This document shows positions 1-64,000 of a DNA stretch of 64,000 bases, piece after piece. Below the pieces are notes generated by a model that made no database searches, was not told the DNA's origin, and was given only the letters and a program-made list of their open reading frames with translations. Each line of letters begins with the position of its first letter. Position 1 is the stretch's first letter. Source of the stretch: Candidatus Pelagibacter communis (GTDB lineage: Bacteria > Pseudomonadota > Alphaproteobacteria > Pelagibacterales > Pelagibacteraceae). The stretch covers positions 1 through 64,000 of the forward strand of contig NZ_CVSF01000019.1 of assembly GCF_001179925.1 (NCBI RefSeq), in the 5' to 3' direction. The translations under genes were made by a program, and so were the position numbers.

Positions 1-1
1 G

Positions 2-73
2 ATTGCTGCTTTGGATTTTTACTTTGATCACTTTACCAATAAAATCATCACTTCCTTCAAATATAAATTTTAA
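2..73 (+). CDS. C-terminal end of an unidentified upstream gene
   Basis: An open frame runs in from the left edge and stops with TAA at 71-73, directly before the ATG at 74. The 23 visible codons give a tail ending in FTNKIITSFKYKF. The abutting stop and start are the usual operon junction in this genome, so this is probably the 3' end of a real gene. The tail is too short to identify. Confidence 0.5.
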   Translation: MAALDFYFDHFTNKIITSFKYKF

Positions 74-430
74 ATGTCAGCTAACTTTCATCCTTTGGTA
101 TATATAATTGATTATATTTTAGGGGTAATTATGTGGACTTTAATAGGAAGAGTGGCCATGAATATTTTTCAAAGAGAAGACTCTCAATTCTTCTTCATGA
201 AAGTATTTGTTAAATTTACTAATCCACTTCTAAGAATATTCAAACCAATAACACCATCATTTATAATTCAGCCCATAGTGCCATTATATGTAGCTTGGTT
301 TTTCTTTATGATAAGATTTTATTTAATGCCTTGGGTTTTAGGTTATTCGGTAATGGGTATGTTGTCTTTTCCTCTGGAAAGTGAAATTTCGAGACAAATT
401 TACCAATTTTTTAATTCAATTAAATTTTAA
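74..430 (+). CDS. YggT-like small integral membrane protein
   Basis: 118 residues, mostly hydrophobic, with an N-terminal membrane segment (about residues 8-28) and a second hydrophobic stretch (about 65-95). The segment KFTNPLLRIFKPITP near residues 47-61 matches the conserved YggT-family stretch in which NPLLRP is followed by basic residues and IPP. YggT proteins are inner-membrane proteins of poorly defined function, linked in some bacteria to division and osmotic tolerance. The ATG follows the previous stop with no gap. rpe follows after 28 bp. Family call is from motif memory only. Confidence 0.6.
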   Translation: MSANFHPLVYIIDYILGVIMWTLIGRVAMNIFQREDSQFFFMKVFVKFTNPLLRIFKPITPSFIIQPIVPLYVAWFFFMIRFYLMPWVLGYSVMGMLSFPLESEISRQIYQFFNSIKF

Positions 431-458
431 AAATTGATACTAGTATGGCTAGTTATCA

Positions 459-1115
459 ATGAAAAAAATACAAATTTCACCATCAATTTTATCTGCTGAT
501 TTTAGTCAATTAGGAAATGAAATTAAAAGATTAGAAGAGGGTGGTGCTGATATGATACATGTGGATGTTATGGATGGTCATTTTGTACCAAACTTAACTA
601 TTGGACCTCCTGTAATTAAAGCATTAAAGAAAAATACAAATATGCTTTTTGATGTTCATTTAATGATTTCTCCAGTACACAAATATATTGATGCATTTGC
701 AGATGCAGGAGCTGATATAATTACAATTCATCCCGAGGCAACGGAAGATTTAGACTCATCAATTTTAAAAATTAAAGAATTTAAAAAAAAAGTAGGAATA
801 TCTTTAAATCCAGAGACAAAACTTGATATTATAAGAAGTTACTTAGATAAAATTGATTTAGTTTTAATAATGAGCGTAAATCCAGGATTCGGTGGTCAAA
901 AATTTATGCCAGAAGTTCTAGACAAAATAAAAGAATTAAAAAAAATTCAAATTAACCATAATTTAGATTTTGATATAGAAATAGATGGTGGAATAAATTT
1001 TGAAAATTCAAAAATTGCAATTAAAGCAGGTGCAAATATTCTTGTATCGGGGACTACAGTATTCAAAAGTAATAATGGAGATATCAAGAAAAATATTGAT
1101 TTATTAAAGTCTTGA
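459..1115 (+). CDS. rpe: ribulose-phosphate 3-epimerase
   Basis: Cytoplasmic TIM-barrel enzyme that interconverts ribulose 5-phosphate and xylulose 5-phosphate in the pentose phosphate pathway. Family landmarks are present in order: SILSADF (9-15), HVDVMDGHFVPN (about 34-45, metal-binding His and Asp), VNPGFGGQKFMP (about 141-152) and EIDGGIN (about 175-181). Length 218 is normal. It heads a rightward run with the heparinase-like gene (7 bp gap) and purH. No Shine-Dalgarno is visible before the ATG, and the protein begins at the expected conserved point. Confidence 0.95.
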   Translation: MKKIQISPSILSADFSQLGNEIKRLEEGGADMIHVDVMDGHFVPNLTIGPPVIKALKKNTNMLFDVHLMISPVHKYIDAFADAGADIITIHPEATEDLDSSILKIKEFKKKVGISLNPETKLDIIRSYLDKIDLVLIMSVNPGFGGQKFMPEVLDKIKELKKIQINHNLDFDIEIDGGINFENSKIAIKAGANILVSGTTVFKSNNGDIKKNIDLLKS

Positions 1116-1122
1116 TAGTTAA

Positions 1123-2751
1123 ATGATTTTAAGAAATTCCTTAAATTTCATTCCTCAATTTTTAGAAAAAATTAAAAAACAATTTAGAAGAATTTATTTA
1201 AATTCAAATTTATATGACAAAAAAATTTCTAAAGTTGATATTAATGATATAGTTTATAAACCAAGTCCCCATCTATTATCATCTTTAATAAAATACCAGA
1301 CAAAAAAAATAAATATAAATGATATTGTAACAGAAAACATTTGGGAAAAACAAAATGATAACATTAAAGATTTTAAAAGATTAAATAATTTTTATTGGTT
1401 TTTTAGTTTAGATTTAAAATCATCTAAAAAGAATACGCGAAAAATTGTGTCAGATTGGATTAGAAAAAATTTTAGATATAATTCAAAAAGCTGGGAATTC
1501 GATTTAACTTCTAAAAGAATTATAGCTTGGCTTTCAAATCACAGCTTAACTATTGAAGAAAGTGATAAACAATATCTAAATCAATTAACTATAACAATTA
1601 AAAAACAGACAAATCATTTGATAAATGAAATTAAGAATTCAAAATTAATTGATGATAAAATAATAGGTTGTGCTGCAATAATTTTAGTTGGTTTATGTTA
1701 CAAAGATAAGAAAAACTATCTTCCGTTTGGTTTACAATTATTAAAAAAAATATCAAAATTATCTTTTGACAATTTAGGATTTCCAAAATCTAGAAATATC
1801 AAACAATTAGTATCTTATTTGAAATATTATATTTTAATTAGAGAATGGTTCAAAGAAGCACAAGTAGAAATTCCTGAACAAGTTAATGAGACAATTTATT
1901 ATTTAGGTCAAGGTTATGCATTTTTGTGGCAGAATATAAAATCAGATATTCTTATGAACGGTAATAATATTTCTAATAATTTTGAGTTTGATCAGTATTT
2001 GAAAAGATTCGGATATAATTTTAAAAATGAAAATAAAGAATTGGGAGGTTATGCGGTTTTACATAACAATAAAACATCTATCATAATGGATATTGGTCCC
2101 TCTCCTTCATCTAAATTTTCTGCAAAATATCAATCTGGAGCACTTTCATTTGAAATAAATGTTAATGGAAAAAAATTAATTAGTAATTGTGGATATTATG
2201 AAAGTAAAAACAATAAATTAATTGAATTATCCAAATCAACTGCAACCCATAGCACTTTAGTGATTGATAATAACTCTTCATGTTATCATAAAAAAAACAA
2301 AAAAAATTTTTATATAAATCGAGGTTTAAAAATTCTGAAGAAAGAGATAATTTTTGAAAAAAATTATTGGAAAATAAATGCTTCTCACGATGGATATCAT
2401 AAAAAATTTAATACAATTCACGAAAGAGAAATAGAGTTCTATCCCAACGAATTTAAATTTATAGGTACAGATAAAATTCTGATAAAAAAAATAAATTTAA
2501 ACATAAAATTTGATATTCGATTTCATTTAGAACCAAATGTAAAACTAATGAAAACCCAAAACAATAAGGCAATCCTCATAGAATTAGATGATGAAGGATG
2601 GAAATTTACTTGTAATAAATTTGATATTAATATTGATAATGGATTATATTTTGGTATTGAAAATTCTTATACACAAAATCAAAATATTTTTATTTCTGGA
2701 ATTACAAGTAACCAAAATGAAAATATTATATGGCAATTAAGTAAAATTTAA
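1123..2751 (+). CDS. heparinase II/III family protein
   Basis: 542-residue protein with a helical N-terminal half (about 60-280, with family-like segments such as FYWFFSLDL) and a beta-rich C-terminal half (about 300-540) starting near LGGYAVLHNNKTSIIMDIG. This is the layout of the heparinase II/III family of polysaccharide lyases. The real substrate of the alphaproteobacterial versions beside purH is not known to me; heparin itself is unlikely. I see no signal peptide. Its stop overlaps the purH start by one base (TAATG), so the two are translationally linked. Confidence 0.75.
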   Translation: MILRNSLNFIPQFLEKIKKQFRRIYLNSNLYDKKISKVDINDIVYKPSPHLLSSLIKYQTKKININDIVTENIWEKQNDNIKDFKRLNNFYWFFSLDLKSSKKNTRKIVSDWIRKNFRYNSKSWEFDLTSKRIIAWLSNHSLTIEESDKQYLNQLTITIKKQTNHLINEIKNSKLIDDKIIGCAAIILVGLCYKDKKNYLPFGLQLLKKISKLSFDNLGFPKSRNIKQLVSYLKYYILIREWFKEAQVEIPEQVNETIYYLGQGYAFLWQNIKSDILMNGNNISNNFEFDQYLKRFGYNFKNENKELGGYAVLHNNKTSIIMDIGPSPSSKFSAKYQSGALSFEINVNGKKLISNCGYYESKNNKLIELSKSTATHSTLVIDNNSSCYHKKNKKNFYINRGLKILKKEIIFEKNYWKINASHDGYHKKFNTIHEREIEFYPNEFKFIGTDKILIKKINLNIKFDIRFHLEPNVKLMKTQNNKAILIELDDEGWKFTCNKFDINIDNGLYFGIENSYTQNQNIFISGITSNQNENIIWQLSKI

Positions 2752-4286
2752 TGAATAGAATAAAAAGAGCCCTAATTTCTGTATCAGATAAAACAAATTT
2801 AAAGCCTCTATTGAATATTTTAAAAAAAAATAAAGTTGATATCATTAGTTCTGGTGGAACATTTAAAGAAATTAAAAAATTAAAATTTAAATGCACAGAA
2901 GTATCAGAATACACGGGCTTTTCGGAAATTTTGAATGGAAGAGTAAAAACTTTACATCCTAAAATTCATGCAGGAATTTTAAACAAAAGAAACAATAAAT
3001 CTCATACTAAAGATTTGAATAAAAATAAATTTAAAAACATTGATCTCGTAGTTGTAAATTTTTATCCTTTTGAAAAGATTTTAAAAAAAACTACAAATCA
3101 TCAAAAAATTATTGAAAACATCGATATAGGTGGTCCAGCTTTAGTCAGATCTGCAGCTAAAAACTATAAAGATGTAACTGTCATTACTTCAAGCTCCCAA
3201 TATGATAATTTTATTAAAGAAATGGTTAAATTTAAAGGCTCAACATCAATAAAGTTTAAAAAAAAGATGTCAAAAGTAGCTTTTATGGAAACTGCTTACT
3301 ATGATGCAATTATTTCAAATTACTTCAATAAAATTCAAAATGATAATTTTCCACAAAAAAAAATTATTTATGGAAATTTAATTGAAAAATTAAGGTATGG
3401 GGAAAATCCTCATCAAGAAAGTGCTATCTACTCACAAAATAATTTTTTAAAAATAAAAAAAATTCATGGAAAACTTTTAAGTTTCAACAATTATAATGAT
3501 ATTTTTTCCTCTTTAACAATATCTAAATCTCTCCCAAAAAATAGAGGAGTAGTGATTGTCAAACATTCAAATCCATGTGGAGTATCAATTTTAAAAAATA
3601 ATATAGAATGCTTTAAATCGGCTCTTACATGTGATCCAGTAAGCGCTTTTGGTGGAATAGTCTCTTGTAACTTTAAAATTAATAAAAAATTAGCTTTAGA
3701 ACTTAATAAATTATTTCTCGAAGTAGTTATTGGAAATGGATTCGATGCTAGTGCTATTAAAATTTTAAAAAAGAAAAATAATTTAAGATTGATTGATGCT
3801 TCGAATTTTACTCTTTCTGAAATATTAAAATTTAATTCTGTGGATAAAAATATTTTGGTTCAATCAGAAGATAAGAAAATTTTCACTAGAAATGATTTTA
3901 AAATTGTATCAAAAAGAAAGCCAACAAAAACACAATTAAGTGACTTAATATTCGCTTTTAATATTTGCAGATATGTAAAATCTAATGCAATAGTTTTAGC
4001 ATCCAACAGTTCAACAATAGGTATTGGTTCTGGTCAACCCAGTAGATTAGATAGTTGTCAAATAGCAATAAATAAAATGAAAAAGTACAAAAATTTATCC
4101 TCAAATATTGTTGCAGCATCAGATGCATTTTTTCCTTTCGTAGATGGAATTGAAAAATTAATACAATCAGGTGTTAAAGCTGTAATCCAACCATCCGGAT
4201 CTATAAGAGATAAAGAAATAATAAAATTTGCAAATCAAACTAATACTGTTCTGTTATTCTCTAAAACTAGACATTTCAGACATTAA
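2751..4286 (+). CDS. purH: bifunctional AICAR transformylase / IMP cyclohydrolase
   Basis: Carries out the last two steps of purine synthesis, from AICAR to IMP. The N-terminal MGS-like cyclohydrolase domain covers about residues 1-130 (SVSDKTNLKPL, SSGGTFKEI, GRVKTLHPKIHAGIL). The transformylase follows with LRYGENPHQ near 214 and KHSNPCG near 265. Length 511 is normal. The ATG overlaps the stop of the heparinase-like gene. The 3' end overlaps the convergent pterin dehydratase gene by 11 bp. Confidence 0.96.
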   Translation: MNRIKRALISVSDKTNLKPLLNILKKNKVDIISSGGTFKEIKKLKFKCTEVSEYTGFSEILNGRVKTLHPKIHAGILNKRNNKSHTKDLNKNKFKNIDLVVVNFYPFEKILKKTTNHQKIIENIDIGGPALVRSAAKNYKDVTVITSSSQYDNFIKEMVKFKGSTSIKFKKKMSKVAFMETAYYDAIISNYFNKIQNDNFPQKKIIYGNLIEKLRYGENPHQESAIYSQNNFLKIKKIHGKLLSFNNYNDIFSSLTISKSLPKNRGVVIVKHSNPCGVSILKNNIECFKSALTCDPVSAFGGIVSCNFKINKKLALELNKLFLEVVIGNGFDASAIKILKKKNNLRLIDASNFTLSEILKFNSVDKNILVQSEDKKIFTRNDFKIVSKRKPTKTQLSDLIFAFNICRYVKSNAIVLASNSSTIGIGSGQPSRLDSCQIAINKMKKYKNLSSNIVAASDAFFPFVDGIEKLIQSGVKAVIQPSGSIRDKEIIKFANQTNTVLLFSKTRHFRH

Positions 4287-4620
4287 GAATTTGATCAATT
4301 TTAGCTGCTAAAATAAAATCATTTTCAGATAAACCCTCAATTGCATGAGTAGTAATATTAATTCTTACATATCCCCAACCAAAAGTTATGTCAGGATGAT
4401 GACCTTCTTTTTCAGATATATCACTAACATTATTTACAAAATTTTGACTATCTTTAAAATTTTTGAATTTAAAATTTTTTTCTAAAAAATAATTTTTTTT
4501 TTCATTAGGTTTAATATCCCAACCATCAACTTTTTTTTGGTATTTATGGATTTCACTAACATCTAAAGCTGATACACCACCCTCACATGGAATACATCTT
4601 TTATTTATTAAATCATTCAT
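4276..4620 (-). CDS. phhB: pterin-4a-carbinolamine dehydratase
   Basis: 114 residues. The core EKEGHHPDITFGWGYVRI followed by THAIEGLSENDFILAAKID is diagnostic for the PCD/DCoH family, with the paired His residues of the active site. The enzyme dehydrates 4a-hydroxytetrahydropterin made by aromatic amino acid hydroxylases. No such hydroxylase is in this window, so the local role is uncertain. It lies 3 bp downstream of the FkbM-type gene on the same strand and overlaps the purH 3' end convergently. Confidence 0.9.
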   Translation of the reverse strand: MNDLINKRCIPCEGGVSALDVSEIHKYQKKVDGWDIKPNEKKNYFLEKNFKFKNFKDSQNFVNNVSDISEKEGHHPDITFGWGYVRINITTHAIEGLSENDFILAAKIDQILNV

Positions 4621-4623
4621 AAT

Positions 4624-5439
4624 TTATTTTAAAATTAACATCATAATTAAAATTATCAAAAACAAAATAATTAATTTCTTAAAAAATTTTTTTTTAAAAA
4701 AAATTATCAAATCTATAGGTAAATAATATTTACTTGGTATGTCATCTTTTGAACAATGTATATCTATCCAAGTTGTATTTCTTAAAGAATATAAAAGTAT
4801 AAAATTTTTTCTTGATAACCATTTACCGTGAATATCATTTCCAAATGGACCGGCAGAATGTGCTGGAAAAGAGTATTTAATTTTGTCTTTCCCTAAAAAT
4901 AAGACATTGTTTTTATATTTTTGATTTACATTAGATCCACAAACTATTTTATAAGAATTGTAGTTTTTATTATTAACTATTTCATGAAAAATTTCACTGT
5001 TATAACATTCAACAGAAAAATAATTGGGATAAATATTTTTTTTGAAAATTTCAGAAAGTATTTTATAATCATAATTTTCTACATCTATTTTAATATAATA
5101 CGGACTCCCATATTTTTTTATAAGTTCAATTAAGTTTTTTGAAGGAAGTTTTGTTTTTATAAAATGATTAATTAGTTCTTTTTTTGGTTCTGGAAACTGA
5201 CTTAATACATCTGCATCTTTATGAATATAAAAATCTTTCTCATAATCATCTCTATCAACTGTAATTATAAAATTTTCTACAACTAATCTTCCTTTTAAAA
5301 TTTCTTCTTTAAATTTATCAGTTATTTGTTTACAAAGTTTTGGATTTGCCTCTACTGCTACAACAAGGTCAGATTTCATAAGATAATAACTGATATTATC
5401 TCCATTGTTAGCACCTAGATCATAAATTATTTTTTTCAT
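4624..5439 (-). CDS. FkbM-family SAM methyltransferase with C-terminal membrane anchor
   Basis: 271 residues. The N-terminal IIYDLGANNGDNISYY is a class I SAM-binding motif I, followed by an acidic strand end (VVAVEANPKL) and YIKIDVENYDYKIL, as in FkbM methyltransferases, which often act on sugar hydroxyls. The C-terminus is lysine-rich then very hydrophobic (LIILFLIILIMMLILK), a probable membrane tail. The frame stays open upstream through the tRNA-Gly gene, but that part is only translated tRNA, so I start at the ATG at 5439. That start is 8 nt after the tRNA CCA end. Substrate unknown. Confidence 0.75.
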   Translation of the reverse strand: MKKIIYDLGANNGDNISYYLMKSDLVVAVEANPKLCKQITDKFKEEILKGRLVVENFIITVDRDDYEKDFYIHKDADVLSQFPEPKKELINHFIKTKLPSKNLIELIKKYGSPYYIKIDVENYDYKILSEIFKKNIYPNYFSVECYNSEIFHEIVNNKNYNSYKIVCGSNVNQKYKNNVLFLGKDKIKYSFPAHSAGPFGNDIHGKWLSRKNFILLYSLRNTTWIDIHCSKDDIPSKYYLPIDLIIFFKKKFFKKLIILFLIILIMMLILK

Positions 5440-5447
5440 ATTTAGGT

Positions 5448-5522
5448 TGGAGCGGGCAAAGGGGGTCGAACCCTCGACCTTCTCGTTGGCAACGAGACGC
5501 TCTACCACTGAGCTATACCCGC
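5448..5522 (-). tRNA. tRNA-Gly (anticodon GCC), CCA encoded
   Basis: Read on the minus strand, 5522 to 5448 folds as a full cloverleaf. The acceptor stem is GCGGGTA with TGCCCGC, the D arm GCTCAGTGGTAGAGC, the anticodon stem TCTCG/CGAGA with loop TTGCCAA (anticodon GCC), and the T arm contains GGGTTCGACCCCC. The discriminator is T and CCA is encoded. Without CCA the gene is 72 nt (5451-5522). The methyltransferase ATG follows after 8 nt, suggesting co-transcription. Confidence 0.97.
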
Positions 5523-5589
5523 AATTAGAAATACTATAGTTAGCCATTTTTTTTAATTCAAGCAATATTAAATGTGATATATTTTTATT

Positions 5590-6237
5590 ATGAAAAAAGA
5601 TGAATTGCCGAATATTATTCCAGTATTCCCCTTAAGTAACTTCATAATATTCCCAAAAACTACAGTGCCCCTTAATATTTTTGAGCCACGTTATATTGAA
5701 ATGATTAATGATAGTATGAAGACAAATAAGTTTATTGGAATGATACAGCCTAAAAATTCAAAAAATTCTGAAATAGCCACTCCAGAACTTTATAAAATTG
5801 GTTGTCTAGGCAAAATAACAAGTTTTAAAGAGTTAGATGATGGAAGATACCTAATCGATTTAAAAGGAATTATAAGATTTAAAATTATTAATGAAGTAAA
5901 AACCGAAAAACTCTACAGAAAATGTGAAGTAAATTTTAATGATTTTTTAAATGATCTTGATGAAAAAAAAGAAAACTTAAAATTTTCTGATTTAGAATTA
6001 ATTTTTAAAGATTTAAAATTATTATTTGAAAAAAGAGGATTTATAATAAATTGGAAAGCACTAGAAAAACAAAGTCTTGATGAAACAATTAATGCATTAG
6101 CTATGGCTTCTCCATTTAGCTTAGAAGAAAAACAAGTTCTTTTGGAAGCAATAAATTTGGATCTCAGAAAAAATAAGATAGCAGAAATTTTATCTACATA
6201 TACTTATGATGAATATCAAAACACGACTCTTCAATAA
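5590..6237 (+). CDS. LON substrate-binding-domain protein
   Basis: 215 residues carrying only the N-terminal (PUA-like) domain of Lon. IIPVFPLSNFIIFPKTTVPL then IFEPRYIEMI is the typical opening, followed by GCLGKITSFKELDDGRYLI. There is no AAA or protease domain, so it is the stand-alone LonN family common in Alphaproteobacteria, not a truncated Lon. Function is not established; substrate or RNA binding is a guess. It is divergent from the tRNA-Gly gene and convergent with the ubiH-like gene (2 bp gap). Confidence 0.85.
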   Translation: MKKDELPNIIPVFPLSNFIIFPKTTVPLNIFEPRYIEMINDSMKTNKFIGMIQPKNSKNSEIATPELYKIGCLGKITSFKELDDGRYLIDLKGIIRFKIINEVKTEKLYRKCEVNFNDFLNDLDEKKENLKFSDLELIFKDLKLLFEKRGFIINWKALEKQSLDETINALAMASPFSLEEKQVLLEAINLDLRKNKIAEILSTYTYDEYQNTTLQ

Positions 6238-6239
6238 TT

Positions 6240-7322
6240 TTAAATTCTAATACCGTTATCCGCAAATTTTTTAAAAAAATTATTAATTGTTTTATTCTTA
6301 CCGATAATATTTACAGACTTGATTAAAAAATCAGAGCTTATTTTTCTCTCAAAATTAAAAAATTCATAAACCCAATCAATGGCTGTAGAAAAAATATAAT
6401 TTTTGTCTTGTGAAATTTTTTGAAACTCTCGACAAATTGAACTATCTATATCCAGACCTAAATCAATTTTTTTATTAATCAAATTAGATAAAATTTTGAT
6501 ATCTCTTATAGACATATTATATCCCTGCCCAGCTAATGGATGAATTTTATGAAGTAGATCTCCAAACGCCAAAATATTATCTTTATAATATTTTCTTAAA
6601 TTAGATGACTTCAATTCAAAAGAACTATAGTCATAAATTTTTGTAATTGAATAAATTGGGTTATATTTTTTAATTAGATTTTTAATATCAGGATAATAAT
6701 CTTTTTTTTTTGTCTTAAGTGAATAAACCACAGAAGTTTGAGTTTCAGAAATTGGTAAAAAGGCTATTGGACCATTATTAGTAAAATTTTGATACGCTGT
6801 ATTATTATCATTTATTTTTTTATGATTAATAATAGTTGTATATGCGTAACTATTATAATTTTTTTCTAACCTGTTAGAAAAAAACTTTTTTGTAATTAAG
6901 TGATTTGAATCACAATTTATTATTAATGAATATTTCTTTTTTAAAGTATCAATATTAACTTTATTTGTTTTAAATTTTATTAAAACGTTCTTTTTCAATT
7001 TACTAGTAAGCAGTTCTTGTAATTTGTGATTCTTAATTATTGAAAAAATTTGCTTGTTATTATTATCAAATTTTAAAATCTCTTGGTTAAAGTTTTTTTC
7101 AGTATAAATCTTTATTTTATTAATTTTCCACAATATTTTTCCAATTTCCATCACATCAACATTAAAGTAATCAATATTTGATTTTGAGATACCTAATGTT
7201 CGGTATTTATTAGGTTTAATTTTTTTTTTATTTATAAAGATATCTACCGCTAATTCTTTTTTAATTAGTACGTTTGCTAACGTTAAACTAACTAGACCAT
7301 TACCAATAATGCAAACTTTCAT
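6240..7322 (-). CDS. UbiH/UbiF/COQ6-family FAD monooxygenase (ubiquinone biosynthesis)
   Basis: 360 residues. The N-terminus has a Rossmann FAD motif (IIGNGLVSLTLANVL, residues 5-19). Near residues 260-275 FGDLLHKIHPLAGQGYNMSI matches the second FAD motif (GDAAH..HPxAGQGxN) of the UbiH/COQ6 hydroxylases, which add ring hydroxyls during ubiquinone synthesis. Slightly short for the family (usually near 390-400), with loss between the motifs. Which ring position it hydroxylates cannot be told. Divergent from ftsK with 61 bp between. Confidence 0.85.
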   Translation of the reverse strand: MKVCIIGNGLVSLTLANVLIKKELAVDIFINKKKIKPNKYRTLGISKSNIDYFNVDVMEIGKILWKINKIKIYTEKNFNQEILKFDNNNKQIFSIIKNHKLQELLTSKLKKNVLIKFKTNKVNIDTLKKKYSLIINCDSNHLITKKFFSNRLEKNYNSYAYTTIINHKKINDNNTAYQNFTNNGPIAFLPISETQTSVVYSLKTKKKDYYPDIKNLIKKYNPIYSITKIYDYSSFELKSSNLRKYYKDNILAFGDLLHKIHPLAGQGYNMSIRDIKILSNLINKKIDLGLDIDSSICREFQKISQDKNYIFSTAIDWVYEFFNFERKISSDFLIKSVNIIGKNKTINNFFKKFADNGIRI

Positions 7323-7383
7323 AACAAATTAATTTTAACAATAAAAATTAGATGATACAAAGTGTTAAATTTGATTCATTAAA

Positions 7384-9477
7384 ATGAAAATTAAGAAAAT
7401 AACGATTACAATTATACAATTCTGTCTCAATCGAGTAATTGAAATCTTAGGCGTCTCAATATCTCTAGCTGGGCTTTTATTACTAGTCGCACTGATTTCT
7501 TACTCGCCAGAGGATCCAAATTTTATATTTCCAGAAAATATGGAAATAAAAAATTTTTTAGGATTTCAAGGTAGTTTTATTTCAGACCTTTTTTTTCAAT
7601 CAATAGGGATAGTTTCATTTTTGATTTCTGTAACATTTTTTTTCACAGGAATTACTGTTTTCAAAAATAAAGACTTTTTTATAATTATTGAAAATACTTT
7701 TTTTGCGATTATTTACTCTCTTTTTGGAGCTTTATTTTTTAATTTTTTTTATGAAAATGCCTTTAGGTTATATATTAACGGAAACGGTGGGTTTGTTGGA
7801 CAATATTTGAGTCAAACTTTTGTTGGTGACCTTGTTAATTTACAAACCACTATTTCATTCTATTTTTTAATTATATTAATTTTAGCTTTATTTTTAATAA
7901 GTATTAATTTTAATCCTAGAAAATTTTGGTTTTTTTTGAAAAAAACTACAAATTATTTCAACAGAAACAATAATAAATCTTATACAAATAAAAATGAAAT
8001 CATTAATGAATACATACCTCAAGACGAAATTAAAAATTTAATACAGGAAGATCTACCCTTTATAAAAGCTGAAAAAATTAAAAATAATGAAAAAACTAAA
8101 TTTCAACTTCCAAACATAGATTTATTGAAAATTCCTACCAAAAAAGAAAGGGGGAATTCATCAAAAGAAGAAGCAAAAGATCCAGAATTTCTAGAAAAAA
8201 TATTATTAGATTTTGGCGTAAATGGTAGCATTAAAAAAATAAGCCATGGACCTGTAGTCACATTAAATGAATTTGAGCCAGCAGCAGGAGTTAAGGTATC
8301 AAAAATAATTAATTTGTCAGATGATATTGCAAGGAATACCAGCTCAGAATCTGCTAGAATTTCGACTATTCCAGGAAGTAATACTATTGGGATAGAATTA
8401 CCAAACTCTTCCAGAGAAAATGTTTATTTGAGCGAAATTTTAGAAAATAACAATTTTAAAAAAAAAGAAATCAAATTACCAGTAGCATTAGGAAAAAATA
8501 TTTCCGGAACGCCAATGGTAGGAGATTTATCTTCAATGCCTCATTTGTTAATAGCTGGAACAACAGGTTCAGGTAAATCAGTTTGTGTAAATACAATTAT
8601 TCTATCTCTTCTTTTCAGACATAGTCCGGAAAAATGTAAATTTATTTTAATTGATCCAAAAATGTTAGAACTTTCTACTTATGAAGGTATTCCACATTTA
8701 TTATGTCCTGTAATTACAGAAGCAAAGAAAGCTGCGTCTGTTCTTGGTTGGGTAGTTAAAGAAATGGAAAGCAGGTATCGATTGATGACTAAAGAAGGTG
8801 TTCGAAATATTGATGGCTATAACGCAAAACATAAATTACCAATGCCATATATAGTTGTGGTGGTTGATGAAATGTCAGATTTAATGCTTGTGGCAGGTAA
8901 GGAAATTGAAAATTACATTCAAAAATTATCTCAAATGGCTCGAGCTGCTGGAATTCATATCATTATGGCAACTCAAAGACCTAGTGTAGATGTAATTACT
9001 GGAACAATTAAAGCAAATTTCCCCACTAGAATTTCATTTCAAGTAACATCCAAAATAGACAGTAGAACAATATTAGGAGAACAAGGAGCTGAACAACTTC
9101 TTGGTAAAGGAGATATGCTTTATATGTCATCAGCAAATAGAATTTTAAGAATTCATGCACCTTTTGTTTCAGAAAATGAAATTGAAAAAATAAATAATTT
9201 TCTTAGATCACAAGCAGAACCAGATTATGTAGATGAAATTTTGAATTTTGTTGACGAAAAAGAAATCAATGATGGGTCTAAAAATACTGGTGATAAAGAT
9301 GAACTCTATCAAACAGCCTTAGAAATAGTGAAATCTGAAGGCAAAGCATCAACGTCATTTTTACAAAGAAAATTACAAATCGGCTATAATAGAGCTGCAA
9401 GGATCATTGATATGATGGAAGATGAAGGCATAGTAAGCAAAGCTAATCATGTCGGTAAAAGAGACGTGCTTAAATGA
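7384..9477 (+). CDS. ftsK: DNA translocase FtsK
   Basis: Septal DNA pump that moves chromosome termini apart and activates XerCD at dif. About four membrane segments lie in residues 20-180, then a short linker. The RecA-like motor has Walker A GTTGSGKSVCVNT (near 391-403) and Walker B IVVVVDEMSDL (near 490). A winged-helix gamma domain occupies about 639-697 (SFLQRKLQIGYNRAARIIDMM), which reads KOPS sequences in characterised homologues. At 697 residues the linker is short. The stop overlaps lolA by 4 bp (ATGA). Confidence 0.96.
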   Translation: MKIKKITITIIQFCLNRVIEILGVSISLAGLLLLVALISYSPEDPNFIFPENMEIKNFLGFQGSFISDLFFQSIGIVSFLISVTFFFTGITVFKNKDFFIIIENTFFAIIYSLFGALFFNFFYENAFRLYINGNGGFVGQYLSQTFVGDLVNLQTTISFYFLIILILALFLISINFNPRKFWFFLKKTTNYFNRNNNKSYTNKNEIINEYIPQDEIKNLIQEDLPFIKAEKIKNNEKTKFQLPNIDLLKIPTKKERGNSSKEEAKDPEFLEKILLDFGVNGSIKKISHGPVVTLNEFEPAAGVKVSKIINLSDDIARNTSSESARISTIPGSNTIGIELPNSSRENVYLSEILENNNFKKKEIKLPVALGKNISGTPMVGDLSSMPHLLIAGTTGSGKSVCVNTIILSLLFRHSPEKCKFILIDPKMLELSTYEGIPHLLCPVITEAKKAASVLGWVVKEMESRYRLMTKEGVRNIDGYNAKHKLPMPYIVVVVDEMSDLMLVAGKEIENYIQKLSQMARAAGIHIIMATQRPSVDVITGTIKANFPTRISFQVTSKIDSRTILGEQGAEQLLGKGDMLYMSSANRILRIHAPFVSENEIEKINNFLRSQAEPDYVDEILNFVDEKEINDGSKNTGDKDELYQTALEIVKSEGKASTSFLQRKLQIGYNRAARIIDMMEDEGIVSKANHVGKRDVLK

Positions 9478-10025
9478 AAAAGATATTGGTAATTTTTTTA
9501 TTGATTAACCTCGATAACGTTGCTTCTGGATCAATTAAGGAGAATATAATCAATAATTTGATAAATATTAATAATTTAAGTTTTAACTTTGAACAAAACA
9601 TTAATGGTAAAGTTGAAACAGGGAATTGTGTTATTGAATATCCAAAAAAAATTTTTTGCAAATATAATATTTCAAGTAATAAAATTTTAGTTTCAAATGG
9701 AAAATCTATTGTAATTAAAAACGATTACGGAAGTTATTATCGATATGGAATAAAAAAAACACCATTTAATTATTTACTTGATAAAAGTTTTTTAATTAAT
9801 GAAATAAGAAATTTAGATGAAAGAATAGTAGATAATAAATTCATTAATTTTACAATTCTTAAAGATGAAAATGAAATAAATATTTTTTTTAATAAAAAAA
9901 ATTTTAATCTTATTGGTTGGCAAACTCTTGATATCTATCAAAATTTGAATATTACTTATTTATCTTCTCTAAAAAAAAATCAAAATATAAATCAAAACAT
10001 CTTTAAACTTCCGCCAGTAAACTAA
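9474..10025 (+). CDS. lolA: outer-membrane lipoprotein carrier protein LolA
   Basis: 183 residues starting with a signal-like stretch (MKKILVIFLLINLDNVASGS). The body has the LolA pattern: NLSFNFEQNINGKVETGNC early, YPKKIFCKY, then a beta-rich core. LolA chaperones lipoproteins through the periplasm from LolCDE to the outer membrane. Location directly after ftsK, with a 4-bp start/stop overlap, is a widely conserved ftsK-lolA arrangement and supports the call. The 3' end interlocks with the convergent GNAT gene through the shared tetramer CTAA. Confidence 0.85.
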   Translation: MKKILVIFLLINLDNVASGSIKENIINNLININNLSFNFEQNINGKVETGNCVIEYPKKIFCKYNISSNKILVSNGKSIVIKNDYGSYYRYGIKKTPFNYLLDKSFLINEIRNLDERIVDNKFINFTILKDENEINIFFNKKNFNLIGWQTLDIYQNLNITYLSSLKKNQNINQNIFKLPPVN

Positions 10026-10528
10026 AGTTCAATAGTCTCATTTTTGTATATTTTCATACCTCTTGCTAAATAATTTTTTAATGCATTTTTATGATCAAGA
10101 GTGCACGTATGAACCCAAACCCTTTTCAAATTTTTTTTTTCAAAACATTTTTTTATCGCTGTTGAAAGTAAATAGCCTCCCAATTTTTTATTATGATACT
10201 CTTCTAATAAACCAAAATACGCTATCTCAATTTCATTTGAGTCATCATGGAAAATTAATTCAAAATAGCCTGCAAGATCATCGCTTACTTTTAAAATATA
10301 TGTTTGAACTTTTGGATCAGATGAATATTTAATCCAATCTGAATCAGACCAGACAAGTCTATCTATCCATCTATGTTTTTTTCCAACATTTTTATAAAAA
10401 AATTTATTGATTTGAAAATCATTAGGTTTAACAATTTTTATTGAACAACTTATTTTTGGGGGGAAGCTTTCCACTAAAGCATTTAATGACTTTATTTCTA
10501 AATAATTTCTATTAATTGTTTCTTTCAC
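10022..10528 (-). CDS. GNAT-family N-acetyltransferase
   Basis: 168 residues with the GNAT core in the C-terminal half: a beta strand EIEIAYFGLLEEYHNKKLGG carrying the acetyl-CoA loop (family Q/RxxGxG/A, here NKKLGG), then VWVHTCTLDHKNALKNYLARG, typical of GNAT motif B. Substrate unknown. It is the last gene of the leftward his transcription unit, overlapping the HIT gene by 4 bp, and meets lolA tail to tail with a 4-bp overlap of stop codons. Confidence 0.8.
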   Translation of the reverse strand: MKETINRNYLEIKSLNALVESFPPKISCSIKIVKPNDFQINKFFYKNVGKKHRWIDRLVWSDSDWIKYSSDPKVQTYILKVSDDLAGYFELIFHDDSNEIEIAYFGLLEEYHNKKLGGYLLSTAIKKCFEKKNLKRVWVHTCTLDHKNALKNYLARGMKIYKNETIEL

Positions 10529-10890
10529 TCAACCATTTTGCCAACGCTTTCACCTCCAAACAAATGAAAGTGTAAATGAGGTACTTCTTGGCCTCCATGC
10601 TCACTGATGTTTGCTAATGTTCTATAACCTTTACCAGTATCGACTGATATGCCTAATTTTTTTGCAACAATATTGATTCCTTTTAAAAGTCCAACTATTT
10701 CATCTGGCGAAGCTTTTTCACTAAAATCATCTAGATCGGTGTATTTGCCCTTAGGAATTACTAGTGCGTGTACTTTTTTCTGTGGGTTAATATCATGAAA
10801 TGACAATACGTAATCATCTTCATAAATTTTTTTACAAGGAATTTCCCCTTTTAAAATTTTAGCAAAAATATTATTTTCATCGTAACTCAT
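10525..10890 (-). CDS. HIT-family (HINT-like) nucleotide hydrolase
   Basis: 121 residues with the histidine triad HLHFHLFGG at about 105-113 and the family opening NNIFAKILKGEIPCKKIYED. HINT-type proteins hydrolyse AMP-linked phosphoramidates, such as AMP-lysine. Length is normal. It overlaps hisE by 4 bp and the GNAT gene by 4 bp, so it is translated from the his operon mRNA. hisE followed by a HIT gene is common in Alphaproteobacteria. Confidence 0.92.
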   Translation of the reverse strand: MSYDENNIFAKILKGEIPCKKIYEDDYVLSFHDINPQKKVHALVIPKGKYTDLDDFSEKASPDEIVGLLKGINIVAKKLGISVDTGKGYRTLANISEHGGQEVPHLHFHLFGGESVGKMVE

Positions 10891-11159
10891 TTTTTTCTTC
10901 TATTAAGTTCTTGCATTATATCCTCAATTTTTACATCATTTGCTTCTAGATACATTGTCAAATGATAAAAAACATCTGCGGCCTCATGAATTTTATTTGA
11001 ATTGTTTTCTACTGCCTCAATAAGTTCATTAATTTCTTCTAGAACCTTTTCTTTACTCAAAGATTTATCACTGAGTAATTTGTTTGTATAAGATCCATCT
11101 ACAGGAGATTTTTTTCGCTCTCTAGCTAGATTAAATAAACTTTCTAAAGTATTTAGCAT
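10887..11159 (-). CDS. hisE: phosphoribosyl-ATP pyrophosphatase
   Basis: 90 residues. SYTNKLLSDKSLSKEKVLEE and VENNSNKIHEAADVFYHL give the HisE/MazG-like helical core with the metal-binding acidic residues (E-E-x-x-E and EAAD). It catalyses the second step of histidine synthesis. hisI is not fused to it, and is not in the window. One base separates it from hisF, and it overlaps the HIT gene by 4 bp. Confidence 0.94.
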   Translation of the reverse strand: MLNTLESLFNLARERKKSPVDGSYTNKLLSDKSLSKEKVLEEINELIEAVENNSNKIHEAADVFYHLTMYLEANDVKIEDIMQELNRRKK

Positions 11160-11160
11160 A

Positions 11161-11916
11161 CTAAATTCTAACAGGTATTCCTTTTGAGTCCAAATAATCC
11201 TTTGCTTCTTTCACAGAATGTTTTCCATAATGAAATATAGAAGCTGCTAAAACTGCACTAGCTTTTCCTAATTTTATTCCATCGACTAGGTGATCTAAAT
11301 TACCAACCCCACCTGATGCAATTACTGGAATATTTACTTCACTTGAAATTTTTGACATCAAATCAATATCATAACCTACTTGGGTTCCATCTCTATCCAT
11401 AGAAGTTACTAATAATTCTCCTGCACCATTCTCTTGCATTTGTTTTGCATACTCCAATGCATCAATACCACTATTATTTCTTCCTCCATGAGTGAATACT
11501 TCCCACTTATCTCCATTTTTTTTTGCATCGATAGCAACAACAATACATTGTGATCCAAATTTTTTTGCACTATCAATAACAACTTTTGAATTTTCTACTG
11601 CAGCTGTATTTATAGAAACTTTGTCAGCACCACAATTAAGTAGTTTACTAATATCTTCTACATTTCTAATCCCACCACCTACTGTTAAGGGAACAAAACA
11701 TTTTTTTGAAGTTTTCTCTACAACATCATAAATAATATCTCTATTTTCATTCGATGCTGTAATATCTAAAAAACAGATTTCATCTGCACCGCCATCGCTA
11801 TAAATTTTAGCTTGTTCAACTGGATCTCCTGCATCTTTTAAATTAACAAAGTTTATTCCCTTTACAACTCGACCATTTTTGACATCTAAACAAGGTATAA
11901 TTCTATTTTTTAACAT
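11161..11916 (-). CDS. hisF: imidazole glycerol phosphate synthase, cyclase subunit
   Basis: 251-residue TIM barrel. [16 protein letters not shown] opens the protein with catalytic Asp11, the second catalytic Asp lies in [16 protein letters not shown], and GGVGNLDHL is the phosphate-binding loop. It pairs with HisH, which supplies ammonia, to make IGP and AICAR; the AICAR feeds PurH (also in this window). The ATG lies inside the 3' end of a 44-codon frame (14 bp overlap). Confidence 0.97.
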
Positions 11917-12037
11917 TTTTTCTTTTTTTTGCTTTACTTGGTAATAAACCTTTATTTACCGCCCTCGCTCTTTCAGAAAATCCAAGCTTCTCTCCATTTT
12001 TAATTTTTCTTTTAATTGTAGATAGTTTTGCAACCAT
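11903..12037 (-). CDS. small basic protein (44 aa) between hisA and hisF
   Basis: A 44-codon frame fills the only gap in the his operon. Its ATG (12035-12037) comes 3 nt after the hisA stop, and its TAG (11903-11905) lies inside the start of hisF. The protein begins [18 protein letters not shown] and ends in a run of Lys and Arg; 16 of 44 residues are K or R and there is no membrane segment. The exact fit between two genes suggests translational coupling. I do not recognise the family. RNA or ribosome binding would suit the charge but is a guess; a chance frame is still possible. Confidence 0.55.
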
Positions 12038-12040
12038 AAT

Positions 12041-12757
12041 TCAATCTATTTCTCGAGTTAATTCATCAAGTTTAATATCACCGTCATAAATGGCTTTTCC
12101 AACTATTATACCTTCGATATTTTTTAAACTCTTTGCTATTTTAATATCATCTAATGAAGAAACGCCACCAGATATAATCACAGGACAATTAGATATTTCA
12201 GAAACTTTTGATGTTTCATCAAAATTTGGACTTTGTTTCATACCATCCCTATTAATATCAGTATAAATTATTCTACTTACACCATAATCATTTACTTCTT
12301 TTAAATAATCTAAAGTAAGTTGATTAGAATTTTCTTTCCACCCAGATACTGACAAATAGCCGTCTTTAGCATCTAACCCTAAAGCAATTTTATTTGGAAA
12401 TTTTTCACAAGCGTCTTTTAAAAAATTTTTATCTTTTATGGCAGCACTTCCTAAAATAACTTTTTCAACACCGGCATCAGTATACTTCTGAATACTTTCA
12501 AAATTTCTGATACCTCCACCAATTTCAATTTTAAGATCAAATTTCGTGACTATTTCTTGAATAATATCTAAATTAACTGTTTCACCAGTTAAAGCTCCAT
12601 CTAAATCAACTATATGTAAGTTTTTAAAACCATGATCATAATATTTACCTGCTTGTTCAACTGGAGACATTTCATATTCAGTTTTGTTAGCAAAGTCTCC
12701 TTTGACCAACCTCACACACTTTTTATCTTTAATATCTATTGCCGGAAATATTTTCAT
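12041..12757 (-). CDS. hisA: ProFAR isomerase
   Basis: 238 residues; the fourth step of histidine synthesis, ProFAR to PRFAR isomerisation. FPAIDIKDKKCVRLVKGDF carries the first catalytic Asp, IYTDINRDGM the second, and ISGGVSSLDDI is the phosphate loop. It is a TIM barrel homologous to HisF, as expected. It overlaps the upstream 64-codon gene by 4 bp and is followed after 3 nt by a 44-codon gene. Confidence 0.97.
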   Translation of the reverse strand: MKIFPAIDIKDKKCVRLVKGDFANKTEYEMSPVEQAGKYYDHGFKNLHIVDLDGALTGETVNLDIIQEIVTKFDLKIEIGGGIRNFESIQKYTDAGVEKVILGSAAIKDKNFLKDACEKFPNKIALGLDAKDGYLSVSGWKENSNQLTLDYLKEVNDYGVSRIIYTDINRDGMKQSPNFDETSKVSEISNCPVIISGGVSSLDDIKIAKSLKNIEGIIVGKAIYDGDIKLDELTREID

Positions 12758-12948
12758 TTTGTGTATTCTTTATATATTTGCTCTCTTTGCTCTTTATTCA
12801 TACCTTTTGTTTTTTCTACAAACTCATTTCTAAGTTCTCTTGTTTTGAATATGTAGAAGCAAACTGTATCACTACTGTGATATATGGCCTTTAACTCATC
12901 ATCAATCTCATTTAATTCTGCTGGTATAACAGTTTTAATACAAATCAT
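12754..12948 (-). CDS. small conserved-position protein (64 aa) between hisH and hisA
   Basis: 64 residues, soluble and charged, with segments ELNEIDDELKAIYHSSDTV and KGMNKEQREQIYKEYTK. The ATG is 1 bp after the hisH stop and the stop overlaps the hisA start by 4 bp (ATGA), so it is almost certainly translated as part of the his operon. I do not recognise a family. Position suggests a histidine-linked role or simple hitch-hiking; the sequence does not decide. Confidence 0.75.
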   Translation of the reverse strand: MICIKTVIPAELNEIDDELKAIYHSSDTVCFYIFKTRELRNEFVEKTKGMNKEQREQIYKEYTK

Positions 12949-12949
12949 T

Positions 12950-13576
12950 TTATAAACTTATAAAATTATCAATTATTTTAAGTCCAGATTTATCGCTTTT
13001 CTCTGGGTGAAATTGGGTTCCAAAGATATTTTCTTTTTCAACAGAACAAACAATATTTGAAGAATAATCTGTTGTTGCTGAAATTACATTTTTATCTTCT
13101 GGAACAAATTCATAACTATGAACAAAATACATATGAGAATTATTTTCTACATCTTTAAAAATTTTACTCTCTTTAACAATGTTAATTTGGTTCCAACCGA
13201 TATGAGGAAGTTTATATTTTCCATTTTGATTATCTATTTTTGATACTTTGCCTGATATCCAACCAAGACCCCTAGTTTCTGTTTCTTCGTAACCAATATC
13301 TGCAAACATTTGTAATCCAACGCAAATACCAAAAAGAGGTTTCTTATTTGTTATGGCAAATTCGTTAAGTGTATCTATAAGACCCTCAATTTTGTTTAAA
13401 GCATCTACACAGCTTTTAAATGAGCCCTGCCCTGGCAAAACAACTTTATCACTTGATTTAATTTTATTTAAATCTGAAGTTACCTCAATATTTACTTTAT
13501 CTTTTGCAACTTCCTCAAAAGAATTTATTACCGAGCAAATATTGCCTGAATTATAATCAACAATTGTGACGTTCAT
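12950..13576 (-). CDS. hisH: imidazole glycerol phosphate synthase, glutaminase subunit
   Basis: 208-residue class I glutamine amidotransferase. DYNSGNICSV opens the protein, the nucleophile Cys lies in FGICVGLQMF (about 84-93), and the His-Glu pair is in FGTQFHPEKSDKSG near the C-terminus. It hydrolyses glutamine and channels ammonia to HisF. It follows hisB by 5 bp and precedes the 64-codon gene by 1 bp. Confidence 0.97.
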   Translation of the reverse strand: MNVTIVDYNSGNICSVINSFEEVAKDKVNIEVTSDLNKIKSSDKVVLPGQGSFKSCVDALNKIEGLIDTLNEFAITNKKPLFGICVGLQMFADIGYEETETRGLGWISGKVSKIDNQNGKYKLPHIGWNQINIVKESKIFKDVENNSHMYFVHSYEFVPEDKNVISATTDYSSNIVCSVEKENIFGTQFHPEKSDKSGLKIIDNFISL

Positions 13577-13581
13577 TAAAC

Positions 13582-14172
13582 TTATAAAGAACCTTTGGTA
13601 GACGGAATTGATTTCTTATTCCTAGGGTCCATTTCCAATGCGGTTCTTAAAGATCTTGCTAGTCCTTTAAAGCAAGACTCAATAATGTGGTGACTGTTGT
13701 CACCATAAATATTTTCAATGTGTAGTGTAATTCCAGCAGCTTGAGAAAATGCTTGAAACCATTCTTTAAATAATTCTGTATCCATTTCACCAAGCTTTTC
13801 TACTTTAAGCTTTACCTTCCAAATTAAATAGGGTCTGTTTGACACATCAATTGCAACTCGTGTTAGTGTTTCATCCATAGGTATCATTGCATGCGCATAT
13901 CTTTTAATTCCAACAAACTTTTTAGAGGCTTTTTTTAAAGCTTCTCCAATCGCAATACCTGTGTCTTCAGTAGTGTGATGCAAATCAATATGCGTGTCAC
14001 CTTTAGCTTTAATATTCATATCTATTGAAGAGTGCTTAGATAATTGTTCAAGCATATGATTTAAAAACCCTATCCCTGTGTCAATTTTATATTTACCTTT
14101 ACCATCAATGTTTAAATCAACGCTGATACTAGTCTCTTTTGTTTTTCGGCTAATTTTACCTTTACGTGTCAT
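13582..14172 (-). CDS. hisB: imidazoleglycerol-phosphate dehydratase
   Basis: 196 residues, monofunctional IGPD without a phosphatase domain. Metal-binding signatures are [17 protein letters not shown] (about 62-78) and [16 protein letters not shown] (about 160-175). First gene of the leftward his unit, so its promoter should lie in the 91 bp shared with hslV. No clear attenuator or leader peptide rich in histidine is visible in that gap. Confidence 0.97.
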
Positions 14173-14228
14173 AATTAAAAACAGGTATACATATATTATC
14201 CAAATATGGCAATAATACTAAACTTGGG

Positions 14229-14257
14229 CTTGAACTATCAAATTTAATATCCATTTA
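14229..14257 (+). promoter_or_regulatory. candidate RpoH (heat-shock) promoter for hslVU
   Basis: CTTGAA at 14229-14234, 14 bp spacer, then ATCCATTTA at 14249-14257. This compares with the classical sigma-32 pattern CTTGAAA, 11-16 bp, CCCCATNTA: the -35 matches six of six and the -10 seven of nine counting N. The start of transcription would fall at or just before the ATG at 14264, and no Shine-Dalgarno is visible, so the mRNA may be leaderless. Confidence 0.4.
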
Positions 14258-14263
14258 TAAGCT

Positions 14264-14779
14264 ATGACAACGATTGTGTTAGTAAGAAAAAATGATGAAG
14301 TAGTTGTAGCTGGGGACGGACAAGTAAGCATGGGAAATACTGTTGTAAAAAGCACAGCTTCAAAAGTGAGAAAAATTGATAAAAGAGATGTGGTCGCTGG
14401 TTTCGCTGGATCTACTGCAGATGCTCTAACTTTATTTGAAAGACTAGAAGGCAAACTTGAAAAACATGCGGGTAATTTATCAAGAGCCGCTGTTGAATTA
14501 GCTAAAGATTGGCGAACAGATAAATATTTAAGAAGATTAGAGGCATTAATGGCAGTTGGAGATAAAAATAATAGTTATATCATTTCAGGGACTGGTGATG
14601 TTTTAGAGCCTGAAGGAGATGTCATAGGTATTGGTTCTGGAGGAAATTATGCTTTAGCTGCTGGTAAGGTTTTGATGGAAGGAAATATGTCTGCTGAAGA
14701 AATAGCAAAAAAATCAATTAAAGTTGCTTCTGATATTTGCGTATTTACTAATAACAATGTTAAAATTGAAAAAATATAA
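14264..14779 (+). CDS. hslV: ATP-dependent protease subunit HslV
   Basis: 171-residue proteasome-like peptidase. After Met removal the N-terminus is [10 protein letters not shown], with Thr1 as nucleophile. [16 protein letters not shown] carries the active-site Asp and Lys region, and [17 protein letters not shown] is typical. It forms a double hexamer capped by HslU. The stop overlaps the hslU start by one base (TAATG). Start chosen because the propeptide is only Met. Confidence 0.97.
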
Positions 14780-16152
14780 TGGATAATTCAAACGTTACAC
14801 CATTACATCCAAAAGAAAAAAATCAAAAAGAAGAGTCATCTCTTGTAAGCTCATTGTCTCCAAGAGAGATAGTTTCTGAATTAGATAGATTTGTTGTGGG
14901 TCAAAATAAAGCTAAAAAAGCAGTTGCAGTTGCTTTACGAAACAGATGGAGACGTCAAGCACTCAAAGGTGAAATGAAAAACGAAGTCTTGCCAAAAAAT
15001 ATTTTAATGATCGGGCCAACTGGAGTTGGTAAAACAGAAATATCTAGAAGATTATCAAAACTAGCTGAGGCCCCTTTTGTAAAAGTTGAAGCAACAAGAT
15101 TTACAGAAGTTGGTTATGTTGGAAGAGATGTTGAACAAATTGTAAGGGACTTAATTGAAATTGCAATTTCGATGGAAAAGGTAAAAAAAAGAAAAGAAGT
15201 TTATGCTAAAGCACAAAAAGCCGCTGAAGAAAAAGTATTAGATGCGCTTGTAGGTAAAAAAGCAAGTTTAGCAACAAGAGAAAGTTTTCGTAAAAGACTT
15301 AGAAGTGGTGACTTAGATGATAATGAAATAGAAATTGCTGTAAGCGATGCTGGTTCCAGTGGGGCATCATTTGAAATTCCAGGAATGCCAGGTGCAAATG
15401 TAGGTATGATCAATATTGGAGAGATGATCGGTAAATCTATGGGCAATAAAGAAAAGAAAAAGAAAATGAGTGTAAAAGAATCTCATGAAATTTTAATCAA
15501 CGATGAATCTGATAAATTAATTGAACAAGATAAGATTGTAAAAGCTGCAAAATTATCAACTGAAAATAATGGTATCGTTTTTCTAGATGAAATAGATAAA
15601 ATTTCTGCAAGAACTGATAGAGTTGGGGGCGATGTTTCAAGAGAGGGTGTACAAAGAGATTTATTGCCTTTAATTGAAGGAACAACAGTTAATACAAAAC
15701 ACGGCCCAATTAAAACTGATCATATTTTATTTATTGCATCTGGAGCATTTCAACTTGCTAAACCATCAGATTTACTTCCAGAACTTCAGGGAAGATTGCC
15801 TATTAGAGTGGAACTAGAAGCTTTGACCAGTGAAGATTTTAAAAGGATTCTAAAGGAACCAGATTATAGTTTGATTAAACAATATGTTGCTTTATTAAAA
15901 ACTGAAAATGTAGATCTTGAATTTTCCGACGATGGCATAGACACAATAGCAAAGATTGCATCAGAAGTTAATGCAACCGTAGAAAATATTGGTGCAAGAA
16001 GACTTCATACTATTATTGAAAAAATCTTAGACGATATAAGTTTTACTGCAACTGATAGAGCAGGAGAAAAAATTATAATCAATAAGGAATATATAAACAA
16101 AAATTTAGACAATTTAGTAAAAGATACTGATTTATCAAAATTTATTTTATAG
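14779..16152 (+). CDS. hslU: HslU ATPase subunit
   Basis: 457-residue AAA+ unfoldase. [20 protein letters not shown] (about 26-45) is the conserved opening. Walker [10 protein letters not shown] is near 79-87, and [15 protein letters not shown] carries the GYVG pore loop. An inserted I domain follows (about 115-240), with Walker [11 protein letters not shown] near 265 and sensor region GRLPIRVEL. It feeds unfolded proteins to HslV. The 3' end overlaps the convergent Smr gene by 6 bp. Confidence 0.97.
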
Positions 16153-16560
16153 TTTCTTTTTCAAATAAATATAAAAAGCTCCGCTCCCACCATCTTGAAT
16201 ATCAGCACTTTTAATCTCTATAATTTTTTTTTTTAGCTCAGAATTATTTTCTATAAATTCTGGAACTGAATATTTTAATATTCCTAGATCTTTAGAAACG
16301 TAAGGATCATTATCAATATTTGAGTGAAGTCCTTTCCCGGTAACAACTATTATTTTTGAAATGCCGTTTTCGTATGAGTCAAGAATTAATTCTTCAATAG
16401 CTTGGTTTGCCTCTTGTAAAGTAAAACCGTGAAGATCTATATTCTTAATTTTTGAAATTTTTTTTTTATTTGATTTCAAATCCTTATTAGGTAATTTTTC
16501 ATTACTAGTTAAAAAATTTTCCCATGCTTCTTTATCTTTGTTTGAAATTTTATCGTTCAA
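16147..16560 (-). CDS. Smr-domain protein
   Basis: 137 residues. A C-terminal Smr domain is shown by [19 protein letters not shown] (LDLHGxT motif) and [12 protein letters not shown] (TGxG motif), followed by [11 protein letters not shown]. Smr domains are nuclease or nucleic-acid binding modules related to the MutS2 tail; stand-alone copies beside a Tim44-like gene are usual in Alphaproteobacteria. The start abuts the Tim44-like stop with no gap. Substrate unknown. Confidence 0.88.
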
Positions 16561-17157
16561 TTACGTAAGAGTGTCTACTAATTGCCAGTTTGGATTGTTT
16601 GATCTCATGTCCCTCGAAAAAACCCAAGTATCATAAATTTTTTTGATCTTTTCAGGATCTCCCGAAACAACGTTTTTATCTTTATCTTTAATACAAGTTA
16701 TTATTTCACTCACAAAATCAACTGTTACATTTAAAAATTTATCAATTTTTTTATGTTCCTTTATTTTCGCAGAGTTCACTCCAATAAAAGTTATTTCAGC
16801 AAAATGACCTCTCTTACTTCTTTCTTTCAAAGCTTCTTCAAATTGATCATGAATTTTTTTACTTAGTAGTGGTTTACTTGCAATTAGTTTGTTATCATTG
16901 TCACTAAAGTCAGTTATAATTGTCTCATAAGCAATCTTAGCACCTTTTAAAAACTCCTTTTGAGCATCATCATCAAAGTTCTCTTTATTTAAAATTTTTT
17001 GTTCAGTTTGAATATTATTTAATACCTTCTCAAACTGGGATGGTGCTTTGCCCTGAAATCCTGTTCTTTTTCCTAAAATTCCCCTTAATCTCAAAAAAAT
17101 AAATCCTGCGATCATCGCAAGCAATATTATGTCAATATACTCAAAACTATAATTCAT
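16561..17157 (-). CDS. Tim44-like domain membrane protein
   Basis: 198 residues with an N-terminal transmembrane segment (YIDIILLAMIAGFIFLRLRGI, about 6-25) and a C-terminal Tim44/NTF2-like fold (about 75-198) ending KKIYDTWVFSRDMRSNNPNW. In Caulobacter a related protein (TimA) was described as the bacterial relative of mitochondrial Tim44. Role in export or envelope biogenesis is suggested, not shown. Divergent from fxsA with a 57 bp gap. Confidence 0.85.
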   Translation of the reverse strand: MNYSFEYIDIILLAMIAGFIFLRLRGILGKRTGFQGKAPSQFEKVLNNIQTEQKILNKENFDDDAQKEFLKGAKIAYETIITDFSDNDNKLIASKPLLSKKIHDQFEEALKERSKRGHFAEITFIGVNSAKIKEHKKIDKFLNVTVDFVSEIITCIKDKDKNVVSGDPEKIKKIYDTWVFSRDMRSNNPNWQLVDTLT

Positions 17158-17214
17158 TACCTAAATGTAATTACTATGTTGAATAATTTCAACTAACAAT
17201 TACATTAAAGACAA

Positions 17215-17640
17215 ATGAACTCAGTTTTATTATCAATAATATTAATTCCAATTTTAGAAATTTACTTATTTATAAAAATCGGCTCACAAATAGGCGCTTT
17301 TAATACAATTTTATTAATATTCATAACAGCAATCATTGGAGTTTATTATGCAAAATATGAGGGTTTGAACACCATTAGATCAGGTTTTATGCAAATGGTT
17401 AGAAACGAAGTTCCCGCATATGAAATAATTTCTGGTGCTGCCATCGCTTTTGCAGCATTTTTATTGATTATCCCAGGCTTTGCAACAGACTTGTTGGGTT
17501 TTTTATTAATATTTCCATTTACAAGAAAATTATTATTAGGAAGTTTATCAAATAAAATTAAAAAAAACTCACCGGGGAAAAAAAATTTTATTGAGGGCGA
17601 ATATGAAGATATAGATGATAATGATGACAGAAAAATTTAA
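17215..17640 (+). CDS. fxsA: FxsA-family membrane protein
   Basis: 141 residues with three to four membrane segments: about 4-22, 27-45 and a pair within 68-100. IPILEIYLFIKIGSQIG and LIIPGFATDLLGFLLIFP are typical FxsA stretches. In E. coli FxsA overproduction relieves F exclusion of phage T7; the native role is unknown. The acidic tail overlaps the secB start region. FxsA next to secB and Tim44-like is a conserved alphaproteobacterial grouping. Confidence 0.88.
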   Translation: MNSVLLSIILIPILEIYLFIKIGSQIGAFNTILLIFITAIIGVYYAKYEGLNTIRSGFMQMVRNEVPAYEIISGAAIAFAAFLLIIPGFATDLLGFLLIFPFTRKLLLGSLSNKIKKNSPGKKNFIEGEYEDIDDNDDRKI

Positions 17641-18046
17641 AATACTTGCAAATTACATAAAAGATATGTCAAGTGAAACTCCTGACATAGAAACTTTTTT
17701 ATTTGTTAAAGAAAATATTTCAAAATATCAGCTTAATATCGATATTACATCTAAAGCTTTAAAAAATAAGTTAATTGAAATTAATACTACCTTAAAATTT
17801 GAAGACAAAGAACCAAATGAAAAAAAATCATATTTTGAAATAATTTATGCAACAATTATTAGGGTAGATGATGATGTGAAAGAAAAAGAAGATCTTCAAA
17901 AAATCATACTATGTGAAGTTCCAACAAAAATTTACCCTGATTTAGAAAATTCATTTCTCAATTTAATTCATAATTCTGGACACCCTGCTATAAAATTAGA
18001 AAAAAAAATTGATTTTAACAAACTTTATAATGAAAGATTTAATTAA
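17624..18046 (+). CDS. secB: protein-export chaperone SecB
   Basis: Tetrameric chaperone that keeps preproteins unfolded for SecA. YIKDMSSETPDIETF at the N-terminus, then YFEIIYATIIRVDDD and LCEVPTKIYPDLENSF, match SecB; the tail HPAIKLEKKIDFNKLY ends the fold. Three in-frame ATGs (17615, 17621, 17624) lie inside fxsA. I chose the last, which gives MTEKFKIL at the usual length of 140 and a 17-bp overlap. The 3' end overlaps dnaQ convergently by 8 bp. Confidence 0.92.
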   Translation: MTEKFKILANYIKDMSSETPDIETFLFVKENISKYQLNIDITSKALKNKLIEINTTLKFEDKEPNEKKSYFEIIYATIIRVDDDVKEKEDLQKIILCEVPTKIYPDLENSFLNLIHNSGHPAIKLEKKIDFNKLYNERFN

Positions 18047-18704
18047 AATAATTTTTTTTTAAGTCTTTTTTTAAATATTCTTTATGATTTTTTAATTCCT
18101 CAGAAGTGGGTTTAACAATTTTTTTAAAATATACGATATTTTTTTTATCTACAACTTTTAGTTCGTTTTCTTGATTTTGAAAATTTAAAGTCGGTTCTTT
18201 TTGATCAATTAGATTTATATAAACTTTTGCTAATAGATCACAATCAATCAAAGCAGTATGTTGAACTCGTTTAGAATTATCAATCCTATATCTTTTACAT
18301 AATGCATCAAGACTAAGCGATGATCCTGGAAATTTTTCTCTAGCTAATGTAAGAGTATCTACTACTTTGTTATCTATCTTGTCCATTTTGAGAATTTCTA
18401 ATTCATGGTTTAAATGTGCTAAATCAAATTCAGCATTATGTATAATTAATTTTTTTCCTTTTATAAATTGAAGAAATTCCTTAACTATTTCTTTAAATTT
18501 TTTTTGTTTTGAGAGAAAATCATCAGAATATCCATGAACTTGGAAAGCTTTCTCAGAAACCTTTCTCTCAGGATTTAAATAACAATGAAATTTTTGTTTT
18601 GTAGGAATTTGATTGTCCAGCTCAATACAACCTATTTCAACAATTCTGTGACCTTCCTTAACTGATATGCCAGTTGTTTCAGTATCTAAAACAATCTCTT
18701 TCAT
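18039..18704 (-). CDS. dnaQ: DNA polymerase III epsilon subunit (proofreading exonuclease)
   Basis: 221 residues, DEDDh exonuclease: Exo I LDTETTGIS (6-14), Exo II IIHNAEFDLAHLNHE (about 93-107), Exo III HTALIDCDLLAKVY (about 152-165, His and Asp). It proofreads within the replicative polymerase core. The C-terminus (about 185-221) is where epsilon contacts alpha. It overlaps coaE by 4 bp, at the end of the leftward block running away from the proposed origin. Confidence 0.95.
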   Translation of the reverse strand: MKEIVLDTETTGISVKEGHRIVEIGCIELDNQIPTKQKFHCYLNPERKVSEKAFQVHGYSDDFLSKQKKFKEIVKEFLQFIKGKKLIIHNAEFDLAHLNHELEILKMDKIDNKVVDTLTLAREKFPGSSLSLDALCKRYRIDNSKRVQHTALIDCDLLAKVYINLIDQKEPTLNFQNQENELKVVDKKNIVYFKKIVKPTSEELKNHKEYLKKDLKKNYFN

Positions 18705-19273
18705 CGTAAAATATTGTTTAATATATCCCTGACCTTTTTACGAGCAGAATTTTTATTAAAATCATTTTTAATAACATAATGAGATTTTTTTCGTTTATAT
18801 CTTGTAGAAAATTGAAGTCTTTTTAGTTTTTTATAAATTAATTTATTAAAATTTTTTCTTTCTTTAATTTTTTTATACACTTTAGATTTATTTGATTGGA
18901 TAAAAATAATTATATCTTTTTTCTTATTTAACTTATTTTCTAAATATAGCGGAATATCTAAAATAACTATTTTTCTATTTTTATTATTCTTAAAAAAAGT
19001 TAATAGATTTTTTCTTACTTCAGGGTGAACAATTGATGAAATTTTTTTTATATTGTTACTATTTTCAAGAATTGCATTGATTAACTCCTTTTTTTTAATT
19101 GGAAATTTAAAGAAAAATCTTGGTAATTTTTCCTTTAATTTATAAAAAATTTTTTTATTTTTTGAATAAATCTTAACAACTTCTTCATCTGCACTGAAAA
19201 CGGGATATCGAAATAGTTTAGATATAAATGTTTTGCCCGAGCCTATTTCTCCAACAAGTGCTATTTTAATCAT
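18701..19273 (-). CDS. coaE: dephospho-CoA kinase
   Basis: 190 residues. P-loop VGEIGSGKT (7-15), then FSADEEVVKIY with the catalytic Asp, IVHPEVRKNL and LDIPLYLENKL. It phosphorylates dephospho-CoA in the last CoA step. The C-terminal half is extremely Lys and Asn rich, as expected at this base composition. It overlaps aroE by 8 bp and dnaQ by 4 bp. Confidence 0.92.
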   Translation of the reverse strand: MIKIALVGEIGSGKTFISKLFRYPVFSADEEVVKIYSKNKKIFYKLKEKLPRFFFKFPIKKKELINAILENSNNIKKISSIVHPEVRKNLLTFFKNNKNRKIVILDIPLYLENKLNKKKDIIIFIQSNKSKVYKKIKERKNFNKLIYKKLKRLQFSTRYKRKKSHYVIKNDFNKNSARKKVRDILNNILR

Positions 19274-20063
19274 TATATAAATAATCTATTAGTTTTTTAT
19301 CAATTTTGGGTGTCAAATTATGCCATAAATCAAAAGATTTTTGAGCTTGATAAAGAAACATATCTTTTCCATTGATTATTCTATGACCTAATTTTTCAGC
19401 TTTTAACAAAAATTCTGTTTTTGGTGGATTGTATATTAAGTCATAAAAAATTTTATTACTTGATATTAAGTTTAAGTTTAAATCTAAATTTTCTCCTTGT
19501 TTAAGACCAACACTTGTAGAATTAATATATAAATCGCAATCTTTAAGTTTTCCCCATTCAAGAATTTCAACAAAATTAAAATTTTTTTTAATTTTTTCTG
19601 CATTTAAATTAGTTCTATTGGAAATATATATCTTACCTACTTGTAATTTTTTTAAAGCACAAATAATAGAAGGCACAACTCCCCCTGCACCAAATATTAA
19701 AACATTTTTATTTTTTAAATCAAAATTGTTTTTAATAATTGATTGTTCAAAACCAAAAGTATCTGTGTTTTCCCCATGAATTTTGCCTTGTTTATTAAAT
19801 ATTGTATTTACAGAATTGGTTTCTTTAACTATATCTGATCGTGTCTCTAAAAAAGGTATAACAATTTGTTTATACGGAACTGTAATATTCATTCCATAAA
19901 TCTCTCCTTTTTTAATTTTGTTGATAATACTTTTTATTTCTTCCTCTTTTGGAGCAATTTTTTCATAATAAGCATTAATATTGTTTTCCTTAAACCAATA
20001 ATTATGAATTTTAGGCGATAAAGAATGTATTATGGGATTTCCAATAATTATGTGTTTTTTCAT
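19266..20063 (-). CDS. aroE: shikimate dehydrogenase
   Basis: 265 residues. GNPIIHSLSPKIHN (8-21) binds shikimate (SLS motif), NITVPYKQIVIPFL carries the catalytic Lys, and NTDTFGFEQSI the Asp. The NADP Rossmann motif is VLIFGAGGVVPSIICAL, with SNRT after it. It reduces 3-dehydroshikimate in aromatic synthesis. It abuts maf with no gap and overlaps coaE by 8 bp. Confidence 0.95.
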   Translation of the reverse strand: MKKHIIIGNPIIHSLSPKIHNYWFKENNINAYYEKIAPKEEEIKSIINKIKKGEIYGMNITVPYKQIVIPFLETRSDIVKETNSVNTIFNKQGKIHGENTDTFGFEQSIIKNNFDLKNKNVLIFGAGGVVPSIICALKKLQVGKIYISNRTNLNAEKIKKNFNFVEILEWGKLKDCDLYINSTSVGLKQGENLDLNLNLISSNKIFYDLIYNPPKTEFLLKAEKLGHRIINGKDMFLYQAQKSFDLWHNLTPKIDKKLIDYLYND

Positions 20064-20648
20064 TTAATTAAAATTAATTAAGTACTCTTTTATTTTTTTA
20101 ATAGGTAGGCCCATAATGGTATCCTTATCTCCCTCAATATTTGAAAATAACGTTTTTCCAATTCCCTCTATTTGATAAACATTATAAGAGAATAAGGCAT
20201 CATCACTTATCTTTGAAAGATAAGTTTTTAATTCATCTTCTGAAAAATTTTTCATAGTAAGCTTAGCTTTATCAGTAAAATTCCAAATCATACTTCCATT
20301 TTTTGATATACAAACAGAACTAATTAAATAATGAGATTTATTATTTAAATCCTTCAAAATACTTAAAGCTTTAATTCTATTCTCTGGCTTAGAGATAATG
20401 TTTCCATTTAAGTCTATTACACTATCTGCGCCAAGAACTAGTTGGTCTCTAAATTTAGTGCTAATTTTGTTTGCTTTTACTTCTGCTAAGTTTTTAGATA
20501 TCAGTTCAGGTGAAGCTTTATTATTGATTAATGAAACCTTAATACTTTCCTCATCTACATTGGAAGGGACAACCTCACATTTAATATTGTTTAAATCAAG
20601 AATTTCTTTTCTTACTTTACTTTTAGATGCTAATATAATCTTATTCAT
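20064..20648 (-). CDS. maf: Maf-like nucleoside triphosphate pyrophosphatase
   Basis: 194 residues. ILASKSKVRKEIL (4-16) is the Maf signature, with VLGADSVIDLNG (active-site Asp) and KALSILKDLNNKSH. Maf proteins hydrolyse dTTP, UTP or modified nucleotides as house-cleaning enzymes. The order ppsR-maf-aroE-coaE-dnaQ is the conserved alphaproteobacterial origin-side block. Its ATG overlaps the ppsR stop by one base. Confidence 0.92.
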   Translation of the reverse strand: MNKIILASKSKVRKEILDLNNIKCEVVPSNVDEESIKVSLINNKASPELISKNLAEVKANKISTKFRDQLVLGADSVIDLNGNIISKPENRIKALSILKDLNNKSHYLISSVCISKNGSMIWNFTDKAKLTMKNFSEDELKTYLSKISDDALFSYNVYQIEGIGKTLFSNIEGDKDTIMGLPIKKIKEYLINFN

Positions 20649-21469
20649 TATTTTTGACTATATATTTCATAAATTTTAATTATTGATGCAGCCGTTTCTT
20701 CAACTGATTTTCTTGTTACATCAATAGTGGGCCAACTATATTTTTTAAATGTTTTTTTTGCATCTTCAATCTCCTTCTGAATATTCTCAATATTTGTATA
20801 TTTTTTATTATCTGTTTCTTTAAGAGAGCTCATTCGATTTTTTCTTAAATCTACTAACCTTTGTGGTTCTGTATTAAGACCAACAACACAACTAATTTTT
20901 GGATTATCTTTCAAAACTTTTGGAATGGAGTTTTCGTTCACTAATGGAATATTGGATGTTTTATATCCTTTGTTTGCCAAATATATTGATGTTGGAGTTT
21001 TGCTTGTTCTACTTACTCCTAATAAAATTATATCTGATTTTCCAACTTCGTTAATTAGATTTCCATCATCGTGATTCATGGTAAATTGAATTGCTTCTAT
21101 TCTTTGATAATATTCTTCATTTAAAACATGTTGGCCACTAGGTTCATTGGACGCTTTTTGATTTAATAATTTTGAAAAACTCAAAATTAAATTTCCAAGA
21201 ACACCAAAACATGGAAGGCCTTTATCTTCACTTTGATTAGCAAGAAATTTTGCCAAATTATTGTCCACTATAGTGTATAAAATTATTGAATTATCATTTT
21301 TTTTTGCAACTTCTAATATTTTTAAAATTTGATTTTCTGTTCTTGTGAAAGGAAATTCATTTACTTTATATTCAATATTCTTAAATTGTGCTTTTAAAGC
21401 TAAAAAAATTCTCTCTAATGTCTCACCAGTAGAATCAGAAATAAGGTAAATTTGATAGGTATTACTCAT
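20648..21469 (-). CDS. ppsR: pyruvate, phosphate/water dikinase regulatory protein (DUF299)
   Basis: 273 residues. The opening YLISDSTGETLERI (8-21) and the P-loop GVSRTSKTPTSIYLANKGYK (151-170) are diagnostic of the bifunctional kinase/phosphorylase that controls PEP synthase or pyruvate phosphate dikinase by threonine phosphorylation. Which dikinase it controls cannot be told here. This DUF299 gene flanks the origin opposite hemE in Caulobacter and Rickettsia. First gene of the leftward block. Confidence 0.94.
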   Translation of the reverse strand: MSNTYQIYLISDSTGETLERIFLALKAQFKNIEYKVNEFPFTRTENQILKILEVAKKNDNSIILYTIVDNNLAKFLANQSEDKGLPCFGVLGNLILSFSKLLNQKASNEPSGQHVLNEEYYQRIEAIQFTMNHDDGNLINEVGKSDIILLGVSRTSKTPTSIYLANKGYKTSNIPLVNENSIPKVLKDNPKISCVVGLNTEPQRLVDLRKNRMSSLKETDNKKYTNIENIQKEIEDAKKTFKKYSWPTIDVTRKSVEETAASIIKIYEIYSQK

Positions 21470-21748
21470 GTATAAAATGTTAAATATTTTGTATTATTTA
21501 CTAATATTCTCTCATTTAAATTGTATTTAAATATTTATTGTAAAAATTTTATATTATTCACAATAATAAACATGTTAATAAAATAATACATGTTTTGAAT
21601 AAAATTCTAAAATAGTAATATTAACAAGTAATAACAATCATTTTTGCAATATTTAAATAAAATAAATAGTTAATAAATGGTGTGTAAAAATTAATTATCG
21701 CAATTAACAAGATATAATACTAATACAAATATATATTTTATTATTTAA
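21470..21748. other. probable chromosomal replication origin (oriC)
   Basis: 279 bp without a gene between divergent ppsR and hemE, the longest gap in the window and by hand count about 36 G or C in all (near 13%). It holds TTATTCACA at 21554-21562, an exact match to the DnaA box TTATNCACA. Two one-mismatch boxes lie on the minus strand: 21573-21581 (TTATTAACA) and 21681-21689 (TTTTACACA). It also has direct repeats GTTAATAAA (21574, 21669), ACATGTT (21570, 21588) and TTAACAAG (21621, 21704). Location between hemE and DUF299, with parAB, parS and mnmG nearby, matches known alphaproteobacterial origins. Confidence 0.78.
21713..21718 (+). promoter_or_regulatory. candidate -10 box for hemE
   Basis: TATAAT lies 30 bp before the hemE ATG, giving a leader of about 24 nt. 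No good TTGACA-like -35 sits 16-18 bp upstream (the sequence there is AT only). In a region this rich in A and T a perfect hexamer can occur by chance, so this is a weak call. Confidence 0.3.
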
Positions 21749-22753
21749 ATGACTCCTATTAACGAAGTAATACTAAATAAAAAAACTTCTATAAATCCTA
21801 TTTGGATTATGAGGCAAGCTGGTAGGTATTTACCTGAATTTAGAGAAATAAGGTCTAAAAATACGAATTTTATAGAGCTATGTTTAAATGAAAAATTATC
21901 TGCTGAAATAACTTTACAACCTCTAAAAAGATTTGACTTGGACGCTGCAATAATTTTTTCTGATATTTTGATGCTTCCATATGGTTTAGGTCAAAAAGTA
22001 GAGTTTAAAAGAAATTTTGGTCCAATTTTGGAAAAGATAAATCTTGATCAAATTAGTAAAATTGATGAGATAGATTTTGTAGAAAAAATTCATAAGATAT
22101 ATAAAATAATAAAAAATGTAAGTGAAAATAATCTTTTAATTAATAAAAATACAATTGGATTTGTAGGAGCGCCCTGGACTCTTTTGGTCTATATGATCAA
22201 TCAGCAGTCTCCAAAAAATAAACTTAAAAAAGATTTTTTTAAAGATGAATTTTTAATAAATAGAGTTTTATTAATTATTGAAAAATTTTTAAAGATTCAT
22301 ATAAAAAATCAAATTGATAATGGCGCAAATCTAATACAAATTTTTGATAGTTGGGCTGGTTTACTTGAAGAGAAAGACCTACCAAATTTTGTATATACAC
22401 CTACACTTAATCTAGTTAATTATGTTAAATCTTTAAATGTTCCAGTTATTTGTTTTCCTCGCGAAATAAAAAACTATAAAGAATTTTGTGAAATTGTAAA
22501 ACCAGATGTTATTAACATTGATTATAATGTTGATCCCAAAGAGATTAGTAAAAATATTAAAATTCCAGTTCAAGGAGGATTAGATCCCAAAATATTATTG
22601 ACTGATAAAGAAACTTTAAAAAGAGAAGTTGTAAAGTATTTAAATATTTTTAAAGATCATCCTTATATATTTAATCTTGGTCATGGAATTTTACCGGAAA
22701 CCAACCCTGAAATGGTTGATTATCTCGTGAAATTGGTAAAAAATTATAAATGA
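21749..22753 (+). CDS. hemE: uroporphyrinogen decarboxylase
   Basis: 334 residues. PIWIMRQAGRYLPEFREI (about 17-34) is the URO-D signature with the substrate-binding Arg residues, IIFSDILMLPYGLG has the catalytic Asp, and FVGAPWTLLVYMI and GHGILPETNPEMV follow. It converts uroporphyrinogen III to coproporphyrinogen III. First rightward gene from the proposed origin, overlapping hemH by 4 bp. Confidence 0.97.
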   Translation: MTPINEVILNKKTSINPIWIMRQAGRYLPEFREIRSKNTNFIELCLNEKLSAEITLQPLKRFDLDAAIIFSDILMLPYGLGQKVEFKRNFGPILEKINLDQISKIDEIDFVEKIHKIYKIIKNVSENNLLINKNTIGFVGAPWTLLVYMINQQSPKNKLKKDFFKDEFLINRVLLIIEKFLKIHIKNQIDNGANLIQIFDSWAGLLEEKDLPNFVYTPTLNLVNYVKSLNVPVICFPREIKNYKEFCEIVKPDVINIDYNVDPKEISKNIKIPVQGGLDPKILLTDKETLKREVVKYLNIFKDHPYIFNLGHGILPETNPEMVDYLVKLVKNYK

Positions 22754-23784
22754 AAAAAGCTGTTATTTTGTTTAATTTAGGTGGGCCAGATAATTTAGAT
22801 AATGTAGAACCATTTCTATTTAATTTATTTTTTGATCCTGCAATCTTAAATTTACCAACTTTTTTAAGGTATCCTTTAGCTAAAATTATTGCGAATAGAC
22901 GAGCCCCAACAGCCAAAAAAATTTACGGGGAGATAGGTGGGGCTTCTCCAATTTTAAAATTAACCGAGATGCAATCAGGCGCATTAGAGTCAAAACTTAA
23001 TAGTGACGATAACTTATCTGAATATAAATGTTTTATAGTTATGAGATGTTGGTATCCAAGAGCAGAAAATGTTATTAATAAAGTAATAGATTATAATCCC
23101 GATGAAGTAATTTTAATGCCTTTGTATCCACAATATTCTGCTGCAACGTCTGGATCCTCAATAAAAGAATGGAAAGAAACATGTAAGAAAAAAAAATATA
23201 ATGTAAAAACAAGTACAATTTGCTGTTATCCTACAGATAACAATTTTATATCAGCCCATACAAATGAAATTTTTAAAGTTGTAAGAAATTTAAAGAATTA
23301 CAAATTAATTTTTTCTGCACATGGTTTACCAGAAAAAAATATTAAAAATGGAGATCCATACCAATGGCAAGTTGAACAATCGGTAAATAAAATCGTTAAA
23401 ACACTTAATATTGAGAATTTGGATTGGATATTAAGTTACCAAAGTCGTGTAGGACCCTTAAAATGGATTGGACCTTCAACTGATGATATTATTATTGAAA
23501 ACTCAAAATTAGGAAAACATATTGTATTAGTTCCAATAGCGTTTGTTTCTGAACATTCAGAAACTTTGGTTGAATTAGATATAGAATATAAAGAGTTAGC
23601 AGTTAAAAATGGTTGCAAAAATTACTCTAGGGTTCCTGCATTAGGAATAAATAAGAATTTTATAAAAGCTATGTCAGATTTAATAATTAATAAATCAAAC
23701 TATAACTTTAATGGGAAAATTTTTCCTCCTAAGATACAATGTCCCAATAAATTTAATAAATGCCCATGTTTAGATTATGAATAG
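22750..23784 (+). CDS. hemH: ferrochelatase, probably with an Fe-S cluster
   Basis: 344 residues. FNLGGPDNLDNV opens, LMPLYPQYSAATSGS is the metal-delivery loop, FSAHGLPEKN holds the catalytic His, and VPIAFVSEHSETLVELD holds the second conserved His and Glu. It inserts iron into protoporphyrin IX. The C-terminus has Cys331, Cys338 and Cys340, with Cys158/159 internal, the arrangement of [2Fe-2S] ferrochelatases. It overlaps hemE by 4 bp and hemJ by 8 bp. Confidence 0.96.
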   Translation: MKKAVILFNLGGPDNLDNVEPFLFNLFFDPAILNLPTFLRYPLAKIIANRRAPTAKKIYGEIGGASPILKLTEMQSGALESKLNSDDNLSEYKCFIVMRCWYPRAENVINKVIDYNPDEVILMPLYPQYSAATSGSSIKEWKETCKKKKYNVKTSTICCYPTDNNFISAHTNEIFKVVRNLKNYKLIFSAHGLPEKNIKNGDPYQWQVEQSVNKIVKTLNIENLDWILSYQSRVGPLKWIGPSTDDIIIENSKLGKHIVLVPIAFVSEHSETLVELDIEYKELAVKNGCKNYSRVPALGINKNFIKAMSDLIINKSNYNFNGKIFPPKIQCPNKFNKCPCLDYE

Positions 23785-24208
23785 TTATCTTTTATTTAAA
23801 AGCCTTCATTTAATTGCTGTAATTTCATGGATGGCTGGTCTTTTATATTTACCTCGAATCTTCGTTTATCACTCAGAAAACAACCACGAAATTATCACAA
23901 CTGTATTTAAGACGATGGAGAGAAAATTGTATTACTTTATTATGACACCAGCAATGATCTTAAGCTGGTTGTTCGGATTAGTATTAATTCACGAAATAGG
24001 TTTTGATCAATTGATAAATTTATGGTTACAATTAAAGCTTTTTTTAGTTATCATTTTAACTGGATATCATTTCTATTTAGGTTTTTTGCTAAATAAATTT
24101 AAATTTGATCAAAATAAAAAAACCTCAAAATTTTATAGATATATTAATGAAATACCCACTTTATTACTAATTTTAATAGTATTTATTGTAATTTTTAAGC
24201 CAATCTAG
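23777..24208 (+). CDS. hemJ: HemJ protoporphyrinogen oxidase
   Basis: 143-residue membrane protein with four predicted helices (about 5-22, 50-72, 80-100, 120-142). FKSLHLIAVISWMAGLLYL carries the conserved His of HemJ (UPF0093), and LWLQLKLFLVIILTGYHF the conserved Lys. HemJ oxidises protoporphyrinogen IX to protoporphyrin IX, the step just before HemH. The position hemE-hemH-hemJ with overlapping starts gives a heme-synthesis operon. Confidence 0.92.
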   Translation: MNSYLLFKSLHLIAVISWMAGLLYLPRIFVYHSENNHEIITTVFKTMERKLYYFIMTPAMILSWLFGLVLIHEIGFDQLINLWLQLKLFLVIILTGYHFYLGFLLNKFKFDQNKKTSKFYRYINEIPTLLLILIVFIVIFKPI

Positions 24209-24243
24209 GGTTGAATAATATTAAATAGTATATATATTTAACT

Positions 24244-24265
24244 TATTATTAAGTCCTTAATAATA
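24244..24265. repeat. 22-bp dyad just upstream of rho
   Basis: Arms TATTATTAAG (24244-24253) and CTTAATAATA (24256-24265) are perfect inverted copies separated by TC. The dyad ends 6 bp before the rho ATG, where a ribosome binding site would sit; no Shine-Dalgarno is seen. It could be an operator or an mRNA hairpin that controls rho translation. The arms are almost all A-T pairs, so RNA stability is modest. Confidence 0.5.
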
Positions 24266-24271
24266 TAACTC

Positions 24272-25540
24272 ATGAACATTCAAGAACTAAAACTAAAATC
24301 GTCAGAACAACTTATCACGCAAGCAGAGGAACTTGGGATTGAAAATGCAAGTACGCTCAGAAAACAAGAAATTTTATTTGCTATATTAAAAAAAGTTGCA
24401 GAAAAAGAGGAAATCACCGGAGCAGGAGTATTACAATTACTTCAAGATGGTTTTGGCTTTTTAAGGGCAATGGAATCCAACTATTTACCTGGCCCTGATG
24501 ATATTTATGTGAGCCCAAGCCAAATAAGAAAATTTGGTTTAAGAACTGGGGATACTGTTGAAGGACCAGTCAGAGCACCTAAGGAAGGAGAAAGGTATTT
24601 TGCCCTTCTCCAAGTAAGCAAAATAAATTTCGAAGAACCAGACAAATCTAGACATAAAATTGCATTTGATAATTTGACCCCTCTATATCCAGATAAACAA
24701 TTAGTAATGGAAATAGAATCTTCAAAAGTAGAAAAAAAACCAGACTTAACTCCAAGATTGATTGATTTAGTAAGCCCTATTGGAAAAGGTCAACGGTCAA
24801 TTATTATATCGCCACCTAAAGCAGGTAAAACTATGATTTTACAAAGTATAGCCAATTCTATAGCTAAAAATTATCCAGAATGTTACTTGATTGTTCTTTT
24901 AATTGACGAAAGACCTGAAGAGGTTACGGATATGCAAAGAACTGTTAAGGGTGAAGTTATAAGTTCAACATTTGATGAACCTGCACAACGACATGTCGCT
25001 GTAGCAGAAATGGTTATAGAAAAAGCGAAAAGATTAACTGAACATAAGAAAGATGTTGTAATTCTTTTAGATTCTATCACTCGACTAGGAAGAGCTTATA
25101 ATGCCGTTATCCCTAGTTCAGGTAAAGTTTTAACAGGTGGTGTAGATGCAAATGCTCTTCAAAGACCTAAAAGATTTTTTGGAGCCGCAAGAAATATTGA
25201 AGAAGGTGGATCATTAACGATTATATCTACAGCGCTGATAGATACTGGTAGTAGAATGGATGAGGTAATTTTCGAAGAATTTAAGGGAACTGGTAATAGC
25301 GAAACAGTCCTAGACAGAAAAATTGCAGATAAAAGAATTTATCCAGCAATGGATATTACTAAATCAGGAACGAGAAGAGAGGAATTATTGTTTGATAAAA
25401 ACGATTTACAGAAAATGAATGTTTTAAGAAGAATTATTGCTCCAATGGGTACAATGGATGCTATAGAATTTATTAGCTCCAAATTAAAAGCTACAAAAAA
25501 TAATGCTGAGTTCTTTAATTCTATGAATAAACCAGCTTAA
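24272..25540 (+). CDS. rho: transcription termination factor Rho
   Basis: 422 residues. N-terminal RNA-binding domain ([20 protein letters not shown], about 62-81; an OB-fold cold-shock-like region). The RecA-type motor has Walker [10 protein letters not shown] near 186-194, Walker [17 protein letters not shown] near 266-281, and the Q-loop [19 protein letters not shown] hexameric helicase that ends transcription of untranslated RNA; important here because almost no intrinsic terminators are visible. Conserved rho-mnmE-mnmG order. Confidence 0.98.
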
Positions 25541-25581
25541 TTAAGTTTTCCAATATTAAAGAATAAAAGTTATAATATTTT

Positions 25582-26913
25582 ATGACTATTTACGCTTTAT
25601 CGTCAGGCCCAGGTATTTCTGGTGTCGCAATAATTAGAATTTCTGGCACTGAGGCATCAAAAGTGATTAAATCTCTTACAGGAAAGGAAATTCCACAGCC
25701 GAGAATAGCCACCCTTAGAAAAATAAACAATATCAACACTTCTGAGCTTATTGATGAAGGCATTATAATATGGTTTCCGGGCCCTGAGAGCTACACAGGG
25801 GAGGATATGGCCGAAATCCATGTACACGGAGGAAAAGCTGTAGTTTTGGCAGTTCAAAATGAGATTTCAAAAATAAAAAACTGTAGATTGGCTGAACCAG
25901 GAGAATTTACAAAGATTGCATTTCAAAATGGAAAAATAAGTTTGCTAAAAGCCGAAAGTATAGCAGATTTGATATCTGCTGAAACTGAAATCCAAAGATT
26001 ACAAGCTGTAAAAATTATGAGAGGTAAATCCTCAGAGAAATTTAATGAGTTAAGAGAAAAATTATTGAAAATTTTATCATTTGTTGAGGCTAAAATAGAT
26101 TTTCCTGATGAAGATTTACCAGAAGATAATTTAAAAAAAATAAAACAAGAGTCTGCAGATGTATTAAATGAGATTAATAAAATATTAGATGATCAAAAAG
26201 TTGGAGAGATAATCCGTGAAGGTTTTAAAATTGCAATCGTAGGTCCAACTAATGCAGGTAAATCAAGTTTATTAAATAATTTATCAAACAGAGAGGTTGC
26301 TATAGTTTCTGAGATAGCTGGCACAACGAGAGATGTTGTAGAAACCCATCTAAATATAGATGGATATCCTGTTATTATTTCTGACACAGCTGGTATAAGA
26401 GACTCAAAAGATGAAATTGAAAAAAAAGGAATAAGATTATCTCTAAAAAAGGCTGAAAATGCAGACCTAAAATTAGTAGTAGTTGATGCTAAAAGTATTG
26501 ATTTAAGCGGTTTTTTGAATGATTTGTTAAAAAATGATGCAATTCTTGTTTGTAATAAATCTGACCTAATAAAAGATAAGTTAGACCCAGAAATTCTTAA
26601 ACTTAATCACGTTTTAATTTCATTAAAAGACAACTCAAACATTGATGAGTTGATCAAAAAAATTAAAAACTATTTGAAAGATAAATTCATAACTGAGGAA
26701 GATATTTTAATTACTCGAGAAAGACATAGACAACATTTGGTTCAGTGCGTAGATCATCTGAAAAACTTTTTGGATAAAAATAGTAAAAAAGATTTTGATA
26801 AAGCAGGTGAAGATTTAAGGTTAGCAACTAGACATTTAGGTATGATTGTCGGAAAAGTCGATGTAGAGGAGATATTAGGCAGTATTTTCAACGATTTTTG
26901 CATTGGGAAATAA
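25582..26913 (+). CDS. mnmE: tRNA modification GTPase MnmE
   Basis: 443 residues. The N-terminal formyl-THF binding domain includes YALSSGPGISGVAIIRISG and GPESYTGEDMAEIHVHGG. A G domain is inserted in the helical domain: G1 GPTNAGKSSLLN near 217-228, G2 AGTTRD, G3 DTAG, G4 NKSD. The C-terminus is FCIGK, the family's CxGK ending with the catalytic Cys. Works with MnmG to place cmnm5 at U34 of tRNAs. A 116 bp gap separates it from mnmG. Confidence 0.97.
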   Translation: MTIYALSSGPGISGVAIIRISGTEASKVIKSLTGKEIPQPRIATLRKINNINTSELIDEGIIIWFPGPESYTGEDMAEIHVHGGKAVVLAVQNEISKIKNCRLAEPGEFTKIAFQNGKISLLKAESIADLISAETEIQRLQAVKIMRGKSSEKFNELREKLLKILSFVEAKIDFPDEDLPEDNLKKIKQESADVLNEINKILDDQKVGEIIREGFKIAIVGPTNAGKSSLLNNLSNREVAIVSEIAGTTRDVVETHLNIDGYPVIISDTAGIRDSKDEIEKKGIRLSLKKAENADLKLVVVDAKSIDLSGFLNDLLKNDAILVCNKSDLIKDKLDPEILKLNHVLISLKDNSNIDELIKKIKNYLKDKFITEEDILITRERHRQHLVQCVDHLKNFLDKNSKKDFDKAGEDLRLATRHLGMIVGKVDVEEILGSIFNDFCIGK

Positions 26914-27029
26914 AAGCAATTTTGCTGGATTTTTAGGGCTTTTTTTTTGATTTTCGTTGGTAAATATAGCTTATTTAAGAAAAAAAACTGAAATCTTGTA
27001 AATATTATAATCGAATATAAATTTAGTTC

Positions 27030-28901
27030 ATGAAAAAAGATTTATCATATGATGTGGTAGTAATTGGTGGTGGTCATGCAGGATGTGAGGCAGCAGCTGC
27101 ATCAGCTCGACTTGGAATTAACACTGCCCTATTCACTCACAATAAAAATACCATAGGAGAAATGTCATGTAATCCTGCGATTGGTGGTTTAGGTAAAGGT
27201 CATTTGGTAAGAGAAATTGATGCTTTAGATGGGGTTATGGGTGAGGTTGCCGATAAGTCTGGAATACAGTTTAGACTATTAAATAGAAGTAGAGGTCCAG
27301 CAGTGAGAGGACCAAGAACGCAATCTGATAGATCATTATATCGTAAATTTATGCAAGAAAAACTTGTAAACTATTGTAATTTAAGCATTTTTTCTGATCC
27401 TGTAATTAAGTTTATTTTTGATAATAATGAAATAAGTGGATTTTTAACATTAAAAGGTAATAAAGTAAGTTGTAACAAGTTAATACTTACAACTGGCACA
27501 TTTTTAAACGGCTTGATACATATTGGTGATGAAAGAACTCCTGCTGGTAGATTTAATGAAAAGCCAAGCACTGGTTTAAGTGAGCAGTTAGAGAAATATA
27601 ATTTTAAAATAGGTAGACTAAAAACTGGGACACCACCAAGGTTAGACTCTAGAACTATTAATTTTGCAAAACTAGAAAAACAATTTGCAGATGATGATCC
27701 TTATTTTTTTTCTTTTTTAACTAAAAAAAATCTAAACAAACAAGTATCGTGCTCTATGACTTATACGAATGAAAAGGTTCATAAGATTATAGAAAAGAAT
27801 TTATCTAAAAGTGCAATGTACTCTGGTAGCATTCAAGGTGTTGGACCAAGATATTGTCCCTCAATAGAAGATAAGATAGTAAAATTTGCCGATAAGACTA
27901 GACATCAGATATTTTTAGAGCCAGAGGGCTTGAATGATAACACAATCTACCCAAATGGCATATCAACATCTCTACCAGAGGTTGTACAGCATGAAATATT
28001 AAATAATATCAACGGTTTAGAAAATGTTAAAGTGATTAGACCAGGATATGCTATAGAATATGATTACGTAGACCCTAGAGAACTCTTTTTAACATTGGAG
28101 ACTAAGAAAATAAAGAATCTATACCTTGCAGGTCAAATTAATGGAACCACAGGATACGAAGAGGCTGCAGCCCAAGGTCTTATAGCTGGGATTAATGCTG
28201 CCCTCTCACTTAAAAGAATGGAGCCTTTTATACTTGATAGATCAGATGCATATATTGGAGTAATGATTGATGATTTAGTAACTAAGGGTGTCGCTGAGCC
28301 ATATAGAATGTTTACATCTAGAGCTGAATATAGATTAAGTCTTAGATCAGATAATGCTGACTTAAGACTTACTCACAAAGGAATTAATATTGGTTTAATT
28401 TCTAATAACAGAAAAGACATATTTGAGAATAAATTTCAAAAATTGAGCAAAATATCATTGCAGATGTCCAATTTAAATATTTCTCCCTCTAAAGCAGCGA
28501 AATTTGGTATTAAAATTGCTAAAGATGGTGTTTTTAGAACAGCTGAAGAAATATTAACTCAAAAAGATGTTAATATGAGCAAAATCAGAAATATTTGGCC
28601 TGAAATTCTTAATCATGGTGCTGAGATTGATGAACAGATAGAGATTAACTCTCATTACAGAGGTTATTTGAAAAAGCAAAAAGCTGATATTCTTGCTTTT
28701 AAAAGAGATGAGAATCTCACTATCCCAGATAATATTGACTATGATCAATTTTCAGGTCTTTCTAATGAGGTTAAAGCCAAGTTTAAAGAAATAAGACCAA
28801 AAACAATGGGTCAGGCATTAAGAATTGACGGAATTACTCCTGCAGCTGTATATATTTTGTTGTCACATGTAAAAAGAAGGTCTATTAAGCATATAGCTTA
28901 A
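27030..28901 (+). CDS. mnmG: tRNA uridine-5-carboxymethylaminomethyl modification enzyme MnmG
   Basis: 623 residues. FAD-binding [21 protein letters not shown] (9-29), then [33 protein letters not shown] and [10 protein letters not shown], which are GidA signatures. C-terminal helical domain (about 560-623) binds MnmE and tRNA. Partner of MnmE at wobble U34. Its stop overlaps the rsmG start by one base (TAATG). The origin-proximal location is conserved in many bacteria. Confidence 0.98.
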
Positions 28902-29551
28902 TGGATAAAGAAATTATAAAATATTACTCTAGACTCAATGGTTTAAATGTTTCACGTGAAACATTTGTAGATTTTGAGAATTTTATATCATTAATAATAG
29001 AAAAAAATAGAGATTTGAATATTATAAGCACTAAAAATTCAGGAATAGAAGAAATTAGACTAAGACACATTATAGATTCAGCACAAATAATTGATTTTGT
29101 TGATTTAAATTATAATACAACCACAGATTTAGGAACTGGAGGTGGAATGCCAGGAATTATTATTGCTATTATGCTAAAAAAAATAAAAAAAAATATGAAA
29201 ATTCACTTATTTGAAAAAAGTTTTCATAAAAGTAATTTTTTAAAGGATGTTTCCAGAAAATTAAATTTGAAAACGGAAATTTTTCAAAAAAATATATTTG
29301 AGATGAAAAATATGGAGACCGGCACAATTATGTCGAGAGCATTTAAGCCTTTGCCGGTAGTTTTAGATTTAGTTTATGAAAATTTTTCAAAGTATAAGAA
29401 CTTGATTTGTTTTATGGGTAAAAACGGGAGAGGTCTGTTTGAAAATGAAAAAAAAAAATGGGATTTAGAATATGAAGAGAAAAAAAGTTTAACTAGTGAG
29501 GACTCATTTATAATTAATATAAAAAAAATAGGAAAAAAAAAAACGAACTAA
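28901..29551 (+). CDS. rsmG: 16S rRNA (guanine527-N7)-methyltransferase RsmG
   Basis: 216 residues. TDLGTGGGMPGIIIAI (about 70-85) is the SAM motif I of GidB/RsmG, preceded by RLRHIIDSAQI and followed by IHLFEKSFHKSNFLKDV. Methylates G527 of 16S rRNA. Residues NVSRETF at 16-22 are encoded by a perfect parS palindrome, so this stretch serves both as protein and as ParB site. Next gene parA starts 10 bp downstream. Confidence 0.95.
   Translation: MDKEIIKYYSRLNGLNVSRETFVDFENFISLIIEKNRDLNIISTKNSGIEEIRLRHIIDSAQIIDFVDLNYNTTTDLGTGGGMPGIIIAIMLKKIKKNMKIHLFEKSFHKSNFLKDVSRKLNLKTEIFQKNIFEMKNMETGTIMSRAFKPLPVVLDLVYENFSKYKNLICFMGKNGRGLFENEKKKWDLEYEEKKSLTSEDSFIINIKKIGKKKTN
28945..28966. promoter_or_regulatory. 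parS centromere site (ParB/Spo0J binding), inside rsmG
   Basis: The 16-mer TGTTTCACGTGAAACA at 28948-28963 is the canonical bacterial parS. The palindrome extends perfectly to 22 bp (28945-28966) with flanking AAA/TTT. It lies 614 bp before parA and about 7.2 kb from the proposed origin. It is in the coding frame of rsmG. I saw no second perfect copy in the window by eye. Confidence 0.95.
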
Positions 29552-29561
29552 CAAAGGTATT

Positions 29562-30356
29562 GTGCAAATTATTTCTGTAATAAATCAAAAGGGTGGGGTT
29601 GGCAAAACAACAACCGTAATTAATCTTGCTGCGGGTTTGTCTCAACAGAATAAAAAAATTTTAGTTATAGATCTAGACCCTCAAGGAAATGCTACAACTG
29701 GTTTGGGATTATCTAATATGGAAAATTCAAGTGATACTATTTATGGAGTATTGAATGGTACAAAAGATATTATTGAAATTATAAAAAAAACTAAATTTAA
29801 AAATTTAGATATTATTACGTCAAATGTAGATTTGTCTGGATTAGAAGTAGAAACAGCAGATGATAGTGATAGAGCATTTATATTAAAGCGTAAATTATCC
29901 GCTTATTTAAATGATTCTAGAGAATTTTATGATTATATACTTATTGATTGCCCTCCATCATTAAGTTTATTAACGGTCATGGCTCTTGTTTGTTCAAATT
30001 CACTTTTGGTACCTCTTCAGGCCGAATTTTTTGCTTTAGAGGGTCTTACCCAGTTGATGAAAACTATTGAACGTATAAAAGTGAGTCTAAATCCTAGCTT
30101 AAAGATTAGAGGAATATTATTAACTATGTATGATAAAAGAAACAAACTTTCATCTCAAGTTGAAAAAGAAGCAAGAGATTATTTTAAGGAAAAGGTTTAT
30201 TCAACTGTAATTCCAAGAAATGTTAGATTATCAGAAGCTCCATCACACGGTATGCCCGTTTTAATATATGATAAATCTTGTCCAGGCAGTAAATCTTATT
30301 TTAATTTTACAGATGAATTTATTAGCCAAGAGACATCCATTGGGAGTGCTGCTTAA
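29562..30356 (+). CDS. parA: chromosome partitioning ATPase ParA
   Basis: 264 residues. Starts with GTG at 29562; no ATG fits and a weak AAAGG lies a few bases upstream. The deviant Walker A is INQKGGVGKTTTVINLAAGL (7-26) with both lysines. LVIDLDPQGNATTGLG is Walker A-prime, and YILIDCPPSLSLLT is Walker B. Binds DNA as an ATP dimer and moves ParB-parS complexes. Its stop overlaps the parB ATG by one base. Confidence 0.97.
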   Translation: MQIISVINQKGGVGKTTTVINLAAGLSQQNKKILVIDLDPQGNATTGLGLSNMENSSDTIYGVLNGTKDIIEIIKKTKFKNLDIITSNVDLSGLEVETADDSDRAFILKRKLSAYLNDSREFYDYILIDCPPSLSLLTVMALVCSNSLLVPLQAEFFALEGLTQLMKTIERIKVSLNPSLKIRGILLTMYDKRNKLSSQVEKEARDYFKEKVYSTVIPRNVRLSEAPSHGMPVLIYDKSCPGSKSYFNFTDEFISQETSIGSAA

Positions 30357-31204
30357 TGGATTCTAATAAAATAAAAAAAGGTTTAGGCAGAGGCCTTTCC
30401 TCTTTAATCGGTGAGTCAAAGACTGAAATTCAAAAAAATCAATTATCAATTAGTGATTTAGTTCCCAATAAATATCAACCAAGAAAGATTTTTGATGAAT
30501 CTAATTTAGATGAATTAGCCAAATCTATTGCAGAAAGAGGTATGATACAACCAATCGTCGTGAGAGTATCGAACGATAATAAATCAAAATATGAAATAAT
30601 AGCAGGCGAAAGAAGATGGTTAGCTGCACAAAAAGCTGGTCTTCATAATGTTCCAGTTGTGATTACCGAGGCAGATGATTTAAAATCTTTAGAATTTGCT
30701 ATCGTTGAAAATGTTCAAAGACACGATCTAAATCCTCTCGAAGAAGCACAAGGTTATAAACGGCTGATCGATGAATTTTCTTATGATCAAGAAAAAGTGT
30801 CAAAATTTATTGGTAAAAGTAGAAGTTATATAGCAAATTCTTTAAGACTTCTTACGTTGCCGGACGATGTTATAAAATTAATTGAGTTACAAAAATTAAC
30901 GGCTGGACATGCAAAAATTTTAGTTGGTCTTGACAATGCAAATTTTGTTGCAAATAAAATAATAGAAAAGAAACTTTCTGTGAGACAAACAGAAAATTAT
31001 GTAAAAATTTTTAAAAGTAAAAAACATAAAATTAATAATCAAAAAGATGCAAACATTAAAGATTTAGAAAAACTTATCTCTGAAAAAATCGGCTTAAATG
31101 TAATCATTAAAAACAATAAGAGAAATCAAGGAACAATAACATTCTCTTATAAGGAAATAGATCAATTAAATAAAATAATCGAAATTATTAAAACTAATTA
31201 TTAG
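30356..31204 (+). CDS. parB: chromosome partitioning protein ParB (CTPase)
   Basis: 282 residues. The N-terminal KKGLGRGLSSLIGE (5-18) is the ParA-stimulating motif. IIAGERRWLAAQKAGLHNVP (about 81-100; GERR box) and VENVQRHDLNPLEEAQGY (about 117-134; ENVQR box) form the CTP-binding fold. A helix-turn-helix follows (VSKFIGKSRSYIANSLRLL) and the C-terminal dimer domain runs about 235-282. Binds the parS inside rsmG. Ends 4 bp from the convergent holA stop. Confidence 0.97.
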   Translation: MDSNKIKKGLGRGLSSLIGESKTEIQKNQLSISDLVPNKYQPRKIFDESNLDELAKSIAERGMIQPIVVRVSNDNKSKYEIIAGERRWLAAQKAGLHNVPVVITEADDLKSLEFAIVENVQRHDLNPLEEAQGYKRLIDEFSYDQEKVSKFIGKSRSYIANSLRLLTLPDDVIKLIELQKLTAGHAKILVGLDNANFVANKIIEKKLSVRQTENYVKIFKSKKHKINNQKDANIKDLEKLISEKIGLNVIIKNNKRNQGTITFSYKEIDQLNKIIEIIKTNY

Positions 31205-31208
31205 TTTG

Positions 31209-32189
31209 TCATAAGTTCTCGTATATAAAATTATTTATGATTTGATTTGATATTTGTGAGTGTTTTTTTACTAATAATTCTATTTTATTTATTTGACCTA
31301 TCATTTTTTTTATCTGATCTAAAGATAATGTATTAAGCTGTTTTTTTATGATCTCTTTGTCTTTCCAAAAAATTTGAGGTTTAAAAGATGATATAACAAG
31401 ATTTAAGTTTTTATTATCTTCTAACCCAGTAGACAATTTCTTTAATCTCTTTAGTTTATTTAAAAATGTTCTTATTAAAATAATATTATCTTCTGAAGAT
31501 TGATTATTCTCATTAAGAATATTTATTGTTTGTTTTTTATTTTTTGCCAAACATTGATCTACTAATTCTGAAAAGTTGTAATTTTCTGATAAATTTGTAA
31601 GTTTTAAGATCTCATCTAATTCAATAGTTTTTTTTTGTTTGCTGAAATTTTCGATTTTGTGTAATTCATTTTTTAAATTGATCCTATTACCTTTTGACCT
31701 TTCAATAATGTAGTTTAATGATTGAGGTGATATATTTATTTTTTTAGATCTTAAAAAATTTTGTGCTAAAAACATTAGAGATTGAAATGTATCTTCGTAA
31801 AATGGAACACAAAATACATTATTATCTTTCTCAAAAAAATTTCTTAACTTCGATCTTTTTTCTAGAATATTTGATTTAATTATAATTTTAGTCCCTGTAA
31901 TTTTTTTTAAAACTAAATCTTTAATAATTTCTAAAATTTTATCAGATCCACGATTTATAATTATTAATTTTTCTTCATCAAAAAATGATTTAGTATATAG
32001 ACTTTCTATAAAACTATTCAAATTTGAAATAATCTCATTTTCATCATAAGAAAAAATATTTTTTACAAATTTAGGTTTTAAAATATTATCTATCGTTTCT
32101 TCAATCAAACCAGAATTTACTCCATATAGTAAATAGAAGTTTATTTTATCATTTAAATTTTTCGAAAGATCTGGGAGTTTTACAATCAT
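31209..32189 (-). CDS. holA: DNA polymerase III delta subunit
   Basis: 326 residues, a clamp-loader subunit. Family features are the opening NFYLLYGVNSGLIEETIDNI (a degenerate AAA+ domain without Walker A), SFFDEEKLIIINRGSDKILE, and RSKGNRINLKNELHKIENFS. The C-terminal collar helix region is about 215-326. It opens the beta clamp during loading. Divergent in sequence, but the lptE-holA pairing after leuS is conserved in Proteobacteria and supports it. Overlaps lptE by 4 bp. Confidence 0.88.
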   Translation of the reverse strand: MIVKLPDLSKNLNDKINFYLLYGVNSGLIEETIDNILKPKFVKNIFSYDENEIISNLNSFIESLYTKSFFDEEKLIIINRGSDKILEIIKDLVLKKITGTKIIIKSNILEKRSKLRNFFEKDNNVFCVPFYEDTFQSLMFLAQNFLRSKKINISPQSLNYIIERSKGNRINLKNELHKIENFSKQKKTIELDEILKLTNLSENYNFSELVDQCLAKNKKQTINILNENNQSSEDNIILIRTFLNKLKRLKKLSTGLEDNKNLNLVISSFKPQIFWKDKEIIKKQLNTLSLDQIKKMIGQINKIELLVKKHSQISNQIINNFIYENL

Positions 32190-32644
32190 GATAAGTTTAA
32201 AAATAAAAGTATTTCTTCAGAAGATTTATTAATCAAATTATTTTTGATTTCATTTTGATATTGTGAAAGTTCAAATTTGTTATTTCTATTATTATAAGAA
32301 AATTCATTTAAAAAATTCTTTGAACTAATAATTTTATCATCTTTTTTAATTATTAATTCTATTTTTAAAATTGATCGATATGTTTCTATTTGTCCCTTTG
32401 AATTTTTAGAAGTCTCTTTTATTTCAAAATTAGTTTTTAATGTTAAGTCATTTTCGCTAAAACTATCTTTCTTTTCTTTTAGACCTACAATTTTGATGAT
32501 TTGTCTATTTATTCTTTTATCTCCAACTATGTTAATATTTTTAAATTCTAAGAATAATTTATCATTTTTAATATAAATAGGTTTATAACCGCAGGATGTG
32601 CTTATGAATAATGTGAATATGACTAAAATATTCGCTATTTTCAT
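32186..32644 (-). CDS. lptE: LPS-assembly lipoprotein LptE
   Basis: 152 residues. Signal peptide with a lipobox: [19 protein letters not shown], with Cys18 as the lipidation site, and the typical LptE opening CGYKPIY. The rest is a small alpha/beta domain. LptE plugs LptD to insert LPS in the outer membrane. Overlaps leuS and holA by 4 bp each; leuS-lptE-holA is a conserved operon. Confidence 0.87.
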
Positions 32645-35181
32645 TTTATTATATAATTTAGTATTTTATTTGGCACAAAAACTTTTTTTACAACATCTTT
32701 ATTCTTTATGAAATTTTGAATTTTATCATTATTTTTTATGATTGTTAAAATTTCTTTTTCATTTGCATCTTTTTTTATTTGAATAATTTCTCTTTTTTTA
32801 CCATTTATTTGGATAACTATATTTACTTTTTCCTCATCTAAAAGTTTTTTATCATATTTTGGCCAATCAATATTTTCTTTAAAACCTAAATCAACTAAAC
32901 ATTCATTAGCAAAATGAGGTATTACTGGAGAAAAGCAGACAAGAATTTTTTTATAGTTTTCCTCAAGGTTATTTAAATTTTTATTTTTTTTTATAAAATC
33001 AATTAAAAAATTATATGATTCATACATATTAGCAATAATCACGTTATAATTAAATTTCTCTAGATTAATTGTGATTTTTGATATGATTTGATTTGTAAAT
33101 TTATCAATTTCATTGTTTTGTTTTTCTTTATTTTCGTTAGAAATTTTAATTTTTATTTCTTTATGTAAAGACCAAAGTTTTTGAATAAATTTGTATGAAG
33201 ATATCATGCCTTGTTCAGACCATTGAACATCTTTTTCAGGTGGACTATCAGATAAAATAAATAACCTAACAGAGTCAGCTCCATAATTTTTAATTATAAA
33301 TTCAGGATCAATTACATTTTTTTTAGATTTTGACATTGATTCCGATGGTCCTACTTTTACTGGTTTGTCTAGTTTACCTTTCACAAAAAATTGATTATCT
33401 ATTTTTTCTATTTCATCTGGGCTTAACCAATTATTTTTTTCATCTTTATACGTTTCATGACAAACCATACCCTGTGTAAATAAACTTTGAAATGGTTCAG
33501 TAATATTGAAGTTATTGTTTTCATAATTTATTGCTCTCATAAAAAACCTTGAATAAAGTAGATGTAATATTGCATGTTCTACACCACCAATGTACTGATC
33601 AACAGGCATCCAATAATCAATGTCCTCCTTTTTAAAGCCATGATTATTCTCGTTTGGAGAGCAAAATCTTAGATAATACCACGACGAACAAACGAAAGTA
33701 TCCAATGTGTCTGTTTCTCTGATTAATTTTTTTCCATCAATAATAACTTCTTTCCAATTTTTCTGGCTATCCAAGGGATTACCTTTAACTTTAAGGTTAA
33801 TCTTTTCAGGAAGTTTTACAGGTAACATTGATTTTGGAATTGCATGTACTTGCCCTTTATCATCGTATGCTACAGGTATTGGACATCCCCAATATCTTTG
33901 ACGAGATACACCCCAATCTTTTAATCTAAAATTAATTTTCTTTTTACCCAGATTTTTTTCTTCTAAAACCTTGATTGTTTCAATAACAGAATTTGTTGGT
34001 GCTTCATAACCATTTAAAAATTTTGAATTTATAATAATTCCCGGTCCAGCATATGCTTCATTTGAAACCTTAAAATTTTCATCTTTATCATAAGGTCTAA
34101 CAACGGTTTTGATTTGTAATTTATATTTTTTAGCAAAATCAAAATCTCGTTGATCATGCCCTGGGCATCCAAAAACAGCTCCAAATCCATAATCCATTAA
34201 AACAAAATTAGCAAAGTAAACAGGTACTTTTTGTGAAGTATCCAGAGGATTTATTGCCTCAAGATTAGTTTTGAAACCAATTTTATCTCCTACTGCAATA
34301 GCTTCTTCTGTTGTTCCTGTTTTCGAGCACTCTTCTTTAAATTTTAAGAATTCTTTATTGTCTTTAAAATAATTGGATATTGGATGATCAACAGATACAG
34401 CTAAAAATGAAAAGCCAAACAAAGTATCCGGTCTAGTAGTAAAACACTTAATATTATCTACAGGCAGATCACCCTTTACTTTGAATTCTATTTCACATCC
34501 AAAAGATTTTCCAATCCAGTTTTTTTGCATAGTTTTTACTTTGTTTGGCCATTTGTCCAGTTTATCGAGACCATCCAATAGTTCTTGAGAAAATTTGGAA
34601 ATGTTAAAAAACCACTGATTTAATTTTTTTCTTTCTACTACAGCTCCAGAACGCCAACCTTTACCATCAATTACCTGTTCATTAGCTAAAACTGTTTGAT
34701 CTACTGGATCCCAATTCACATAATTTTCTTTTCTATAAACTAATTTTTTCTCAAGTAGTTCTAAAAAAAAAGTTTGTTGATGTTTATAATATTCTTCTGA
34801 GCAAGTTGAAATTTCTCTGTCCCAATCAATTGAAAGACCTAGTTTTTTAAGTTGATTTTTCATTGTGTTAATATTTGTATTTGTCCAGACTTTTGGATCT
34901 AAATTATTATCTCTAGCAGCATTTTCTGCTGGCATGCCAAAAGCGTCCCATCCCATAGGATGTAAGACATTAAAACCAAGGAGTCCTTTATATCTAGCTA
35001 GTACATCACCAATGGTATAATTTCTGACATGACCCATATGAATTTTCCCTGACGGATAAGGAAACATTTCTAGGCAATAAAATTTCTTTTTTTTTTTATT
35101 TATAACTGTTTTAAAGGATTTATTATCTTCCCAATATTTTTGCCATTTTTTTTCAATATCTTGAAAATTGTATCTACTCAT
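32641..35181 (-). CDS. leuS: leucyl-tRNA synthetase
   Basis: 846 residues, class I synthetase. The HIGH-type motif is [19 protein letters not shown] (about 41-59). The CP1 editing domain lies about 220-420 ([14 protein letters not shown] with the editing site threonines). The KMSKS-type motif is [13 protein letters not shown] near 612-624, where Ser-Met replaces the usual Lys-Met. Charges tRNA-Leu. First gene of leuS-lptE-holA; 51 bp separates it from the DUF3576 gene. Confidence 0.97.
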
Positions 35182-35232
35182 TAAAATTATGAATTAAAAT
35201 TAATTTAATTTTTGAATTTTCTGCAATTTTAC

Positions 35233-35766
35233 CTACTCCGAATTTTTTTTCTTTTTAGCAAGATCCTCTTTTTCATATAGTGCAGCCATCTTTAAAATTT
35301 TTTTTGAAATTTCATTTTCTACAGCTTTACTCTTTATCTCAGAAATTTTACATTTATTATTTGTATTACATTTTTTTTCGTGAAGAGTAATTTTAAGTGC
35401 ATCTGACCTAATTTCGTTTGATAAGAATTTTATAGTAATTTTGTAAAATTCATTTAAGTTTTGATTGTCACTAGATATCCAATCTGTAATTATAATTCCT
35501 CCAGAATAATTTGCATTTAAAAGTGGTGCAAATTCCAAAACATCCAAACTCGCTCTCCATATGGGATTAGAGCTAGCAAACTGAAAATTAGTACTTCTTT
35601 TTCCAATATTTGACAGTTTAAACCCTCTACCTTCTTCAAGATTTTTCTTAACTCTTTCCTCTGGATTAGGTGAAACTTTTCTTGCATCAGTAGGTCTATA
35701 TATTCCGCAGCTAGTTATTAAAAAAATGCAGAATAACAAAATTAGTTTTTTAAGATTTGAGATCAT
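35233..35766 (-). CDS. DUF3576 lipoprotein
   Basis: 177 residues. Lipobox near residues 17-20 (LFCIFLITSCGIYRPTDA, Cys20), so a periplasm-facing lipoprotein. The body segment NPIWRASLDVLEFAPLLNAN and GGIIITDWISSDNQNLNEFY match the DUF3576 family of Alphaproteobacteria, usually sited next to leuS. Function unknown; an outer-membrane assembly role is a guess from its place upstream of leuS-lptE. Divergent from the porin gene with a 193 bp gap. Confidence 0.85.
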   Translation of the reverse strand: MISNLKKLILLFCIFLITSCGIYRPTDARKVSPNPEERVKKNLEEGRGFKLSNIGKRSTNFQFASSNPIWRASLDVLEFAPLLNANYSGGIIITDWISSDNQNLNEFYKITIKFLSNEIRSDALKITLHEKKCNTNNKCKISEIKSKAVENEISKKILKMAALYEKEDLAKKKKNSE

Positions 35767-35914
35767 ATGATTAATATAAACTGTAATATTGTGAGGTTTA
35801 GCATAAATAGTACATAAAAATAGGCTTTTAATAACTACATTGTTGTAAAAATGTCACAAATCTGAATTTATATTAATTTTATACATCGGAAACATGGATA
35901 AATGGCGAATTTTT

Positions 35915-35952
35915 TATAATTTACAGACATATTTATAAATATAACAAAAGGA
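35915..35952 (+). promoter_or_regulatory. candidate promoter -10 and ribosome binding site for the porin
   Basis: TATAAT at 35915-35920 is a perfect -10 box, giving a start near 35927 and a leader of about 33 nt. The -35 region (about 35891-35898, AACATGGA) is a poor match. A clear Shine-Dalgarno AAAAGGA ends at 35952, 7 nt before the ATG, which is unusual in this window where most genes lack one. It fits strong expression. The rest of the 193 bp gap (35767-35959) shows no gene. Confidence 0.45.
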
Positions 35953-35959
35953 TATATAG

Positions 35960-36943
35960 ATGAATATCAAGAAAATAGGAATGACAGCTCTAGCTGGTTC
36001 ATTAGTAGCAATGGGTGCTAATGCTGCAGAGATGTCAGTAAGTGGTAACGCAAAAGTTACTTACGTTACAAATAGCGGTGGAAGTGATTCCATGAAAGAC
36101 AGCTTAACTGGTAGTCCAATTGGATTCGATCAGTTTTTAGGTTTTAATGGTTCTGCAGATAATGATATTGGAACAATTAGCTTATACACTGGTATGAATA
36201 CAGACACTATGGCTCAGTCTTCTGCTAAATTAACAATAGATATGGGTGACGCTGGTTTAATCGGTTTTGACGGTGGAACAGCATCATACGGTCTTAACGC
36301 TCACAAAGATATGCTACCTAGAGCAGCCGGAGCTGAACAAGCTTGGGACGATACTGCTGGTGATGCATATACATCAGGTGAAGCTACAACTGGAAATATT
36401 GCATATGTAAATTCTTTCGAAGGATTTGATTTACAATTAGTATATGCTAAAAACGGTGGTGGTAACTCTTCAGATGACGGTCAAACAGCCGCTGGTGATG
36501 ATTCAGATAAAACTATCGTAGTTAAAACTAGTTCTTTAATGGACGGTTTAACTGTAGGTGTTGGTCATGGTAAAATTGATGACTCAACTTCAGTAGATAC
36601 TGAAAAACAATCATTAGCATTTGCTAAATATGCAGTTGGTTCAGTTACATTAGGAGCACAAATGGCTGATCACAATAAAGCTGGTGACGATGAGCAAATC
36701 ACAATGTTAGGTATTGCTGTTAACATTAATGAAAACATGTCTTTATCTTACAACCAAAGAGAAGTTAAACTTGGTGACCAAGTAGTATCTGCAACTTCAG
36801 ATCATGAAGATACAGGTATTGCTGCTTCATACACAATGGGTGGTATGACTGTTTCAGCTTTCAAGAACGAAGCTGATAACGTAGGTGGAACTGCTGGTAA
36901 AACTGACCAGAGAACACAAGTTACTTTATCTTTTGCGTTTTAA
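35960..36943 (+). CDS. outer-membrane porin
   Basis: 327 residues. Signal peptide MNIKKIGMTALAGSLVAMG with cleavage after ANA or AANA (about 22). The mature protein is Gly, Asp and Thr rich, strongly acidic, and alternates hydrophobic residues as in a beta barrel. It ends in Phe (VTLSFAF), the outer-membrane assembly signal. Codon use favours GGT, GCT and AAC, and G+C looks above the neighbours, as in highly expressed genes. It has its own promoter, ribosome site and terminator. Solute specificity unknown. Confidence 0.87.
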   Translation: MNIKKIGMTALAGSLVAMGANAAEMSVSGNAKVTYVTNSGGSDSMKDSLTGSPIGFDQFLGFNGSADNDIGTISLYTGMNTDTMAQSSAKLTIDMGDAGLIGFDGGTASYGLNAHKDMLPRAAGAEQAWDDTAGDAYTSGEATTGNIAYVNSFEGFDLQLVYAKNGGGNSSDDGQTAAGDDSDKTIVVKTSSLMDGLTVGVGHGKIDDSTSVDTEKQSLAFAKYAVGSVTLGAQMADHNKAGDDEQITMLGIAVNINENMSLSYNQREVKLGDQVVSATSDHEDTGIAASYTMGGMTVSAFKNEADNVGGTAGKTDQRTQVTLSFAF

Positions 36944-36967
36944 TTAAAAAGATAGTTTAAAAGAATT

Positions 36968-37000
36968 AAAAACCCCCTAATTTTTAGGGGGTTTTTTTTT
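36968..37000 (+). terminator. rho-independent terminator of the porin gene
   Basis: Stem 36968-36980 (AAAAACCCCCTAA) pairs perfectly with 36984-36996 (TTAGGGGGTTTTT) across a 3-nt TTT loop, followed by T to 37000. Five G-C pairs make this the only strong intrinsic terminator I can see. Its last T bases overlap the stop codon of the convergent TPR-sulfotransferase gene, so it could work in both directions. Confidence 0.95.
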
Positions 37001-38555
37001 AGCCTTTAAAAAAATTTCTATAATTTTCAAATTTATTTACAGAATCTTTATAAATAGGTTTATTTGCTTGATTAGCACTAGCGGTATCTATAGCTGATTT
37101 ATTAACTTTGTAATATTTTAAGCAGTTTTCATCCCATTTAAGATCACAAAATTCTAATAATTGTTTTGTTACTATTTTTGGATCAGATGTAACTTTTTCA
37201 TATTCTACCTCAAAAAACATATCAATATCGATATTTTTCCAAAATTCTATATATTTCAAAAATAGACTATAAAAAAGTCTTATTTCTTTTTCACTGTAGG
37301 TCCATCTAAGTTTTTTACTTGCTAAATCATTTTTAAATATAGATAAAAGATTATTTTCAAAATTTCTTTTTAAAACTATTATTTTTGAGTTAGGGAAAAA
37401 TATCTTTATAAGACCTATAATTTGAAAGTTCAGAAGACTTTTATCTGTAAAACCCAATTTTCCTTGATCAATTTTTGGAATAGAATTTAAGTATTCTTTA
37501 TAAAGTTTAGTAATTTCATTTTCAAAAACTGCCAATATTTGATTTTTAAATTCGTCATAATCACTCAAATTGAAATTATTCTCGATTGATTGAAATATAT
37601 AATCTGTTTCACCTAAGCTTTGAATTTCTTTGTGTGAAGAAATTATTTGTTCAACTAAAGTAGTTCCCGACCTCGGCATTCCACATATAAAAATAATTTT
37701 TTTATCTGATAAAACTGGTTGATCTTTCAAAGCTTTTTCAAACTTCTCCTCTTTGAATAGTCTTGTAATGTTATCATATATCTTATTTTCATCAGCAATA
37801 TCGTAATCGAGGAGTTTCCTTTTTGTTATGTTAGCAAGTTCATAATATTTGAAAGATAAATCATATCTTTCTTGATCTTCATAAGCCTTACCTAAAGAAA
37901 AATATAACGAAATTTTTTTATCTGTTTCTAAATTTTTGATTAATAATTTTTTTTCTAATGAATCTAAATGTTTTTTTTCATCTTTTTTATAATCTGTAAA
38001 TTCATTAATAAGTTTGTCAGCATAAGTAAAAGTTGGATCAAGATCATTAATCAAATATGCATGTTTTAATGCTTGTTCGTGGTTTCTTGTACTTATTAAA
38101 CAAACTGCTAGATTATAATGAATTATTGGTATTTTGTTATTAATTTTCAAAGCCTTTTCATATAAAGAAATAGCCTCTTCGTATTTTTTTGACTGCTTTT
38201 TAATATTTGCAAGGTTATTAATAGCGCTTAAGTAATTAGGTTGTTGTTTTATGGTTTTTTCTAACAATTTTTCAGCTTCTTTAATCTGTTTTCTTGCTTT
38301 CAAGATCATTGCGTAATTATTTTTAGCTGCTACGTTTCCAGGGTATTGATTGATTATTTTTACAAAAGTTTTTTCTGCTTCATCCAAATTATTTAAACTT
38401 TTGTAACTTAGTCCAATCATGTTATGAAGGTAAGCCTCATGTTGAGGTGCAATTTTAAGTAACTGTTTTGATAATGAAATTGTTTCTAAAAATTTTTTGT
38501 TATTAAAATTATTTATTAAAATTTTAAGTTTATGCTCTATGTCTTTATTTTTCAT
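36999..38555 (-). CDS. TPR-repeat sulfotransferase
   Basis: 518 residues. The N-terminal half (about 10-245) is tetratricopeptide repeats, with units such as AYLHNMIGLSYKSLNNLDEA. The C-terminal half is a PAPS-dependent sulfotransferase: IIFICGMPRSGTTLVEQIIS (about 287-306) is the 5'-phosphosulfate loop, and IIVLKRNFENNLLSIFKND lies where the 3'-phosphate motif is expected. It would add sulfate to an unknown acceptor, protein or glycan. No signal peptide. Overlaps the ThiE-like gene by 11 bp. Confidence 0.88.
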   Translation of the reverse strand: MKNKDIEHKLKILINNFNNKKFLETISLSKQLLKIAPQHEAYLHNMIGLSYKSLNNLDEAEKTFVKIINQYPGNVAAKNNYAMILKARKQIKEAEKLLEKTIKQQPNYLSAINNLANIKKQSKKYEEAISLYEKALKINNKIPIIHYNLAVCLISTRNHEQALKHAYLINDLDPTFTYADKLINEFTDYKKDEKKHLDSLEKKLLIKNLETDKKISLYFSLGKAYEDQERYDLSFKYYELANITKRKLLDYDIADENKIYDNITRLFKEEKFEKALKDQPVLSDKKIIFICGMPRSGTTLVEQIISSHKEIQSLGETDYIFQSIENNFNLSDYDEFKNQILAVFENEITKLYKEYLNSIPKIDQGKLGFTDKSLLNFQIIGLIKIFFPNSKIIVLKRNFENNLLSIFKNDLASKKLRWTYSEKEIRLFYSLFLKYIEFWKNIDIDMFFEVEYEKVTSDPKIVTKQLLEFCDLKWDENCLKYYKVNKSAIDTASANQANKPIYKDSVNKFENYRNFFKG

Positions 38556-39087
38556 ACATTTTTTCTATAAATTTAATAGAAGCAAACTCATTAATACCAT
38601 AAATGTATAATTGTTTTAGGTTTTTTTCATCTATTCCACCTAATGCAACTGATTTACATCTAGTTAATTTTCTTAATTTTAAATAATTATAAATGCCTAA
38701 ATATCTATTATTTTTATTAATAAAAACAGGACTTAAAAAAATAATTTGAACACCTTGCTTTTCTTTTATTCTAATTTCTTTTAAATCATGAGCCGATCCT
38801 AAGATTGTAAATTTCTTATGAGTGTTGCTTTTAATAATTAACCTTTTATTAAAAGACGATATATATACTCCGTCAAAGTTTAACTTTATTGCAAGTTTTA
38901 AATCGTTAGATAAATATATTTTATATCCATTAGATTTACAAAATCTTTGAAGTTTTTTCAGGTACTCTATATCTGGTTTTTTCTCATGATTTCTGTAAAT
39001 TAATTTAATATTTTTATTAAGTTTTCCAATGTAAGCTGGATTATAATTATTTATAAAATGAAAAATTTGATTATTTAGAATATGCAC
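38545..39087 (-). CDS. thiamine phosphate synthase-like (ThiE/TenI family) protein
   Basis: 180 residues starting at GTG (39085-39087). The TIM-barrel strands IKLIYRNHEKK, FDGVYISSF, IQIIFLSPVF-like VQIIFLSPVFIN and KSVALGGIDEKNLKQLY follow the ThiE/TenI order. The usual phosphate motif GPxFPTxTK is replaced by LSPVFINKNN, so ordinary ThiE activity is doubtful; it could be TenI-like or a divergent ThiE. Its 5' end overlaps the divergent yggS start by 6 bp. The 3' end overlaps the sulfotransferase start by 11 bp. Confidence 0.65.
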   Translation of the reverse strand: MHILNNQIFHFINNYNPAYIGKLNKNIKLIYRNHEKKPDIEYLKKLQRFCKSNGYKIYLSNDLKLAIKLNFDGVYISSFNKRLIIKSNTHKKFTILGSAHDLKEIRIKEKQGVQIIFLSPVFINKNNRYLGIYNYLKLRKLTRCKSVALGGIDEKNLKQLYIYGINEFASIKFIEKMYEK

Positions 39088-39726
39088 AATACAATTAATA
39101 ACTTATCTTTAATTAAAAAAGAAATTAATAAGATCAATCATAATATTAATATTATAGCAGTCACCAAAACATTTAAAATAGACGTTATTGAACCACTTTT
39201 AAAATTTGGTCATCTTCATTATGGTGAAAACAAAGTTCAAGAATCAAACGATAAATGGAGTGGAATAAAATCTAAATATAAAGATATACAGTTACATATG
39301 ATAGGTAAATTACAATCTAATAAAGTTAAAATAGCTGTAAAATTATTTGATTATATACATTCTTTAGACTCGATGAAACTTGCTAAAAAAATTTCTGATG
39401 AACAAAGTAAAATAAATAGAAATATAAAAATATTTATTCAAGTTAATATTGGAAATGAAGATCAAAAAAATGGTATTTTAAAAAAAGATTTAAAAGATTT
39501 CTATGCAAATATAAAAAAAGAATTAAATCTAGATGTTATTGGACTTATGTGTATCCCTCCCATTGACGCCAATCCAGAAGATGTTTTTAAAATAATGAAA
39601 AACTTAAACGATGAATTAAATTTAAAAGAACTTAGTATGGGAATGTCCTCAGATTATCTGAAAGCAGCTAACTCAGGTTCAACTTTCATAAGAATAGGAT
39701 CTAAAATTTTTGGAGCAAGGAATTAA
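39082..39726 (+). CDS. YggS-family PLP homeostasis protein
   Basis: 214 residues. IIAVTKTFKID (about 21-31) has the PLP-binding Lys, HYGENKVQESNDKW is the family signature, LHMIGKLQSNKVK follows, and LMCIPPIDANPEDVF and SMGMSSDYLKA complete the fold. YggS/PLPBP is a single-domain TIM barrel that keeps pyridoxal phosphate balanced. Start codon overlaps the opposing ThiE-like start. The stop interlocks with the L,D-transpeptidase stop through TTAA. Confidence 0.93.
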   Translation: MHNTINNLSLIKKEINKINHNINIIAVTKTFKIDVIEPLLKFGHLHYGENKVQESNDKWSGIKSKYKDIQLHMIGKLQSNKVKIAVKLFDYIHSLDSMKLAKKISDEQSKINRNIKIFIQVNIGNEDQKNGILKKDLKDFYANIKKELNLDVIGLMCIPPIDANPEDVFKIMKNLNDELNLKELSMGMSSDYLKAANSGSTFIRIGSKIFGARN

Positions 39727-40229
39727 GAAATTTTTATTTTTGTATTTTTATCAATTATTTTTATCAAAATTTTAAAATCTTTTTTATCTAAAGCTATACA
39801 ACCTGCTGTAGGCTTATAGTTGTTTGTTAAATGAATGAATATTGCACTACCTTTGTAAGGTTTATTCTTAGTGTTACACTTAATTGGAATAAAAAAATTG
39901 TATTTATAATCTTTTCTAAAGAGCACTTCATATTTAATAATACTATTGATATTAATAAGTTTATTGTAATTATTTTTATCACAAGGGTCATTACACCAAC
40001 CCATGTTTCTAACTATCGGAATTTTTTTTAAATTAGTTTTTGGCATTGGAACTCTATCTTTCCGGTAAAATAAATTTCCTAGTTTAAATACACCAATAGG
40101 TGTTTTTTTATCTCCCTCAATTTTATTTGATGTAAGTCCCTTCTTTCCAATTGAACATCTAAAGTTAAATTCTTGAAAATTTAAAGTATCATTATTTTTT
40201 AAAATAATTAGATTATTAATCATGACCAA
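39723..40229 (-). CDS. L,D-transpeptidase (YkuD) family protein without signal peptide
   Basis: 168 residues. AIFIHLTNNYKPTAGCIALD (about 138-157) carries the catalytic His and Cys in the YkuD pattern, and DKKTPIGVFKLGNLFYRKDR precedes it. These enzymes make 3-3 peptidoglycan cross-links or attach lipoproteins, but here no N-terminal signal or membrane segment is seen, which is odd for an enzyme of the periplasm. Two in-frame ATGs (40229, 40223) lie at the overlap with the opposite regulator gene. Confidence 0.82.
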   Translation of the reverse strand: MVMINNLIILKNNDTLNFQEFNFRCSIGKKGLTSNKIEGDKKTPIGVFKLGNLFYRKDRVPMPKTNLKKIPIVRNMGWCNDPCDKNNYNKLININSIIKYEVLFRKDYKYNFFIPIKCNTKNKPYKGSAIFIHLTNNYKPTAGCIALDKKDFKILIKIIDKNTKIKIS

Positions 40230-40791
40230 TAATAAATTAGTAGTATATGAATCAAAAGATATCTATAAAATTTTATATGAAATAAAAGAAAAATTAAAAA
40301 TAGACTTAATTTTTTTAGAAAAAAAAAAAGATTTAGAGATTTATTTAAACAGTAATCCTAATGATTTGGTATTATCAAAAAAAAAAATTGATAACTTAAA
40401 TCAAATTATTTTAAATAATTTTCCTTATAAGATTAACAAATTAATTGAAATAATTAATTTAAAGATTTTAAAAAAAAACTTTTTAATAAATTCTAATTTG
40501 AGTATTGGGAAATATAAATTAGATATTAATTCAAAAAAAATTTACCTAAATAAACAGGAATTGGATCTTACTGAACAAGAAATAAAACTTCTAACATATT
40601 TAAATAACAAAGGCAAAGCAGCAAGTGTTGATGAACTTCAAAAAGATATTTGGGGTTATTCTGAAAACTTAGAGACCCATACTGTAGAAACACATATTCA
40701 CAGGCTTAGAAAAAAATTTCTAGACACATTTGAAGATAAAAATTTTATTATTAGTAAAAAAAAAGGTTATCTAATTAAAAAATTTCTTTAG
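40222..40791 (+). CDS. OmpR-type winged-helix protein with degenerate receiver-like N-terminus
   Basis: 189 residues. The C-terminal half (about 95-189) is a Trans_reg_C DNA-binding domain: LTEQEIKLLTYLNNKGKA then VETHIHRLRKKF as recognition helix and IISKKKGYLI as the wing. The N-terminal 90 residues have the length and rhythm of a receiver, but NDLVLSKKK stands where the phospho-acceptor Asp would be, so phosphorylation is unlikely. Target unknown. Divergent overlap with the L,D-transpeptidase start; convergent 4-bp overlap with the kinase gene. Confidence 0.8.
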   Translation: MTNNKLVVYESKDIYKILYEIKEKLKIDLIFLEKKKDLEIYLNSNPNDLVLSKKKIDNLNQIILNNFPYKINKLIEIINLKILKKNFLINSNLSIGKYKLDINSKKIYLNKQELDLTEQEIKLLTYLNNKGKAASVDELQKDIWGYSENLETHTVETHIHRLRKKFLDTFEDKNFIISKKKGYLIKKFL

Positions 40792-41714
40792 ATTCGTGCA
40801 CCAATTTTTTGAATAATTTTTGATGATAATTCTGTTCCTTTAACTAAGCATTCTTTTATTGAATAGTTATTAATTACTCCATGTAGATAACCAGCAGCAA
40901 ATAAATCACCTGCTCCAGTTAAATCTTTAATACTCAAATTTTTTTGTGCATTGCATTCGATTACTTCATTACTATTAATTGATAATGATCCTTTTTCCCC
41001 TCTTGTAATTATTATGTTTTTTTTAACTTGTTTTGAAAATGATATAATTTCCTCAAAAGATTTAGCATCTACCAAGGAAGTTATTTCTTGTTCATTTGCA
41101 AATACTATATCAAGATTATTTTTAACTAAATTTAAAAAATCTTTTTTATGTCTCTCAACACAAAATAAATCTGATAATGACATTGCTTTTTTTTTTGAAC
41201 ATTTAATTGCTTTATCAAAAGCTTTCTTAGGATCTCCTTTATCCCACAAATATCCCTCTAAAAAAATCATTTCTGAATTTCTAATATCTTTTTCATTTAT
41301 ATCTTTTTCAGAAATTTTACCTGCTGTTCCTAAAAAAGTGCACATTGTTCTTTCAGAGTCTGGTGTAATTAAAATTATGCAAGAGCCGGTGGGAATTGGT
41401 TCTTTTTTTTTATTATATAAATATCTTATATTTTCTTTTTGTAATCCATCTTCATATTTTTGTCCAAGGTCGTCATCGCTGACTTTTCCCACAAATCCGA
41501 CCTCATTATTTAATTTAGACAAACCCACAATTGAATTTGCTACTGAACCTCCTGGAATAGTTTCTTCAATTTTTAGCAAAGATATTAATTTTTTAAATTC
41601 TTCTTCATCTATAAGTTTCATTGTGCTTTTGGTAAGTGAATTTTTTTCTAAGAATTCATCCGACACTTTACAGAGCACATCAACAATTGCGTTCCCAATT
41701 CCTAAAATTTTCAT
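40788..41714 (-). CDS. PfkB-family kinase, probably adenosine kinase
   Basis: 308 residues, ribokinase fold. ILGIGNAIVDVLCKV opens, PGGSVANSIVGLSKL is the first PfkB signature, and DLTGAGDLFAAGYLHG the second with catalytic Asp (near residue 268). The N-terminal pattern with STMKLIDEEEF is the type annotated as adenosine kinase in Alphaproteobacteria; a sugar substrate is possible. It follows nth, overlapping by one base, at the end of the dnaJ-dapB-nth run. Confidence 0.85.
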   Translation of the reverse strand: MKILGIGNAIVDVLCKVSDEFLEKNSLTKSTMKLIDEEEFKKLISLLKIEETIPGGSVANSIVGLSKLNNEVGFVGKVSDDDLGQKYEDGLQKENIRYLYNKKKEPIPTGSCIILITPDSERTMCTFLGTAGKISEKDINEKDIRNSEMIFLEGYLWDKGDPKKAFDKAIKCSKKKAMSLSDLFCVERHKKDFLNLVKNNLDIVFANEQEITSLVDAKSFEEIISFSKQVKKNIIITRGEKGSLSINSNEVIECNAQKNLSIKDLTGAGDLFAAGYLHGVINNYSIKECLVKGTELSSKIIQKIGARI

Positions 41715-42367
41715 TATGGTTTTTTTGCAATAAAAGCTTTTTTTCTTTTAGGATAACAAGTGGTGCAAATTTTACAAGTTAATCCATAACAATCTCTAGC
41801 TTTACAATATTCTCTTCCATAATAAATTATTTGAAGATGAAGTTTATTCCAACTTCTTTTGGGAAATAATCTTTTTAAATCTTTTTCAGTTTGTATAACG
41901 CTTTTTCCATTGGTTAATCCCCATCTTTGAGCAAGTCTATGGATATGAGTATCAATTGCAAAAGCTGGAAAACCAAAACCTTGAGACATAACAACACTAG
42001 CAGTTTTATGTCCAACTCCAGGTAAACTTTCTAATTCATTAAACGTATTAGGAACTTTGCCATCATGTTTTTCAATTAGTATTTTTGAAAGATTATAAAT
42101 ACTTTTAGCTTTAATTCTAAAAATACCAATTTTTTTTATTAATTTTTCAATTTTCTTTCTTCCTAATTTTACAAAATGCTTAGGTTGATTATACTTTGGA
42201 TAAATATTTTTTGTAACATTATTTACTGTTACATCTGTACATTGAGCAGAGAGCAAAACTGATATTAGAAGAGTAAATACATTTTTACTTTTTAATGGAA
42301 CTTTAATAGTTGGATAAATTTTATTTAAAATCTTTAAAATTATTTTAGCTCTTTGAATTTCATTCAT
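41714..42367 (-). CDS. nth: endonuclease III
   Basis: 217 residues. Helix-hairpin-helix LESLPGVGHKTASVVM (112-127) contains catalytic Lys121, and FAIDTHIHRLAQRWGL has catalytic Asp139. It removes oxidised pyrimidines. The C-terminal cysteines sit at 188, 193, 198, 201 and 204, not the usual C-x6-C-x2-C-x5-C of the [4Fe-4S] cluster, although at least four ligands remain. Overlaps dapB by one base. Confidence 0.95.
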   Translation of the reverse strand: MNEIQRAKIILKILNKIYPTIKVPLKSKNVFTLLISVLLSAQCTDVTVNNVTKNIYPKYNQPKHFVKLGRKKIEKLIKKIGIFRIKAKSIYNLSKILIEKHDGKVPNTFNELESLPGVGHKTASVVMSQGFGFPAFAIDTHIHRLAQRWGLTNGKSVIQTEKDLKRLFPKRSWNKLHLQIIYYGREYCKARDCYGLTCKICTTCYPKRKKAFIAKKP

Positions 42368-43143
42368 TATTTAAAATTCATAAGATCTCTCATAGAATAA
42401 AGCCCAGGTTTTTTTGCCATTAACCATTTTGCAGCAGACAATGCACCCTCAGAATATAAACTTCTATCAAAAGCTTCATGATTTAAGGTAATTATTTCCT
42501 TACCACTTGAAAATTGAACCTCGTGTTCTCCAATTATTTCACCTTTTCTGATTGAATTAAAATTAATTTTATTTCCATAAGGAAATTTTTTTTTATTTAG
42601 ATATTTCTTTCCAATCAGGTCATAAAAATTTTTATTTTTTCCAACTGCTATACCTCTACCAAGCATCAAAGCTGTCCCAGACGGATAGTCTTTTTTATGT
42701 TTATGATGGATTTCAAAAACTTTGCTTAAAAATTTTTTACCTAAAGAACTGGATGAAATTTCAGTTAAATACATTAATAGATTAATACCTAAACTCATAT
42801 TTCCGGCTTTTAAAATTGGAATTTTTTTTGAATATTTGTGAATTAACTTTTCCTCTTTTTTTGAAAATCCCGTAGTTCCAATAACAACTCTTTTTTTCAG
42901 TTTTGAAGCTATTTTTAATATTTGAAAAGTACATTGTGGGATTGTAAAATCTATTATTAAATCTATATCTTTAAATACATTTTCACTATTAAGATTTACT
43001 GTTAATCCATATATCTTTTTTCTTATTTTTCTATTTTCTGTAAGAGATTTTAATTTAAAGCTTTTGTCTTTTTTAACAGACTTTATAATTTGTTGACCCA
43101 TTCTTCCCATACATCCAGTTATAGCTAAATTTATTTTTTTCAT
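42367..43143 (-). CDS. dapB: 4-hydroxy-tetrahydrodipicolinate reductase
   Basis: 258 residues from the ATG at 43143. NLAITGCMGRMGQQII is the NAD(P) loop, IDFTIPQCTFQIL follows, and EIHHKHKKDYPSGTALMLG carries the catalytic His pair and Lys. Works in lysine and diaminopimelate synthesis. The frame is open a further 17 codons upstream, but that part lies in the small membrane protein gene and has no family similarity. The start overlaps that gene's stop by 4 bp. Confidence 0.95.
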   Translation of the reverse strand: MKKINLAITGCMGRMGQQIIKSVKKDKSFKLKSLTENRKIRKKIYGLTVNLNSENVFKDIDLIIDFTIPQCTFQILKIASKLKKRVVIGTTGFSKKEEKLIHKYSKKIPILKAGNMSLGINLLMYLTEISSSSLGKKFLSKVFEIHHKHKKDYPSGTALMLGRGIAVGKNKNFYDLIGKKYLNKKKFPYGNKINFNSIRKGEIIGEHEVQFSSGKEIITLNHEAFDRSLYSEGALSAAKWLMAKKPGLYSMRDLMNFK

Positions 43144-43310
43144 TTGAAGACAAAATATGAAATTATCACAATGGATACAACAATTATAGACCAAATGATC
43201 AAATTTTTTAAAAATAGCTTTAATTTTGAATTAGTTGTTAAGAAATTTGGAAAAATAAGTACCAATACAGCTATTAAAAAAATTGCAGGAATTATTTTAT
43301 CTAATTCCAT
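43140..43310 (-). CDS. small membrane protein (56 aa) between dnaJ and dapB
   Basis: A 56-codon frame beginning at ATG 43310, 3 nt after the dnaJ stop, and ending TGA at 43140-43142, overlapping the dapB ATG. The protein has two hydrophobic segments (IIPAIFLIAVLVLIF, 6-20, and LIIWSIIVVSIVIISYFVF, 37-55) joined by a basic loop (TTNSKLKLFLKN), a helical hairpin. Perfect packing between neighbours argues it is translated. The second helix recalls the membrane anchor of alphaproteobacterial retropepsin-like proteins, but no protease domain follows. Function unknown. Confidence 0.7.
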   Translation of the reverse strand: MELDKIIPAIFLIAVLVLIFPNFLTTNSKLKLFLKNLIIWSIIVVSIVIISYFVFK

Positions 43311-43313
43311 TTT

Positions 43314-44450
43314 TTAATTTTTCCAAAAATCCTTCGCTTTTTGAAAAAACTTTTTAATGCTAGGATTAGATTTCTCATTTTCTATTTTTCTAAATCTTTC
43401 TAGTAACTCTTTTTGTTCTTTGTTTAAATATACAGGGATTTCCGTCTTTACTTGAACATATAAATCACCGTAATCTCCTCTTCGCATAAAGGGCATTCCT
43501 TTTCCTTTTAATCTAAATTGTTTACCATCCTGCGTACCATCTGGTATTTTTATTTTAGCTTTTTTTCCGTCAATAGTTGGGATTTCTATTGTAGTTCCAA
43601 GAGCAGCGTCAGCGATTGATATTGGAAATTCAAAAAATAAATTTACGTCGGATCTTTTGAAAAGATCATGAGACTTTATATTGATAAATAAATATAAATC
43701 TCCAGTGTCACCTCCTCTTGTACCAGCCTCACCTTTTCCAGCAAGTCTAATTCTTGTTCCATCATCAACACCTTTAGGAATAGTTACAGATATTTTTTTG
43801 GAAGTTTGTTTATTACCTTGTCCACTACAATCTGAGCATGGTTGAGTAATTTCTTCTCCACTTCCAGCACATTGTGGACAAGTTTGTTGTACAGTGAAAA
43901 ATCCTTGATTTGAGCGTACTCTCCCATTTCCTCCACAATAAGTACACCTATCAGGACTTGTTCCAGGTTTTGACCCGTTTCCCTTACAAGTATTACATTT
44001 TTCTGAAGTCGAAAATTGTATATTTTGTTTTTTTCCAGTATATGCTTCCTCCAATGATATAGATAAATCGTACCTTAAATCTGAGCCCCTATTATTAGAG
44101 CTTCTTCCTCTTGAACTTCGTCTGCCTCCACCAAAATCACCAAAAAAATCTTCAAAGATATCAGAGAAATCTGCTCCACTAAATCCTCCGAAACCTCCAA
44201 ATCCTCCCCGTCCACCAGCTCCGTTTTCAAAAGCGGCATGACCAAAATTATCATAATTTTCTTTTTTTGATTTATCAGAAAGGACCCCATAGGCTTCACT
44301 AGCTTCTTTAAATTTGTCTTCGGCTACTTTATCGCCGGGATTTTTATCTGGATGATATTTGACTGCTAATTTTCTGTAAGCTGATTTAAGTTCTTCAGGA
44401 CTAGCATTTTTTCTAACGCCCAAGACATCATAATAATCTCTTTTAGCCAT
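43314..44450 (-). CDS. dnaJ: chaperone DnaJ
   Basis: 378 residues. J domain 1-70 with [10 protein letters not shown]; a Gly/Phe-rich linker (about 75-105); four zinc-binding repeats [24 protein letters not shown] and CSDCSGQG (about 145-210); then the substrate-binding beta domains and a dimerisation tail. Class A Hsp40 that loads clients on DnaK. Follows dnaK by 28 bp and precedes the 56-codon membrane protein by 3 bp. Confidence 0.98.
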
Positions 44451-44478
44451 ATAATTAACTTGGACAAATAGATGTTAA

Positions 44479-46404
44479 TTAAGCGCTTTTTTCTTTATTT
44501 TCGTCTTTTACTTCTTCAAAGTCAGCATCAACAACATTATCGTCTTTTTTTTCCTTTTCATTTTTACCATCATCTTTATTAGGATCTGGTTTTGCACTTT
44601 GTTGCGATTTATAAATAGCTTCTCCAAGTTTCATTGAAGCTTGAACTAAACTTTCAGTTTTCTTTTTAATATTTTCAATATCTTCACCTTTTAATGACTC
44701 TTTAAGAGCATTAGATCCATCCTCTATTGCTTTTTTTTCAGCATCTGAGATTTTTGACCCGTGTTCTTTAAGATTTTTTTCAGTTGAATGTATTAAGGTA
44801 TCTGCTTGATTTCTTACATCTACAGACTCTCTTTTCTTTTTATCCGCTTCTTTGTTAGCTTCGGCATCTTTAACCATTTTTTCAATTTCTTCATCACTTA
44901 GACCACCTGAGGCTTGGATTTGAATTTTTTGTTCTTTTCCAGTCCCCTTATCTTTTGCCGATACGTTTACTATTCCGTTTGCGTCTATATCAAAAGTCAC
45001 TTCAATTTGAGGAACTCCTCTAGGAGCAGGTGCAATACCAACTAATTCGAAATTTCCTAATATCTTATTATCAGCAGCCATTTCTCTTTCACCTTGAAGA
45101 ACTCTTATTGATACAGCAGGCTGGTTATCTTCTGCAGTTGAAAAAACTTGACTTTTTTTAGTTGGAATAGTTGTATTTTTTTCAATTAACTTAGTAGAAA
45201 CACCTCCCAATGTTTCAATACCCAAAGATAATGGTGTAACGTCAAGAAGAAGAACGTCCTTAACATCACCTTGTAAAACACCTGCTTGAATTGCAGCACC
45301 CATTGCTACCACTTCATCAGGATTTACACTTTTATTAGGTTCTTTTCCAAAAAAATTTTTAACTTCCTCAATTACTTTTGGCATTCTGGTCATACCACCA
45401 ACCATTACTATTTCATCAACTTCGTTCGCAGTAATACCAGCATCCTTTAAAGCTGTCTTACATGGAGGCATAGTTTTAGCAATTAAATCTTCCACTAAAG
45501 CTTCTAATTTTGCCCTAGTCATTTTAATATTTATATGTTTTGGGCCAGTTTTATCCGCAGTTATAAATGGCAAGTTTACGTCAGTTTGTTCAGCTGACGA
45601 TAATTCAATTTTAGCTTTTTCTGCAGCTTCTTTTAATCTTTGGAGTGCAAGTTTATCAGATTTTAAATCAATTCCATTATCTTTTTTAAATTCTGAAATT
45701 AAATATTCAACAATCGCATTATCAAAATCTTCTCCACCTAAAAATGTATCTCCATTAGTTGATTTAACCTCAAAAACTCCATCACCTAGCTCAAGAATTG
45801 AAACATCAAAAGTTCCTCCACCTAAATCATAAACAGCAATCTTTTTATTTTGTTTTTTTTCTAAACCATATGCTAGAGATGCAGCCGTTGGTTCATTAAT
45901 AATTCTTAAAACCTCTAAACCAGCAATTTTACCAGCATCTTTTGTTGCCTGTCTTTGTGCATCATTAAAGTAGGCAGGTACAGTTATAACCGCTTTTGTT
46001 ACAGCTTGACCTAAATATTTTTCAGCTGTTTCCTTCATCTTTTGAAGAATAAAAGCAGAAATTTGTGATGGAGAATATTTTTCACCTTTAGACTCAATCC
46101 AAGCATCACCTTTTTCTGAATTTACAATTTTAAATGGTGCAGCCTCAATATCTTTTTTTACTGTTGGGTCATCAAAATTTCTTCCTATTAATCTTTTTAC
46201 TGCAAAAATTGTATTTTCTGGATTAGTTACAGCTTGTCTTTTTGCCGGTTGACCAATTAGTTTTTCGCTCTCATCAGTAAAAGCTACTACTGAAGGAGTT
46301 GTTCTTGCGCCTTCAGCATTTTCTAAAACTTTTGGCTGGCTACCTTCCATTATTGCAACGCAAGAATTAGTAGTTCCAAGATCTATTCCTATAATTTTGC
46401 TCAT
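44479..46404 (-). CDS. dnaK: chaperone DnaK (Hsp70)
   Basis: 641 residues. [17 protein letters not shown] (5-21) phosphate-1 loop, [14 protein letters not shown] near 195, and [13 protein letters not shown] near 335 are the Hsp70 signatures. Substrate-binding domain about 395-505, helical lid after it, with an acidic tail. A strong AGGAG lies at 46416-46420. A sigma-32-like promoter sits in the 61 bp gap after grpE, so dnaK can be driven on its own. Confidence 0.98.
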
Positions 46405-46425
46405 AATATTGATTACTCCTCTCTC

Positions 46426-46453
46426 ATATAGGGGTTAAATTGAATTCTACAAG
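46426..46453 (-). promoter_or_regulatory. candidate RpoH promoter for dnaK
   Basis: On the minus strand CTTGTAG (46453-46447), a 12 bp spacer, and CCCCTATAT (46434-46426). The first four bases of both boxes match the sigma-32 pattern CTTGAAA and CCCCATNT, and the spacer is within the usual range. Transcription would start near 46420, giving a very short leader that just includes the AGGAG ribosome site. Confidence 0.5.
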
Positions 46454-46465
46454 TTACCCATACAA

Positions 46466-47086
46466 TTAATTATTATCCTTATTTTTAGTAGTTTTTAGTT
46501 GTTCCCCTCGTTCATTTTGTGATTTTTTGGAAACACCTACTAAAGAAGGCCTTAATAATCTATCTTTTATTGTAAAACCTTTTTGAACCTCTTGAATAAT
46601 AGTTCCAGGTTCTTTCTCATCATCTTCAATTTCCATCATCGATTGATGCAAGTTTGGATCAAGCTTTTTATTTAAACATTCTATTTGTTTAATATTGTTT
46701 TTGTTAAAAATAGAAATTAATTCTTTATTTACAACTTTTAAATGATCTAAAATTTTTTGTAAGGCCTCAGTATCTTTCAACTTCTCGTCATTTTCCAAAG
46801 CCTGTTTAGATCTATCTAAATTATCAATTAAATTTAAAGCCTCTTTTGCAAATAAAAACCCACCATATTCAAAAGCATCTTCTTTTTCTTTTTCAAATCG
46901 TCTTCTTTGATTTTCCATTTCAGCTAATGTTCTTGATAATTTGTCTTCTAACTCTTTAATTTTATCTTCAGGTGTAGTCTCATCTTTTTTTTCATTTTCT
47001 GAAATTGGATCATTATGATTTTCGGTCTCAGTATTTTCCTCTGTTTCATTAGAAGAATTATTTATTGGTTCTTGCTCTTTCTCCAT
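46466..47086 (-). CDS. grpE: nucleotide exchange factor GrpE
   Basis: 206 residues. Acidic unstructured N-terminus (1-45), long coiled coil (about 45-100: KIKELEDKLSRTLAEMENQR), ALNLIDNLDRSKQAL, then the beta wing with LDPNLHQSMMEIED and VQKGFTIKDRLLRPSLVGVS, the GrpE signature. It drives ADP release from DnaK. It stands immediately upstream of dnaK, with which it forms the heat-shock operon. Divergent from rdgB, 42 bp gap. Confidence 0.96.
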   Translation of the reverse strand: MEKEQEPINNSSNETEENTETENHNDPISENEKKDETTPEDKIKELEDKLSRTLAEMENQRRRFEKEKEDAFEYGGFLFAKEALNLIDNLDRSKQALENDEKLKDTEALQKILDHLKVVNKELISIFNKNNIKQIECLNKKLDPNLHQSMMEIEDDEKEPGTIIQEVQKGFTIKDRLLRPSLVGVSKKSQNERGEQLKTTKNKDNN

Positions 47087-47093
47087 AAGTTTA

Positions 47094-47122
47094 TATATGG
47101 TAAGAATTTCTTAAATTACTAG
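47094..47122 (-). promoter_or_regulatory. candidate RpoH promoter for grpE
   Basis: On the minus strand CTAGTAA (47122-47116), 13 bp spacer, TACCATATA (47102-47094). This matches CTTGAAA at five of seven and CCCCATNTA at seven of nine counting N. The transcription start would fall at about the ATG (47086), and no Shine-Dalgarno is seen, as at hslV. A 13-bp near-palindrome TAAGAATTTCTTA (47101-47113) lies inside the spacer. Weak on its own. Confidence 0.35.
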
Positions 47123-47128
47123 ATGTAA

Positions 47129-47725
47129 ATGAAAAAAATTAAGAATCTTTTAATAGGTACTAATAACAAGGGAAAATTAAAAGAAATTAGAGCACTGCTT
47201 CCAAAATATATCAAAACTTATTCTACATCAGATTTTAACTTGAAAAGCCCACGAGAAAGTGGCAAAACATTTGCAGATAATTCAATTATAAAATCAAAAT
47301 ATTTTTCAAAAAAAACAAATTTATTATGTCTTGCCGATGACTCAGGTTTAGAAATAGATATTCTTGATAAAGCACCTGGCATTTATTCAGCTAGATGGGG
47401 TGGAAAGAATTTAGACTTCAAAAAAGCAATCAAACGTGTTTATAGAGAACTTGATAAAAAAGATAAAGATTGGAGAAATAAAAAAATAAAAGCAAGATTT
47501 ATTTGTGTTCTCTCTGTAAGCTTCTTAAGTAAAACAATTAAATGCGTAAAAGGTAAAGTTGAAGGAACAATTTCAAATATACCTAAAGGAAAAAATGGAT
47601 TTGGTTATGATCCTATTTTTATTCCTATTGGTAAAAAATTTACATTTGGTGAAATTTCTCCTAAATTGAAATATAAATCAGATCATCGATTTAAAGCATT
47701 CAAAAAAATTAAAAAATTTCTATAA
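47129..47725 (+). CDS. rdgB: XTP/dITP pyrophosphatase (RdgB/HAM1)
   Basis: 198 residues. IGTNNKGKLKEIRALLP (9-25) and CLADDSGLEIDIL (about 69-81, active-site Asp pair) then GIYSARWGG and KNGFGYDPIFIP match RdgB. It removes inosine and xanthosine triphosphates from the nucleotide pool. Convergent 17-bp overlap with the LpoA-like gene, and divergent from grpE. Confidence 0.96.
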   Translation: MKKIKNLLIGTNNKGKLKEIRALLPKYIKTYSTSDFNLKSPRESGKTFADNSIIKSKYFSKKTNLLCLADDSGLEIDILDKAPGIYSARWGGKNLDFKKAIKRVYRELDKKDKDWRNKKIKARFICVLSVSFLSKTIKCVKGKVEGTISNIPKGKNGFGYDPIFIPIGKKFTFGEISPKLKYKSDHRFKAFKKIKKFL

Positions 47726-48863
47726 GAGAACCATTTTCAATTTTGTAAAAATTAAGACGGTGATTAATTTTGTTATCTTTGATATCAAAAATTCCAATTT
47801 TTCCTTTAAAAGAGTTCTTTGCATTAAATGCTTTATTAATTTCATTAATATCATTTTTTAAAGATAGATAATATATTAAACCCACCAAATCATAACTTAA
47901 TAAAGATATGTGATTTGGATCTTCGTTAAATTTATTTAAAAATTTTTTTTTAAATTCTTCTAGGTTTTTTTTATTTATTGAAGGGTAATATATTGGTTGT
48001 GAAGCAGTTTCATTTAGTAAACTTTCATCAAACCACTGATTAAATGTCATAAAATATTTATCTTTTGGTGACACATCAGTATAAAGCAATGAGGTTATAA
48101 TACTCTTAAGACTTTCATCAAAATCTGCAATTATTACAGAGTCAAAATTAACATTCCCAATTGTATATCTTTTCTTAAGATTTTTTATTTTTCTTTCTTT
48201 GTTTGGATCATCTGAATTTTCTAATCTCGTTATTTCATCTATTAAATTTTGTTTTCTGATTTCGTAGTTTGTAATTTTCTCAATTTGTTTAGTTAATTTC
48301 GTAGGCTCAATGTCGTAAAAATATTGTTTTGAAGTTTTAATTCTCGATTTTTTAATTCCTTCTTTTACTTCTAAATCATAATTTAAATTAGGTATTAAAA
48401 ATATTGTTTTTTTTATCTTATTTTGATCAATAAATTTCTTTATTGTGTTCAATTGAGAAGTTGAGTTTATTCCAGTGCTAATAACATTATTTGGTAGATT
48501 TAATGTTTTATTAGTGAATGATAAAAATGTTAGATTCTTTAATTCATCTAAATAGATTAGATTTTCATAAAAAACTGGTCCGATAACCAAATTAATTCCA
48601 AGTTTCTCTAATTCAACAGCAGATCTTAATGTTTTTTTTGGATCAGATTGAGTATCTTTTGGAAATATTTCTAAATTTTCTGAGTTGATATCTTTTAAAG
48701 CTAAGCGTGTAGCTTTTACTATCTGTTTACCAATTTCTGCATTATCTCCTGATAATGGTACAAGTAAACCTATTCTGACTTTAATTTCCTCAGTTAAACT
48801 TGAGTTAATGGTAAAAAATAAATTACAAAAGCAAAAGAAAAGTATAGTGAAAATTTTCTTCAT
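47709..48863 (-). CDS. penicillin-binding-protein activator / LpoA-like periplasmic protein
   Basis: 384 residues. A signal peptide (MKKIFTILFFCFCNLFF, to about 24) precedes a type-1 periplasmic-binding fold: RIGLLVPLSGDNAEIGKQIV (about 30-49), LGINLVIGPVFYEN, then a second lobe. There is no lipobox at the end of the signal, so it may be soluble in the periplasm. Divergence from rsmI (34 bp gap) recalls the lpoA/rsmI pair of E. coli, where LpoA activates PBP1A. An amino-acid-binding role is the alternative. Confidence 0.72.
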   Translation of the reverse strand: MKKIFTILFFCFCNLFFTINSSLTEEIKVRIGLLVPLSGDNAEIGKQIVKATRLALKDINSENLEIFPKDTQSDPKKTLRSAVELEKLGINLVIGPVFYENLIYLDELKNLTFLSFTNKTLNLPNNVISTGINSTSQLNTIKKFIDQNKIKKTIFLIPNLNYDLEVKEGIKKSRIKTSKQYFYDIEPTKLTKQIEKITNYEIRKQNLIDEITRLENSDDPNKERKIKNLKKRYTIGNVNFDSVIIADFDESLKSIITSLLYTDVSPKDKYFMTFNQWFDESLLNETASQPIYYPSINKKNLEEFKKKFLNKFNEDPNHISLLSYDLVGLIYYLSLKNDINEINKAFNAKNSFKGKIGIFDIKDNKINHRLNFYKIENGSLIEIF

Positions 48864-48897
48864 TTGATGTTAGTAATACTTTAATACTGTTTAAATT

Positions 48898-49758
48898 ATG
48901 GTAAACCCTATATCACACAATAATAAGTTAAAAAAAGGGTTATATTTAATACCAACTCCAATAGGTAACTTAGCAGATATTACTTTAAGAGCCATAGAAT
49001 TATTAAAAAATTCAGATTTCATTCTTTGTGAAGATACCCGGGTGTCAAAAAAATTGTTAGATAAACTCATGATAAAAACAAAATTAATTTCCTATCATAA
49101 ATTTAATGAAGTAAAAAATTTAAATAAAATAATTGATTTACTAAAAGATAATAAAATTGTTTCATTAATTTCTGATGCAGGAACACCAAGTATTTCTGAT
49201 CCAGGTGCTATTTTGATTAATAAGTGTTTGCAATATAATATTAATGTAATTCCATTACCTGGTCCTTCAGCTGTTACAACCGCAGTATCTATAAGTGGTT
49301 TTAGCGAAAAATATTTATTCTATGGTTTTTTTCCTGAGAAAGAAAAAAAGATTAAAGAAGAGTTAGATAAATTATCTAATTTAAATTTTTGTTTTGTTTT
49401 CTTTGTTTCACCAAAAAAAATTAATAAAATAATTCCACATCTAAAGAATTATTTTGATGATAGAAAAATATTGATATGTAGAGAAATTTCTAAATATTAT
49501 GAGGAATTTATAAGATCTAATTTGAATGAATTAGAACTTTTTAAAAATGAACCAAAAGGTGAATTGACCCTAGTTATATCTGAAAAAATAATTGATAAAA
49601 AAAAGTCACTTTTTTTAAGTGAATCAGATAAAAGAGATATAAAAATAATGATTAACAAACTAAGTTTAAGAGAGATAACTGATTTTATTTCCCAGAAAAG
49701 CAATATTCCAAAAAAAGAAATTTATAATTATTGTTTGAGGTTGAAAAATGAAAAATAA
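48898..49758 (+). CDS. rsmI: 16S rRNA (cytidine1402-2'-O)-methyltransferase RsmI
   Basis: 286 residues. LYLIPTPIGNLADITLRAIE (about 15-34) is the RsmI opening, CEDTRVSKKLLDK, SLISDAGTPSISDPG and IPLPGPSAVTTAVSISGF follow; a tetrapyrrole-methylase-like fold. Methylates C1402 in the ribosomal P site. The 3' end overlaps the BON lipoprotein gene by 11 bp. The N-terminal 13 residues are a short extension of the family start. Confidence 0.95.
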   Translation: MVNPISHNNKLKKGLYLIPTPIGNLADITLRAIELLKNSDFILCEDTRVSKKLLDKLMIKTKLISYHKFNEVKNLNKIIDLLKDNKIVSLISDAGTPSISDPGAILINKCLQYNINVIPLPGPSAVTTAVSISGFSEKYLFYGFFPEKEKKIKEELDKLSNLNFCFVFFVSPKKINKIIPHLKNYFDDRKILICREISKYYEEFIRSNLNELELFKNEPKGELTLVISEKIIDKKKSLFLSESDKRDIKIMINKLSLREITDFISQKSNIPKKEIYNYCLRLKNEK

Positions 49759-50341
49759 ATTATTTGTAATTTTTTTTGCTTGTTTAGTTTTAACAGGATG
49801 CGCGGGCGTCGCTTCCAAGGGTATTTTTGGGACTGGAGTTAGTGTTGCATTTGATCCGAGGTCAGTCGGAACACAAGTTGATGACTCTATAATGCAAAAA
49901 AATTTGTCAGCTAGAGTTATATTGATGGATAAAAAATATTTATTATCAATTAAATCAAAAGTATTAGATGGTAGAATATTTTTGACAGGCAAAGTAGACA
50001 GCCCTGAGGAAAAATTAAAACTTACTAAACTTGCTTGGGAGACAGATGGAGTAAGATCAGTTAGAAATGATATCAAAATCAAAGAGGAATTTAATTTTCA
50101 ACAATCTGCAAAAGATATTTTGATAACATCTCAATTGAGAGCAGCAATGATTTTTAATAAAAATATAAAAGCTACAAATTATCAAATTGATACATATAAA
50201 AAGAAAATTTACGTCTATGGTATAGCTTTAACAATCAATGAGAAAGACGAAGTTATAAGTGAAGCAAAAGAAATTTTAGATGTTGAAAATGTCATAGCAA
50301 GTATAATTCTTGTAGACGATTTAAGAATTCAAAAAGATTAA
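49748..50341 (+). CDS. BON-domain outer-membrane lipoprotein (DolP/YraP-like)
   Basis: 197 residues. Signal and lipobox FACLVLTGCAGVASKG give lipidation at Cys18. Two BON domains follow (about 50-115, with KVLDGRIFLTGKVDSPEEK; and about 120-195, with TYKKKIYVYGIALTINEKDE). In E. coli dolP lies downstream of rsmI-lpoA and keeps the outer membrane intact, so context supports the call. The yraN and diaA genes found between them in E. coli are missing here. Confidence 0.86.
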   Translation: MKNKLFVIFFACLVLTGCAGVASKGIFGTGVSVAFDPRSVGTQVDDSIMQKNLSARVILMDKKYLLSIKSKVLDGRIFLTGKVDSPEEKLKLTKLAWETDGVRSVRNDIKIKEEFNFQQSAKDILITSQLRAAMIFNKNIKATNYQIDTYKKKIYVYGIALTINEKDEVISEAKEILDVENVIASIILVDDLRIQKD

Positions 50342-52624
50342 TTAGATTTTATAATCAATAACATCAGCAGAATAAGCAGCTATTGATGCTAAATTTATCA
50401 ATTCAGAGGTTGATGTTCTCAAAGGGGCTATTTCTATTGGAAGACCCAAACCAACTAATAAAGGACCTATAACTTTTGCATCACCTAAAGTTTTCATCAT
50501 TTTATAAGATATAGCTGCACTATGTTGACCGGGCATTATCAATATATTTGCATTACCAACAATTTTTGAAAACGGGTAAAGATTTTTATATTCTTCATTT
50601 AAAGCAACATCTGGCTGCATATCTCCATCAAATTCAAAATCCACTTTTTTTTCTTTTAAAATATCCACTGCTTTTTTTATATGTTTAGTACGACTAGTTT
50701 CTGGTTGTCCAAATGTTGAGTGAGATACAAAAGCTACTTTTGGTTCAAAACCAAAAAGGCGTACCACTCTTGCTGCAGAGACTGCAATCTCTGACATTTG
50801 CTCTGAAGTTGGATATTCGTGCACACTTGTGTCAGCAACAAAAATAGTTTTTCCTTTGTGGACAACTAAGTTTAAACCAAACATTATTTCTCCTGGTCTA
50901 GGATTTACAACTTGTTTTATTTTATCCAATGATGCTCCAAATCTTCTAGTGTTACCAGTTACAGCACCATCTGCATCCCCGCAAGCAACCATACATGATG
51001 CCCAAACGACCCTATCATTTCTTACAAGTCTGTCGCAATCCCATTCTAACATACCTTGTTCTCTTTGCAGTTTTTTGAATAAATACTGAACGTATTTTTT
51101 TCTTTTTTCAGTATCTTTTGAATTTACAATTTCTATGTCAAAGTTTTGATCATAACCAATTTTTTTTATTTGCTCTTTTACTTTTTCTTCCTTACCTATT
51201 AAAATTGGGATACCTAATTTAGAGTTCTTAAAAGCAATTGCTGCTTTTAATGTATTTATATCTTCACCATCAGCGAAAACTATTCGTTTTTGATGTTTTT
51301 TAATATAATTGTTAATACCTTGCATAATTGTAACAGTAGGGTCTAAGCGTTGTTTTAGCTGTTCTTTATATTGTTCAAAATCAACTATAGGTTTTCTAGC
51401 AACGTTACTATCCATAGCTGCTTTTGCAACAGCTGCAGGTATTACACTTATTAATCTTGGATCAAATGTTGATGGTATTATGTAATCTTTACCATAGTGA
51501 GGTCTTTCTCCTCCCATTGCTGCAACAACTTCATCTGGAACATCTTCTCTGGCTAAATTTGCTATAGCATTAGCTGCAGCCACTTTCATTTCTTCATTAA
51601 TTGTTTTTGATCTTACGTCTAGTGCACCTCTAAATATATAAGGGAATCCAATTAAATTATTTACTTGATTTGGATAATCAGATCTTCCAGTTGCAATGAT
51701 TGCATCATCTCGAACTTCCTCGATCTCCTCTGGAGTGATCTCTGGATCAGGATTAGCGCAGGCAAATATAATTGGATTTTTAGCCATTTTCTTTACCATA
51801 TCTTTAGTTAGAGCTCCTTTGGCAGATAATCCTAAAAATACATCTGCATCTTTAATTGCATCTGATAAAACTCGATCTTTAGTTTCGATAGCGTGACTTG
51901 ATTTCCATTGATTAAGATTTTCTCTACCCCTATAGATTACTCCTTTTCTGTCTATCATAGTAATATTTTTTTGTGGTACTCCAGTATTTTTAAATAAATT
52001 TGTACATGCCATAGCTGATGCACCTGCACCATTAACAACAATTTTAATTTTTTTTATTGACTTTTTGCTTATGTCTAGAGCATTAATTAAAGCAGCTGTG
52101 GTAATAATTGCTGTACCATGTTGGTCATCGTGAAAAACAGGTATATCCAAAATTTCTTTTAATTTCTCTTCTATCTCAAAACAATCTGGTGCTGCAATAT
52201 CTTCTAGATTAATTCCGCCAAAACTAGGAGCAAAATTTTTGATAGACCTTATGATTTCATCTGCATCCTTGCAATCAATTTCAAGATCGATAGAGTCTAT
52301 ATCAGCAAATCTTTTGAACAAGACTGCTTTACCTTCCATTACAGGCTTAGATGCTAGAGCCCCCAAATTTCCCATACCAAGAATTGCAGAACCATTACTG
52401 ATAACTGCAACAAGATTTCCTTTACTTGTATAATCATAGGCTTTCTCTGGATTTTCACTTATTGCTTTTACAGGAGCTGCAACTCCAGGTGAATATGCTA
52501 AAGCGAGGTCTCTTTTTGTTGTCATATTTTTAGAAGATATTATTTCTAATTTTCCCGGCTTTTTATGTGTATGAAATTCTAAAGCTTCTTTTTCTGTATA
52601 ATGATCTGTTTTTGTTTTTTTCAT
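50342..52624 (-). CDS. maeB: NADP-type malic enzyme with phosphotransacetylase-like domain
   Basis: 760 residues. The malic enzyme part covers about 1-425: DLALAYSPGVAAPVKAI, FHDDQHGTAIITTAALINAL, and the Rossmann loop VVNGAGASAMACTNLF. The C-terminal part (about 430-760) is phosphotransacetylase-like, ending PLRTSTSELINLASIAAYSA. It decarboxylates malate to pyruvate with NADP reduction; in homologues the second domain is mainly regulatory, sensing acetyl-CoA. Abuts the BON gene stop with no gap; 50 bp to divergent murJ. Confidence 0.95.
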   Translation of the reverse strand: MKKTKTDHYTEKEALEFHTHKKPGKLEIISSKNMTTKRDLALAYSPGVAAPVKAISENPEKAYDYTSKGNLVAVISNGSAILGMGNLGALASKPVMEGKAVLFKRFADIDSIDLEIDCKDADEIIRSIKNFAPSFGGINLEDIAAPDCFEIEEKLKEILDIPVFHDDQHGTAIITTAALINALDISKKSIKKIKIVVNGAGASAMACTNLFKNTGVPQKNITMIDRKGVIYRGRENLNQWKSSHAIETKDRVLSDAIKDADVFLGLSAKGALTKDMVKKMAKNPIIFACANPDPEITPEEIEEVRDDAIIATGRSDYPNQVNNLIGFPYIFRGALDVRSKTINEEMKVAAANAIANLAREDVPDEVVAAMGGERPHYGKDYIIPSTFDPRLISVIPAAVAKAAMDSNVARKPIVDFEQYKEQLKQRLDPTVTIMQGINNYIKKHQKRIVFADGEDINTLKAAIAFKNSKLGIPILIGKEEKVKEQIKKIGYDQNFDIEIVNSKDTEKRKKYVQYLFKKLQREQGMLEWDCDRLVRNDRVVWASCMVACGDADGAVTGNTRRFGASLDKIKQVVNPRPGEIMFGLNLVVHKGKTIFVADTSVHEYPTSEQMSEIAVSAARVVRLFGFEPKVAFVSHSTFGQPETSRTKHIKKAVDILKEKKVDFEFDGDMQPDVALNEEYKNLYPFSKIVGNANILIMPGQHSAAISYKMMKTLGDAKVIGPLLVGLGLPIEIAPLRTSTSELINLASIAAYSADVIDYKI

Positions 52625-52674
52625 TATTGATAATTAGATGTACAAATGGGGTAAAATTAAGACTAATATGATTT

Positions 52675-54204
52675 ATGAACTTAATTAAGTCAACTGGGAC
52701 TTTTAGCTTTTTTACAATAATCAGTAGGTTGCTAGGTTATTTGAGAGATATTTTGGTTGCCATTTTTCTTGGGACTGGTTTTTTAGCTGATGTTTTTTTT
52801 GTAGCATTCAGAATACCGAATACATTTAGAAGATTATTTGCTGAAGGAACTTTTAATGCAGCTTTTGTTCCCAGCTATTCTACAGAAATAGTTAAAGGAA
52901 AAACAAATTCAAATAACTTTGCTAATGAAGTTTTTAATCTTCTATTATTAATTTTATTATCTTTAGTACTAATAATTCAAATATTCATGCCTTTATTTGT
53001 TTCATTAATTGCCCCTGGTTTTATTGAAGATAATGAAAAAATGAAATTAGCGATCAATCTTACGAGAATTACTATTCCATTTTTGATTTTAGTGTCATTA
53101 GCATCTTTTTTTTCAGCAATACTTAATACCCATAATAGATTTGCCGAGTCAGCTGCAGCACCAATTATTTTAAATATTGTTTTAATAATTATCTTATTAT
53201 TTGGTAATTTCTTAGATGATAAATTGGTTTATTATCTATCTTATGGAGTTACTTTAGCAGGTTTATTACAACTCATATTTTTATATTCTTTTGTAAAGAA
53301 ATATCTAAATATAAGATTAAGAATAAAATTAAAAGTATCTAAAAAAGTAAAATATTTTTTTAAAAAACTTCTTCCAAGTATATTTTCTTCAGGTGTTACC
53401 CAAATTAACATTTTAATTGGGACAATTATTGCATCTTTTCAAGCAAGTGCTGTTTCATATCTTTATTATGCGGATAGGATTTATCAAATTAATTTAGCAA
53501 TTGCAGGAATCGCAATTGGAATTGTAATTCTTCCACAATTATCAAAACAAATAAGTTTTAAAAATAAAAAAAAAATTGATTTTATTCAAAATAAAGCTTT
53601 AGAATTAAGTTTATTTCTAAGTTTACCTGCATCAGTAGCTTTATTAATTGCAGCCAATCAGATTATTTCTGCATTATTTGGATATGGTCAATTTGATGAA
53701 AACTCAGTATTAAATTCAGCTAAAGCACTTTATTACTTTGGTTTAGGCTTGCCTGCTTTCGCAATGATTAAAGTTTTTTCAAGTTTCTTTTTTGCAAATC
53801 ATGATACAAAAACTCCTTTTTATATTTCGTTAGTGTCTGTGTTATTAAACATAATAATTAGTGTTTATTTCTTTAGGTCTATTGGTTTTATAATAATTCC
53901 AATAGCGACGACAATTTCTTCGTGGTTTAATTCAATACTATTATTTTTATTCCTTAAAAAAAGAAATTTATTTAGTTTCAATAAAATTTTTTTCATACGT
54001 TTTTTTAAAATCGTAGTTTCCTCAATATTAATGGGTTTATTTTTTAATTATTTGATGATTCTATTTAATCATCAACTATCTTTTGGAAATTCTCTAAAAT
54101 CTATATATCTAATTTTATCAGTTATTTTAGGGCTGGGCTTTTATTTGATGATATCTTATTTGATCAAGGCTTTTCAATTAGAGGATATTAAATTAAAGTA
54201 TTAA
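52675..54204 (+). CDS. murJ: lipid II flippase MurJ
   Basis: 509 residues with about fourteen membrane helices. The opening [19 protein letters not shown] and [29 protein letters not shown] are the MurJ (MviN) signatures, with the essential Arg residues. It flips lipid II to the periplasmic face for peptidoglycan synthesis. The trpS ATG follows after 2 bp. murJ-trpS-nfu is a recurrent alphaproteobacterial order. Confidence 0.96.
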
Positions 54205-54206
54205 TA

Positions 54207-55208
54207 ATGGGTAAAAAAATATTTTCAGGTGTACAGCCGACAGGTAATTTACATTTAGGAAACTATTTGGGTGCAATTAAGAATTTTGTTGATTTGAATA
54301 ATGAACCTGCAAATGAGTGTGTTTTTTGTGTTGTTGATTTGCATGCCATTACGGTTAATCAAGATCCCCAAGAGCTTAGAAATAATATAAGAGAAACTGT
54401 TGCAACATTTATCGCTTGCGGAATAAATCCTGAAAAAAGTATCATTTTTAATCAATCTGCTGTGCCAGCACATTCCGAAGCTGCTTGGTTATTAAGTTGC
54501 GTTGCAAGAATGGGCTGGTTAAATAGAATGACACAATTTAAAGAAAAGGCAGGTAAAGACAAAGAAAAAGCAAGCATTGGATTATATTCTTATCCAATAT
54601 TAATGGCAGCTGACATTTTATTATATGACACCACACATGTACCTGTAGGACAAGATCAAAAACAACATCTTGAACTATGCAGAGATATTGCTCAAAAATT
54701 TAATAATGATTATGGAGTTGATGACTTTTTAAAAATTCCCGAACCGCTTATTCAAAAACAGTTTTCAAGAATAATGAGTCTAAAAGATGGAACAAAAAAA
54801 ATGAGTAAATCTGAGTTATCAGATTTGAGTAGAATAAACTTAACAGACGATAAGGACTTAATAGTAAACAAAATTAAGAAAGCAAAAACAGACCCACTTC
54901 CATTACCTTCAAATACTGATGAGTTAATGAAAAGACCAGAAGCTAGAAATCTTCTAGAAATTTATTCAAGTCTGAAAAATTCATCTTTAGATAATTCAGT
55001 TGGTGAATTTAAAGGAAAAAAATTTTCAGATTTCAAAGATAAACTTACTCAGCTTTTAGTTGAAAAAATTAATCCTATCACATTAGAAATAAAAAAATTA
55101 GTTAATGATAAAGGATTTTTGGATAAAATACTTTTGGAAGGTCATAAGAAAGCCAACAATATTGCCTCTAAAAAGATAAAAAAAATGCAAGAAATAATAG
55201 GCTTTTAA
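54207..55208 (+). CDS. trpS: tryptophanyl-tRNA synthetase
   Basis: 333 residues, class I synthetase. [20 protein letters not shown] (7-26) is the HIGH-type motif, [20 protein letters not shown] and [15 protein letters not shown] follow, and [13 protein letters not shown] is the KMSKS loop. Charges tRNA-Trp. 52 bp of AT-rich sequence separates it from the nfu gene. Confidence 0.97.
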
Positions 55209-55260
55209 ATTAATTACTTAAACAAGTTTCAATTTTAAAATTATTGACTATATATAAATC

Positions 55261-55800
55261 ATGTTCGTTCAAACAGAATCAACACCAAATCCTAATTCAT
55301 TAAAATTTTTACCAGGTAGAGTGGTATCTAAAAGTGGGTCATTCGAAATTACCAAAAAGGATGAAGTTAAAAATGAATTAGTAAGAAATTTAATGTCAGT
55401 TAATGGAGTAGAAGGTGTTTTTTTGAGTAAAGAATTTATTTCAATCAATAAATATGATCATACTTCGTGGGATGAAATTAAACACATTGTAATATCTTTA
55501 ATAAATGATTTTTATTCTAATGGTAAAGAGTTTGTAATTGATAAAAGTCCTTTTGAAGAAAACGAAAATCTGAGTGATGTTGAAAAAAAAATTGTAAAAA
55601 TTTTAAATGAAAAGATAAGACCAGCGGTTGCTAAAGATGGTGGTGATATCAAATTTAAAGAATTTAAAAATGGTATTGTAATGGTTCAGCTTCAAGGAAG
55701 CTGTTCTGGGTGCCCTAGTTCAACAATGACTCTTAAACAAGGAGTTCAAAATCTTCTTTGTCATTACCTGCCAGAGGTGAAAGAAGTTGTAGCAGTCTAA
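55261..55800 (+). CDS. NifU-family iron-sulfur carrier (NFU1/NfuA type)
   Basis: 179 residues. N-terminal Nfu domain with MFVQTESTPNPNSLKFLPG (1-19) and C-terminal NifU domain with KIRPAVAKDGGDIKFKEF and GSCSGCPSSTMTLKQGVQN (about 143-161), whose CxxC binds a [4Fe-4S] cluster between two subunits. Delivers clusters to apoproteins. This is the alphaproteobacterial and mitochondrial NFU1 architecture. Two bases separate it from the glucosaminidase start. Confidence 0.93.
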   Translation: MFVQTESTPNPNSLKFLPGRVVSKSGSFEITKKDEVKNELVRNLMSVNGVEGVFLSKEFISINKYDHTSWDEIKHIVISLINDFYSNGKEFVIDKSPFEENENLSDVEKKIVKILNEKIRPAVAKDGGDIKFKEFKNGIVMVQLQGSCSGCPSSTMTLKQGVQNLLCHYLPEVKEVVAV

Positions 55801-55802
55801 AT

Positions 55803-56888
55803 ATGAGAAAATTTATTAAGAATAAGAAAATTAAGGTTTTTAAAACTATAGATGATAATAATTTGGGATCTCTTGTTAGAACTTTAATAAGTAGTTTGGT
55901 TGTAATTTTAGGATTTTATTCATTGCCTTTGATTGCTAATTTTACGAATGACAATATATTAAATACTAAAGAATTCAGGAATAATTCAAAAACTGTTTTA
56001 GCTTACACATTAGACAAACAAACTAATGGTAATTTAGATGGTGATGAGCAATACGATGAGAGAGATTTACTTGTTGATATTTACAATTTAAATGAGAAAG
56101 AAACTGATGCAGTAAGATTAGATGCTTCAACAATTCTTCAGCTTTACGAAGATACAAACTATAAATTAGACGATATAAGAAAAAATAAATTAGTTAAACC
56201 AGTAGCATTAGACTCATTTCCGCGTGAAATTAAAAAGATTGAGAGTGTTAAAAAGAGAAAAGAATTTTTTATTCAAATAGTATTACCCTTAATATTACAG
56301 GAGAACAATAATATAAGATTAGACAGAAAAAGACTGTTCAGCATAATAAATAAAAGTAATAACTCTGACCTAGAAAAAAAATGGTTAGATAAAAAATATA
56401 AACAATATGGGATTCCATCAAAAGACTTATCAACTCTTAAAATTAGAATGGATGAAGTGCCAGTATCTTTGGCACTAGCACAAGCAGCAAAAGAAACTGG
56501 CTGGGGCACCTCAAGATTTGCTCAAGATGGAAACGCACTTTTTGGTCAGTGGACTTGGTCGGGCGATGGTTTAAAACCCAAAGAGGCTGATGAAAACAAA
56601 GGACATAAAGTTATGAAGTTTAATGTTCTTCAAGCGTCAGTTAGAGCCTATCAAAGAAATTTAAATACACATAAAACATATAAAGAATTTAGACTTGCAA
56701 GAGCAAAATTGAGAGACGCGGGCAAACCGTTAGATAGCATTATTCTTTCACAATACTTAGATGAGTATGCTGAGACAGGTCAACAATATGTTAAAATTTT
56801 ACAAAAAATTATTAAACAAAACAACTTAAAAGATTTTGATAACGCTAAACTTCTACCTTCTAGTCTAGAATTAGAAAGTTTAATTTAA
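55803..56888 (+). CDS. membrane-anchored glucosaminidase (Bax/FlgJ-like)
   Basis: 361 residues from ATG 55803. One membrane segment (about 24-45, LVRTLISSLVVILGFYSLPL), a linker, then a glucosaminidase domain (about 205-330): VSLALAQAAKETGWGTSRFA has the catalytic Glu near residue 230, followed by NALFGQWTW. It would cleave peptidoglycan glycan strands in the periplasm. An upstream in-frame ATG (55758) lies in nfu and gives no family residues. The stop interlocks with the convergent deacetylase stop (TTAA). Confidence 0.87.
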   Translation: MRKFIKNKKIKVFKTIDDNNLGSLVRTLISSLVVILGFYSLPLIANFTNDNILNTKEFRNNSKTVLAYTLDKQTNGNLDGDEQYDERDLLVDIYNLNEKETDAVRLDASTILQLYEDTNYKLDDIRKNKLVKPVALDSFPREIKKIESVKKRKEFFIQIVLPLILQENNNIRLDRKRLFSIINKSNNSDLEKKWLDKKYKQYGIPSKDLSTLKIRMDEVPVSLALAQAAKETGWGTSRFAQDGNALFGQWTWSGDGLKPKEADENKGHKVMKFNVLQASVRAYQRNLNTHKTYKEFRLARAKLRDAGKPLDSIILSQYLDEYAETGQQYVKILQKIIKQNNLKDFDNAKLLPSSLELESLI

Positions 56889-57946
56889 TTTCTAGAAATT
56901 ATAAACTGAGTACCAAACCATCTCCACTTACCATCATCATTTAGAGAGCAATTTACTCTTCCTCTTCTTGGAAGAAAAGCTTCTCTGAATTCTATGAACA
57001 AAGTGTCATCTTTAAATTTAATATTCGATTTTTCCCATTTATCACCTTCGTTAGAATAACAATTTATATTTTTAATATTTTTTTGATTTTTAAAAAACTG
57101 TACTGAAAAGATTGGAGGATTATTCTTTTTATCAAGTTTTTTTTCTAAAGGAATTAAATTTTTATATTCTAGTGGATAAGTATTTATGATAGTTTTGAAT
57201 CTTTTTAACTCTCCATAATTTTCATTAATTGGAAATCTGGGTAGTTGAAATTTTTCTTTATTTACATCAATTACACCAGAGTGCTGTCCAAAGGCGAACA
57301 TGAAATTGTTAGAAATATAATTTCTCATGAATTCAGAGTATTCACCGAAAGGATATGAAAATAGTTTTGGAATATAATTGATTTTTTCCTTAAAAATTTT
57401 ATTAGCTTTTTCAATATCTTTAACGAAATCTTCATCACTTTCTTCTATTAAATACTCATGGGAATGAGAATGGTGTCCTATCATTGTAAAACTTTCTTTT
57501 TCTATTTCTTTAATTTGTTCCCAAGTCATATAACCTTTATTTCCAACTGGTTCAGTTGAAACAAATAAAATAAAAGGAATTTTATTTTTTTTTAAATATG
57601 GCCATGCAACATCGTAAAAAGATTGGAAGCCATCATCAATAGTTAAAAGGATTTTTTTTTGTTTTTTTGGAATACTGAAATTTTGTTGAAATTTTTCTGG
57701 ATTAATGAATTCGTAATTCAAATCATTAATCATTTTTATATGTTTTAAAAAAACCTCCATTCGAATATTTGTTGATGGGTATTTGTTTTCATCAAATCTA
57801 TGATACATAATTGATAGAACACCCTCATCTTTAGAATATTGTTTGATATTATTTTCATCTGCTTTAGAATTTATAATTAAAAAAATAATTAATATGAATG
57901 ATTTGATAATTGATGCAGCCAAAGAAAAAATATTTTTAATGCTCAT
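56885..57946 (-). CDS. exported polysaccharide deacetylase
   Basis: 353 residues. Signal peptide about 1-29 (SFILIIFLIINSKA). NodB-type domain: ILLTIDDGFQSFYDVAWPYL holds the catalytic Asp pair (about 95-115), MIGHHSHSHEYL the metal His residues, and LFSYPFGEYSEFM the third motif. Near 225-353 is an extra domain of unknown role. It would remove acetyl groups from a sugar polymer, possibly peptidoglycan. The start overlaps the divergent tsaB by 53 bp; removal of the overlap would destroy the signal peptide. Confidence 0.87.
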   Translation of the reverse strand: MSIKNIFSLAASIIKSFILIIFLIINSKADENNIKQYSKDEGVLSIMYHRFDENKYPSTNIRMEVFLKHIKMINDLNYEFINPEKFQQNFSIPKKQKKILLTIDDGFQSFYDVAWPYLKKNKIPFILFVSTEPVGNKGYMTWEQIKEIEKESFTMIGHHSHSHEYLIEESDEDFVKDIEKANKIFKEKINYIPKLFSYPFGEYSEFMRNYISNNFMFAFGQHSGVIDVNKEKFQLPRFPINENYGELKRFKTIINTYPLEYKNLIPLEKKLDKKNNPPIFSVQFFKNQKNIKNINCYSNEGDKWEKSNIKFKDDTLFIEFREAFLPRRGRVNCSLNDDGKWRWFGTQFIISRN

Positions 57947-58280
57947 TAAGGATAGAAATATTTATAGTGTTAGTCATGAAAATAGTAAAACTAATTATGA
58001 AAAATTAACTATTTTAATTAACGATTTTCTTAATGATTATGATTTAAAAATTAACGAAATTTCAAAATTATATGTAAATCGGGGTCCAGGTAGTTTTGCT
58101 GGTATAAGAAATTCTCTTGCTGTCGTTAAAGCTATTTATATAGCAAAAAAAATTGATTATTATTGTTTTAGTTTTGAAGATTTTGACAAATCATATAATA
58201 ATAAATATGAAAATGTTCCCAATTTGTGTGATAAATTAAAGATTAAAAAAAATTTGATTAATCCTATTTATATAAGTTAA
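57894..58280 (+). CDS. tsaB: short TsaB (t6A tRNA modification factor), C-terminal domain missing
   Basis: 128 residues from ATG 57894. LIIDAAKEKIFLMLI and ISKLYVNRGPGSFAGIRNSL are the TsaB ASKHA-fold signatures. TsaB is usually near 220 residues; here the second domain is gone, leaving the part that contacts TsaD. The sequence ends in an ordinary stop, with no decayed remnant after it. Its first 53 bases overlap the opposing deacetylase. fur starts 8 bp downstream; the usual rimI gene is absent. Confidence 0.82.
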   Translation: MNDLIIDAAKEKIFLMLIKDRNIYSVSHENSKTNYEKLTILINDFLNDYDLKINEISKLYVNRGPGSFAGIRNSLAVVKAIYIAKKIDYYCFSFEDFDKSYNNKYENVPNLCDKLKIKKNLINPIYIS

Positions 58281-58288
58281 AATTAATT

Positions 58289-58702
58289 ATGTCAGATACT
58301 ATCGAAACCAAATGCTTGTCCAAAGGTGTTAAATTAACCGATCAAAGAAGAATTATTGCTAAAGTAATGTCAGAGTCTTCAGATCACCCTGATGTAGATG
58401 AACTCTATAAGCGTGTTTCAAAAATTGATCCAAAGATAAGTATTGCAACTGTTTATAGAACAGTAAAATTATTTGAAGAGTCAGGAATTTTAACAAAACA
58501 TGAATTTAAGGGTGGAAAAGCAAGATACGAAGAATTAAACGAGGGACATCATGATCACCTCATTGATGTTCAATCAGGTGAGATTATAGAATTTGTTGAT
58601 GAAGAGATAGAAAAACTACAAAAAAAAGTTGCTGAAAAATATGGTTACTCTTTAGTTGATCACAAACTTGAACTTTATGGAATAAAAAAGAAATCTGAAT
58701 AA
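58289..58702 (+). CDS. fur: Fur-family iron-responsive regulator
   Basis: 137 residues. Winged helix with KLTDQRRIIAKVMSES and ISIATVYRTVKLFEESGIL (recognition helix, about 47-65), then the metal-binding domain with EGHHDHLIDVQSGEIIEF. The usual C-terminal CxxC is not present. Could be Fur, or the Mur branch found in some Alphaproteobacteria. Followed after one base by miaB. Confidence 0.92.
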   Translation: MSDTIETKCLSKGVKLTDQRRIIAKVMSESSDHPDVDELYKRVSKIDPKISIATVYRTVKLFEESGILTKHEFKGGKARYEELNEGHHDHLIDVQSGEIIEFVDEEIEKLQKKVAEKYGYSLVDHKLELYGIKKKSE

Positions 58703-58703
58703 A

Positions 58704-60035
58704 TTGATGAACCAAAAAATTTTTATAAAAACCTTTGGTTGTCAAATGAATGAGTATGACTCCAATAGAATATATGACTCAGTAAAAAAAATTGGTTATG
58801 AAAAAACTAATAATCATGAAGACGCAAATTGTTATTTGATTAATACCTGCCATATAAGGGATAAAGCAAAAGAAAAAGTCTATCATGAAGTTGGTAGATT
58901 AAAAAAAATATTTAGAACAAAGATTAAACCTTTAGTAATTGTAGCAGGTTGTGTTGCTCAAGCAGAACATGAAGAAATGATAAATAGAGAACCTTATATT
59001 GATTTGGTATTAGGACCTCAAGCTTACCATAAAATTAACGAAACAATATTAAATTATCATATTAAAAAAAAGAAATTAGAAGAGACTGAGTTTGATGCAA
59101 TTTCAAAGTTTGATTATTTCAGCAAGATTAAAAATCAAACAAAAAAAATTTCATCTTATTTAACAATACAAGAGGGTTGTGATAAATTTTGTCATTTTTG
59201 CGTTGTTCCATATACAAGGGGACCAGAATACTCTAGACCATTTGTTCAAGTTTTGGATGAAGCCAAACATTTAATTGATAACGGGTCCAAAGAAATTATT
59301 CTTTTAGGTCAAAATGTAAATGCTTATAATTTTGAGGGATTTAAGTTGTCTGATTTAATTTTGGAATTAGAAAAAATTTCTGGTATTGAACGTATACGTT
59401 ATACAACTTCACATCCAAAAGATATGACTAATGATTTGATTGATGTTTATAAATACTCAAAAAAATTAATGCCTTTAGTTCATTTACCAGTTCAAAGCGG
59501 TTCTGATAAAGTTTTAGAGTTGATGAACAGGAAACACACAATAAAAACATATTTAGAAATATTTGATAAATTTAAAAAAATTAATCCAAAAATTAAATTT
59601 TCAAGTGACTTTATTATTGCTTACCCTGGCGAAACAGATATTGATTTTAATGAAACCTTAAAACTCATCGATAATGTAAAATTTATAAATTCTTTCTCAT
59701 TTATTTTTAGTCCAAGACCCGGAACGGCAGCTTCTGATTTACCAGTCATAGACAAAAAAAAAACGATTGAAAGATTAGAGCTCGTTCAACAAAAATTATT
59801 CATGAATCAGCTTAAAATTAATAAGTCTATAGAGAATACAATAATAGATGTTTTGGTTGAGAATCGAACTGATGATAAATCTAAATTATTTGGCAGATCA
59901 GAATACATGACGTCAGTTTTATTTGAAGGAAGTGATGATTTTATTGGTAAAGTGATCAAAGTAAAAATCCAAAGCAGCAATCAAAACACTTTATTTGGGG
60001 AAATTATTGATCAATCAAATCAGAGGGTAGCTTAA
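58704..60035 (+). CDS. miaB: tRNA-2-methylthio-N6-dimethylallyladenosine synthase MiaB
   Basis: 443 residues. The N-terminal cluster cysteines lie in FGCQMNEYDS, INTCHIRDKA and AGCVAQAEHEE; the radical SAM motif is EGCDKFCHFCVVPYTRG (about 156-172, CxxxCxxC). A TRAM domain ends the protein (about 375-443). It methylthiolates i6A37 in tRNAs. Two adjacent ATGs (58704, 58707) are both possible starts. phoH follows after 3 bp. Confidence 0.97.
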   Translation: MMNQKIFIKTFGCQMNEYDSNRIYDSVKKIGYEKTNNHEDANCYLINTCHIRDKAKEKVYHEVGRLKKIFRTKIKPLVIVAGCVAQAEHEEMINREPYIDLVLGPQAYHKINETILNYHIKKKKLEETEFDAISKFDYFSKIKNQTKKISSYLTIQEGCDKFCHFCVVPYTRGPEYSRPFVQVLDEAKHLIDNGSKEIILLGQNVNAYNFEGFKLSDLILELEKISGIERIRYTTSHPKDMTNDLIDVYKYSKKLMPLVHLPVQSGSDKVLELMNRKHTIKTYLEIFDKFKKINPKIKFSSDFIIAYPGETDIDFNETLKLIDNVKFINSFSFIFSPRPGTAASDLPVIDKKKTIERLELVQQKLFMNQLKINKSIENTIIDVLVENRTDDKSKLFGRSEYMTSVLFEGSDDFIGKVIKVKIQSSNQNTLFGEIIDQSNQRVA

Positions 60036-60038
60036 AAT

Positions 60039-61037
60039 TTGAGTATTAGTAAGAAAAAAAATTTTGATTCTAACTTAAAATTTGTTTATTCAGATAATGA
60101 TACTTTAAGTGTTATTTTTCATGATAATGATTTGTTAATGGGAGTTGTTGGAGAATTTAATAAAAACTTAAAAGAATTAGAAAAGATAACAGGCTCGAAT
60201 CTTTATTCTAGAGGAAACTCTATTCTTATTAAATCAACACCAGACAAAAATGAAAAGGTCAAAGAAGCAATACAATTTTTAGCCAATCAGTTTATTAATA
60301 ATGGAAATATTGAAAATAAAGACATATTATCTTCTATAGATAAATTTATGATAGAGGAAAAAGTTAAAAATCAAAATGTAACTGATATTATCAAAACTCC
60401 GAAAAAATCAATTATTCCAAGATCAGAAAAACAAAAAAATTATGTTAGAGCACTAAGACAAAGTGATATAATAATTTCTGCAGGTCCAGCAGGTACAGGA
60501 AAAACTTTTTTAGCTGTAGCGGTTGGCTTAACAATGCTGCTTGAAAAAAAAATTGAAAGAATAATTTTATCTAGACCTGCTGTAGAAGCAGGAGAAAGAT
60601 TAGGATTTTTGCCGGGTGATATGAAGGAAAAAGTAGACCCTTATTTAAGGCCTTTATATGATTCTTTATACGATTTATTTCACTTTGAAAAAATACAGAG
60701 AATGATTGAGATTGGTGATATTGAAATAGCCCCCTTAGCGTATATGCGTGGTAGAACATTAAAAAATTCATTTGCTATTTTAGATGAAGCACAAAATGCT
60801 ACCGATACTCAAATAAAGATGTTTCTTACGAGAATAGGTGAAAATTCTAAAATTGTAGTAAATGGAGATCCATCTCAAATAGATCTTCCAAATAAAAGTA
60901 TGTCAGGTCTGGACAGGTCAAAAAAACTTTTATCTCATTTGAATGAAATAACTGTTATCGATTTTGATCATTCAGATGTTGTTAGGCATCCGTTAGTATC
61001 AAAGATTGTTAAAGCTTATAGCAATCATAATGATTAG
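60039..61037 (+). CDS. PhoH-family ATPase
   Basis: 332 residues, starting at TTG (60039); no ATG or GTG fits the family start. An N-terminal KH-like region is followed by the PhoH core: PRSEKQKNYVRALRQSDI, Walker A SAGPAGTGKTFLAVAVG (near 146-162), Walker B SFAILDEAQNAT and SKIVVNGDPSQIDLP. Placed with ybeY, it probably works in rRNA processing or RNA quality control. Overlaps ybeY by 8 bp. Confidence 0.94.
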   Translation: MSISKKKNFDSNLKFVYSDNDTLSVIFHDNDLLMGVVGEFNKNLKELEKITGSNLYSRGNSILIKSTPDKNEKVKEAIQFLANQFINNGNIENKDILSSIDKFMIEEKVKNQNVTDIIKTPKKSIIPRSEKQKNYVRALRQSDIIISAGPAGTGKTFLAVAVGLTMLLEKKIERIILSRPAVEAGERLGFLPGDMKEKVDPYLRPLYDSLYDLFHFEKIQRMIEIGDIEIAPLAYMRGRTLKNSFAILDEAQNATDTQIKMFLTRIGENSKIVVNGDPSQIDLPNKSMSGLDRSKKLLSHLNEITVIDFDHSDVVRHPLVSKIVKAYSNHND

Positions 61038-61491
61038 TGTAGAAGTCTTATCAGATGACAAAAACTGGTCAAAAAAAATAAAAAGATTAAAACCTTTTTT
61101 TTATTCTGTTTGTAAATCTTTTCCAAAAAAATATCGTTTTATAAATAAAAAAATATTTTTAACGCTATTATTATCAAATAATAAAGGTATTCAAAAATTA
61201 AATAAAAAGTTTAGAAATAAAAATAAGCCAACAGATATATTATCATTTCCTTTAAATACTAAAATAAAAATTAATAATAAAATATACTTAGGAGATATTA
61301 TTATTAGCTATAATTTTATGGACAAACCTAAAAATCAAAAAATAGATTTTTTTAAAATAAAAGTTATAAAAACATTTATTCATGGGTTTTTGCACTTACT
61401 AGGATTTAATCATATTAAAATGAAAGATTATAAAAGCATGTTAAAAGAGGAAGAAAAAATTTATCATTCAGTTATCAAAAAGATTAATTAA
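61030..61491 (+). CDS. ybeY: endoribonuclease YbeY
   Basis: 153 residues from ATG 61030, which lies 8 bp inside phoH. KPTDILSFPLN is conserved, and TFIHGFLHLLGFNH (about 115-128) supplies the three zinc-binding His residues (HGxLHLxGxxH). It matures 16S rRNA ends. An earlier ATG at 61006 would add eight residues within phoH and is less likely. The lnt start follows after one base. Confidence 0.95.
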   Translation: MISVEVLSDDKNWSKKIKRLKPFFYSVCKSFPKKYRFINKKIFLTLLLSNNKGIQKLNKKFRNKNKPTDILSFPLNTKIKINNKIYLGDIIISYNFMDKPKNQKIDFFKIKVIKTFIHGFLHLLGFNHIKMKDYKSMLKEEEKIYHSVIKKIN

Positions 61492-61492
61492 T

Positions 61493-63028
61493 TTGAAAAA
61501 AAAAATTTACTTCGAATATTTATACTTAGTAGTCTTGGGTATTTTATCTTCATTAAGTTTACCACCTTATAATTTTTTATTCATTAATTTTGCAACATTT
61601 AGTTTATTTTTTATCTACATTTTTCATAAGAAAAAAAGTTCTAGTAGAAATAATAAATTTTTGTACGGTTGGTTTTTTGGTTTTGGATATTTTTTATCTA
61701 ATTTATATTGGATTACGATCTCATTATCTTTTGATATAAATTTTAAACACTTGATACCTATTGTTTTGTTTTTAATTCCAGCTTTCCTAGCAATTTTTTA
61801 CGGTATTTTTACTTTCTTTTTTTTCCTTATTAAAATTAAAAAGCCATTAAGCAATTTACTTTTATTTTCACTTTTATTTGGATTTATTGAATTTTTGAGA
61901 GGACATTTTTTGACTGGGTTCCCTTGGAATTTAATTGCTTATAGTTTTTCTAATAATATTGAGATTTTACAAATTTTATCATCTGTTGGTACCTACGCGT
62001 TTAATATTTGGTGTATTACTTTATTTACCAGTCCTGCTATTTTTGTTTTAAGAGAAAATAAAAAAGAAATAATTGTATGCATTTTTTTGTTATTATCGCC
62101 TTTGGCACTTTATATAAGTGGTTATTCAAAAATTAAATTTTTTCAGTCATTAAGTTTAATTCAAAATGATTATGTAATTAGAGTAATAGGATCAAATATT
62201 GCTCTCGAAAGATTTTATGGAAATTTTGATACAAAGTCAGTAATTAATGAATTAATTGAAATTAGTGAGCCTGAATTAGATAGTAAAACATTTTTTCTGT
62301 GGCCAGAAGGAATAATTCCAAATATCAATCAATTAGAATTTCAGGAATTTAAAAATTTATTTTACAAAAAATTTAACAAAAATCATCTACTAGGAATAGG
62401 CATTAATGCTTTCGAAAAAAAAAATAAAGAAGATAGATTTTTTAATTCGTTTTCAATTTATGATCATCAGCTCAATCTTATTAATACTTACAATAAAATT
62501 AACCTAGTTCCTTTTGGTGAATTTTTACCATTTGAAAAAGTACTAGGAAAATTAGGTTTAAAATCTTTAACTAATAATTATCAATCATTTAGTAAAGGAG
62601 AAAAAAGAAATATTTTAAGAATTAGTAAAAACGAATTCGATATAACTATTTTACCTCTCATTTGTTATGAAATAATTTATTCTGGTAGAATTTTTGATGA
62701 CCCTAGTTTTGAATATTTAATTAATGTTTCTGAAGATGGTTGGTTTGGAAAATCTATTGGACCAGATCAGCATTTTGCGCATAGTGTTTTTAGAGCAATT
62801 GAAAGTGGAAAATATTTATTTAGGTCTGCTAATAATGGAATTGCAGCGATAATTGATCCAATGGGTTTAGTGGAAAAAAAGATTCCACTCGAGAAAACAG
62901 GTTATATAGATTTTTCCGAAAAAAGACTTCCAGAAACAACTTTGTTTTCACTTCATGGTAATAAAATGTTTTTAATAATAATTTTATTGTATATTTTTTT
63001 GATATTTTCATTTAATAGAATTTCTTAA
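61493..63028 (+). CDS. lnt: apolipoprotein N-acyltransferase
   Basis: 511 residues with TTG start (61493), directly after the ybeY stop. About seven membrane segments (in 1-205 and a last one near 488-508) flank a nitrilase-like periplasmic domain: [11 protein letters not shown] has catalytic Glu near 270, [13 protein letters not shown] the Lys near 335, and [10 protein letters not shown] the Cys near 390. It adds the third acyl chain to lipoproteins. hlyC/corC, usual between ybeY and lnt, is absent. Stop overlaps metK by one base. Confidence 0.96.
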
Positions 63029-64000
63029 TGAATAATTTAAAAAACTATCTTTTTACAAGTGAGTCTGTTTCAGAGGGACACCCAGATAAAGTTTCAGACA
63101 GAATTTCTGATATGGTAGTAGATAGTTATTTATCTAATGATCCTTTTTCTAGAGTAGCTTGTGAAACATTAACAACTACTAATAAAGTAGTTCTTGCAGG
63201 GGAGGTAAGAGGTCCAGAAATAAAAAAGGATGAATTAATCAAAAAGGTGAGAGATTGTATTAAAGATATTGGATATGACCAAGAAGGTTTCACTTGGAAA
63301 GAAGCAACGAGAATTGAAAGTCACTTACATTCTCAATCTGCCGACATTGCAATGGGCGTAGATTCTTCGGGTAATAAAGACGAAGGTGCAGGAGACCAAG
63401 GAATTATGTTTGGATATGCATGCGATGAAACAGATGAGTTAATGCCTGCCCCAATTTTTTATTCACATAAAATTTTAAGATTGATGGCTAAGGATCGTAA
63501 ATCTGGTAAATTAAAAAATATAGAACCAGACTCAAAAAGTCAGGTAACATTTGAATATGAAAATGGAAAGCCTAAAAAAGTAAAATCTGTTGTTATATCA
63601 TCTCAACATTCTGCTGATGTTGATCAAGCAAAAGTTAGAGAATTACTTAGACCTTATTTGTTTGAGTCAATTCCAAAAAATTTTTTAGATGAATTTAATG
63701 AAAAAGAATTTTACGTAAATCCTACTGGAAATTTTGTTATAGGTGGTCCAGATGGTGATTGTGGGTTAACAGGCAGAAAAATTATTGTTGATACTTATGG
63801 TGGAGCTGCACCTCACGGCGGTGGAGCTTTTTCTGGAAAGGATCCTACTAAAGTTGACCGATCTGCTGCATATGCCTCAAGATATATTGCAAAAAATATT
63901 GTTTCATCAAAAATTTCAGACAAATGTTTAATCCAACTTGCTTATGCGATCGGTGTTTCAAAACCACTTTCGATTTATGTAAATTTATTTGATAATGATC
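63028..64000 (+). CDS. metK: S-adenosylmethionine synthetase (3' end beyond window)
   Basis: 324 codons are visible before the right edge. [20 protein letters not shown] (7-26) is the MetK opening with the ATP-binding His, [18 protein letters not shown] the second motif, and [20 protein letters not shown] the phosphate-binding loop. Makes SAM from methionine and ATP. The ATG overlaps the lnt stop (TAATG), so there is no room for a SAM riboswitch directly before it. A full MetK would need about 60 more residues. Confidence 0.97.

Follow-up and report, generated by a model that had tools for sequence, protein, structure and literature searches.

The gap between ppsR and hemE as the probable chromosomal replication origin of a SAR11 bacterium

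The question raised by this locus is whether the AT-rich gap between ppsR and hemE, in the 64-kb stretch of SAR11 DNA analysed here (the window), is the site at which replication of the chromosome begins. The original prediction took the gap for oriC and pointed out that in Caulobacter and Rickettsia the origin lies between hemE and the DUF299 gene. This agrees with the literature, in which the site between hemE and the COG1806 gene is known as an origin location of alphaproteobacteria, as in Caulobacter crescentus Cori and Rickettsia oriC (PMC1914354). The results presented below support the gap well, short of proof, as the chromosomal replication origin of this bacterium (probability about 0.92), given its conservation, the enrichment of DnaA boxes in the gap only, its independence from hemE and ppsR, the parS site and the nearby skew minima. 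The location of the origin is much firmer than the mechanism of its opening.

The coordinates of the features are collected in Table 1. Both flanking genes diverge from the gap, as predicted, and the measured G+C content matches the earlier estimate of about 13%. The scan of open reading frames (ORFs) contained a single longer ORF-free stretch (57947-58288, an apparent 342-bp gap), but a tsaB-like ORF with a TTG start (57843-58280) fills it, and the ppsR/hemE gap is therefore the longest non-coding gap in the window. Its AT-richness, with no G or C in the final 17 bp before hemE, is that of a DnaA-dependent oriC, and its place between hemE and a COG1806 gene is that of Cori-type origins.

Table 1. 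Features of the proposed origin and its surroundings (positions in the window)
Feature	Position	Strand	Remarks
ppsR (COG1806/DUF299), one flank	20648..21469	minus	NCBIfam PRK05339 over cut-off
Proposed oriC, whole ppsR/hemE intergenic gap	21470..21748	no strand	279 bp, 12.9% G+C
DnaA box B, TTATTCACA	21554..21562	plus	exact
Weak box B', TAATAAACA	21564..21572	plus	tandem with box B
Box C, TTATTAACA, AT-shifted type	21573..21581	minus	faces box B; one mismatch
Weak box TTATTCAAA	21594..21602	minus	one mismatch
Weak box D, TTATTAACT	21668..21676	minus	
Box E, TTTTACACA	21681..21689	minus	one mismatch
Box F, CAATTAACA, hemE-proximal	21701..21709	plus	degenerate here; mostly TTATTCACA in relatives
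4-bp spacer AGAT	21710..21713	plus	37% G+C across relatives (G+C-enriched)
Trinucleotide track ATA ATA CTA ATA CAA ATA, DnaA-trio-like	21714..21731	plus	
AT-only tail to hemE start, candidate unwinding region	21732..21748	plus	
hemE, other flank	21749..22753	plus	NCBIfam TIGR01464 over cut-off
parS, TGTTTCACGTGAAACA	28948..28963	no strand	exact; inside rsmG; 7.2 kb from gap
parA	29562..30356	plus	
parB	30356..31204	plus	

The three boxes named in the original prediction, the exact box B and the one-mismatch boxes C and E, were all found in the sequence, and the near-box at 21594 had been overlooked. Box F of the window differs from TTATCCACA at 4 positions. In the window as a whole TTATNCACA occurs 4 times against 4.06 expected, so individual boxes carry little weight here. 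As a non-coding cluster, the boxes exceed chance, as is characteristic of a DnaA-dependent oriC: by box-cluster score the gap ranks first among 158 intergenic regions (window and sampled relatives), and its cluster stands out when the gap sequence is shuffled under a first-order Markov model (p ~0.01). Only 2 exact TTATNMACA boxes are present in the gap of the window's species, and exact boxes do not set the gap apart among the sampled stretches of the relative G005; the densest near-box segment in those stretches was rejected, as it is coding DNA of the tsaB region. The box cluster is strong mainly across relatives, and less so in the window's own species. The hemE-side boxes (21668-21709 in the window) are weaker in the window's clade (L063, L007, L005 and L084) than in the main Pelagibacter clade.

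The hemE protein was used to collect 80 Pelagibacteraceae loci, 79 of which span the gap. In each of these 79, ppsR and hemE are retained as neighbours with 262-283 bp between them; in further genera the gap measures 258-286 bp. A lack of conserved blocks among relatives had been named as a finding that would speak against an origin, but such blocks are present across the family. In 119 distinct SAR11 gaps, TTATNCACA averaged 0.86 copies per gap (0.037 expected) and the AT-shifted TTATNAACA 2.56 copies (0.15 expected), the latter being present in 99% of the gaps. This corresponds to a 17-23-fold enrichment of these DnaA-type boxes, although the ratios do not represent independent counts, since the gaps share kinship, and the argument is carried by the controls. 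In 39 kb of other intergenic DNA from three complete relatives, TTATNCACA occurred 6 times against 2.5 expected and TTATNAACA 5 times against 7.3 expected. At the position of box B, 97 of 107 gaps from the same genus match TTATNMACA exactly. The description of the gap as poor in classical DnaA boxes thus holds for the few perfect boxes of this species but not for the family, whose gaps carry several AT-shifted TTATNAACA each. A second BLAST match of the gap within its own genome (G000:C41) lies in a region after clpX and was discarded as an AT-rich chance similarity.

Conserved motifs between divergent genes may also be explained by an ordinary ppsR/hemE promoter region, AT-rich like the genome, in which the motifs are -10/-35 elements or transcription-factor sites. 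TATAAT- or TAATACAA-like sequences do occur at both ends of the gap, with comparable spacing to the start codons, and in the window's clade a perfect TATAAT overlaps the track beside box F. However, the gap and its boxes outlast both neighbouring genes. In genus g2 (G001, G007) rho stands in the place of hemE and the gap retains TTATAAACA three times. A search for ppsR in the sister family f2 found none; in the five genomes examined (L257-L261) a gap of 271-280 bp with box-like sites lies between maf and hemE. Since the boxes survive the replacement of hemE and the loss of ppsR, they do not belong to the promoter of either one, and the persistence of the gap and its boxes is not accounted for by a hemE or ppsR promoter alone. 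The enriched motif is, besides, the DnaA box, which shows little or no enrichment in other intergenic regions, and a promoter region would leave the local parS and skew switch unexplained. This explanation is therefore very improbable, although promoters may overlap the origin. In the two g2 loci in which rho adjoins the gap (L113, L114), the only relative of hemE to be found, about 33% identical, is located elsewhere, in the company of other haem-type genes.

The chromosomal surroundings of the gap also fit an origin. Each of the 11 genomes searched has at least one close parS match at a distance of 7-20 kb, and the nearness of parABS is shared with Cori-type origins. The genomes of relatives were analysed as sampled stretches, of which those of G005 and G009, two complete relatives, were dense and contiguous over ±200 kb around the gap. 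Within this range the cumulative GC-skew minimum is separated from the gap by 29 kb in G005 and by 17 kb in G009, and the cumulative gene-strand minima are likewise 17-29 kb away; a GC-skew minimum elsewhere, another finding that had been named as contrary to an origin, was not seen in these two regions. GC skew and gene strand both have negative values towards ppsR and positive ones towards hemE, as expected of a DnaA-dependent oriC. Strand-balanced skew at fourfold sites gave no clear switch, therefore the skew signal stems from gene orientation, and in the sparsely sampled G015 the skew fitted poorly.

These data also bear on the alternative that replication starts elsewhere, at dnaA, 62 kb distant on the same contig, or within the 30 kb on the ppsR side near the G005 skew minimum, and that the gap is a DnaA-titrating or DnaA-regulated site. 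The upstream region of dnaA in the window's own genome contains one exact and one near box, and the G005 minimum is 29 kb away from the gap. The corresponding dnaA upstream regions of relatives are nevertheless almost free of boxes despite equal AT-richness, and dnaA upstream was rejected as the origin. The parS site is closer to the gap than to dnaA, and the gap is bracketed by the skew minima, that of G005 on one side and that of G009 on the other. An origin at another site appears extremely unlikely, and the gap is retained as the probable origin. Nearly the entire chromosome of G009 is mirrored about the hemE-gap-ppsR block relative to G005 and G015 (loci L133-L192), which are mostly collinear with each other. 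This is as expected of inversion around an origin, but one local inversion could equally produce the mirroring; it gives no independent proof, and synteny was rejected as a test of the axis. A search for dif sites at the terminus (up to 3 mismatches) gave no more matches than a reversed control in this AT-rich DNA.

The control sites of the gap differ from those of Caulobacter Cori. In the 119 gaps CtrA sites (TTAAN7TTAA) occur at chance level (0.252 per gap, 0.266 expected), as do IHF sites (0.092 against 0.084, judged by consensus match only), and GANTC is underrepresented (0.017 per gap, 0.129 expected) while being near expectation in other intergenic regions (64 against 70). A CcrM homolog exists in SAR11 (PMC3973325). 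The NCBIfam CtrA model gave no protein over the cut-off in 7 SAR11 genomes (best score 148 bits against 350), whereas 1 of 14 control genomes had one. The three OmpR-type regulators of the window's own genome were considered as CtrA and rejected, as they scored higher with other regulator models and none was over the cut-off. Domain IV of DnaA retains the RPRQ, SLPEIG and RDHTT...H signature when aligned to E. coli 1J1V; these are the residues that we take, from the E. coli structure, to read the box. Taken together, CtrA and IHF sites at chance, depleted GANTC, no CtrA over the cut-off and the preserved DnaA signature suggest that control of the origin depends solely on DnaA and on boxes that are weaker and AT-shifted.

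The part of the gap next to hemE is the most informative one. Two minus-strand boxes, about 11-13 bp apart, are followed there by the plus-strand box F. Among 28 diverse representatives, the block of box F, spacer and the next 18 bp carries the highest mean information (0.97, 0.66 and 0.50 bits, the value of box F being inflated because ACA served as the anchor), compared with 0.31 bits for the 45 bp upstream and 0.14 bits for the tail, whose G+C content across relatives is 6%. The published trio rule demands a DnaA box and, within 16 bp, at least three 3'-NAN-5' trios. The track of the window has four trios in register (ATA ATA CTA ATA), but most Pelagibacter gaps have CAA at two of their six trinucleotides and so lack the three trios in a row that the rule requires. 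The rule holds in only 29% of 125 gaps, and such runs arise easily by chance in AT-rich DNA, where a per-gap trio scan has no discriminating power. A DnaA box and its trios keep a shared relative orientation. The TAATAATAA motif after box B was dismissed as a DnaA-trio, its polarity being wrong relative to the box. In family f2, CTACTACTACTA stands beside a CACAGG box in two of five gaps and resembles a textbook DnaA-trio.

The order of these elements resembles the basal unwinding system of Bacillus subtilis, which comprises a box, a short GC-rich spacer, trios reading 5'-CTA-3' on the box strand and AT-rich DNA (PMC8287927, PMC8235120). In SAR11, box F, the 4-bp spacer, the track and the AT-rich tail follow each other in the same order and on the same strand, and in family f2 CTACTACTACTA follows its CACAGG box. 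Unlike in B. subtilis, CAA interrupts the trios in most Pelagibacter gaps and box F of the window is weak. The likeness is suggestive only, and the odds that the block is a DnaA-box/DnaA-trio unwinding module are perhaps slightly below even; the track could alternatively be the -10 element of hemE. In the mechanism proposed here, DnaA would bind a set of boxes on either side of the gap, most of them weak and AT-shifted. If the block is an unwinding module, DnaA on the hemE-proximal box F would extend over the short spacer onto the trinucleotide track. It might then open the AT-only tail next to hemE for loading of the helicase, and ParB bound to parS, 7 kb away, would subsequently segregate the new origins.

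In comparison with known systems, the SAR11 gap has the same flanking genes, AT-richness and DnaA boxes as Caulobacter Cori and Rickettsia oriC (PMC1914354), and parABS, rho, mnmE and mnmG also lie near the gap in the window. It is shorter than both (about 270 bp, where theirs exceed 400 bp) and differs in its boxes, most of which are TTATNAACA. CtrA sites are usual but not defining in Cori-type origins, and some Rickettsiales are without them (PMC1914354); an IHF site is likewise a usual feature of such origins. The origins of Wolbachia, Ehrlichia and Anaplasma, some of which lack CtrA sites, are also AT-rich gaps beside hemE with few DnaA boxes, but they are longer and have COG1253 on the other flank (PMC1914354). 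The SAR11 gap occupies an already known alphaproteobacterial location, with simplified control sites. A further reading, tentative and somewhat less likely than not, is that SAR11 represents a stripped, DnaA-only variant, in which the ancestral Cori-type CtrA, IHF and GANTC sites would have been lost and the boxes shifted to low-affinity TTATNAACA, with canonical DnaA residues and a B. subtilis-like core of box, spacer and trios beside hemE. No paper describing a SAR11 origin was found in the literature searched, and origin databases such as DoriC may list one. A precisely located origin would offer a 270-bp target for studying how a streamlined cell without CtrA times its replication. A protein of the OmpR type, with a winged helix and a degenerate receiver portion, is encoded at 40222-40791 in the window and 18-28 kb from the gap in all 7 genomes examined; it is not CtrA, but is a candidate for an origin-linked regulator.
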